Source of the DNA: Actinomycetota bacterium
Lineage (GTDB): Bacteria > Actinomycetota > UBA4738 > HRBIN12
Length of the DNA: 39,939 bases
Direction of reading: 5' to 3'
NCBI GenBank assembly: GCA_005885035.1
Contig: VAXZ01000059.1
Coordinates: 1 to 39,939 of the forward strand
A model generated the notes under the pieces. That model ran no database searches, was not told where the DNA came from, and saw nothing but the letters and a program-made list of their open reading frames with translations. The translations under genes and the position numbers were made by a program. Positions within the stretch are counted from its first letter, which is position 1; each line of letters starts with the position of its first letter. Shown one piece after another: positions 1 through 39,939 of the stretch.

Positions 1-614
1 ACGATCTTCCAGCTCCCTCCGACACGCTGGAAGAAGAACCGGCCCGAGCTCTCGAACCTCGTGTTCGACGATCCAGCGATCCTCCGGCCGAGCGCTCGGA
101 ATCGCGCGTTCACCAGGACCATCACCGGCTTGCCCTTCCGATCGAGCAGGACCCTCGTGTTGATCGCCGACGGACGCGGCACGATCGCGTCGTACGCCTC
201 GCCGGCCGTCGCACCCGCGGTAAGGACCCGGACGTCTTTCCGGGCCTGAGCCCGCGCGGCCGTCGCGAAGTCCTGCCAGAGGCTCTCGTAGGTTCCGCTG
301 TGCCAATGCGCGGGATCCAAGAAGGCACTTCGGTAGAGCCGTGTGATCGACGCGATCGCGTGCTTCGACGCGAGCTTGGATGCCCCGCCGAGACGCAGGA
401 GCGGATCGGTCCGGACCGGCTTCCTCGATCTGATCGCGGCTGTGGGAAGAGCGCCGGACCGGCCGACCGCGAACGCGAACGCCGGTGTTCGTTCCGGGCC
501 GGTCTGGATGATCGAGGGGGTGATCCGGTCGTCCCGGGATCCGAACACGAACGCGATCACGGCGATCGCTGCGACCAGTACCACCCCGGCCGCGATCATC
601 CGCCAAGAACGCAC
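1..614 (-). CDS. Membrane-anchored protein of unknown function (3' end cut by window)
   Basis: An open minus-strand frame runs from a GTG at 614 to the window edge, so the C-terminus is missing. The N-terminus has a short basic start and one hydrophobic segment (about residues 7-25, rich in Val/Ala/Ile), which fits an uncleaved signal anchor or signal peptide. About 180 residues with no catalytic motif I recognise follow. The last visible part (FFFQRVGGSWKI) resembles the closing strand of NTF2-like/SnoaL-like folds, but this is only an impression. I found no strong ribosome binding site; the frame stays open upstream of the GTG without a better start. It is probably an extracytoplasmic protein. 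Confidence 0.55.
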   Translation of the reverse strand, partial: MRSWRMIAAGVVLVAAIAVIAFVFGSRDDRITPSIIQTGPERTPAFAFAVGRSGALPTAAIRSRKPVRTDPLLRLGGASKLASKHAIASITRLYRSAFLDPAHWHSGTYESLWQDFATAARAQARKDVRVLTAGATAGEAYDAIVPRPSAINTRVLLDRKGKPVMVLVNARFRALGRRIAGSSNTRFESSGRFFFQRVGGSWKI

Positions 615-832
615 GAGGCTCGATCCCGCTAAGACGCGTTCAGCCCGTTCGGGCCGGTCGTTCCGTCATGTACGGTCGCAGTCGTTGCGACGAAGGATCC
701 TCTGTGGACTCGCATGGATCCGGGGGCCATCCCTACAGACTCGCGGACGCAACACGCTAGCACCATCGGCGAGAGCGACATACATTCGTTCGCGATCGGT
801 TTGCGCAATCTCGCCTCCCTACCGTTGGATCA
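615..832. other. Intergenic region, no gene seen
   Basis: This 218-bp gap separates two minus-strand genes. I see no convincing ORF, RNA gene or intrinsic terminator. It probably carries the promoter of the anchored protein that starts at 614. Confidence 0.4.
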
Positions 833-2137
833 TCAGGCGAGGTGGGCCCGCAACAGGTGCACCGTTCCGGACACGCCTTTGAGCTCCACCGGGCCGATGT
901 CTCCGAACGCGATCCCCGTCTCCTGCGAGGCGTCGGCCACCGCCTGGCTGACCAGCACTTCGCCCTGCCGCGCATAGTCGGCGATACGCGCAGAGAGGTT
1001 CACCGTCTGGCCGAAGTAGTCGCCCTCCTGGAACAGGACCGGACCCGCGTGCAGGCCCACGTGGGCTGGCGGCAACCCGGCGGCGGCCAACCCGTCCACC
1101 ATCTCGAGGGCGGCACGAACGCCGGGGCCCGGATCTCCGAAGTAGAACATGACGCCGTCGCCCAGCCACTTGATCGGCTTGCCGCCGTGCTGCACGGAGC
1201 TGCGCTGCACCAGCCGCGCGACCGTCGTCGACAGATCGGCCGCGGCATCGTCGCCGCGTTCCTGGGTGAGCCGCGTGTATCCGCTGATATCAAGGAAGCA
1301 GATCGCCGGTTGTCGCTCGAGGCGGCTATGGATCCCGGCCTTCGCCATCATCATCTCGAACCCTTCGATGATGTTGGCGGTCCAGGCGCGAGCCTGCTGG
1401 GCGTGATACATGGCCAGGACGGCTTGCTCCGCCAGCGGGGCGATCCGGTCGGCGAGGTCGGCGTTCGCGATCTCCTCCGGGCCCTTGCCCGCCACCATGG
1501 CTGGCTCGATCACCTCGGAGTTCCACCAGGCCCCTTCCTGTTCAGTGATCCGGCGGGTGCTGTCGCCCTGCACACGGATCAGACGCTCGATCGCGGGCGC
1601 CCGGAATCCTTCCGCGACCTGGAGTTCGATGAACGGCACGATCGCCATCTCATCGTCGCGAAGTCGGTCATCGGGGGATGGTTGCGCCATGCCGATCGCT
1701 TCGCGGACGACCATCAGCAGGTCGAGCGGGATGCCGGTCCGGTCGCTGACCTGGCGGAACGTCTCGGACGCGAGTGCCGCGAACCGCTCGTAGCTGGCCG
1801 CGTCGAGGAAAGAGAGCGACAGGGCATCGCTCTGGATGCCCGCGGCCAGACCTTCGAGCGGGATCCCAGCATCCTCGAGCGACTTGGCCATCAGCACGCG
1901 CCGCACGTCGCCCGGCGAGAAACGATCCGGTTCCTCGGGTGCAAGGATGCCGAGGTCCACCAGTCGAACGAGATAGGAAGGTTCGACCCCTACCCGCTCA
2001 GCGGCATCCTCGCGTGAATACCAGATCACGGCGCCAGCGTACTGGGCCGCTGCCGTACCTCTCGGGATGCCGGCGAGACCGATGGATGGGATCTTATCGA
2101 GGTGATGTCCTTCGGAGGACCGGAGTCCGATCGACAC
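833..2137 (-). CDS. Class III adenylate/guanylate cyclase with N-terminal MerR-like helix-turn-helix
   Basis: Predicted soluble cyclase making cAMP (less likely cGMP) from the NTP. Residues about 37-100 read like a MerR-type winged helix (YSREDAAERVGV, then a 'LGILAPEEPDRFSPGDVRRV' wing). An all-helical middle region follows, as in actinobacterial cyclases with regulatory domains such as Rv1264 and Rv2212, and then a C-terminal cyclase homology domain (about 277-430). Visible catalytic residues are metal-binding Asp283 (FLDISGYT) and Asp327 (LGDGVMFYF), the purine-selecting Lys323, and transition-state Asn380 and Arg384 (TVNLSAR). The second purine-contact position, usually Asp in G-D-x-V-N, is Gln377 here, a variation seen in some family members. 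The start is GTG 2137 with AAGGA about 11 nt upstream; a second GTG at 2029 would begin exactly at the helix-turn-helix. The 5' end lies head to head with the frameshifted membrane gene. Confidence 0.85.
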   Translation of the reverse strand: MSIGLRSSEGHHLDKIPSIGLAGIPRGTAAAQYAGAVIWYSREDAAERVGVEPSYLVRLVDLGILAPEEPDRFSPGDVRRVLMAKSLEDAGIPLEGLAAGIQSDALSLSFLDAASYERFAALASETFRQVSDRTGIPLDLLMVVREAIGMAQPSPDDRLRDDEMAIVPFIELQVAEGFRAPAIERLIRVQGDSTRRITEQEGAWWNSEVIEPAMVAGKGPEEIANADLADRIAPLAEQAVLAMYHAQQARAWTANIIEGFEMMMAKAGIHSRLERQPAICFLDISGYTRLTQERGDDAAADLSTTVARLVQRSSVQHGGKPIKWLGDGVMFYFGDPGPGVRAALEMVDGLAAAGLPPAHVGLHAGPVLFQEGDYFGQTVNLSARIADYARQGEVLVSQAVADASQETGIAFGDIGPVELKGVSGTVHLLRAHLA

Positions 2138-2154
2138 GGCGTTGTCGTTCCTTC

Positions 2155-2726
2155 GTGATCTTCCTCTTCGCAGCGATCGTGGGTCTCGTGTTCGGCGCGT
2201 CTGTTCAGTACCTCGGGAGCATGTCGTGGCTCGGGGCTTGGACAGCGACCGCCGCGCAGATGTCCGCGCCCTGGCTCATCCTGCCCTTCGTGTTCGGGAT
2301 CACTCAGCAGCGCCGGTGGAGAGCTGCCGCGCTCGGTCTCAGCGTGACGTTTTCAGCACTGCGCGGCTACTGGGCCATGACCTACAGCCCCATGGAGATC
2401 CATCCGTGGACCTTCGACCGATTCACTTCAGGGATGGTCGCGGTGACGACCAGAGGCTGGTTCAACCGGTGGTCATCCTCGCCGGTCTGGTGATGGGACC
2501 GTTGTTCGGGCTGCTTGGGCAGCGTTGGCGGGTCGGTCGGTCGTGGGTCAGTGCTGCCATCGTTGCGGGCGCTCTCTGCCTGGAGCCGTTGGCCCGGCTG
2601 GCTGCCGGACAACTGATGCCGTCCGCCCCGGTGTGGACGGTCGAGGTCACGTCCGGGGCCGTGGTTGGCGCACTCTTCGTGTACGCGGTGCTGGGATCCC
2701 GGCGCGCGAGTCGACTGTCGCCGTAG
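2155..2726 (+). pseudogene. Multipass membrane protein resembling DUF6518, broken by one frameshift
   Basis: Two overlapping frames together make one protein of about 190 residues. The first frame (from GTG 2155) gives VIFLFAAIVGLVFGASVQYLG, then SAPWLILPFVFG and a Gly-Tyr-Trp-x-Met-Thr helix. At about 2462-2470 the conserved reading continues in the next frame with PVVILAGLVMGPLFGLLGQRW and runs to the stop at 2726. Adding one C to the short C run near 2465 restores ...RGWFNPVVILAG... . The pattern (an SAPWL helix, then a 'VILGGLVTGPLFG'-like helix, then an Arg-rich loop) matches actinobacterial membrane proteins I associate with DUF6518; their function is unknown. It is either a sequencing error or a fresh mutation, because both halves are otherwise intact. 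The start codon is uncertain. Confidence 0.6.
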
Positions 2727-2800
2727 TCCAAGTGTCTACGGGCCCGCTCGGATCCTCCCCGCCCCTCGACGTGGCCTTCCGGGCGTTTCACACTGGCTGG

Positions 2801-3475
2801 ATGAGACGGCGGTCCTCGACCGGTATCCTCGTCTTGTTCCTCCTCGCTGCAGCGTGTACGTCGACGTCGACGACGAAGGTTATCCAAACATCACCGTCTT
2901 CGACGTCAGCAAGTCTCCTCAACACAGACGGCTACGCGCTCCTCTGCGGTGGGGCGTCGTGCGATGTCCCTTCCGGCGGTGTCCCCGGCATGCTGTGGAG
3001 GCCGCTCAGCCTTCCGACGCTGGGCACGGGCGAGACGTGCCCAGTCGCGGCCGCCCATCGCGTTTCCCGCAGGTACGGTCCAGCAGTCGGTGACGGCCCC
3101 GTCCTCGCGGTGGGGCTAGCGAGTAAGACGGTCCTTCCGTTCGAGTACCCGCCGAGCAAGAGATCGATCTTCTACGGCAGCAAGTGGGGAGGGAGCAAGG
3201 TGCTCTGGATAGGGGATCCCTCCTACGCGGGGCCCGTGTTGATCCGAGGCGCGCAGCTCGACGGCCGCCACCTGGTTGGCTTCTCCGTCGGCGATGGCTC
3301 GACTGCGTATAACAACCTTCAGTTCCCCCCGGGAAGAGCACCGGAAGGCAACGACGGCTGGCGAGAGTGGCCGAGCGAAACACGGCTACAGGCGTCCGGC
3401 TGCTACGCCTACCAGGTGGACGGGACCAGCTTCAGTGAGGTCATCGTATTTCGAGCGGTCGCGACCCATCCATGA
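2801..3475 (+). CDS. Predicted lipoprotein of unknown function
   Basis: The ATG at 2801 opens a 224-residue frame with a typical lipoprotein signal: basic MRRRSS, a hydrophobic stretch, then LLAAAC with the modified cysteine at residue 19. A Ser/Thr-rich linker follows, then a globular part with six further cysteines, several in CGGASCDVP and GETCPVAAA, which could form disulfides outside the membrane. I do not recognise the fold. The gene stands alone between the DUF6518-like gene and the ilv promoter, 10 bp before the -35 box at 3486. There is no strong ribosome binding site, so the start is chosen by the signal peptide. Confidence 0.7.
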   Translation: MRRRSSTGILVLFLLAAACTSTSTTKVIQTSPSSTSASLLNTDGYALLCGGASCDVPSGGVPGMLWRPLSLPTLGTGETCPVAAAHRVSRRYGPAVGDGPVLAVGLASKTVLPFEYPPSKRSIFYGSKWGGSKVLWIGDPSYAGPVLIRGAQLDGRHLVGFSVGDGSTAYNNLQFPPGRAPEGNDGWREWPSETRLQASGCYAYQVDGTSFSEVIVFRAVATHP

Positions 3476-3485
3476 CCCAACGGGG

Positions 3486-3513
3486 TTGACACCTCGTTCG
3501 CTGCCCCTACACT
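3486..3513 (+). promoter_or_regulatory. Promoter of the ilv-leu-cim operon
   Basis: A perfect TTGACA (3486-3491) is separated by 16 bp from TACACT (3508-3513), a good sigma-70/SigA-type pair. The expected start of transcription is about 3519-3521, only 2-4 nt before the ATG of the leader peptide at 3523, so the leader peptide would be translated from a nearly leaderless transcript. Position and spacing are seen directly; activity is inferred. Confidence 0.75.
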
Positions 3514-3522
3514 AACTGGACC

Positions 3523-3573
3523 ATGTCGACCATGGCTGTGACCGGACGCAGCACCCTCGTACTTATCGCATAG
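3523..3573 (+). CDS. Branched-chain amino acid leader peptide (attenuator peptide)
   Basis: A 16-codon ORF, MSTMAVTGRSTLVLIA, ends in four consecutive control codons for Leu-Val-Leu-Ile (3556-3567), one Ala codon and TAG. It lies just downstream of a strong promoter and upstream of a GC hairpin plus an intrinsic terminator, ahead of ilvB. This is the textbook arrangement of an ilv attenuator: scarce charged Leu/Val/Ile tRNA would stall the ribosome on the control codons and prevent termination. The peptide has no room for a Shine-Dalgarno sequence, so leaderless initiation is likely. It is too short for most gene callers. The function is inferred from position and codon content. Confidence 0.8.
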   Translation: MSTMAVTGRSTLVLIA

Positions 3574-3608
3574 GCGCGGGCGGGCGATAGCCCGACAGAC
3601 CCCGCGCC
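3573..3608 (+). promoter_or_regulatory. Attenuator stem-loop between leader peptide and terminator
   Basis: GGCGCGGG (3573-3580) pairs exactly with CCCGCGCC (3601-3608). Inside it CGGGC (3581-3585) pairs with GCCCG (3590-3594) around a GATA loop. The stem begins at the last base of the leader stop codon, so a ribosome on the leader would melt it. A GGGCG at 3582-3586 could alternatively pair with CGCCC at 3612-3616, which contains the start of the terminator's left arm, giving a candidate antiterminator. Pairings are seen in sequence; the switching scheme is inference. Confidence 0.65.
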
Positions 3609-3613
3609 AGACG

Positions 3614-3638
3614 CCCCTCGCCACGCGAGGGGTTTTTT
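3614..3638 (+). terminator. Intrinsic terminator of the ilv attenuator
   Basis: CCCCTCG (3614-3620), a 5-nt loop (CCACG) and CGAGGGG (3626-3632) form a perfect 7-bp stem followed at once by six T residues (3633-3638). It sits between the leader peptide and the first structural gene, so it would act as the regulated stop of the attenuator. Confidence 0.85.
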
Positions 3639-3706
3639 CTACCCAGGGTTCGGATGAACGCCGAGCGACGGGTCAGCGACAAGGCCACCGCCAGGAAGGA
3701 GTCACG

Positions 3707-4024
3707 ATGAGGTACGAATTCGATCGGAACGGCATCGTCGTCGCGAGCGTGCTGTGGGAAGGGCCTGGACAGGTGACCGTCGAGACAGCGGACAGCAGCA
3801 CCCGCGCGGTCGTCGACCGATACCTGTCCTCCGAGGTCGTGTACATGGGCGGTGGGTTCGGCCTCGACGAGGACCAGAGCGGCGACGTCCTGCAGCTGCG
3901 CCGGCGTGACTGGACCCCATGGGAGTTCGAGCGCGCGTGCAGGAACCTTGCGCACCGGTTGCAGGCGACCGTCCGTAGGGTCGAGACCGGACCGGTCGAG
4001 GACCGGGAGGCGGCCGCGCGATGA
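3707..4024 (+). CDS. Small soluble protein of unknown function, first gene after the ilv attenuator
   Basis: A 105-residue ORF with an excellent ribosome binding site (AAGGAG at 3696-3701, five bases before ATG 3707). Its stop overlaps the ilvB start as ATGA (4021-4024), so the two are translationally coupled and share the attenuated transcript. The protein has no membrane segment or signal. The N-terminal half looks like a beta-sheet ([25 protein letters not shown]), and the C-terminal half is acidic then Arg-rich ([25 protein letters not shown]). I do not recognise the family. Its position suggests a role linked to acetolactate synthase or its regulation, but nothing in the residues proves it. 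Confidence 0.75.
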
Positions 4025-5650
4025 AGGTCACCGGGGCCCTTGCCCTCTTGCGGGCTCTCGAGCACGAAGGGGTCGAGGTGATCTTCGGCATCCCGGGCGG
4101 GGCGAGCATGCCCATCTACGATCCGTTGGTCGATGGCTCGTCGATCCGGCACATCCTGTGTCGCCATGAACAGGGCGCGGGGCATGCCGCCGAAGGTTAC
4201 GCATGGGCCACCGGGCGGGTCGGCGTGTGCATGGCGACGTCCGGTCCCGGCGGGACCAACCTCGTCACGCCGATCGCAGACGCGAAGATGGATTCGGTCC
4301 CGCTCGTCGCGATCACCGGGCAGGTGCCGACCCCCGTGGTGGGCAACGACGCCTTCCAGGAGGCCGACATCACGGGCATCACGATGCCCATCACGAAACA
4401 CAACTTCCTGGTGAAGGATCCCGCGCTGATCGCTGAGACCGTGCGCGAGGCGTTCCACATCGCCTCGACCGGCCGCCCGGGCCCCGTCCTGATGGATCTC
4501 CCGAAGGACGTGCTCCTTGCGGAGACGACCTGGAGCTGGCCCGAGCGCATCAACCTGCCGGGGTATAAGCCCACGACGAGGGGCAACCAACGGCAGGTCG
4601 TGGAGGCCGTCAAGCTGATCATGGCGGCGGAGCGGCCCGTGCTGTACGTCGGCGGCGGGGTGATCAAGGCCGATGCGCACGCCGAGCTTGCGAAGCTCGC
4701 GACCGTCGGTCGGCTCCCGGTCGTCACCACCCTGATGGCGCGTGGTGCGTTCCCCGACTCGCACGAGCTGTGTCTGGGCATGCCGGGGATGCACGGCAAC
4801 TACACGGCCGTCACCTCGATCCAGAAGGCTGATGTGCTCGTGGCGCTCGGGACCCGCTTCGACGACCGGGTGACGGGGAAGTTGGCGGCGTTCGCTCCGA
4901 ACGCGAAGGTGATCCACGTCGACATCGATCCAGCGGAGATCGGGAAGAACCGCGTCGCCGACGTGCCGATCGTCGGCGATTGCAAAGACGTGATCGCGAA
5001 GCTGGCCGCCGAGCTGGATGCCCGCCAGCACGAGGCGGGTGGGGTGCCGGACCGCTCCGCATGGCTCGGGCAGCTCGCCGACTGGCAACGGCGGTTCCCA
5101 TACCGCTTCGACCAGCGACCGGACGGTCCCCTCAAGCCGCAGTTCTGCGTCGAACGCCTCCGCGAACATGCGGACGACGGCGGCGATGGGCGCCAAGGTC
5201 GGCCAGCCCGGCAAGCGGGTGCTGGCCATCGACGGCGACGGCTGTTTCCAGATGACGGCACAGGAGCTCGCGACCAGCACCACCGAGAAGATCCCGTTCA
5301 TCACGGCGATCCTGAACAACGGCTACCTGGGCATGGTGCGCCAATGGCAGGAGCTGTTCTTCGCTGAGCGGTATTCGGGCGTGTACCTCGACCCCGATGT
5401 GCCGGACTACGTGAAGCTCGCCGAGGCCTACGGCGTGGTCGGGCTCCGTGCGGACCATCCGGGCGAGGTCGACGCGGTGATCGAGAAAGCCTTCTCGGTG
5501 GAAGACCGAAGTGTCGTGATCGACTTCCGGGTGGATCCGCGAGAGATGGTGTTCCCGATGGTCCCGGCCGGCGCGTCGAACGATGACATCATCCTCGACC
5601 CCGAGGGCGCGACGCCCACGAGCGACCCCGCGGAGGCTCCGATCGTATGA
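4021..5650 (+). pseudogene. ilvB: Acetolactate synthase large subunit, interrupted by an internal deletion/frameshift
   Basis: Acetohydroxyacid synthase catalytic subunit, the first common step of Val/Leu/Ile synthesis, dependent on ThDP, Mg and FAD. The N-terminal ThDP domain is intact, with catalytic Glu50 ([15 protein letters not shown]), followed by the central FAD-type domain ([31 protein letters not shown]). The frame holds to about 5175 ([11 protein letters not shown]) and conserved coding resumes in the next frame from about 5180 (AAMGAKVG, then the Mg/ThDP motif [20 protein letters not shown]) to the stop at 5650. Compared with IlvB proteins, about 40 residues between these points are absent, including the GVGQHQMW and SGGLGTMG motifs. 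The sum of the two parts is about 544 residues against about 590 usual. As read the gene cannot make an active enzyme. It could be an assembly loss, since the flanks show no decay. Confidence 0.85.
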
Positions 5651-6189
5651 GCAACGGCTCGGGCGGCGGCGGAACGCTCCATACGATCTCGGTCCTCGTC
5701 GAGGACAAACCCGGTGTGCTCACCCGCGTCGCCGGGCTCTTCTCCGCGCGCGGGTTCAACATCGATTCGCTCGCCGTGGGGCCGACCGAGTCCTCGGGTC
5801 TGTCGCGGATGACGATCGTGATCAACGTCGACACGAAGCCACTCGAACAGATCACGAAACAGCTGAACAAGCTGATCAACGTGATCAAGATCCTGGAGCA
5901 CGAACCGGGGTCGGCGGTCGAGCGCGAGCTGATGCTCGTCAAGGTCCGGGCGTCGGGCGACGATCGGGCGCGGGTGATGGAGATCGCCGAGGTGTTCAGG
6001 GTGAACATCGTCGATGTTACGGGGTCCACGCTCACCCTCGAGGCGACAGGAAAACCCGACAAGCTGGAGGCGCTGCTCTCCCTGCTGGATGACTTCGGCA
6101 TCGTGGAGCTGTCGCGCACCGGGCGGATCGCGCTCGGGCGCGGCGACCGGGGGATCAAGGAGCGCGTCCTCCGAGCGGCGAACGACTGA
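5647..6189 (+). CDS. ilvN: Acetolactate synthase regulatory (small) subunit
   Basis: A 180-residue regulatory subunit that stimulates IlvB and confers feedback inhibition by valine and related amino acids. The N-terminal ACT domain is clear ([33 protein letters not shown], given here only as its position, residues about 14-46). An ACT-like C-terminal domain follows with SALxLEATG-type and [18 protein letters not shown] motifs. The length is normal for the short IlvN/IlvH class. The ATG overlaps the ilvB stop (ATGA, 5647-5650), indicating coupled translation and a stoichiometric complex. The gene is intact, although its partner ilvB is interrupted in this sequence. Confidence 0.95.
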
Positions 6190-6206
6190 GGCGAAAGGCG
6201 ACCCAG

Positions 6207-7217
6207 ATGGCCACGATCTACTACGAGAAGGACACCGACCCCGGCGTATTGGCGGATCAGAAGATCGCGGTGCTCGGGTACGGCTCGCAGGGCCATGCCC
6301 ACGCGCAGAACCTGCGGGATAGCGGCCTTGACGTTCGGGTGGGGCTGCGGGCGGGCTCGTCGAGCCGGCCGAAGGCGGAGCAGGCCGGGCTCCGCGTCCT
6401 GGACATCGGTGACGCCGTCCGCGAAGCAGATGTGGCCATGGTCGTGCTGCCCGATACCTCGCACGGCGCCGTCTATGCCTCGGAGATCGCCCCGAACCTG
6501 AGGGACGGCGACATGTTGATGTTCGCCCACGGGTTCTCCGTGCACTTCGGCACGGTCGTGCCGCCCGCCGGGGTGGACGTCACGATGATCGCCCCGAAGG
6601 GTCCGGGGCATCTGGTCCGCCGAACGTACGAGCAGGGGATCGGGACGCCGGCGCTGGTCGCGGTCCAGCAGGACGCGACCGGCAAGGCGCGGGCGCGCGC
6701 GCTCGCCTACGGCTCCGCCATCGGCGCCGCGCGCGCCGGCATCATCGAGACCACCTTCAAGGAGGAGACCGAGACCGACCTGTTCGGCGAACAGACCGTG
6801 CTCTGCGGCGGGATCTCCGAGCTCATCCGCAACGGTTTCGACACGCTGGTCGCGGCCGGCTACCAGCCGGAGATCGCGTACTTCGAGTGCCTGCACGAGC
6901 TCAAGCTGATCATCGACCTGATCTACGAGGGCGGTCTGTCCTGGATGCGCTACTCGGTGTCGGACACCGCCGAGTGGGGCGACTACCAGAGCGGCCCGAA
7001 AGTGGTCGACGGTCCCTCGCGTGAGGCGATGCAACAGGTCCTGGCCGCGATCCAGGACGGTTCGTTCGCCAAGCGGTGGATCGGCGAGGCCGATGCCGGC
7101 TTCCCGGATTTCCTCCGACTTCGGCAGCAGGCGCAGACGTCCCAGCTGGAGCAGGTGGGACGGCAGCTGCGCCAGATGATGCCGTGGTTGGAGTCCGAGA
7201 AGAAGGTGCCGAGCTGA
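6207..7217 (+). CDS. ilvC: Ketol-acid reductoisomerase, NADP-dependent
   Basis: Second step of the branched-chain pathway: isomerises and reduces acetolactate or acetohydroxybutyrate to the dihydroxy acids. The 336-residue length is typical of class I enzymes. The Rossmann motif is [17 protein letters not shown] (about 26-42) with Arg and Ser residues after it (GLRAGSSS), as expected for NADPH. The substrate/Mg domain shows [24 protein letters not shown], and the acidic ligands in the ETDLFGEQ and [19 protein letters not shown] helices. It follows ilvN by 17 bp with a GAAAGG-type ribosome binding site, and its TGA overlaps the leuA ATG. Confidence 0.96.
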
Positions 7218-8860
7218 TGAGCGAGAACGCAGACCCCGACGTAGCAACGGGCTCAAGCAGCGAAGCGGTAGCCCGCACAGACGGTGTAGCAGCGGGCTCA
7301 AGCAGCGAAGCGGTAGCCCGCACAGACGAAGTCAGGATCTTCGACACGACCCTGCGCGACGGCGAGCAGGCGCCGGGCATCGCGCTGACCCAACCCGAGA
7401 AGCTCGAGATCGCGGAGCAGCTCGCGCGGCTCAACGTCGATATCATCGAGGCCGGGTTCCCCATCTCGTCGCCCGGCGAGTTCGAAGCCGTCCGCCAGAT
7501 CGCGAGTTCCGTGCGCGGGCCGGTGATCGCGGCACTCGCAAGGACGGCCACCGGCGACGTCGAACGCGCCGCCGAGGCCCTCAAAGGCGCTGAGCGGTGG
7601 CGGATCCACACGTTCATCTCCACATCCGACGTCCAGCGCGAGTCGATGCTGCGGATGAGCCCGCAGCAGGTCCTACAGGCGATCGAGGACAACGTGCGGC
7701 TGGCGAAGAGCTACACGGAGGATGTCGAGTTCTCGGCGCAGGACGCGACCCGGACCGAGCTGGGATTCCTGCTGGAGTGCTTCCGCGTGGCGGTCGCGTG
7801 CGGGGCCACCACGATCAACGTCCCGGACACGGTCGGCTACGCCACGCCCACCGAGTTCGGCGAGTTGGTGCGCATCGTGCGCGAGGCTGTCCCGGACGAC
7901 GTCGTGATCTCGACCCACTGTCACAACGACCTCGGCCTGGCGGTCGCGAACGCGCTGGCGGGGATCGAGAACGGCGCTCGGCAGATCGAGGTCGCCGTGA
8001 ACGGGATCGGCGAGCGCGCGGGGAACTGCTCGCTCGAGGAGGTCGCGATGATCGTCCGCACGCGAGGCGAGCACCTCGGCGTGCGACATGGGCTAAACCT
8101 GAGAGAGATCATGCGAACGTCGCGACTGGTCTCCATGACGACGGGCTACGGCGTCCAGCCGAACAAGGCAGTCGTGGGTTCGAGCGCCTTCGCGCACGAG
8201 AGCGGGATCCATCAGCACGGCGTGCTCGCGAACCGCGCGACCTACGAGATCATGGACCCGCTGGAGATCGGCCTGGAGGGGAACCGGCTCGTCCTCGGCA
8301 AGCACAGCGGCCGGCATGCGTTCGTCGATGCCCTCCAGAAGCTCGGGATCACGTTGGAGGACGTCCAGCTCAACCGCGCGTTCGCCCGGTTCAAGGATCT
8401 GGCGGACCGCAAGATCACCCTCACGGATCACGACCTCGAGGCGATCGTGACGGAAGAGATCGGCAGCGGGAAGGAGGATCTTCTCGTCCTCGAGGCGGTT
8501 CAGGTCGGCGGCGGGACGCACCTGGCTCCGACGGCGACGGTCCGGCTCCGCCGCGGCGACGACCTGATCGAGGAGTCCGCCATGGGGGACGGCATGATCG
8601 ACGCCGTGATGGGGGCGCTCAGCCGTGCGGCCGGGATCGAGGCCCGGCTCGTCGCGTTCAACGTCTCCAGCGTGACCGGCGGATCCGACGCGTTGGGCGA
8701 CGTGGTCGTCCAGTTGGATGTGGACGGACGGCGGGTCACCGGCCGCGGGGTCGCGACCGACGTGGTCGAGGCGAGCGCCCGCGCGTACCTCGCGGCCATC
8801 AACCGCGCGCTCCAGATGCAGGCCGGTAACGACGGACCGCGCGACGAGGGCACGTCTTGA
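7217..8860 (+). CDS. leuA: 2-isopropylmalate synthase
   Basis: Condenses acetyl-CoA with 2-oxoisovalerate in the first leucine-specific step. The DRE-TIM catalytic domain begins at about residue 37 (VRIFDTTLRDGEQAPG) and has the metal-binding HCHNDLGLAVAN and the NGIGERAGN signature. The C-terminal region (about 400-547) is the LeuA regulatory dimer domain (QVGGGTHLAPTATVRL). ATG 7217 overlaps the ilvC stop. The first 36 residues are odd: a 15-residue motif containing GSSSEAVARTD appears twice in tandem, encoded by a 45-bp palindrome-bearing repeat, and is not part of the conserved enzyme. At 547 residues it is slightly longer than the usual LeuA of about 510-530. The stop overlaps the leuB start. 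Confidence 0.95.
   Translation: MSENADPDVATGSSSEAVARTDGVAAGSSSEAVARTDEVRIFDTTLRDGEQAPGIALTQPEKLEIAEQLARLNVDIIEAGFPISSPGEFEAVRQIASSVRGPVIAALARTATGDVERAAEALKGAERWRIHTFISTSDVQRESMLRMSPQQVLQAIEDNVRLAKSYTEDVEFSAQDATRTELGFLLECFRVAVACGATTINVPDTVGYATPTEFGELVRIVREAVPDDVVISTHCHNDLGLAVANALAGIENGARQIEVAVNGIGERAGNCSLEEVAMIVRTRGEHLGVRHGLNLREIMRTSRLVSMTTGYGVQPNKAVVGSSAFAHESGIHQHGVLANRATYEIMDPLEIGLEGNRLVLGKHSGRHAFVDALQKLGITLEDVQLNRAFARFKDLADRKITLTDHDLEAIVTEEIGSGKEDLLVLEAVQVGGGTHLAPTATVRLRRGDDLIEESAMGDGMIDAVMGALSRAAGIEARLVAFNVSSVTGGSDALGDVVVQLDVDGRRVTGRGVATDVVEASARAYLAAINRALQMQAGNDGPRDEGTS
7241..7330 (+). repeat. Tandem 45-bp palindrome-containing repeat inside the 5' end of leuA
   Basis: Two adjacent 45-bp units (7241-7285 and 7286-7330) differ at three positions only. 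Each contains an inverted pair, CGGGCT ... AGCCCG (7248-7253 with 7270-7275 in unit 1, extended to GCGGGCT/AGCCCGC in unit 2), enclosing a 16-nt loop. The unit length is a multiple of three, so the insertion keeps the frame. It has the look of a small interspersed palindrome, like a REP-type element, captured in a coding region. I saw no further copy in the window. Confidence 0.7.
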
Positions 8861-9900
8861 ACTACCGGATCGGCGTGATCCGTGGCGACGGGACGGGTCC
8901 CGAGGTGGTGGCCGAAGCGCTCAAGGTCCTGGAGGCCGTTCGTGAGGGCTTCGAGATCGAACCCGCGGAGTTCGATCTGGGCGCCGACCGATACCTGCGG
9001 ACCGGCGAGGTACTTCCAGATGAAGAGCTCGAGCGACTCAAGGGGTGCGATGCGATCCTGCTCGGCGCGGTGGGCGACCCGCGTGTTCAGCCGGGGATCC
9101 TGGAACGCGATCTCCTCCTCCGGATCCGGTTCGCGCTGGATCAGTACGTCAACCTCCGGCCGGTGATCCGCTATCCAGGCGTGCAGACGCTGGTCCCGTC
9201 GCACACCGAGGACGACGTGAACTTCGTCGTCGTCCGCGAGAACTCCGAGGGGCTGTACACCGGGACGGGTGGTTTTCATCGGAAGGGGACTCCGCACGAG
9301 GTCGCGGTCCAGGAGTCGATCAACACCCGGCATGGCGTGGAACGGATCGTGCGCTACGCGTTCGACGTGGCGTCCAACCGCCGGAAACATCTGACGCTGG
9401 TCCACAAGACGAACGTGCTGACCTTCGCCGGCGATCTCTACCAGCGCGTCGTCGACGAGGTTGCCGCGGAGTTCCCCAGCGTGCAGACCGACTACGTTCA
9501 CGTGGATGCCGCGTGCATCTACTTCCTTGACCAGCCGAGCCGGTTCGACGTGATCGTCACCGACAACATGTTCGGCGACATCATCACGGACCTCGGGGCC
9601 ATGATCCAGGGCGGGATGGGTGTCGCGTCCGGCGCGAACATCGCGCCGGACGGGGTTTCGATGTTCGAGCCGATCGGCGGCACCGCGCCCGACCACGCCG
9701 GCAGGGGCACGATCAACCCGCTTGCCGCGATCGCGGCCGTGCAGATGTTGCTCGCGTCCCTTGGTGAAGAGAAGGCGGCCGACCGGGTGCACACCGGGAT
9801 CGGCTACGCGACCCAGCGGATGAAGAGCATGCGTGCGGGCGAGATGGGGTACGGGACCCCGGAGGTCGGGGACCTCGTGGTGGAAGGCGCGACGTCGTGA
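8857..9900 (+). CDS. leuB: 3-isopropylmalate dehydrogenase
   Basis: Oxidative decarboxylation of 3-isopropylmalate with NAD, the third leucine step. The 347-residue protein shows the isocitrate/isopropylmalate dehydrogenase hallmarks: GVIRGDGTGPEVV at the N-terminus, NLRPV, ENSEGLYTG, the catalytic Tyr/Lys environment (LVHKTNVL), the metal-binding VTDNMFGDIITD, and GTAPDHAGRGTINP near the nucleotide site. The start is TTG 8857, whose last two bases overlap the leuA stop (TTGA), with GAGGG upstream; no better start exists. The length and motifs also fit the broader tartrate/isopropylmalate dehydrogenase group, but the operon context strongly favours LeuB. leuC and leuD are not in this window. 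Confidence 0.93.
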   Translation: MNYRIGVIRGDGTGPEVVAEALKVLEAVREGFEIEPAEFDLGADRYLRTGEVLPDEELERLKGCDAILLGAVGDPRVQPGILERDLLLRIRFALDQYVNLRPVIRYPGVQTLVPSHTEDDVNFVVVRENSEGLYTGTGGFHRKGTPHEVAVQESINTRHGVERIVRYAFDVASNRRKHLTLVHKTNVLTFAGDLYQRVVDEVAAEFPSVQTDYVHVDAACIYFLDQPSRFDVIVTDNMFGDIITDLGAMIQGGMGVASGANIAPDGVSMFEPIGGTAPDHAGRGTINPLAAIAAVQMLLASLGEEKAADRVHTGIGYATQRMKSMRAGEMGYGTPEVGDLVVEGATS

Positions 9901-11486
9901 GTGACGCCGAACGCGCCGTCGAGCTCTACGACACGACGCTCCGCGACGGTGCCCAGCGTGCCGATCTCAGCTACTCGATCGACGATCGCCTCCGGATCCT
10001 GCACAAGCTCGACCAGGTCGGCTTCCCGTTCGTCGAGGGTGGGTGGCCGGGTGCGAACCCGCGCGACACCGAGTTCTTCTCGCTGGCATCGAAGGAGACC
10101 CTCAAGCACGCGCAGCTCACCGCGTTCGGCATGACCCGCAAGGCGGGGGAGGACGCGACGACGTCGCGGGCGCTGCGCGATCTGCTCGACGCCGGGACCG
10201 AGGTGGTCTGCCTGGTCGGCAAGGCCTGGGATCTCCACGTGACCCAGGCGCTCCGGACCGAGCTGGACGAGGGCGTCGCGATGGTCCGCGATTCCGTGGC
10301 CTTCCTGCGGGGGCAGGGCCGGCGCGTGTTCTTCGACGCGGAGCACTTCTTCGACGGATACGTCACCGACCCCGCCTTCGCGATGCGGGTGCTGGCCGCC
10401 GCGGAGGAAGCCGGAGCCGAGCGATTGGTCCTGTGCGACACGAACGGCGGGATGCTCCCCTTCGACGTGGCGCGCATCGTCACGGCGGTCGGCGAACGCA
10501 CGCAGGTGCCGCTGGGGATCCACGTCCACAACGACGCGGGATGCGCGGTCGCCAACTCGTTGATCGCCGTCGATGCCGGGGTCTTCCAGGTCCAGGGCAC
10601 GATCAACGGATACGGCGAACGGACCGGCAACGCCGACCTGATCCCGATCACCGCGGACCTCGTGCTGAAGATGGGCATCACGGACGCCCTGCCGGCGGGC
10701 GCGGTGGAGCATCTCACCGAGCTCGCGCACTACGTCGCCGAGGTCGCCAACGTCGCTCCCGACTCGCATCAGCCGTACGCCGGCCGGCATGCGTTCACCC
10801 ACAAGGCGGGTCTGCACACGAGCGGGGTCGCCCGGCTGTCCCGCGCCTACGAACACATCGACCCTGAGGTGGTGGGGAATCGCCGGGGGGTGGTCGCTTC
10901 GGATTACAGCGGGGGATCGACGATCCGGATGAAGGCCGACGAGCTCGGGGTCCCGCTCGCCGACGCAGCGATCCCCAAGGCCGTCGAGGCGATCAAGCGG
11001 CGGGAGGCCGCGGGATATGCGTTCGATGTCGCGGAGGCGTCGCTCGATCTCCTGATGCGTCGGGCGGCCGGTTGGTCGCAGCCGTTCTTCGACGTCGAGA
11101 GCTACCGGGTGCACGTGGAAGAGCGGGTCGCCGACGACGAGCCGCCGCTCGCCGAAGCGACCGTGAAGGTCCGAACGAAGGGCACCAGACACATCGAGTC
11201 CGCGGAGGGCCAGGGCCCCGTCGGTGCGCTGGACAACGCGCTCCGCAAGGCGCTGACGAACGACTATCCGGAGCTCGACACGATGGAGCTCGAGGACTTC
11301 CGGGTTCGCGTGCTGGACGAGAGCGTCGGGACCGGAGCCGTCGTTCGCGTCCTGATCGACATGTCCGACGGCGAGCAGGCGTGGACCACGGTCGGCGTCT
11401 CGGAGAACATCATCGAAGCCTCCTGGGAAGCGCTGACGGACGGCTACCTCTACGGCCTGCTCCACCCGCGCTCCCCGGGAGAGTGA
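9897..11486 (+). CDS. cimA: (R)-citramalate synthase
   Basis: Condenses pyruvate and acetyl-CoA to citramalate, giving 2-oxobutyrate for isoleucine without threonine deaminase. The 529-residue protein has the DRE-TIM start ELYDTTLRDGAQ and the CimA-specific GGWPGANPRDTEFF. It also has the metal-site HVHNDAGCAVANS, NGYGERTGNADL, HAFTHKAGLHTSGV and a LeuA-type C-terminal regulatory domain (SVGTGAVVRVLIDMSDG). The Gln after DGA and the WPGANP motif separate it from LeuA and homocitrate synthase. GTG 9897 overlaps the leuB stop (GTGA). It is the last gene of the operon, so the attenuator would control isoleucine supply too. Confidence 0.93.
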   Translation: MSDAERAVELYDTTLRDGAQRADLSYSIDDRLRILHKLDQVGFPFVEGGWPGANPRDTEFFSLASKETLKHAQLTAFGMTRKAGEDATTSRALRDLLDAGTEVVCLVGKAWDLHVTQALRTELDEGVAMVRDSVAFLRGQGRRVFFDAEHFFDGYVTDPAFAMRVLAAAEEAGAERLVLCDTNGGMLPFDVARIVTAVGERTQVPLGIHVHNDAGCAVANSLIAVDAGVFQVQGTINGYGERTGNADLIPITADLVLKMGITDALPAGAVEHLTELAHYVAEVANVAPDSHQPYAGRHAFTHKAGLHTSGVARLSRAYEHIDPEVVGNRRGVVASDYSGGSTIRMKADELGVPLADAAIPKAVEAIKRREAAGYAFDVAEASLDLLMRRAAGWSQPFFDVESYRVHVEERVADDEPPLAEATVKVRTKGTRHIESAEGQGPVGALDNALRKALTNDYPELDTMELEDFRVRVLDESVGTGAVVRVLIDMSDGEQAWTTVGVSENIIEASWEALTDGYLYGLLHPRSPGE

Positions 11487-11496
11487 GCGGGGTGAC

Positions 11497-11511
11497 CGTC
11501 CGCTGCGCGGA
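11497..11511 (+). other. Short GC hairpin after cimA
   Basis: GTCCGC and GCGGAC form a perfect 6-bp stem around TGC just after the cimA stop (11484-11486). No T run follows, so an intrinsic terminator is not supported; it may be a 3' stabilising or weak termination hairpin. Confidence 0.3.
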
Positions 11512-11590
11512 CAGCCGATCTTACGCTACGCTCGCGACCTCTGATCGGCGCGTTCCGCGCTGACGTCGTTCCTTGGTCTGGAGGATCGAG

Positions 11591-11875
11591 ATGGGAGTCG
11601 CAGCTCTCTGGTTCATCGGCCTGCTGGTCGTCATCATCGATATCGCCGCAACGGTGGACGTGATCCGACGTCCCGACTTGCGCGGCGGCGCCAAGGTCCT
11701 TTGGGTGCTCCTGATCCTGATCCTGCCGGTGCTCGGAGTGATCGCGTACGTGATCGCCCGCCCCGCGCTGGTCGACTACGGAGAGAACCGCGAGGAGGCG
11801 AAGAAGGCGGCGTCGGAGGCGGCGTCAGAGCGAGCACGAGACCGGGCGAGGGATCTGGGCCCCACCGACACCTGA
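11591..11875 (+). CDS. Small two-helix membrane protein with PLDc_N-type (phospholipase D nuclease N-terminal) domain
   Basis: A 94-residue protein with two hydrophobic helices: residues about 3-22 (LWFIGLLVVIIDIAATVDVI) and 34-56 (VLWVLLILILPVLGVIAYVI). Between them lies RRPDLRGGAKVLW, the pattern of the PLDc_N family (cardiolipin synthase N-terminal membrane region standing alone), common in actinobacteria. The C-terminal tail is a charged Ala/Glu/Arg-rich helix. ATG 11591 is preceded by GGAGG about 7 bases upstream; a GTG 18 bp earlier is less likely. The role is unknown. It is not an enzyme by itself, because the HKD phospholipase motif is absent. Confidence 0.85.
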   Translation: MGVAALWFIGLLVVIIDIAATVDVIRRPDLRGGAKVLWVLLILILPVLGVIAYVIARPALVDYGENREEAKKAASEAASERARDRARDLGPTDT

Positions 11876-11896
11876 GGGTCAGCCTCGGCTCGCATC

Positions 11897-13120
11897 TCAC
11901 GGGGGAGCCGAGGCCTGGAAGCTCACGATCCGGACGATCCGATCCTCGATCCTCTTCGCGGTCCATTCGTTGAACCCGCTCGAGAGGATCGAGAACTCGA
12001 CCCATCCACCCGACTTCTCCACCCACACCCAACCTGAGAGCGCCGAGACGTCGTCGAGCGTCCCGGTCTTCGCGCGGATCCGGACATCCGTGAGGCGGTC
12101 CTCGAGCGTTCCCCGGCCGCCCGAGGGGAGCGACGAGCGGAGGACCGTTCCCCACGAGGAGCCGTCGGCGTGCCACAACAGGTCCAGGATCCCGCGGGCG
12201 TTCGCTCTGTTCGCGTAGCTCAGGCCAGATGAGTCGTAGGCCGTGAAATCCTGGCCGTGCGCCACGGTGAAGCGGTGGATCGCCCTCGCGCCGTTCGCGA
12301 TCGTGCCTCGCCCCAACACGGCAGCCCCGAGGTACTTGCCCAGCACCTCCGCCCAGAAGTTCCGCGACCGGAGATCCATCCGTCGGATCAGGTCCTGCAG
12401 TGGCGGCGACACGATCTGGGCGATCGGGTGCAGACCGGCGGGCGCGTGGCCCATCCCGGGCTTGCGCCCGACCGAGATACCGAGGCGCTGGAGGCGCGCG
12501 GTCAGCCACTTCGCGGCCCGGAGCTCGGGATCGGTGACGTGAAGGCCGTCGTGGTCGGTGTTCTGCCGGTAGGTGAGAGCCGTGGGCAAAGGGATGTAGT
12601 CGGCGGGGAAGTAGTCCTTCCAGCCGCGCGCCCACCAATCCCGCGAGAAGGGCCCAGCGTTTCCCATGACGGAACCGCGGATACGGCGCACGCCAGCATC
12701 CCTGATCGCCCGTGCGAGCGCGATGATCCGGTTTCCGTCGATCCCCGGGTCTCCGTGGCCCATGATCCACAGGTTGCCACGCACGACCCCGTGCGGTCCC
12801 GGTATCGTGGCGGCACTGGCGTTCGTGTGGATCGTCCTGTCGGGGCCATACCGCTGCAACAACGCCATGGAGAGCAGGAGCTTCTCGTTCGAAGCCGGTG
12901 GTCGACGCACCCAGGCGAGGTGGCCGAACCATGGGTCCCCATCCTCCCCGATCGCCACAGAGACGGGACGGTCACCGATCACGAGTTGGATCTTGCGCAT
13001 CCATGCCGGCCGGGTGGCGAGTGGTGTTACGCCGGGTTGCGCCTGCGCGAGCGTCGCCAGCACCGTGATCGCGATACACGCGGTGAGGAGGGAACAGGCG
13101 AGCCGGCGGGCGCGGGACAC
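11897..13120 (-). CDS. dacB: D-alanyl-D-alanine carboxypeptidase/endopeptidase, PBP4 (DacB) type
   Basis: Exported serine peptidase that trims or cleaves peptidoglycan stem peptides. A 407-residue reading from GTG 13120 has a signal peptide (about residues 5-28: a hydrophobic run ending AQAQPG). The three penicillin-binding motifs are visible: SxxK as Ser77-Asn-Glu-Lys80, SxN in the DSSGLSYAN region, and KTG in RAKTGTLDDVSALSGW. The PBP4-type insert lies between the first two motifs. Open frame upstream of 13120 is not coding-like (it overlaps the divergent aminotransferase region). It converges with the PLDc_N-like gene and diverges from the aminotransferase, with a 55-bp shared promoter gap. 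Confidence 0.9.
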   Translation of the reverse strand: MSRARRLACSLLTACIAITVLATLAQAQPGVTPLATRPAWMRKIQLVIGDRPVSVAIGEDGDPWFGHLAWVRRPPASNEKLLLSMALLQRYGPDRTIHTNASAATIPGPHGVVRGNLWIMGHGDPGIDGNRIIALARAIRDAGVRRIRGSVMGNAGPFSRDWWARGWKDYFPADYIPLPTALTYRQNTDHDGLHVTDPELRAAKWLTARLQRLGISVGRKPGMGHAPAGLHPIAQIVSPPLQDLIRRMDLRSRNFWAEVLGKYLGAAVLGRGTIANGARAIHRFTVAHGQDFTAYDSSGLSYANRANARGILDLLWHADGSSWGTVLRSSLPSGGRGTLEDRLTDVRIRAKTGTLDDVSALSGWVWVEKSGGWVEFSILSSGFNEWTAKRIEDRIVRIVSFQASAPP

Positions 13121-13175
13121 GGGGCGATGGTACCGCCGCATAGACTTCGCGCAGCCGGCCGAGGAGGACGCCCAC

Positions 13176-14534
13176 GTGAAGACGATCGACCGAACACAGC
13201 TCCACGACCTTATGGAGCGCGAGCGAGGCCTGTTCCGCGAACGGCACCCCCGGTCGAAGGAGCTCGCCGAGGACGCTCGAGCCTCGCTGCTCTTCGGCGT
13301 CCCGATGAACTGGATGACCCGCTGGCCGGGCGACCATCCGGTCTTCGTCGACCGCGCCGAGGGCGCGCGGTTCTGGGACGTGGACGGCAACGCGTTCGTC
13401 GACTTCTGTCTAGGTGACACGGGCGGCATGGCCGGACATGCGCCGAAGGTGTCCCTCGACGCGATCGCGGAGCAAGCGGCGCGAGGGATCACCCTGATGC
13501 TTCCGACCGAGGACGCCGCGTGGGTCGGCCGAGAGATGGCTCGGCGGTTCGGCGTCCCGTACTGGCAGTTCTGTCTGACCGCCACCGACGCCAATCGGTT
13601 CGCGATCCGGTGGGCGCGCCAGATCACCGGCCGCTCCAAGATCGTCGTCCACAACTGGAACTACCACGGCTCGGTGGACGAGACCTTCGCGGCGCTCGAT
13701 GACGCCGGCAACGTGGTGACGCGCGAGGGGAACCTCGGCGCGCCCGTGCCGCTCAGCGAAACGACGCGGGTGGTCGAGATCAACGACCTCGAGGGTCTCG
13801 AACGGGCGCTCGCCGAACGCGACGTCGCCGTTTGCCTGTTCGAGCCGGCCCTGACGAACATCGGGATCGTGCTGCCCGATCCCGGATACCACGAGGCCGT
13901 CCGCGAGCTCTGCACCAGGTACGAGACGCTGCTGCTGATCGACGAGACCCATACCGTCAGCGCGGGACCCGGCGGGTGCACGAAGGCGTGGAACCTGCAG
14001 CCGGACATCGTGACGATCGGCAAGACGCTCGGCGCCGGCATCCCGAGCGCCGCTTATGGCCTCACCGATGCGGTCTCCCAGAGGATATACGAGCATACGG
14101 ACTGGAAGAACGCCGACGTCGGTGGGATCGGCGGGACCCTCGCCGGCAACGCCTTGTCCCTCGCCGCGATGCGCGCGACGTTGGGCGAGGTCCTGACCGA
14201 CGAAGCGTTCGGCCGCATGATCGCGCTCGGAGAGCGTTTCGAGCAGGGCGTGGAGGCCGTCATCGTCGATCGCGAGCTTCCGTGGCACGTGGTGCGGCTC
14301 GGGTGCCGCGTGGAGTACCTGTTCCGGCCGGATCGCGCCCGCAACGGAAGCGAAGCTGCGGCAGGGCAGGATGATGAGGTCGACCCGTTCATCCACCTGT
14401 ATCTGTTGAACCGCGGCGTCCTCATGACGCCGTTCCACAACATGGCGCTGATGTCGCCCGCCACGACCGCCGAGGATGTCGATCGACACACCGAGGTATT
14501 CGCTCAGATGGCGGAGGAGCTGGTAGGAGCCTAA
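13176..14534 (+). CDS. Class III (glutamate-1-semialdehyde aminomutase-like) PLP aminotransferase
   Basis: A 452-residue PLP enzyme. The N-terminal part (FWDVDGNAFVDFCLGDTGGMAGHAP) is the class III fold entry. PLP ligands are Asp256 in LLLIDETHTVSAGPGG and the Schiff-base Lys283 in IVTIGKTLGAG. GGIGGTLAGNALSLAA corresponds to the phosphate-binding Thr region. It is closest in appearance to the glutamate-1-semialdehyde 2,1-aminomutase/aspartate aminotransferase-family group, but DETHT replaces the DEVMTGFR of HemL, so a haem role is unlikely and the substrate is unknown. The start GTG 13176 has GAGGAGG eight or nine bases upstream. It converges with serC and is divergent from dacB; no operon partner is evident. 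Confidence 0.85.
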   Translation: MKTIDRTQLHDLMERERGLFRERHPRSKELAEDARASLLFGVPMNWMTRWPGDHPVFVDRAEGARFWDVDGNAFVDFCLGDTGGMAGHAPKVSLDAIAEQAARGITLMLPTEDAAWVGREMARRFGVPYWQFCLTATDANRFAIRWARQITGRSKIVVHNWNYHGSVDETFAALDDAGNVVTREGNLGAPVPLSETTRVVEINDLEGLERALAERDVAVCLFEPALTNIGIVLPDPGYHEAVRELCTRYETLLLIDETHTVSAGPGGCTKAWNLQPDIVTIGKTLGAGIPSAAYGLTDAVSQRIYEHTDWKNADVGGIGGTLAGNALSLAAMRATLGEVLTDEAFGRMIALGERFEQGVEAVIVDRELPWHVVRLGCRVEYLFRPDRARNGSEAAAGQDDEVDPFIHLYLLNRGVLMTPFHNMALMSPATTAEDVDRHTEVFAQMAEELVGA

Positions 14535-14601
14535 CGTGCCGGCGATCGCGAGGTTCCTCTCCATCAGATGGACGCCCAGGAGGACCTCCGCCTTGGCTCC
14601 C

Positions 14602-15729
14602 CTAGATCGTTCCCTCTCCCCCCGGACCCGCGTTCCGTTCGTGGAACTCCCGCATGAACGCAGCGAGCGCCTCGACCCCTTCGCGCGGCATCGCGTTGTA
14701 GATCGACGCCCGGATCCCACCCACGGTGCGGTGACCCTTGAGCTCCACGAGCCCCTGCCCGGCTGCCTCGGCGATGAACCCGGCCTCGAGGTCCTCCGAC
14801 GGCAACCGGAAGGTCACGTTCATCAGCGATCGTGAACCCGTCTGCGCATGGCCTCGGAAGAACGTGGGGGCCTCGTCCAGGATCTCGTAGAGGAGGTCGG
14901 CCTTGTCGCGATTGCGGGCGAGCATCTTCTCGAGTCCGCCGATCTCATCCCGGAGCCAGCGGGTGATGAGCATCACGATGTAGATCGCGAAGACCGGCGG
15001 CGTGTTGTAGCGGGAGCCGTGCTCGACGTAGGTCCGGTAGTCCAGGGTCGAGGGGAGGCCCTCCGGGATGCGATCGAGCAGGTCGTCCCTGATGATGACC
15101 ACGGTGACGCCGGCCGGCCCCGCGTTCTTCTGCGCCCCCGCGTACAGGAGCCCGTAACGCGCGACGTCGATCGGTCGCGACAGGAAGTCCGACGAGATGT
15201 CGGCGACCAAGGGCACGTCGTCGGGAACGATCGGGGTCGTTAGGAACTCGACACCCTGGATCGTCTCGTTGCCGGTGACGTGGACGTAGGCGGGAGCGCC
15301 GCCGATCGACTCCAGAAGCTCCTCCGTTCCGGGGACGCGGACGAACCCCTCCTCCGCTCCAGTCCATGCGATCCGCGCGGTCCCCTCCTTCCGTGCCTCC
15401 GCGATCGCCTTCGAGCCCCAGGACCCCGTGATCACGTACTCCGCGGCCCCCCCGGTCCCGCGGAGCAGGTTCATCGCGACCATCGAGAACTGCAGCGACG
15501 CTCCGCCCTGGCAGAACACGACGTGGTAGCCATCCGGGACCCCGAGCAGGTCGCGAAGGTTCGAGCCGGTCTCCTCGATCACGGAGGTGAACCAGGGGCT
15601 CCGATGGCTGGCTTCTAACGGGGAGGCGCCCACACCGGGGAGCGACACGAGGTCCTGCCGCGCCTGTTCCAAGACCGGAAGCGGCAGGATCGCGGGACCG
15701 GCGGCGAAGTTGAAGGCGCGATCGGTCAT
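14602..15729 (-). CDS. serC: Phosphoserine aminotransferase
   Basis: Second step of serine synthesis (3-phosphohydroxypyruvate to phosphoserine). The 375-residue protein opens with FNFAAGPAILP, followed by the conserved SHRS substrate loop and FCQGGASLQFSMVAMNLL. The PLP site is ADISSDFLSRPIDV with Lys201 in YAGAQKNAGPAGV, and the C-terminus has GGIRASIYNAMPREGV. All hallmarks of SerC are present and the length is normal. ATG 15729 lacks an obvious Shine-Dalgarno; TAGCCT about 10 bp before it could be a -10 box, hinting at a near-leaderless transcript (weak). It lies 35 bp downstream of the amidinohydrolase gene on the same strand; no serA or serB is present. Confidence 0.95.
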   Translation of the reverse strand: MTDRAFNFAAGPAILPLPVLEQARQDLVSLPGVGASPLEASHRSPWFTSVIEETGSNLRDLLGVPDGYHVVFCQGGASLQFSMVAMNLLRGTGGAAEYVITGSWGSKAIAEARKEGTARIAWTGAEEGFVRVPGTEELLESIGGAPAYVHVTGNETIQGVEFLTTPIVPDDVPLVADISSDFLSRPIDVARYGLLYAGAQKNAGPAGVTVVIIRDDLLDRIPEGLPSTLDYRTYVEHGSRYNTPPVFAIYIVMLITRWLRDEIGGLEKMLARNRDKADLLYEILDEAPTFFRGHAQTGSRSLMNVTFRLPSEDLEAGFIAEAAGQGLVELKGHRTVGGIRASIYNAMPREGVEALAAFMREFHERNAGPGGEGTI

Positions 15730-15764
15730 CGGGTGTCCCAGGCTACCCGAGGCATGCGAACGCG

Positions 15765-16607
15765 CTATCCGCGAGCCAACGGGCGGGTGAGGCAGGTCGG
15801 TCCCCCGTCTCCGTTCAGGCTCACCTGCGCACCTCGATACACACGAACGTCGACACCGACGGCCTCCAACCGGCGCCGTGTCTGGGGATTCCCGTCGAGT
15901 GCAAGCGCGATCCTCGGTCCGAGGGCGAGCACGTTGGGACCCATCGTCGGGAACTCCTCGTCGGGGACCTCGACCGTCCGGATCCCGCGTTGCTCGAGGA
16001 GCTGGGCGAGCCGGACCGGCATCATCGGGAGGTACGCGACGACGAGGTCGGCATCCAGTGGGGACAGGAACGACATCAGGTGGAGGCAGGCGTCGGGGCC
16101 TCGGTCGAACGGCAGATCGAACCGGTGAACGGTGATGCCCCGGGGCTCGAGGAGCGACGCCAGCTGCTCGGCGCCAGCCGTGTTCGTTCGATAGCCGACC
16201 CCCACCAGCAGCGTGACGTCGTCGAGGAAGACGAGGTCACCACCCTCCGCCGTTGCAGGAGGCTCCAGCGCGGCCAGTACGGGTACGCCTGAAGCTTCGA
16301 GATCCCGCGCCACGACCCGCGGCTCCTCGCGTCGCTTCACCTTGCCCGGCCGGAGCATGATCGCTCCGGCGTCGGTGATGAGCACCGGATCGCAGACGTA
16401 GATAGCGTCGGGGTCGCCCGGGACGGGGGTCGTACCGGTCACGACCTCGGCCCCGGCTTCGGCCAGTCGCTCACGGAAGGCCAGGTGCTCGCGTTCGATC
16501 GAGCGTAGGTCGGGAGCGTGGTGCCAGCCGAAGGCTTCCCACGATGCGAGGCTCTGCGCCTCGGGCGGGCGAAGGTAGACGCGACGCAGGAGCCCGTACC
16601 CGTTCAT
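15765..16607 (-). CDS. Dimethylarginine dimethylaminohydrolase/arginine deiminase-family amidinohydrolase
   Basis: A 280-residue member of the guanidino-group-modifying superfamily (beta/alpha propeller). The family signature is visible: Glu121-Gly-Gly-Asp124 before a hydrophobic strand, the catalytic His176 in CLHLMSFLSPL, and the nucleophile Cys272 near the C-terminus (GGPTCLTRPL). The size fits DDAH-type enzymes (about 255-290) better than ArcA (about 410). The substrate could be methylated arginines, citrulline-forming guanidines or ornithine-related compounds; the sequence alone does not decide. It lies between the receiver-domain membrane protein and serC on the same strand. I see no clear Shine-Dalgarno before ATG 16607. 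Confidence 0.85.
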   Translation of the reverse strand: MNGYGLLRRVYLRPPEAQSLASWEAFGWHHAPDLRSIEREHLAFRERLAEAGAEVVTGTTPVPGDPDAIYVCDPVLITDAGAIMLRPGKVKRREEPRVVARDLEASGVPVLAALEPPATAEGGDLVFLDDVTLLVGVGYRTNTAGAEQLASLLEPRGITVHRFDLPFDRGPDACLHLMSFLSPLDADLVVAYLPMMPVRLAQLLEQRGIRTVEVPDEEFPTMGPNVLALGPRIALALDGNPQTRRRLEAVGVDVRVYRGAQVSLNGDGGPTCLTRPLARG

Positions 16608-16637
16608 CGGATGATGCGAGACCGCTGCGCCCGCACC

Positions 16638-17924
16638 CTAGCGCTTGTGCCGGTGGCTTTGACCGTTCTGGCTCGCGTGCGCTGCGCTGTTGCCACGCTG
16701 CGATGCATGATCGTGTGCGGCGGCGCTGTTCCCGTGGCCGCCTCCTTGGTTGGATCCATCCGCGTGCGAACGGATCTGACCCGGAGGGCCCCCGAAGGGG
16801 TTGTGCAGAGCCGAGCGCCCGGGCATCAACAAGCCCCCGCCAGCCCCTCCGCCGCCCGGGCCTCCGCCGCCGCCGGTTCCCCCGCCAGCGCCGGTCCCAC
16901 CACCACCCGGGCTCCCACCGCCGCCCGCGTGCGATGCGCCGTTCCCCGGCGCGACCGGACCGCTCGGTGGGGAAGGGATCACGCCGGCCGTCGGGGTGAA
17001 GATGCCAGCCCGACCGACGCCCCCGACGAGCGACGCACCGGGCGCCGGCACGACGGCCGCGGGTGGCTCCTGAACGAAGCCGGCAGCCGAGAGGATCCCC
17101 TGATGCCCTCCGCTTCCACCAAGCGTGAGCGCGATCACGACCGCGCTCGCGGCGACCGCACCGCCCAAAGCGATCACGCCCAACCGGCGGTTCCAGTCGC
17201 CTGCATCGGCTGGCACGAGCTCAGCGGCGGCCCCTTCACCGGTGATGTTCGGCCCCGCCACGCTCTCGCCCATCGTGCTCGCCCAGGCGGCCGGGGGCAT
17301 GCTCAGCGCCGAGAGCGGTAGGACCGGCGCGAGGTCCTCGCCCGGTCTATCGCCGCCCGGATGCCCGACGGTTCCGGCGGGGTCCGACGGTGAGGCATCC
17401 GCGCCGACGGTCCCAGGGTCCCCGACCGGGTGTAGGTGCTGTCCGCGGCGCTGGAGCTCCGTCACGTTGGGACGCTTCGCCGAGGGGGCGTCGCGGTCCG
17501 CGAGCTCCTCGCGGAGGTCGGCGGGATCCTTCCTCACCCTGTCGGTCCAGTCGGACCTGATCACGCTTTCCCGCGGCGCCGCCATCGTGCCAACCGCTCT
17601 CGCGACCGTCGGACCCAAGGAGCGAAGGACGTCACCCGGATCGACGCGGGCGTAGCCACCGATGGGGACCACACCGCCTGGCCAGACGAGGATCACCTTC
17701 GCGCTCGGCGAAACATCATGCGTCATCTGGACCGCAGTGGCGCCGATCCCATCATCAAGGACGACGACGTCGGGCCGATGGACGGCGAGGACGCGTGCGA
17801 GCTCGGCTGCGCTCGATGCCTGGGCCACGACGTCGTAGCCTTCGGATTCCAGCACGAACCGCAAGAACCCCATGCGAGCGGATCGTCCTTCGCCTACGAC
17901 GATCCGGACCCGGTGTCGGCTCAT
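16638..17924 (-). CDS. Degenerate receiver-domain protein with one membrane helix and an exported Gly/His-rich tail
   Basis: A 428-residue protein of unusual architecture. Residues 1-110 read as a response-regulator receiver fold (VRIVVGEGRSARMGFLRFVLESEGYDVVA, a PDVVVLDD strand with Asp57/58, then AKVILVWPGG). The acidic pocket is lost (VGEG in place of the usual VDD) and the conserved Lys strand is replaced by YARVDP, so normal phosphorylation is doubtful. A polar linker (115-245) follows, then one transmembrane helix (about 248-268). The C-terminal half, presumably outside the cell, is Pro/Gly-rich, with an almost pure Gly tract (333-364) and a His-rich end (387-428). No DNA-binding or enzymatic domain is present. 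The function is unknown; a membrane-tethered signalling adaptor or surface protein is possible. Confidence 0.75.
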   Translation of the reverse strand: MSRHRVRIVVGEGRSARMGFLRFVLESEGYDVVAQASSAAELARVLAVHRPDVVVLDDGIGATAVQMTHDVSPSAKVILVWPGGVVPIGGYARVDPGDVLRSLGPTVARAVGTMAAPRESVIRSDWTDRVRKDPADLREELADRDAPSAKRPNVTELQRRGQHLHPVGDPGTVGADASPSDPAGTVGHPGGDRPGEDLAPVLPLSALSMPPAAWASTMGESVAGPNITGEGAAAELVPADAGDWNRRLGVIALGGAVAASAVVIALTLGGSGGHQGILSAAGFVQEPPAAVVPAPGASLVGGVGRAGIFTPTAGVIPSPPSGPVAPGNGASHAGGGGSPGGGGTGAGGGTGGGGGPGGGGAGGGLLMPGRSALHNPFGGPPGQIRSHADGSNQGGGHGNSAAAHDHASQRGNSAAHASQNGQSHRHKR

Positions 17925-18140
17925 CTCCCCCCCAAGGAGCGCTGCCCGGTCCGGGGATCACCCCGAACGTGCGTAGGGTACCCCGGCCCAAGGGTCCTAA
18001 CCACGTCCGGATGGCTGCGACCGGCTGACCCGAAGGAGCGACCGTCGTAGGTCGATGGACTCGCCACCCAGGTGACCGTCGGCAGGCTCGAGTGGACGGG
18101 CGATGGCAAGCTGCGCCGCGAGGGGTGGGACACTGCACGT
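17925..18140. other. Divergent intergenic region, no RNA element recognised
   Basis: This 216-bp gap separates the receiver-domain gene (minus) from the methionine gene (plus) and must hold both promoters. Given the downstream gene, I looked for SAM, SAH or cobalamin riboswitch features and could not recognise conserved cores by eye. Confidence 0.35.
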
Positions 18141-20018
18141 ATGGACGCTGCCGTATTCCGATCCCTACTGGCCGAGGCGCCGCTCCTCGCGGACGGCGGC
18201 ATGGGCACGTCGCTGATCGCACGGGGGGTCCCCGTCGACGCATGCATGGAGGAGCTGAACGTGCGGGCGCCGACGCGCGTGGCGGAGATCCACGCGTCGT
18301 TCGTCGGCGCCGGCGCCCGCCTCGTCCTCACGAACACGTTCGGTGCGAACCGATACCGCCTGGAACGGCACGGGCTCGCCGACCGGTTCGCCGAGTTGTG
18401 CGTTGCCGGCGTCGCGCTCGCGCGCGACGCCGGCGCCCCGATCGTCGCCGGTTCGATGGGCCCGCTGGGCATCCGTCTCCAACCGTACGGACGCGTGCAT
18501 CCCGAGGATGCGTTCGCCGCCTACCGCGAGCAGGCCGCCGCCCTCGCGGACGCGGGCGTCGACCTGCTTATCGTCGAAACCCAGAGTGATCTCCGCGAGC
18601 TCGAGCAGGGCGTGCTCGGCGCGCGCGACGCCGCGCCGGACGTCGCGCTCATCGCGAGTGCGACGTTCACCCGCGACGATCGAACCCTCTTGGGTTCGCC
18701 CCCCGAGGAGGTCGCTCAGACGGTGGTCGCCCTCGGCGTCGACGCGCTCGGCGTGAACTGCGGCGAGGGTCCCGCGCAGGTCCTGCGGATCGTGCGGGCG
18801 ATGCGGCGCACCGCGGCCGGCGCCGGCGTGCCGATCGTCGCCCGGCCGAATGCCGGGGGGCCGGCGGAGGTCGGTGGGCGCTTCGTATATCCGGCGACGC
18901 CGGAGTACTTCGGGGAGATCGCCCGGGCGCTGTTGGATGAGGGCGTCGCCGTCATCGGTGGCTGTTGCGGCACCGGGCCCGCGCACACGACCGCGATCGG
19001 CACCGCGCTGCACGATCGCGCGCCGCATGTCCGGATCGAGTTCCCCGAGGCGGATCACGGCGAGCGGATCCTCGACGTGGTCACGGTCGCCCCGCCGACG
19101 AAGCTGGAGGCCAAGCTCGCGACCGGTCACTTCGTCGTGACGGTCGAGATGGAGCCGCCACGGTCGTTCAACGCCGCCCGGCTGGTCGCGGCGGCGGAGA
19201 CGCTCCGCGACGCGGGCGCCGACGCGATCGACGTCGCGGACTCGCCGATGGCCAAGATGCGGATGAGCGCCTGGGCGGCATGCCGCCTGATCCATGAGCA
19301 GGCGGACATCGAAACGGTCTTGCACTTCCCGACCAGGGGCAGGAACCTCCTGCGGCTTCAGGGCGATCTCCTGGGTGCCTACGCACTTGGCATCCGGAAC
19401 CTCTTCGTGTGCGTCGGCGACCCTGTGACGATCGGCGAGTACCCGCACGGGTCGAACAACGTCGACGTCACCGCGACCGGGCTGCTCTCCATGATCACGC
19501 ACGCCTTCAACGCCGGTGTGGATCGGTCGGGTACCTCGATCGGCGCGCCGACGTCGTTCTTCGCTGGGGCGGCGGTGGCACCGAGCGCACCCGACCTGGA
19601 ACGGGAGGCCCGGCTGCTCGCGCGGAAGGCCGAGGCGGGTGCGCGCTTCGTCCTCACACAGCCGTTCTATTCGATCGATCCGCTGCTCGCGCTCCGGGAG
19701 ACCTATGAGAAGGTCGCCGGGGAGCCGCTCACGGTTCCGGTGATCGCCGGGGTGCTCCCGCTCATGATGAGCCGGCACGCGGAGTTCCTCCACAACGAGG
19801 TCCCCGGGATCGAGATCCCCGAGGCCGCCCGCGACCGGATGCGATCGGCGGGCGATGACGACGACCGGGCGTGGGAGGAAGGAGCGGCGATGGCCATCGA
19901 GCTGATCGCGGCGCTCCGGGAGGAGGGGGTGGCCGGGGTCTACGTGATGCCGCAGTTCGGCCGGTACGACCGGGCCGCCGAGGTGGTCGAGGCCGCTCGC
20001 GGACCGGCTACGATGTGA
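18141..20018 (+). CDS. Bifunctional homocysteine S-methyltransferase/5,10-methylenetetrahydrofolate reductase
   Basis: Two fused enzymes, as in Bacillus YitJ. Residues about 1-300 are the zinc-dependent homocysteine methyltransferase barrel (LLADGGMGTSL, LVLTNTFGANRYRL, zinc ligands Cys207 in GVNCGEG and Cys275-Cys276 in GGCCGTGP). Residues about 325-625 are a MetF-type flavin TIM barrel (VTVEMEPPRSFN, HFPTRGRNLLRLQGDLLGAYALGIRNLFVCVGDP region, FVLTQPFYS). Together they could reduce methylene-THF and remethylate homocysteine to methionine. ATG 18141 with GAGGGG upstream is chosen; earlier codons in the open frame are not conserved. The 625-residue length is normal for the fusion. The glutamate dehydrogenase gene follows after 52 bp. 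Confidence 0.92.
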   Translation: MDAAVFRSLLAEAPLLADGGMGTSLIARGVPVDACMEELNVRAPTRVAEIHASFVGAGARLVLTNTFGANRYRLERHGLADRFAELCVAGVALARDAGAPIVAGSMGPLGIRLQPYGRVHPEDAFAAYREQAAALADAGVDLLIVETQSDLRELEQGVLGARDAAPDVALIASATFTRDDRTLLGSPPEEVAQTVVALGVDALGVNCGEGPAQVLRIVRAMRRTAAGAGVPIVARPNAGGPAEVGGRFVYPATPEYFGEIARALLDEGVAVIGGCCGTGPAHTTAIGTALHDRAPHVRIEFPEADHGERILDVVTVAPPTKLEAKLATGHFVVTVEMEPPRSFNAARLVAAAETLRDAGADAIDVADSPMAKMRMSAWAACRLIHEQADIETVLHFPTRGRNLLRLQGDLLGAYALGIRNLFVCVGDPVTIGEYPHGSNNVDVTATGLLSMITHAFNAGVDRSGTSIGAPTSFFAGAAVAPSAPDLEREARLLARKAEAGARFVLTQPFYSIDPLLALRETYEKVAGEPLTVPVIAGVLPLMMSRHAEFLHNEVPGIEIPEAARDRMRSAGDDDDRAWEEGAAMAIELIAALREEGVAGVYVMPQFGRYDRAAEVVEAARGPATM

Positions 20019-20070
20019 CCTCCGAACGTTCCAGCCGAGTCGATCCACCACCGCGAGACCGATACACGCC

Positions 20071-23000
20071 GTGTCCGAAACCGCTGAGCAGAAGCACGCG
20101 CTGCACCCCGTCCTCGACGCACTGTTCGCACGCATCCAAGCCGAGGTTCCCACCGACCGGCGAGACGCCCTCACCGCGTTCGCGAGGGCGTTCCTGCGGC
20201 GGCTCTCCGACGAGGAGCTCGAGCACCATGGGGCCGACCTCCTGTTCTCGATGGTCTCCTCGGCGTTCGCCTTCGCCGACCAGCGCAGGAACGAGGCGGC
20301 GGCGGTCCGCGTGTTCGTGCCCACGGACGCCGACGAGGGGTATGGGTCGGTGGGCACCATCGTCGAGACGAATACGGATGACTCGCCGTTCCTCGTGGAT
20401 TCCGTGAGCGAGGAGCTCGCGGCACGCGAGCTCCGGGTCCGGCTGTTGGTCCACCCGGTGGTCGGGACGGTGCGCGACGAGCGCGGTCGGATCGAGCGGG
20501 TGCTGTCGGGTCGAGACGCATCGCACCGCGAGTCCGTGATGCACTACGAGCTCGAACGCCGCCTCGGCGAGACCGAGCGCGCCGATCTGCAACGGAAGAT
20601 CGCTGAGATCCTGCACGACGTGGACCTCGTGGTTCGAGACTTCGACCCGATGCAGGAGCGCACCCGGCACATGATGGACCTCGCTCGAGCCGCCGCCGGC
20701 CGCTACGACCCAGGGTTCCGGGCTCGGGATCCTGTCCGACGTCTCGAGGAGCACGTTCGCCGACGTCACGGCGCTCGACAGCCTTCCCTCGTACATCCGT
20801 CAGCGGATCGAGGACGGGGATCTGCTCGTGATCTCGAAGACGAAGGCCTACTCGACCGTCCATCGCCGAGCCCGGATGGACTACGTGGGGGTGCGCAAGG
20901 TCTCGCCCGACGGACGGATCACCGGAGAGGCGAGGCTGATCGGTCTGTTCACGTCGAAGGCGTACATGGAGCCTGCCACCAAGACCCCCTTGCTGCACCA
21001 CAAGCTGGAGCAGATCCTGGCGGCCGAGGACCTGATCCCGGGCTCGCACGACTACAAGACGGTCGTCGAGCTCTTCGGGACCTTCCCGAAGGACGAGCTG
21101 TTCCAGGGATCGGCCGAAGAGCTCCGAACGCTCGTCATCGGTCTGCTGCAGTTCGAGGAGCAGGCCGGGATCCGGGTCCTGATCCGGAAGGATCTCTTCG
21201 GTCGCCAGGTGTCGATCGTCGTCGCCCTCCTGCGTGAGCGGTTCACCGCGAGGCTCCGCAAACGCCTGCAGGACATGTTCATGGAGCGCTTCCACGGCGT
21301 CACCGTGGACTACCACCTCTCCTTGGGGGAGACCGAGTCCGCCAAGATCTTCTTCACCGTGCACGTCGAGCCGGGCGTGCAGGTCCCCGAGATCCCGCAC
21401 GAGGAGCTGGAAGCGGATGTCGAGCGGCTCGCGCGGACCTGGGACGATGACCTCGCCGACGCGCTGGCCGCGCGCCTCGGCGAGCAGCGTGGCCGCGCAC
21501 TCGCCGCGACGTACGCACCACGCTTCCCCGATTACTACAAGACGTCCGACACCGACTGGGCGTTGGCCGTCGACAACGTGCTGAACCTGGAAGAGCTGGC
21601 CTCGTCGCCGGACGGCTTCGTGGTCGGGGTCGGCAACGAGTCGTCAGGCGAGCGGCTCACGCGGGTACGTCTCTACAAGACCGGAGGCAAGGTCGACCTT
21701 TCGGCCTTCATGCCGTTGCTCGAGTCGCTCGGTCTCCGCGTCGTCGAGGAGATCCCCGTCCACCTGGAGGGCGAAGGACGGGTCTTCATCCACGACTTCG
21801 GCGTCCTGGACGCTCGCGGTGCGGTGCTCGACCTCGAGGGCGCGGCCGAGGCGGTCCGCGACGCGCTCGGCGCGATGTGGCGCGGCGAGGCGGAGGTGGA
21901 TTCCCTCAACCGCTTGGTGATCGTGGGGGGTCTGACCTGGAGGCAGATCCATGTCCTCCGCGCGTACCGCACCTACCGGATGCGGGTCTCCGCGCGATTC
22001 ACGGATGAGTACCGCAACGATGCGATGGCCGCGTACCCGCAGATCTCGGCGCGGCTCGTCGGCCTGTTCGAGGCGAAGTTCGATCCGGTTCGCGACGCTC
22101 CCGAAGAGGAGGCCGCGGCGATCCGGGACCAGGTCGTGGAGGATCTGCAAGGGGTCGCGTCGCTCGACCAGGATCTGATCCTGCGCTCGCTCCTCGGCAC
22201 GATCGAGGCCACGGTGCGCACGAACGCCTACCGGCCGGACCGGGTCGCCCTCGCCATCAAGCTACGGTCCGCCAACGTTCCCGAGATGCCGAAGCCGTTC
22301 CCCTTGTTCGAGGTCTTCGTGTATTCACCGGCGATGGAGGCGATCCATCTGCGGGGCGGGATGGTCGCGCGCGGTGGCATCCGGTGGTCCGACCGGAAGG
22401 AGGACTACCGGACCGAGGTCCTTGGCTTGATGAAGGCCCAGAAGGTCAAGAACGCGATCATCGTGCCGGACGGATCCAAAGGTGGCTTCATCCTGAAACG
22501 CCGGCCGGGCACACCGGACGAGCTCAAGGAGGAGGTGCTCGCCCAGTACGTGACGTTCATGCACGGGCTCCTGGATCTCACGGACAACTACGTCCAGGGA
22601 GCGGTCGTGCACCCCGAGGGTGTCCGCGCGCTCGACGGGCCCGACACGTACCTCGTGGTCGCCGCGGACAAGGGGACGGCGACGTTCTCGGATACGGCGA
22701 ACGCGGTGAGCGAGCGGTACGGGTTCTGGCTCGGGGACGCGTTCGCCAGCGGCGGCTCCGCGGGATTCGATCACAAGGCGCTCGGCATCACCGCCCGCGG
22801 CGCGTGGGAATCGGTCAAGCGACACTTCCGGCAGCTGGGGGTCGACGTCCTGCGCGACCCGTTCAAGGCGGTCGGGATCGGCGACATGTCAGGCGATGTC
22901 TTCGGCAACGGCATGCTGTACACGGACACGATCAAGCTCGTCGCGGCGTTCGACCACAGGCACGTCTTCCTCGACCCGAACCCCGACCCGGCCACCTCGT

Positions 23001-24645
23001 TCGCGGAACGCAAGCGGCTGTTCCAGCTGCCCGGCTCGTCGTGGAACGACTACGACCGATCGATCCTCTCGGAGGGCGGCAGCGTGGTTGATCGAGCGGC
23101 GAAGAGCGTGACGCCCTCTCCCGAGGTCCGCGCGGTCCTTGGGATCCCGCCGGAGGCGCCCGCCGGCATGACGCCGGCGGAGCTGATCCGTTGGATCCTC
23201 AAGGCTCCCGTCGATCTGCTCTGGAACGGCGGGATCGGGACCTATGTGAAGTCGTCGGAGGAGACCCACGAGCACGCGGGCGACCGGATGAACGACGGTC
23301 TACGGGTCGATGGGCGGGATCTCCGCGCGAGGGTCGTCGGCGAGGGAGGGAACCTCGGGTTCACGCAACGCGGGCGGATCGAGTACGCCAGGTCGGGCGG
23401 GCGCATCAACACCGATTTCATCGACAACTCCGCGGGCGTCGACACCTCCGACCACGAGGTCAATTGGAAGATCCTGTTGGGGCTCGCGATTGCGCGCGGC
23501 GAGCTCACGCTCGAGGGCAGGAACCGGATGCTCGAGGCGTGTGCGCCCGACGTCGTCGCGCACGTGCTCTACGACAACTACCTCCAAGCGCAGATCCTCT
23601 CGCAGGAAGAGGAGCAGTCCTCCCAACGGATCGAGGCCTACGAGGACCTGATGCAACAGCTCGAGGCCGAGGGTGAGCTGGAACGGGCCGTCGAATCCCT
23701 GCCCACGACCGATGAGATGACGGAACGCCGGGCGAACGGAGCCGGCATGACGCGCCCGGAGCTGTCCGTCTTGCTGGCGTACGCGAAGCGCTCGGTGTTC
23801 CGGGCGCTCCTGGAGAGCGAGCTGCCGGACAGCGACTATCTCGAAGCGGATCTGGCCCGGTACTTCCCTCCCGCGATCGTCGACGGATTCGGCCACCTCC
23901 TCGGCGAGCACCCGCTGAAGCGGGAGATCATCGCGACGATGGCCTCCAACGACGTCGTGAACTCCCAAGGCATCACGTTCGCCTCGCGGATGGTCGCCGA
24001 GATCGGCGCCCATCCCGCCGATGTCGTCCGGGCGTTCCGGATCGCGCGAGACGTGACGGGAGCCGTCGCCCGATGGGAGGAGATCGAGAAGCTGGACGGC
24101 GTCATCGACCCTGTGGCGCAGAACGATCTCCTGTCCGGCGTGGACTGGCTCGTCGAGATGACCTCGCGGTGGTACCTCGTCCAGGCCGCCGGGCAGCGGC
24201 TGTCCGATGCGGTGGACGCGTCGCGGGATTCCTTCGCCCAGCTCGCGTCGCAGATCGACCAGATCGGCCGGACATCATCGCCGTATCCCACGCCACGGGC
24301 CGGACTCCGTTGGAGGTCGCGCGCGGGTTCTTCGTGTTGGGGGAGCGACTGCAACTCGACTGGCTCGAGAACCAGCTGGAAGCGCTGCCGGCGGGGACCC
24401 GGTGGCAGCGCTGGGCACGACAGTCGATGGAGGACGACCTGTTCTCGCTGCGACGCTCGCTCTGCGAACGGGCCCTCGAGCTGGCCGGCGGAGCACCCAT
24501 CGACGAGGCGATCGACGGCTTCCTCGCGTCCCGCGAGGAAGCAGTCGCCCGCCTTCAACGATTCCTTCGATCCCTCGGGATCGAAGGCGTCACCGACCTG
24601 TCCCAGCTCACCGTCGCGCTCCGGCAGATCCGCGCCCTCGGCTGA
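20071..24645 (+). pseudogene. Large NAD-dependent glutamate dehydrogenase, interrupted at two places
   Basis: Member of the 180-kDa NAD-glutamate dehydrogenase family (oxidative deamination of glutamate). GTG 20071 opens the N-terminal ACT-like region (TNTDDSPFLVDSVSEELA). At about 20701-20714 the reading changes frame, from GRYDP to GSGLGIL, where the family has about 40 more residues (the 'LRWLADxxFTFLGYREY' segment). The second frame then runs intact through the catalytic core, including GGMVARGGIRWSDRKEDYRTEVLGLMKAQ, the VPDGSKGGFI Lys site, KAVGIGDMSGDVFGNGML, NGGIGTYVKSS and GEGGNLGFTQ. A second break at about 24263-24270 joins ASQIDQIG to PDIIAVSHATGR, with about 30-40 family residues missing. 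Total read length is about 1525 residues against about 1600 expected. The conserved flanks argue for artefact or very recent loss. Confidence 0.85.
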
Positions 24646-24690
24646 GCCGATCGGTGCTGCGGAAGGGGGCGGCCCCGAGCGTCGAGCGCG

Positions 24691-25542
24691 TCAGGTCGCG
24701 GGGTGCCACGCGGCGCTCCCGTCGGGCTCCGGGGAGACGTGCCCGAATGCTTCGCCGAAGTGCGTGGGCGCGACGACCGTTTCGGGCTGGGCCAGCAACT
24801 CTTCGAGGAGCGCGCGCCGCGTTGCGGTCGATCCTTCCTGGTCGTCGTCCGACCCGGCCCACCAGTCCGGGTGCGCGAGCTGCATCGGGTGGTTCCACGT
24901 GTCGGCCGACAACAGGGCGCGCGAGCCGCCGCTCGCGATCCGGAGGACCTGGTGCCCGGGCGTGTGACCGGGCGCGTGGTGGAGCTCCAGCAGCTCGCTG
25001 ATCCGATGGTCCCCGTCCAGCAGTTCCAGCGCGCCGACCCGCACGAGGGGAGCCACCAGGCGCCCGAACGAGCTCGGGTCGTCCTGATCCGCCCCACGAC
25101 GCCAGGCATCGTCCGCCCGTTGCAGCAGGTAGCGCGCCCGAGGGAACGCCGGCGCGCCATCTCGGTCGAGGATCCCGCCGATGTGGTCGTCATGCGCGTG
25201 GCTGAGCGCGACGACGTCGATCGCGGCCGGTTCCACGCCGATCTCCGCCAGGGCGGCTGGTGCGGAACCCGGCTCGGGGCACCACTCCATCGCCGGCGAT
25301 GTCTCCGGGCCGACCCCGGTGTCCAGGAGCAGGAGACCGCCCGGATGACGGATCAGCCAGACGCGCACGTGGAGCCGCCAGGCGTCGTCGTCTCCGTACA
25401 CGTTCGGGTATCGACCCTTCCCGGCGAGGATCTCGTCGGCGGGAGCGCCGGGGAATGCGTCCGCGATCGGCTCGTCGTTCACGTCGACGTCGAGCAACGC
25501 CACGATCTCGACGTCGCCGACGGCGATGGTCTCATGCGGCAC
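24691..25542 (-). CDS. MBL-fold (metallo-beta-lactamase superfamily) hydrolase
   Basis: A 283-residue binuclear metal hydrolase of the AHL-lactonase/quorum-quenching-like branch. The HxHxDH metal motif is His115-Ala-His117-Asp-Asp119-His120 in ALSHAHDDHIGG. Later ligands are in HHAPGHTPGH and SADTWNHP, and the C-terminal THF supplies a final His. The N-terminal LLLLDTGVGPE strand is typical. The substrate is unknown; no signal peptide is present, so it is cytoplasmic. I chose GTG 25542 because the frame before it overlaps the divergent lipoprotein gene. A TAGGTT box ending 7 nt upstream would give a leaderless transcript starting at this codon. It converges with the glutamate dehydrogenase gene. 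Confidence 0.88.
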   Translation of the reverse strand: MPHETIAVGDVEIVALLDVDVNDEPIADAFPGAPADEILAGKGRYPNVYGDDDAWRLHVRVWLIRHPGGLLLLDTGVGPETSPAMEWCPEPGSAPAALAEIGVEPAAIDVVALSHAHDDHIGGILDRDGAPAFPRARYLLQRADDAWRRGADQDDPSSFGRLVAPLVRVGALELLDGDHRISELLELHHAPGHTPGHQVLRIASGGSRALLSADTWNHPMQLAHPDWWAGSDDDQEGSTATRRALLEELLAQPETVVAPTHFGEAFGHVSPEPDGSAAWHPAT

Positions 25543-25549
25543 GCGCGTG

Positions 25550-25570
25550 AACCTATCACCCGTGTACGCT
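25550..25570. promoter_or_regulatory. Possible divergent -10 boxes between MBL hydrolase and lipoprotein
   Basis: On the minus strand TAGGTT (25555-25550) lies 7 nt before GTG 25542, fitting leaderless transcription. On the plus strand TACGCT (25565-25570) could serve the lipoprotein gene at 25614. No good -35 boxes are visible. Confidence 0.3.
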
Positions 25571-25613
25571 CGCAGCGGCTCGGCGTGGAAGGGGTCGCGT
25601 CCCGGGAGGAACG

Positions 25614-26396
25614 ATGACGGCAAGGCTCCGTGGCACCGCGCGGGTGATCGCGACGTGCACGCTGGCGATGCTGATGACGGGCTGCGTCAAGGTCGACCTG
25701 AACATGCAGCTGCACGGCGACAACACGGTCAGCGGGACGATGGTCTTCGCGGTCAGTCGCGACCTCCTCGCGCTCACGGGCTCGTCGGCCGACGACCTGC
25801 TCGGCCAGATCACCGCGAGCGCCGGTCCGCTCCCCGCCGGAGTGGGGTTCCAGCAGTCCGCGTACGCCGACGACCGGTTCGAGGGCAAGACATACACCTT
25901 CCAGGACGTTCCGATCGATGTCTTCAGCCGAGGCACCACCGCCGGAGAGTCGATCGCGATCCAACGGGTGGGCGACACGTTCCTGGTCAACGGGGAGATC
26001 GATCTGAGCCCCGCCTCGACCGGGCCGCTCCAACCCGGCGCAGCGCAGCTCGCCAAGGACATGGAGCTCCGGATCGCGATCACGTTTCCGGGCCCCGTAT
26101 CCCAGCAGTCCGGCGGCACGATCAGCGGGAAGACCGTCACGTGGACGCCCGTGTTCGGCGAGAAGACCGAGATCCGGGCGACCGGGAGCGCGATCGGGAG
26201 CGGCCCTGGGGTGCTGGTGTGGATCCTGATCGGGCTCGCGATCCTGCTCGTGGTCGTGATGGTGCTGATCCTCATCCGTGGCCGTCGGAACCGGGTCGTC
26301 CGCGAACCGGATCGGGGCGTAGGCGCGGCCGTCCCGACGCCAAAGCCTTCCACTCCGACCGATCCACCCATGCAGCCGCCGCCGGCACCGGGCTGA
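25614..26396 (+). CDS. LppM-like lipoprotein with C-terminal membrane helix
   Basis: A 260-residue protein. The lipoprotein signal ends LMTGC with Cys24, followed directly by VKVDLNMQLHGDNTVSGTMVFAVS, the hallmark opening of the mycobacterial LppM (DUF3153) family. After a beta-rich domain of about 150 residues comes one strongly hydrophobic helix (about 203-224, VLVWILIGLAILLVVVMVLIL), a basic stop-transfer stretch and a Pro/Thr-rich cytoplasmic tail. In mycobacteria LppM is a surface lipoprotein linked to macrophage interaction; here the role is unknown and probably related to the cell envelope. ATG 25614 has GGAGGAA just upstream. It converges with the FAD oxidoreductase gene, 10 bp apart. 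Confidence 0.85.
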   Translation: MTARLRGTARVIATCTLAMLMTGCVKVDLNMQLHGDNTVSGTMVFAVSRDLLALTGSSADDLLGQITASAGPLPAGVGFQQSAYADDRFEGKTYTFQDVPIDVFSRGTTAGESIAIQRVGDTFLVNGEIDLSPASTGPLQPGAAQLAKDMELRIAITFPGPVSQQSGGTISGKTVTWTPVFGEKTEIRATGSAIGSGPGVLVWILIGLAILLVVVMVLILIRGRRNRVVREPDRGVGAAVPTPKPSTPTDPPMQPPPAPG

Positions 26397-26406
26397 CGCG
26401 TCGACG

Positions 26407-27480
26407 TCAAAGCACGGCGGATTCGATCACCAGGTCGCCCTCGATGAACCGGGCGGGCCGGAGCGGATGGAGATCGAACGTCTCGCTTCGCCCGCCGGTG
26501 ACGAGCTCTCGTATCGCCCGCCCGGCGGCCGGCGCGTGCATCAACCCATGTCCACCGAACCCGGCGCAATGGAAGAAGCCCGGGACACCCGGATCCTCAC
26601 CGACGATCGCGTGGTGGTCCGGTGTCTCCGGATACAGCCCCGCCCAACAGTGCGTCGGGTCGATCGGCAGATCGAGGATCGACGGGAAGCGGTTGGGGAG
26701 CCTGGCGGCCAGCGCGGGAAGGAAGGCCGGGTCGACCGACGTGTCCCACCCGGGCGGATCGTCCGGGTCGGCGTACGCAACGATCCATCCGCCGGCGGGG
26801 TCCATCACGTGGGCGAGGTTGCGACGGACGGGCTCGACCGGGACGTCGCCGCCCACCAGTCGAGCCACCGCGCGCGCCGCCGTGCCGGCGGCATTCACGA
26901 CGGCGTCGGCGCGCAGATCGCCCTTCGCATGCCGGATCACGAAGCCGGGTTCGATCGCGCTCACGCCGGCACCGGTGAGGATCGTGGCGTCCTCGGTGCG
27001 GGCATCGGCCAGGAGCGCCGCGACCAGACCCGCCGGGTCGAGGAAGCCGTCGCGAGGGTGGAACGTCCCGCCGCGGATCCCCTCCGCCCTGACGAACGGG
27101 ACCATCGTCGCGATCTCGGTCGGCTCGAGCCACCGGGTCTCCACGCCGAGCCGGCGCTGGAGCTCGGCGGCCTCGCGCAACCCGCGTTCGCTCGCCTCCG
27201 CCCCCGCCAGCATCAGGTAGCCCGTCTGATGGAGGCCCAGCCCTCCGACGGTCCGTTCGAGCGTCTCCAACTCGACGATCGAGAACCGCGAGAAGGCGAT
27301 GTTGACCTCCGTCGTGAACTGCGCCCGGATGCCGCCGTTGGCGAGCGCTGAAGAGCCTCGGCCGACGGCGGGCGCCGCCTCGAGCACGCTCACGTTCAAC
27401 CCCGCGCCGGCCAGCTCGCGTGCGCACGACAGGCCGATCACGCCGGCACCGATCACGGCAACGTCGGTCGGGCTCGCCAT
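26407..27480 (-). CDS. DadA/sarcosine oxidase-like FAD-dependent oxidoreductase
   Basis: A 357-residue flavoenzyme of the glycine/D-amino-acid oxidase family. The N-terminal Rossmann motif is VIGAGVIGLSCARELAGAG, with the second FAD-contact motif SSALANGGIRAQF and a C-terminal GFGGHGLMHAPAAGRAIREL. The substrate is probably an amine or amino acid such as sarcosine, proline or a D-amino acid. The region between PVEPVRR and ADPDDPPGWDTSVD is about 20 residues shorter than I expect for this family, where a 'GFYFRREG' strand usually occurs; this could be natural or another in-frame loss. It follows the AAA/TPR gene on the same strand with a gap of 28 bp and may be its operon partner. Confidence 0.82.
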   Translation of the reverse strand: MASPTDVAVIGAGVIGLSCARELAGAGLNVSVLEAAPAVGRGSSALANGGIRAQFTTEVNIAFSRFSIVELETLERTVGGLGLHQTGYLMLAGAEASERGLREAAELQRRLGVETRWLEPTEIATMVPFVRAEGIRGGTFHPRDGFLDPAGLVAALLADARTEDATILTGAGVSAIEPGFVIRHAKGDLRADAVVNAAGTAARAVARLVGGDVPVEPVRRNLAHVMDPAGGWIVAYADPDDPPGWDTSVDPAFLPALAARLPNRFPSILDLPIDPTHCWAGLYPETPDHHAIVGEDPGVPGFFHCAGFGGHGLMHAPAAGRAIRELVTGGRSETFDLHPLRPARFIEGDLVIESAVL

Positions 27481-27508
27481 CCGCCAACGCTACCGGAGCG
27501 AGCCCGGG

Positions 27509-30500
27509 TCAGCGGCGGAAACGGCCGCGCTTCCTCTTCTCGGCCTCGGAGCTGGCCGCGAACGCCTCGGCGATCGGTGGCGGGAGCGGCCGCTCCTCTT
27601 CGACGATCTCCGGCTTGTCTCCCGCGGTCTCCACCTCCGATGCCTGGTCGGCCTCGGGCTCGGGTTCGGGCGCGGGTTCGTCGCCGTCTTCGAAGACCGT
27701 CTCGGTCACCCCTGCGTCCTCGGGCACGATGTCCGCATCGTCGTCCTCCTCGGGCGACGGCGTGTCGCTGTCCGGCGACAGGTTCGGGAACACCGCGGCC
27801 GCCTGCGCCGACGCGCCGGTGCGCTCGAGGAGGCGGAACGCGCGCCGTTCGAACGGCTGCGCCTCGTTCGGCCGCTCGGACAGGTGCAGGACCTCGGCGA
27901 GATGCAGAAGGGCGTTGGCGCGAAGATCCGACGAGTCCGTCTGCTCCGCGAGCGACACGGCCTGGCGGCCGAGCCGATCCGCGCGCTCGACATCGCCCAG
28001 CCGCACGAGCGCTCGCGCCCGTGCCGTCCGCCACCCGACCAGCGCCGTCGGATCGGTCGCCCACGTCTCCGCAACGTCCGCCAGAGCCATGGCTTCCTCG
28101 ACCCGATCCTCGGTCGCGAGCACGAGGTTCGCCCACGACGCGGCGATGCTCGCCCGAAGGCGGTCGTCTCGCGCGTGGGCGGCGGCGGCGAGGGCTCGCT
28201 GGATCGGCGGCTCGGCGGCGTGGAACTCGCCGGCGAGCCAGCCGATCACGCCGGCGCGATGCAGGGCGACGGCGAGGTCGGCGTCAGCCACCAGTCCCTC
28301 GGTCGTCGCGATCGCGTCCCCGATCAGCGCTCGCGCTTCGTCGAAGCGTCCTCGTCGTGCGAGCAGCACGGCGTGCACGCCCGCGAGATCCTGTTCGGCC
28401 AGGGGATGTCCCGCGGCGTCGGCTCGCAGCCGTTCGCAGCGCGCGATCGCGCGCTCGACAGGCATCGGCCCGTCCAGGAGCGCCCGGCCGACGCCTCGCA
28501 ACGCGCGCGCCGCCTCGATGGGGTGCCCCGAGGCGCGGGCTCGCTCGGCAGCTTCACTCAGATCGTCCACGACCGCCGCGGCGTGGCCGCGTGCCGCGTG
28601 GACCTGCCCGCGGAGGGCCGCGGCGCACGCCAGGCCCCACTCGTCCTCGAGCTCGGCGGATCGCTCGTACGCCTCATCGGCGATCGCCCGCGCGCCGTCC
28701 AACGTGGTTCGGTCGACCGAGGCGCGGAGCGACGCCCGGAGGATCCGGACGCGGTGATCGATCCCATCGCCCGAGTCGCCCACGGTCGCCGCCATCGCGG
28801 CATTGATCGCGGCCTCGGCTTCGTGCAGACGCCCGGTCCCGACCTCGTGTGCGGCCGCGCGGTACAGCAGCTCCACGCGGAGCGCGTCGCTCTTGTCGAG
28901 GAGGGCGGCCACGCGTCGTTCCATGATCGCCGCACCGGCGGCGTCTCCGACGTCCGCGGCGTGCTCGGCGGCCGCGCTGAGGAGGTCGATCGCATCGACC
29001 CGATCGGTATCGTCCGCCGCCGCGTTCGCTCGGAGCCGGGCGGCAGCGGCGAGATGCGTTCCGGCGGCGCCGGCGTGCCGGCGCCGCCGGGGACCCGCCG
29101 TGTTCAGCTCGGCCCGGGCGAAGCGGACGTGGGCATCGGCGGCCGCGGCCGGCGGGACGCCGGCCGCGGCCGCCTCCCGCACCAGCGGGTGAGCGAACGT
29201 GAGGCCCGTTCCGTCGGGCATGAGGATTCCCTGGTCGACCAGCTCGGCGAGGTGCCGTTCGACGTCGGTGGGCGATCCGCCGTCACCGGCAGCGAGCAGC
29301 GTCGGCACCCGGACCGTCGTCCCTCCGACCGCCGCGAGCGCCGCGGTCGCTCGAACGTCGGCCGGCAGGACGCGCATCCGCACGTCGAGCACGTCCCGCG
29401 TAGAACCGCCCGCGGGCACCGTGGGTGGGTTCGCCGTGAGGTTCCATCCGCCGGCATCACGGGACAGGGCGGAGGTTCCGATCAGGAGCGCGAGACCGTG
29501 CTCGAGCGCGAGCGGGTTGGTCCCGAGCGCTCCGGCGATGGCGCCAGCGACGCCCGTTCCCGCCGCGCCGAGGCGGGCATCGACCCATCGCTCGGCCGTC
29601 GCGGCGTCGAAGGGAGCCATCGGGATCGTGTCCGTGATGCCGGAGATCTCGCCGGCGGCCGTGCAGACGATGAGCAGCGGCGTCGAGTTCAGCGCCCGGC
29701 CGATGTCGGCGAGGAAGGAGGAGAACCCGAAGGAGACCTGGTCGACATCATCGACGAGCAGGACCGCCGGCTCGTCGAACACGGTCTCGAAGAGCCTCCG
29801 CACCGCCCACCTGGTCTCGTCGACGCCGGCTACGCCGCCGTCGATCGAGGCCAGGTGGGCGAGTCGCTCGACGACACGATCGCCGTCGGGCAGGTGGCCG
29901 ACGAACCCCTCGAGGACCGCACGAGCGTCCGCGGACGACTCGTCGCCGGTGAGCCCTGCGACGCACTCGATCAGCTCCTCGATCGGCCATCCATCGACCG
30001 CGCCGACGATCGGAGGCTCGCAGCCGAGCCGCCTGATCATGACGTTCGGGAGCGATGCCGCGAGCTCTGCGAGCACCCTGGTCCTGCCGACCCCGACCTC
30101 GCCGATCACCGCGACGCACACCGCGCGGCCTTCGTCACGCACGGTGGCGAACCTCGCCATCAGGTCGGCGAGCTCGCGCTCCCGACCGATGAAAGGCGTC
30201 TCGCGCGCGCCGACGGGTTCGACCGGGGCGGGTGTCTCGGGGGCGCTCACGGAGGCCGCTCGCAGGTCCCGGAGCGCACGGAGCGACGGTGTCTCCGACC
30301 CGTCGTCGAGCGGCTCGATCACCGCCGCGCCTTCGGTGAGCGGGAGGATCTCCTCACCCGGCACGATCGTTCCCGGCGCCGCCAGCGCCTGTAGCTCGAC
30401 ACTGCGGTCGATCAGGTACTGCCAGATCGCGTCCTGATCGGATCGTTCGGTGACTTCGGAGGCGTCGATGCCCAGACGAACGTCGGGACAGGTCCGCGCG

Positions 30501-30850
30501 GCGTCGAGGGCGGCGCGGGCCGCGACGACCGCGGCGTCTTCCTTCGGGGGGAACAGCGCCACGAGCGTCGCTGGCGCCTGGGAGACGCCTTCGAACACGG
30601 CCCCCAGCGACTCGAAGAGCCCGCCGACCTCGTGCAGCACTTCGTACGCGCTCCTGCCCTCGAGCGCGGCGGCGACCGCGGCGAAGACGGGCGGTCCGGC
30701 GATCCGTTGATGGACGAGCGCGGTGCCGCAGAACGCACAGAAGGCCGCCTCGGGCTGCGAATGCCGCCCGCACGCGGGGCACGCCGGGGACCTCGTCGCG
30801 GGCTCGTCGATCCGGTTGCCTGCGTACGGGATCCCGAGGTCGCTACTCAT
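27509..30850 (-). CDS. Zinc-ribbon, degenerate cyclase, AAA (STAND-like) ATPase and TPR protein
   Basis: A 1113-residue multidomain protein. A zinc ribbon (Cys24/27/38/41, CPACG and CAFCG) is followed by residues about 92-172 that read as the second half of a class III cyclase domain (ATLVALFPPKEDAAVVAARAAL, VRLGIDASEV, VELQALAAPGTIVPGEEI). The metal-binding first half is missing. Next comes an AAA/STAND ATPase (about 217-560) with Walker A GEVGVGRT (250-257), where Arg replaces the usual Lys, and Walker B AVLLVDDVD. From about 600 to 1000 there are TPR-type helical repeats, and then an acidic tail (Glu/Pro-rich) ending KRKRGRFRR. It resembles cyclase-AAA-TPR regulators of actinobacteria that have lost cyclase activity. 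The start overlaps the pilT stop by 8 bp, so the two are cotranslated. Confidence 0.8.
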   Translation of the reverse strand: MSSDLGIPYAGNRIDEPATRSPACPACGRHSQPEAAFCAFCGTALVHQRIAGPPVFAAVAAALEGRSAYEVLHEVGGLFESLGAVFEGVSQAPATLVALFPPKEDAAVVAARAALDAARTCPDVRLGIDASEVTERSDQDAIWQYLIDRSVELQALAAPGTIVPGEEILPLTEGAAVIEPLDDGSETPSLRALRDLRAASVSAPETPAPVEPVGARETPFIGRERELADLMARFATVRDEGRAVCVAVIGEVGVGRTRVLAELAASLPNVMIRRLGCEPPIVGAVDGWPIEELIECVAGLTGDESSADARAVLEGFVGHLPDGDRVVERLAHLASIDGGVAGVDETRWAVRRLFETVFDEPAVLLVDDVDQVSFGFSSFLADIGRALNSTPLLIVCTAAGEISGITDTIPMAPFDAATAERWVDARLGAAGTGVAGAIAGALGTNPLALEHGLALLIGTSALSRDAGGWNLTANPPTVPAGGSTRDVLDVRMRVLPADVRATAALAAVGGTTVRVPTLLAAGDGGSPTDVERHLAELVDQGILMPDGTGLTFAHPLVREAAAAGVPPAAAADAHVRFARAELNTAGPRRRRHAGAAGTHLAAAARLRANAAADDTDRVDAIDLLSAAAEHAADVGDAAGAAIMERRVAALLDKSDALRVELLYRAAAHEVGTGRLHEAEAAINAAMAATVGDSGDGIDHRVRILRASLRASVDRTTLDGARAIADEAYERSAELEDEWGLACAAALRGQVHAARGHAAAVVDDLSEAAERARASGHPIEAARALRGVGRALLDGPMPVERAIARCERLRADAAGHPLAEQDLAGVHAVLLARRGRFDEARALIGDAIATTEGLVADADLAVALHRAGVIGWLAGEFHAAEPPIQRALAAAAHARDDRLRASIAASWANLVLATEDRVEEAMALADVAETWATDPTALVGWRTARARALVRLGDVERADRLGRQAVSLAEQTDSSDLRANALLHLAEVLHLSERPNEAQPFERRAFRLLERTGASAQAAAVFPNLSPDSDTPSPEEDDDADIVPEDAGVTETVFEDGDEPAPEPEPEADQASEVETAGDKPEIVEEERPLPPPIAEAFAASSEAEKRKRGRFRR

Positions 30851-31964
30851 CCGTGACGGCTCCCTGGACCACCAGCTCGTCGGGCACAGGCGTGGGTTCG
30901 ATCGCGGCCGCGCCGAGAGCCAGCGCGAAGTCGTGGGGGTTCGTAGCGACGACGCGCGCGTCCTGCTCGGACACGACCCCGCTTCGCACGAGCTCGAGCA
31001 AGGACTGGTCGAACGTCTGCATGCCGTCGTAGCCGCTCTCGGCGATCACGTCGGGCAACCCGGCCGTCTGTTCGGCGTCGAGGATCCGCTCGTAGACGCG
31101 ACCGGTGTTGAGGAGCATCTCGACCGCGGGTACCCGGCCGAGCCCGTCCGCGCGCTCCAAGAGCCGCTGCGACACGACGCCACGCAAGGCGCCCGCTAGG
31201 GACACCCGCGCCTGCGGTTGCTGTTGCGGCGGGAAGAGCTCGACGACGCGAGAGATCGTCTCGGTCGCGTCGATCGTGTGGAGCGTCGACAGGACGAGGT
31301 GGCCGGTCTGCGCGGCCTGGATCGCTGCGAGCGCGGTCTCGTGGTCGCGGATCTCGCCCAGGAAGACCACGTCCGGATCCTGCCGGAGCGCTTGCCGCAG
31401 CGCCGACCCGTACGTAGCGGTGTCCCGCCCGACCTCCCGCTGGCGGATCACGGACATGTTGTCGGTGTGCACGACCTCGATGGGATCCTCGATCGTCACG
31501 ATGTGCGCGCGGCGCGTCCGATTGATGAAGCCGATCAGCGCCGCGATCGTGGTGGTCTTGCCCGCACCCGTCGGGCCGGTGACCAGCACGAGGCCCCGCT
31601 TCGTCTCGGCGAGCGTGCGGATCGTCTCGGGGAGGCGGAGCTCTTCGAACGTGAGGTCCTCGGGGCTCACCCACCGGATCGCGAGTCCGACCGTGTCGGA
31701 CTCGCGGAGCACGTTGACGCGGAACCGTCCGACCCCCTCGAGGGTGTAGGCGAAGTCCGCTTCCTTCGTCCGTGCGAACTCGTCGGCCTTGTGCGACGGC
31801 ATCAGGGCGTCGGCCGCCGCGCGTGTCTCGGCCGCCGTGAGTGAGGGGAACGGGGCCGGGAGCAACTCGCCGTCCACCCTGATGAACGGGACGTTCCCCG
31901 CCTTCAGGTGGACGTCGCTCGCCCGCCGCTCCACCGCGTAGCGAAGCAGTTCTGCTGGGTCCAT
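30843..31964 (-). CDS. pilT: PilT/PilU-type secretion ATPase (type IV pilus retraction-like)
   Basis: A 373-residue hexameric ATPase of the GspE/PilT family. The N-terminal domain is ELLRYAVERRASDVHLKAGNVPFIRVDGEL, then Walker A GPTGAGKT (130-137), the Asp box with IVTIEDPIE, Walker B DPDVVFLGEIRD and the His box GHLVLSTLHT. Sequence and length match PilT rather than PilB (about 560). No other pilus gene lies nearby, so its machine is encoded elsewhere or it has another role. ATG 31964 (MDPAELL) is chosen because upstream codons are not conserved. Its stop overlaps the start of the AAA/TPR protein. Confidence 0.92.
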   Translation of the reverse strand: MDPAELLRYAVERRASDVHLKAGNVPFIRVDGELLPAPFPSLTAAETRAAADALMPSHKADEFARTKEADFAYTLEGVGRFRVNVLRESDTVGLAIRWVSPEDLTFEELRLPETIRTLAETKRGLVLVTGPTGAGKTTTIAALIGFINRTRRAHIVTIEDPIEVVHTDNMSVIRQREVGRDTATYGSALRQALRQDPDVVFLGEIRDHETALAAIQAAQTGHLVLSTLHTIDATETISRVVELFPPQQQPQARVSLAGALRGVVSQRLLERADGLGRVPAVEMLLNTGRVYERILDAEQTAGLPDVIAESGYDGMQTFDQSLLELVRSGVVSEQDARVVATNPHDFALALGAAAIEPTPVPDELVVQGAVTDE

Positions 31965-32088
31965 GGACCACGCCTTCCCGGGAGAATCCTTCCCGAAAGG
32001 CTTCGGCCGCAGGGCGGACCGCTTGAGCGGGGCGGCCGACGGCGCCCACCGAACCATATGGATGTGTTGCGCGGCAAGCGGAGCGCGC

Positions 32089-32745
32089 TCAAGCGGGCCG
32101 CGACCGGTCCTCGATCTCCCACGCATGATCGAGCACGTGCCAGGCGGATCGCCGGATGAAGTAACGCGGTGACCACAGCGCGCCCGAACGCGGGGTCCGT
32201 TGGGAAGGTTCCCCTCGTGCACGGGATGCGAACGCCTCCAGGGTCGCGGCCCTCGTGTCCCCTTCGGCCGGCCGTGCTCCGAGCTTCGCCCGGTACGCGC
32301 TCTCCGCGTCCGCGACGTGCGCCACGATCTTGGCGAGCTGGCGACCGCCGCCCCGCGGTCCCGTGCGGAGCTCGTGGCCCTCGGCGGCGGTCGCCGCCCG
32401 ATCGAGCGCCGCCCAGCAGGCCTCCATGATCGTGGCGAGCCGCTTCGCCTCCTCCGCGTCGATCGGGCGGTCGTCCGCGTGCGGCGCGATCGCGGGTGCG
32501 CCGAAATCCGTCGTCGCGTTGCCCGTGCGTCGCTCGACGACGCGGAGGCCGCCGGCGTCGGGGGGTGCGACGAACCCCAGCTTGCGCCGGCCTAAGGCCT
32601 TGGCGTACCTCGGGCCGTACGCGAGGAGCGCCTCGAGCGCGGCCTCCTCCGTGCGGCCGCTCCGGCACCAACCGGGCCACTCGATCGCGCCCGCGAAGAC
32701 CCGCTTCGATCCCCGTTCGATGAAGACGTCGTCCGGAACCGCCAT
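32089..32745 (-). CDS. DinB-like protein with HicB-like N-terminus
   Basis: A 218-residue soluble protein. Residues about 1-45 (RVFAGAIEWPGWCRSGRTEEAALEALLAY) look like the small alpha/beta HicB-type domain. The C-terminal half is helical and ends SPRYFIRRSAWHVLDHAWEIEDR, resembling the last helix of DinB/YfiT-type four-helix proteins with His residues able to bind metal; an earlier AKIVAHVADAESAYRAKLG helix supports this. Such proteins often act as thiol-dependent transferases, but the substrate is unknown. A 119-bp segment of this gene (32456-32574) occurs again in inverted orientation at 33999-34117. It may head the pilT gene cluster, 124 bp upstream of pilT. Confidence 0.7.
   Translation of the reverse strand: MAVPDDVFIERGSKRVFAGAIEWPGWCRSGRTEEAALEALLAYGPRYAKALGRRKLGFVAPPDAGGLRVVERRTGNATTDFGAPAIAPHADDRPIDAEEAKRLATIMEACWAALDRAATAAEGHELRTGPRGGGRQLAKIVAHVADAESAYRAKLGARPAEGDTRAATLEAFASRARGEPSQRTPRSGALWSPRYFIRRSAWHVLDHAWEIEDRSRPA
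32456..32574 (-). repeat. 119-bp inverted repeat, source copy inside the DinB-like gene
   Basis: This segment is in frame and coding in the DinB-like gene (FVAPPDAGG ... DDRPIDA). Its reverse complement is found base for base at 33999-34117, where it interrupts the sulfatase gene. I compared the two copies over their whole length and found no mismatch. Confidence 0.9.
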
Positions 32746-32776
32746 CCTCCGTCCTCCCGCGTGGGTCGGGTCCGAG

Positions 32777-33406
32777 TCACCCCGGGGTTGACCGCCGAGA
32801 GCGGTCGCGCCCGAAGACCGAGCTCTCGATCACCCAGAACAGCGCGAACGCGCCGAACCCGACGGCGCCGGCGACGGGATCGATCGCGGCGACCACGGTG
32901 AGGGCGAGGTACGTCCACGGGCCGAACACGAACGTCTTCGAGATGCCACGGACCGTCAGCGGATCCGCGTCGGAGCGGAGCAGCCGGCCTCCTCGTGCCG
33001 CGTAGAACCAAACCGCGTTGAACAGCACCGCGGTGAGCGTGAGCGTGATCCCGTAGGCGACGGTGGCCGCCCTGGCCCCCTCGCCGCGGATACCCTCGGC
33101 GACGAGCCGCGTCGGGAACGGGATGAACGCGACGATCATCAGGAAGCCGACCGTGATCATCAGGAACGTTCGGTCGGCGTGATCGATCTGGTCCATCACG
33201 GTGTGGTGATTGACCCAGATGATCCCGATCGTCAGGAAGCTCACGATGTACGCCACGTACGACGGCCACGAACACACCAGCTGGCGCCGGAGCGTTGCGC
33301 CCGCAGGCGCACACGATCCGAAATGCCCGTCGACGCTGAGGATGAGGAGCGTCGCCGCGATCGCGAAGACGCCGTCCGCGAAGGTCTCGAGCCTCCCCGT
33401 GTTCAT
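32777..33406 (-). CDS. TMEM175-family (DUF1211) potassium channel-like membrane protein
   Basis: A 209-residue integral membrane protein. The first helix carries the family's filter motif as Phe9-Ala10-Asp11 in RLETFADGVFAIAATLLIL (FSD in most relatives). Five further hydrophobic helices follow, including YIVSFLTIGIIWVNHHTVMDQI and FLMITVGFLMIVAFIPFPTRLV, both characteristic of the family. Bacterial TMEM175 proteins are tetrameric potassium-permeable channels. ATG 33406 overlaps the stop of the nitroreductase gene (ATGA), so the pair form one operon. The frame upstream of this ATG is not conserved. The physiological role here is unknown. Confidence 0.88.
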   Translation of the reverse strand: MNTGRLETFADGVFAIAATLLILSVDGHFGSCAPAGATLRRQLVCSWPSYVAYIVSFLTIGIIWVNHHTVMDQIDHADRTFLMITVGFLMIVAFIPFPTRLVAEGIRGEGARAATVAYGITLTLTAVLFNAVWFYAARGGRLLRSDADPLTVRGISKTFVFGPWTYLALTVVAAIDPVAGAVGFGAFALFWVIESSVFGRDRSRRSTPG

Positions 33407-33834
33407 CCGGTCTCGGCCTGGTCGAGCGGCTCCAACACGATCACGGGGATCGTCCGCGGCGTCTTCTTCGGGTACTCCGCGAACGCCGGCCACCGCTCGG
33501 CTTGCCGGTCGTAGAGCTCGCTCCGTTCGGGCTCCGCGGTCACGCGTGCCTTCGCCGGCAACCGCCGGTCGCCCACCTCGATCGTGACGTCGGGGTTGGC
33601 CGAGACGTTGTAGTACCAGTCGGGGTTGGTGGGCGCTCCACCTTTGGTCGCGAAGACGACGAAACGCTCGCCGTCGGCGAGGTAGGCGAGCGGTGTCGTT
33701 CGCTCCACACCCGTCCTTGCTCCTCGCATCGTAAGGAGCAGCAGCGGACGGCCCTCGAAGTACCCGCCGACCTTCCCGTGGTTCGTCCGGAACTCCTGGA
33801 TGATCCCTGCGTTCCGATCCTCTCGCTCGGTCAT
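33403..33834 (-). CDS. Deazaflavin (F420)-dependent nitroreductase-family protein
   Basis: A 143-residue split-barrel protein of the Ddn family. Visible features are GRPLLLLTMRGARTGVERTTPLAYLADGERFVVFATKGGAPTNPDWYYNV (residues about 28-78), where the Arg/Lys and Gly-rich turns bind F420, and the terminal RTIPVIVLEPL strand. Mycobacterial relatives reduce quinones or nitroaromatics with reduced F420. ATG 33834 has GAGGAGGG directly upstream. It is the first gene of a two-gene operon with the TMEM175-like channel. The presence of this family suggests that the host makes F420, common in actinobacteria. Confidence 0.9.
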   Translation of the reverse strand: MTEREDRNAGIIQEFRTNHGKVGGYFEGRPLLLLTMRGARTGVERTTPLAYLADGERFVVFATKGGAPTNPDWYYNVSANPDVTIEVGDRRLPAKARVTAEPERSELYDRQAERWPAFAEYPKKTPRTIPVIVLEPLDQAETG

Positions 33835-33972
33835 GCTCCCTCCTCGGCGGTCGGGTACGACAGCCTGCTGAACCAGCTGAACGTAACCCGTGTTCCCGTC
33901 AACGGGGTCCCCGGCCCGCGCATGATCCTCTGACGGGCTGAGTGGATGGTGGATCCCTACTGATAGGGCCAA

Positions 33973-35310
33973 TCATTCGGGTAGATGCCAGTGGCCGATT
34001 CGTCGCACCCCCCGACGCCGGCGGCCTCCGCGTCGTCGAGCGACGCACGGGCAACGCGACGACGGATTTCGGCGCACCCGCGATCGCGCCGCACGCGGAC
34101 GACCGCCCGATCGACGCTGGTACCAGTGTTCGATAACGAACTCGGATCTCGTGGCAGAACCGAGCATCTCCAGTCCCTCAGGAGCGGACGGCCTGCTCGG
34201 CGAGGTTGTGACACCGGCCATCCCTTCCAAGGTGGGAAGGAGGTCGATGTTCAGAACGATCCGCGGGTCTGTTCCCGCCGACAACGGGCTGGCCAGGTTC
34301 CTCCCGACGAGCCTCATGGGGATGCGAAGGTCCTCGTTGTAGGGGATCATCTTGTTGCTCCATCTGTGCTCGCCCCAAGAGAATCCGTTGTCGGACATGA
34401 ACGCCACGATCGTGTTGTCTGGTAGCAGGTTCCAAAGCTGACCGATGGAGCGGTCGACGCCGTAGGTGGCGTTCAACTGAGCGGCGTGGAACTGGTTGAT
34501 GGTCTTGACGTCGCTTGGATACCACGGACGGTCCTGGATGTAGTGCGGGTCCACGGCAGAAGAAGCACCGAACGATGGCGGCTGAACGTACCCCGCGCTG
34601 TTGAAGCGATCCACATCGCGAGGGTCCGCGGTGGCTGGACCATGCGGAGCCGTCGCAGCGTAGTACAGGAAGAACGGGTCAGCTTGGTTGGCTTGGAGGA
34701 AGGTCGATGCCCTCGCCGTGAGCACACGAGTGATGTAATCGGCCTTGGTGGTCCCGAAGTAACGGTTGTGGATAGGACCCCCGAAGTTCGAGGCAGCCCA
34801 ATAGTGGTAGTACGCACCGGTCGGAACGGAGAACCAGCGGTCCCAGCCTGGTGGGATGTAGCGTGAGGTCCTTGCGTTGTACCCATTGAGATACTTGCCC
34901 ACCAGTGCGGTCCTGTACCCAGCCTGGTGCATGTCAACAGCGATGGTCGTCGTGTCATTGATGGGGCTTATGCCGTTGCCGTCAGGAGCCGGGGTGAATG
35001 CAGGGAAGCCACCGTACTGACCACCATTGCCGTAGACCCCGGTCGTGTGCGAGTAATCGCCGGTCAACGTAGAGGTCCTGCTCGGACAGCAGAGCGTGTT
35101 CGGGACGAACGAATTCGTGAAGGTAACCGATGGGTTGTTGGCAAGGATCGATGACAGTTGAGGCATATACCGGGCGGTCACGGAGTCCCAGCGCTGGTCG
35201 TCGGTGATGATGATGACGACGTTGGGCCGTGACTCCGCAGCCTGAGCCACGGGGTGTGAGATCGCGACGAGTGAAGCCACCGCTAGCGCAAGAGACAGCG
35301 ATCTCTTCAC
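33973..35310 (-). CDS. Exported arylsulfatase-type sulfatase with disrupted C-terminus
   Basis: Type I sulfatase. GTG 35310 follows AGGAGGG and opens a signal peptide (KRSLSLALAVASLVAISHPVAQAA). Metal site residues Asp37-Asp38 (IIITDDQR) and AFMSDNGFSWGEH are present. The formylglycine motif CxPxR is Cys74-Cys-Pro-Ser-Arg (NTLCCPSRTSTLTG), so a maturase elsewhere would be needed. The authentic protein ends at about EHWY (34120); from 34117 the frame reads through the 119-bp inverted copy of the DinB-like gene and stops at 33973. About 80 or more family residues after EHWYQ are therefore lacking. GC content (about 57-62% in sampled lines) is lower than in neighbours, suggesting horizontal acquisition. 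It may be non-functional. Confidence 0.8.
   Translation of the reverse strand: MKRSLSLALAVASLVAISHPVAQAAESRPNVVIIITDDQRWDSVTARYMPQLSSILANNPSVTFTNSFVPNTLCCPSRTSTLTGDYSHTTGVYGNGGQYGGFPAFTPAPDGNGISPINDTTTIAVDMHQAGYRTALVGKYLNGYNARTSRYIPPGWDRWFSVPTGAYYHYWAASNFGGPIHNRYFGTTKADYITRVLTARASTFLQANQADPFFLYYAATAPHGPATADPRDVDRFNSAGYVQPPSFGASSAVDPHYIQDRPWYPSDVKTINQFHAAQLNATYGVDRSIGQLWNLLPDNTIVAFMSDNGFSWGEHRWSNKMIPYNEDLRIPMRLVGRNLASPLSAGTDPRIVLNIDLLPTLEGMAGVTTSPSRPSAPEGLEMLGSATRSEFVIEHWYQRRSGGRPRAARSRVRRNPSSRCPCVARRRGGRRRRGVRRIGHWHLPE
33999..34117 (+). repeat. 119-bp inverted repeat, inserted copy in the sulfatase 3' end
   Basis: Exact reverse complement of 32456-32574. The left junction is ...GTGGCCGA|TTCGTCGC and the right junction is ATCGACGC|TGGTACCAG. 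No target-site duplication or terminal repeat is visible, so this is not a transposon insertion. On the minus strand it replaces or interrupts the sulfatase coding sequence after the EHWY codons. Confidence 0.9.
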
Positions 35311-35797
35311 ACGATTCCCTCCTACGGATGCGTGATGCGGAACTGCGGGCACGGGCAGTCTGTGAGCCTCGATCCACCTCTCTTCCTACGCTGCTACCCC
35401 AGACGAAGGCTGCGAGAACCAAGGGGCACGATGCGCTGACGTCACCTGGGGTGTTGTTGAGAAGATGAACTCAACGCTACTCCCTGCGAAGGTGGTCTGC
35501 GGCCAAGTGGCGGACAGAAGACTTCGCGGTGACGGCGATATCCAAGGTGGGGTAGCAGCGCCGGTACGGAACCCGCCCGGCCGATCTCAGCTCGTCTTCC
35601 GACGTTGCAGCGCGCGACTTCGCTCGAGCCGAACCACCGCTTGTGGCCGATATCGGTGCTGATCGACAGCGGCGCAAAAGGATGCACGTGACCCGGATCG
35701 GTGAAGGCGCGACATGACAGAACCGTCACCCCGAGGTGGTTTCCGGGGCCCCTACCCAGGGTGGTGCGACCTGGCTACTCTGGGGCCGAGGAGGACC
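35311..35797. other. Intergenic region of 487 bp, no gene recognised
   Basis: It lies between the divergent sulfatase and response regulator genes. Short frames exist but none looks coding. A 10-bp perfect palindrome CCGATATCGG (35647-35656) could be an operator or chance. TACTCT at about 35775-35780 is a possible -10 box for the response regulator. An ATG at 35714 with GAAGG upstream extends that gene by 28 codons of non-conserved sequence. Confidence 0.4.
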
Positions 35798-36502
35798 GTG
35801 GACCCATCTGCTCGAGGACCCGGCGTCGAGCCGGCATTGGCGGGGAGGGTGCTGCTCGTGGACGACGAGCAGCGCATCGTGAACTTCGTCCGTCGTGGAC
35901 TGGAGGCGGAGGGGCTCGAGGTCGATGCCGCCGGAGGCGGGGAAGAGGGTCTGCAACTCGCGCTATCGCGCAGTTACGACCTCGTCATCCTGGATCTGGT
36001 GATGCCGGATGTGGACGGCCTCTCGGTGTTGCACCAGATCGTGGAGCGCAAACCCTCGCAACCCGTCCTCGTGCTCTCGGCCCTGAGCGACACGGCCTCG
36101 AAGGTGCGCTCGCTCGAGCTCGGCGCCGAGGACTACCTCTCGAAGCCCTTCTCGCTCGAGGAGCTGCTCGCCCGGGTGCGGGCACGTCTCCGAACCGCGG
36201 CACGGACCGATCAGACGAAGCTCGTGGTGGGTCGGACCACCCTGGACCTGATCCGGCGTCAGGTCGATGATGGTCGCGGACCGGTTCCGCTCGCCGACCG
36301 CGAGTTCCTGCTGCTGCAGGAGCTGATGCGACACGCGGGGCGCTCGGTCTCGAAGGAGCGGCTGCTGTCGTCGGTCTGGGGGTACCACTTCGATCCGGGA
36401 TCGAACGTTGTGGACGTGTACGTCCGCCGCCTCCGCGCGAAACTCGGTCCGGACGTGATCACCACGATCCGCGGGGTGGGGTACCGCTTCGATGCGTCCT
36501 GA
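35798..36502 (+). CDS. OmpR/PhoB-family response regulator
   Basis: A 234-residue two-component regulator. The receiver domain has the acidic pair in VLLVDDEQ, phospho-acceptor Asp66 (LVILDLVMPDVDG), a Ser in VLSALSD and Lys116 (YLSKPFSLEELL). The winged-helix domain (about 140-234) shows LADREFLLLQELMRHAGRSVSKERLL, then VDVYVRRLRAKLG and the final TIRGVGYRF. I chose GTG 35798 (GAGGAGG just upstream); ATG 35714 is an alternative that adds 28 residues without family similarity. Its stop lies inside the start of the histidine kinase gene (overlap 36492-36502), so they form a pair. The target genes are unknown; ctaG lies just downstream. Confidence 0.9.
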   Translation: MDPSARGPGVEPALAGRVLLVDDEQRIVNFVRRGLEAEGLEVDAAGGGEEGLQLALSRSYDLVILDLVMPDVDGLSVLHQIVERKPSQPVLVLSALSDTASKVRSLELGAEDYLSKPFSLEELLARVRARLRTAARTDQTKLVVGRTTLDLIRRQVDDGRGPVPLADREFLLLQELMRHAGRSVSKERLLSSVWGYHFDPGSNVVDVYVRRLRAKLGPDVITTIRGVGYRFDAS

Positions 36503-37631
36503 CGCGATCGAATGGCCGCATCGTGAGCGGTGGATCGACGTCGCCTGGGTGGCGTTCTCGTTGGCCAACCTCGCCGCGATGCTGGTCATCCCGACGTGGG
36601 AGACCGTGCCGTTCCATTTCATCTGGGTCAGCCTGACCCTGCTCTACGGGTTCCGCGTCTGGAGGACGGGTCCCACCATGACCGTGCTCGCCTTCGTGAT
36701 GGTGATGACCGGTCTGTTCATCGGGATCGACTACTCGCGAGGAGCACAGCCGCTCGACGAGATCACCGAGGTGCCGCTGATGGCCGCCATGTTCGTGGCG
36801 ATGGTGTGGCATGCCCGGCGCCGGCTGTCGGCCATGGAGGAGACCGAACGCGTGTCGATGGAGAACCTCAGGCTCCTCGAGCGCGAGCGGCGATTCGTCC
36901 AGGACGCTTCGCACGAGCTCCGGACGCCGATCACGGTCGCTCTCGGTCACACGGAACTGATCCAGCGCGACGCCACGGACCCCACCATCGTCGAGGACGT
37001 GGACGTCATCGCCGACGAGCTGGCGCGGCTGCGGCGCTTGGTCGACGGTCTTCTTCTGCTCGCCGGTACGGATGACCCCCAGCAGCTCCACCTGGTCCCT
37101 GTGGACGTCGGGGAGATCGTGGCCGACGCGTTGCGCCGGTGGGCGGCAACACCCCGCCGGTGGGTGCTGGGTGCTGCCGAAGAGGCGATCGTCCTTGCCG
37201 ACCGCGACCGGCTGGCCGTCGCCTTCGATGCGCTGATCGAGAACGCGGTGCAGCACACGCGGGAGCAGGACACGATCGAGGTCGGCGTCCATCGCCGCGA
37301 CGGCACGGCGGTCGTCTCGTTCCGTGACACGGGGACGGGGATCCCCACGGAGGACCTCGATCGGATCTTCGACCGCTTCGCTCGGGCGGATCCCGGTCGC
37401 AGCCGCCACGACGGCGGTTTCGGACTGGGGTTGTCGATCGTTCGAGCGATCGTCGAGGCGCACCTCGGCATGGTCCATGTCACGAGTCAGGTCGACGTGG
37501 GGACCACCTTCGAGATCGACCTTCCCCTCGAGGCGGACACGGGGCAAACCAACGCGCCCTCGCAACCGGTCGCCAGGACCTCGGAGCGCATGACCGTGGA
37601 AGGACGGGTCGGTGGTAGTTACCTCGGCTGA
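36492..37631 (+). CDS. Membrane sensor histidine kinase
   Basis: A 379-residue partner of the preceding regulator. The N-terminus has about four hydrophobic helices (about 15-35, 41-55, 62-79, 93-107) with very short loops, so the stimulus is probably sensed in or at the membrane; no HAMP or PAS domain is evident. The dimerisation helix carries phospho-His141 in DASHELRTPITVALGH. The ATP domain has the N box LIENAVQHT, the G1 box FRDTGTGIP, F box DRFARADPG and G2 box GGFGLGLSIV. The start ATG overlaps the regulator stop, and its 3' end overlaps the ctaG start by 20 bp. A short polar tail follows the kinase core. Confidence 0.93.
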   Translation: MRPDAIEWPHRERWIDVAWVAFSLANLAAMLVIPTWETVPFHFIWVSLTLLYGFRVWRTGPTMTVLAFVMVMTGLFIGIDYSRGAQPLDEITEVPLMAAMFVAMVWHARRRLSAMEETERVSMENLRLLERERRFVQDASHELRTPITVALGHTELIQRDATDPTIVEDVDVIADELARLRRLVDGLLLLAGTDDPQQLHLVPVDVGEIVADALRRWAATPRRWVLGAAEEAIVLADRDRLAVAFDALIENAVQHTREQDTIEVGVHRRDGTAVVSFRDTGTGIPTEDLDRIFDRFARADPGRSRHDGGFGLGLSIVRAIVEAHLGMVHVTSQVDVGTTFEIDLPLEADTGQTNAPSQPVARTSERMTVEGRVGGSYLG

Positions 37632-38436
37632 ACCGGTCCCGCTCGGTGTGGCGACCGCCGCCCTCTGCTACCTGATCGCGGACGGACGCGTCCGGCGCGC
37701 GCACGGTCGCGTTCCGCGACAGCGCGCGCGCCTCGCATTCTTCGCCGGCCTCGGCGTGGTGGTCATCGCCCTCACGGGCCCGATCGACGCCGCCGTCACC
37801 ACGTCGTTCTCGATCCACATGGTCCAGCACCTGCTGATCACGATGGTCGCGCCCCCCCTCCTGCTGCTCGGCGCGCCGATCACGCTCGCACTCCAGGCGT
37901 GGCCGGGCACGCCGCGCCGGTGGCTCCTCGCGACGCTTCGGAGCGGCCCGGCGCGTCTGTTCGGCAACCCGCTCGTCGCATGGGCGTTGTTCTTCGTGGT
38001 GCTCTGGGGCATCCATTTCACCGGGATCTATGAGGCGGCGCTTCACAACAACGGTCTGCACGCGCTCGAGCACCTCGCGTTGCTGGTGACCGCGCTCCTG
38101 TTCTGGATGCCGATCGTCCGGGCCGATCCGGCGCCGTCCGGGTTGTCGTATCCGGCACGGATCCTCTACCTGTTCGCGGCCATGCCCGCCATGGCGTTCC
38201 TCGGCCTCACCATCGTGACGTCCCGCCACGTGCTGTACCCGACGTACGCGCACGCCGATGGCGTCGCGCGCGCCCTCGCGGATCAGGGGGCGGCCGGAGC
38301 CATCATGTGGGCGGGCACCATGGTCTTGATCGTGCCGGCGCTCGGCTTCGTCTTGCTCGATTGGATGCGCGCGGACGAGCGCGAGGCCGCGAGGGTCGAC
38401 GCCCGGCTCGAGCGTGCGACGATGAGGGGAGCCTGA
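37612..38436 (+). CDS. ctaG: CtaG (caa3-type) cytochrome c oxidase assembly membrane protein
   Basis: A 274-residue protein with about seven hydrophobic helices, of the caa3_CtaG family of Gram-positive bacteria (unrelated to Cox11). Typical features are the first-half motif FSIHMVQHLLITMVAPPLLLLGAP, then NPLVAWALFFVVLWGIHFTGIYEAALHNNGLHALEHLALL (positions about 122-162), rich in His residues likely to handle copper, and MAFLGLTIVTSRHVLYPTYA. It presumably helps insert copper into cytochrome oxidase, whose genes lie just downstream on the other strand. GTG 37612 with GGAAGGA upstream overlaps the kinase gene end. Its TGA overlaps the ATG of the next small gene. Confidence 0.92.
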   Translation: MVVTSAEPVPLGVATAALCYLIADGRVRRAHGRVPRQRARLAFFAGLGVVVIALTGPIDAAVTTSFSIHMVQHLLITMVAPPLLLLGAPITLALQAWPGTPRRWLLATLRSGPARLFGNPLVAWALFFVVLWGIHFTGIYEAALHNNGLHALEHLALLVTALLFWMPIVRADPAPSGLSYPARILYLFAAMPAMAFLGLTIVTSRHVLYPTYAHADGVARALADQGAAGAIMWAGTMVLIVPALGFVLLDWMRADEREAARVDARLERATMRGA

Positions 38437-38618
38437 TGCGTTCTCGTGAACGATGCCTTCGATGCGGTGGCCCGGTGGCCGACGGCGTGGCGATCTGCCA
38501 CCGCTGCAACCCGGCGAGCTTGCCGAGCCCGAGCCGGACGCAGTATCACGCTACGGTCTTCCTCGTGGTGCTCCTGACGTTGGTGCTTGCGGCGGGCGTG
38601 CTGATCGCCCGGGGCTGA
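38436..38618 (+). CDS. 60-residue zinc-ribbon protein with one membrane helix
   Basis: A tiny ORF coupled to ctaG by an ATG/TGA overlap (38434-38438). It has a CLRCGGPVADGVAICHRC zinc ribbon (Cys8/Cys11 and Cys23/Cys26) and then one helix (about 43-57, VFLVVLLTLVLAAGVLI). The metal-binding face would be cytoplasmic with the C-terminus outside. I do not recognise a named family. Coupling to ctaG next to oxidase genes suggests a part in oxidase assembly or metal handling, but this is inference. Confidence 0.75.
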   Translation: MRSRERCLRCGGPVADGVAICHRCNPASLPSPSRTQYHATVFLVVLLTLVLAAGVLIARG

Positions 38619-38622
38619 TCCG

Positions 38623-38994
38623 CTACGGCGCTTCGCCGGCGTGCGAGCGGGCGACGTCGCGGAGCCACCCCGCTGCCGAGATCGCCGCGGCGAGCCCTCC
38701 CAGGATCACGATCCACTGGCTGACGATCAGTCCCACGACCAGGATGACCCCCGAGATCGCGAACGCGAACGGCCAGATCGTGGGAGCCACCTGGATCTCG
38801 GCCTCCTCCTGCGGCTGGCCCTCGGCCTCGTGCGGGGCGACGAGCCGAAGGATGACCCCGAGGAAGCAGAAGGTCACCGCGGACACCAGCAACTCCGTCG
38901 TCCCGGCGTGCTCGTGGCTGGTGAGCCCGTAGACGCCTCCGGTGACCACGAGGAACACCGCCAGACCGAGGCAGATCCGCGACAGCGTGCTCAT
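38623..38994 (-). CDS. ctaF: Cytochrome c oxidase subunit IV-like protein (CtaF type)
   Basis: A 123-residue membrane protein with about four hydrophobic helices (about 6-24, 31-50, 73-90, 92-108) and an acidic loop HEAEGQPQEEAEIQVAPTIWPF. It matches the layout of actinobacterial subunit IV: YGLTSHEHAGTTELLVSAVTF, then a polar loop with an acidic stretch and a WPF entry to the second pair. It starts 4 bp after the ctaE stop, so it belongs to the oxidase operon. It is a non-catalytic subunit of the aa3/caa3 terminal oxidase and converges with the small zinc-ribbon gene. Confidence 0.82.
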   Translation of the reverse strand: MSTLSRICLGLAVFLVVTGGVYGLTSHEHAGTTELLVSAVTFCFLGVILRLVAPHEAEGQPQEEAEIQVAPTIWPFAFAISGVILVVGLIVSQWIVILGGLAAAISAAGWLRDVARSHAGEAP

Positions 38995-38998
38995 CGGC

Positions 38999-39586
38999 TC
39001 ACCTCGGCGTCAGCAAGTAGAAGGTGGTGAACAGGCAGAGCCAGACGATATCGACGAAGTCCCAGTAGATCGCCCCCGCCGCGAGGGGATCGTGATGCGT
39101 CGGCGAGAGGCCACCCCGCAACCCCTGGCCGAAGACGAGGGCGAGGAAGGCGACGCCTCCGACCACGTGCGCCATGTGGATGCCGGTCATCACGTAGAAC
39201 AACGTGCCGAAGACCCCATCCTTCAACCCGAAGCCCAGCTGCGAATAGTCGTACAGCTGCAGCCCCAGGAAGACCACGCCGAGCCCGATCGTCGCGCCGA
39301 GCCACCACAGGGCCTGCCGCCGCCTCCCGTCACGGGTGGCCCGCAGCGAGAGCTGGACGGCGACGCTGCTCAACACCAGGACGACGGTGAGGATCGACGC
39401 GATGTCGATCTTGAGGTGGGGGACATCCGGTGGCGGCCAGACGGGGGCGTTCGCCCGGATGGTGAAGTACCCACCGAAGAAGGCAGCGAAGAACATCGCC
39501 TCCGAGGCCACGAACACGACCATCCCGAGCACGGGCCCGCTCATCTCCGGCATCGCCCGCTCCCGCTGCGTCGTGACGTCGCTCAT
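38999..39586 (-). CDS. ctaE: Cytochrome c oxidase subunit III
   Basis: A 195-residue, five-helix form of COX3. The signature is LGMVVFVASEAMFFAAFFGGYFTIR (given by position, residues about 20-44, with the conserved Glu in ASEAMFF), TGIHMAHVVGGVAFLAL and the terminal YWDFVDIVWLCLFTTFYLL. ATG 39586 overlaps the ctaD stop as ATGA, the usual arrangement of a ctaD-ctaE-ctaF operon. Subunit III stabilises the proton-pumping oxidase in the cytoplasmic membrane. The frame is open upstream but only because it runs antisense-like through ctaD. Confidence 0.95.
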   Translation of the reverse strand: MSDVTTQRERAMPEMSGPVLGMVVFVASEAMFFAAFFGGYFTIRANAPVWPPPDVPHLKIDIASILTVVLVLSSVAVQLSLRATRDGRRRQALWWLGATIGLGVVFLGLQLYDYSQLGFGLKDGVFGTLFYVMTGIHMAHVVGGVAFLALVFGQGLRGGLSPTHHDPLAAGAIYWDFVDIVWLCLFTTFYLLTPR

Positions 39587-39939
39587 GTCGTCGGCTCCTG
39601 CTCGGCCATCCGCCGGTCGTACGCGGGACGATCCGAGCGGATCGTCGGGAGCGCGTCGAAGTTGTGGGCCGGCGGCGGCGAGGACGTCATCCATTCCAGC
39701 GTGTTGGCGCCCCACGGGTCGTCGGGGGCCGTTCGCGGCTTCCTGAGTGTCAGGAAGATATTGACGAAGAAGAGGATCATCGCCGTCGCGATCACGAACG
39801 CGCCGATCGATGCCAGGAGGTTCAGGAAGCTCCACCCGAGGTCGGGCGGGTAATCGGCGATCCTCCGAGGCATCCCGCGCAGCCCCAGGATGTGCATGGG
39901 GAAGAACGTCAGGTTGAACCCGATGAGTTGGGTCCAGAA
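39583..39939 (-). CDS. ctaD: Cytochrome c oxidase subunit I, C-terminal part (5' end outside window)
   Basis: The last 118 codons of the haem-copper oxidase catalytic subunit. The visible part begins FWTQLIGFNLTFFPMHILGLRGMPRRIADYP, the highly conserved region around helix XI and the R-I-x-D-Y-P motif. The twelfth helix (FLNLLASIGAFVIATAMILFFVNIF) and a soluble tail with WGANTLEWMTSSPPPAHNF, typical of actinobacterial and caa3-type enzymes, follow. The haem- and copper-ligating histidines lie upstream of the window. The stop overlaps the ctaE start. Confidence 0.96.
   Translation of the reverse strand, partial: FWTQLIGFNLTFFPMHILGLRGMPRRIADYPPDLGWSFLNLLASIGAFVIATAMILFFVNIFLTLRKPRTAPDDPWGANTLEWMTSSPPPAHNFDALPTIRSDRPAYDRRMAEQEPTT

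Follow-up and report, generated by a model that had tools for sequence, protein, structure and literature searches.

A sulfatase gene of an uncultured actinobacterium carries an exact inverted copy of a nearby DinB-like gene segment, consistent with a recent template switch

Several described processes put a copy of sequence from elsewhere into a target and have features in common with the locus reported here. Acinetobacter baylyi reportedly undergoes short-patch double illegitimate recombination, in which a short target segment is replaced by an ectopic copy while the donor stays in place, as it does in the present case. Templated insertion by FoSTeS/MMBIR likewise involves a switch without long homology, the copying of a nearby template and then a return. 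In the four-point template switch, following the model of Loytynoja and Goldman, a nearby inverted copy replaces the target, the flanks stay colinear and the source is unchanged, all of which is found here too; point orders 1-4-3-2 and 3-2-1-4 are the majority patterns that yield single inverted repeats (PMC7954356). Inverted chimeras formed during MDA also join nearby sequences in the inverted sense (PMC3842359).

The window, meaning the whole 39,939-nt stretch of DNA that was analysed, corresponds to contig C52 of a draft genome (G000) of 2.5 Mb, which comprises 166 contigs and is 86.8% complete. A repeat search of the window recovered the exact 119-nt inverted duplication, about 1.4 kb apart, that an initial annotation made from the sequence had reported. 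The two arms are perfect reverse complements over 119/119 nt, with 1424 nt between them. The repeat is maximal, the bases bordering both arms being different on either side, and no terminal repeats or target duplication were found at the borders, as the same annotation had claimed. No other perfect inverted pair of at least 25 nt exists in the window, where four further pairs are 29-36 nt long with 76-79% matches. By a simple base-frequency estimate about 1e-59 pairs of this length are expected by chance, effectively zero. When the whole assembly was searched, the 119-mer was found at two places only, both in the window. We also scanned 1.29 Mb of G000 for inverted pairs (123 of the 166 contigs were read, about a dozen short ones being all N). 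Across this sequence no other perfect non-palindromic inverted pair within one contig reaches 32 nt; the other seven self-matches of at least 35 nt are 74-93% identical. A transposable element or insertion sequence was considered and rejected, given the two copies in the genome, a source within host coding sequence that the congeners share, and the bare borders. Elsewhere in the window, at 7241-7328, a 43-nt unit is present as two direct copies, 45 nt start to start and 98% identical.

One arm falls in frame within a DinB-like open reading frame, in agreement with the initial annotation; the DinB superfamily is distinct from DNA polymerase IV. The other arm lies in a gene whose product contains the motif LCCPSR, which fits the C-x-P-x-R formylglycine signature of the sulfatase family. 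An Rfam scan of the region gave no match, and a tRNA scan of the window found none.

Table 1 Features of the locus, in window coordinates.
Feature	Position	Strand	Remarks
DinB-like gene, intact, 218 aa	32089..32745	-	Pfam DinB_2, E=7e-4, under the curated cut-off
Source segment, 119 nt	32456..32574	-	In-frame coding in the DinB-like gene; sole copy in G001 and G002
TMEM175-type channel gene, between the arms	32777..33406	-	Pfam E=3.8e-24
F420H2-dependent quinone reductase gene, between the arms	33403..33834	-	Pfam E=1.7e-38
Sulfatase-bearing block	33899..35710		Absent in G002 (24 bp instead); other gene in this slot in G001
Surviving true 3' end of the sulfatase gene, ATGIYPNDWPYQ and stop, in a different frame from the part upstream	33957..33998	-	Matches C53 tail ...NAIYPNDWPY
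Present sulfatase frame, inferred GTG start at 35310	33973..35310	-	Pfam Sulfatase E=3e-41; ORF list
Derived inverted copy, within the sulfatase gene	33999..34117	+	100% identical reverse complement; no counterpart here in congeners

The sulfatase frame is authentic to about position 34118, after which the copy is read through out of frame until the stop at 33973. The copy begins directly after the motif FVIEHWYQ, the point at which the initial annotation had expected the conserved C-terminus to continue. Two other sulfatases of G000 were available, one on C6 (66% protein identity, cut by the contig end) and a decayed copy on C53. Comparison with the 3' end of a related sulfatase, which the annotation had proposed, was made against the C53 paralog and located its tail beyond the copy. 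In the C-terminal region C53 reads ...LEHWFASLVPPTYCGVRSLDWMYVRYNRYEEPVKEGLYYEVADPFEMNNLAVTDPSNPEMQVMRDRAATLCQTDGNAIYPNDWPY; in the window, ...IEHWYQ is followed by the copy and, in another frame, by ATGIYPNDWPYQ and a stop. Eight residues (IYPNDWPY) are exactly shared by C53 and the window tail, their codons differing synonymously at several places. Because this tail is found beyond the copy, both of its flanks are sulfatase, and the gene's own last codons (IYPNDWPYQ and stop) survive downstream, out of frame. The distance from the EHW[FY] motif to the tail is 213 nt in C53 and 130 nt in the window, and the net difference of -83 nt disrupts the reading frame. Judged by this alignment, the copy replaces an internal stretch of the sulfatase, about 200 nt going by the paralog, with the original order kept on both sides.

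Part of the lost stretch is the segment PTYCGVR..YVRY...LYD...DP..L.N, conserved in most full-length homologs read from the order and also aligned in the solved N-acetylglucosamine-6-sulfatase 5g2v. With the last conserved C-terminal portion missing, about 70 residues if the paralog is a guide, and the remaining 3' end lying in another frame, the enzyme has probably lost its function. The initial annotation had described a truncated secreted enzyme; the C-terminus is indeed damaged, but the loss is not one-sided, the true 3' end persisting beyond the copy. No intact ortholog of the sulfatase was found at this site, only paralogs. Among 397 genomes of the phylum, searched for a sulfatase close enough to reveal the ancestral junctions, none had one closer than the genome's own paralog (66% amino acid identity; G002, 53%), and both junctions gave no match in IMG/VR. 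The C53 paralog (G000:C53:1791-2540) itself has a large internal deletion, and within about 100 nt after the paralog there is a tRNA-gene-like end (GGATTTGAACCCGCACGCCCCGTAAGGGGC), possibly an integration site.

The comparison set consisted of two genomes of the same genus, G001 and G002, at about 88-92% nucleotide identity. Both have the DinB-like gene with a single copy of the segment, 91% identical to that of the window in G001 (11/119 differences) and 90% identical in G002. Because the congeners carry the DinB-like copy only, the comparison identifies the DinB-like gene as the source and the sulfatase copy as derived, so that the direction of copying reads from DinB to sulfatase. The two copies in the window differ at 0/119 sites, compared with 11/119 between the window and G001. 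At 9% divergence the chance of zero differences is about 1e-5, and divergence between the copies has a 95% upper bound of about 2.5%. With the congener source differing at about 9% of sites and the window copies at none, the copying postdates the divergence of the species, and the claim of a recent event is supported.

The same congeners bear on the possibility that the repeat is an invertible switch, its 119-nt arms letting the 1.4 kb between them, with the channel and reductase genes, flip by homologous recombination. Long perfect inverted arms make a RecA-dependent inversion possible in principle. However, the congeners lack the second arm and have unchanged gene order and orientation, so there is no conserved arm pair, and flipping would move no obvious promoter. 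We regard such a switch as extremely unlikely.

In G002 the sequence upstream of the reductase runs straight into a response regulator gene, with 24 bp standing in for the sulfatase-bearing block. In G001 an unrelated gene, repetitive and beta-helix-like by eye, fills the slot, and the contig ends inside that gene. Third-position GC is 0.76 in the sulfatase, 0.86-0.91 in its neighbours and 0.89 in the C6 paralog; the low value fits a recent foreign origin. Most simply, the block is an acquisition by this lineage. The intergenic slot bounded by the F420 reductase and response regulator genes (window 33899-35710; G002:C29:24333-24358; G001:C191:1226-3072) thus has different cargo in the three congeners: the sulfatase, the beta-helix-like gene (by eye) and nothing.

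A four-point template switch is recognised by this combination: an inverted exact copy of nearby sequence, both target flanks retained, and a piece of the target missing. Here the switch points follow the order 1-4-3-2 or 3-2-1-4, depending on the direction of replication. An exact reverse complement lies nearby, sulfatase is present on both flanks, and the source is single-copy in G001 and G002. We therefore favour a recent in vivo template-switch mutation, to which we give a probability of roughly 60%. Under this reading, synthesis across the sulfatase would leave its template at about 34118 (or at 33998 if travelling the other way), use the opposite strand of the DinB-like gene, 1.4 kb off, as template for 119 nt, and rejoin the sulfatase about 200 nt beyond the point of departure. 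The product would be an inverted copy swapped in for an internal sulfatase segment, with the source left intact. Near the respective junctions C53 has GCGTCG and CGACG, as the copy does, a possible microhomology of the kind expected for MMBIR/FoSTeS, although C53 is a paralog and may differ from the ancestral sequence of the window. Fork template switching had been among the proposals of the initial annotation, and the two-ended inverted copy with sulfatase on both sides fits it.

The same end product, a short ectopic copy with the source retained and the target segment gone, would also arise from break repair. In this scenario about 200 nt of the sulfatase disappeared at a double-strand break, and repair filled the hole with a copy of single-stranded DNA from close by, through end joining or through the double illegitimate recombination that reportedly produces short-patch replacements in Acinetobacter. 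Ku is encoded in G000 (two matches) and in 25 of the 26 genomes searched, both congeners included, so end joining is probably available. Nothing in the sequence separates the two processes, but a close inverted source is the classic geometry of template switching, and we consider break repair rather unlikely.

A template switch in vivo also presupposes that the event is present in the living genome, as it appears to be. It might instead be a chimera of MDA or library preparation, or a faulty gap closure in a repeat region shared by the sulfatase paralogs. The draft genome has N gaps, and the paralogous sulfatases make the stretch hard to assemble: C6 ends within the matching C-terminal region, where C6 and C53 are 89% identical. 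An artefact would likewise leave zero differences between the copies. MEGAHIT default k values include 119, with which the length of the repeat coincides. Contig-end overlaps, however, span 82-669 bp at 90-100% identity, and we rejected a k=119 assembler artefact because exact overlaps vary in length with none constant at 119. To build the sequence, an assembler would presumably need both junctions in the reads, and the pair is single of its kind in the 1.29 Mb scanned. End overlaps at 90-99% identity (C13/C44, C6/C87, C19/C66 and C11/C90 of G000) point to a mixed population as in a metagenome, which makes a single-cell MDA chimera less likely. When MDA was tested on a bacterium whose genome was already known, shorter contigs, and not misassembled ones, were the main consequence of amplification bias and inverted pairs (PMC3842359). 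The MDA chimera that the initial annotation had offered as an alternative is weakened by the lone pair, the population-like contig ends and this test, and it is kept within an artefact explanation that we judge unlikely overall. Contigs C116/C123 also overlap at their ends and are listed with C13/C44, C6/C87 and C19/C66 at 90-96%, which suggests that the bin mixes strains. At G000:C33:1827-3511 there is a near-perfect tandem duplication of 850 bp (99.5%), either recent or an assembly error.

If real, the locus is an unusually clean natural bacterial case, with source, direction, both junctions and recency all readable from sequence, because the paralog keeps the lost tail and the congeners keep the source. 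Events of this type readily pass for a deletion accompanied by some unexplained sequence. A real event would also mean that one step can disable the gene of a recently acquired secreted enzyme. It is a highly speculative extension, and in our view very improbable, that two-ended inverted templated replacements of about 100 nt at kilobase range are a regular, overlooked form of gene inactivation in these bacteria that helps to discard recently acquired genes.

The locus is a clean instance of a mutation type already described and not a new system. Compared with four-point template switches, the source lies 1.4 kb off and the copy is 119 nt long, both probably above the typical size for short-range switches, and the present case comes from the draft genome of an uncultured bacterium. 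Relative to FoSTeS/MMBIR, the event is very small and consists of one excursion. From the short-patch events reported in Acinetobacter baylyi the present case differs in that the donor is close and inverted and the copy seems long for that process. An inverted MDA chimera usually has one junction, whereas the present case has two, returning to the original strand and order.
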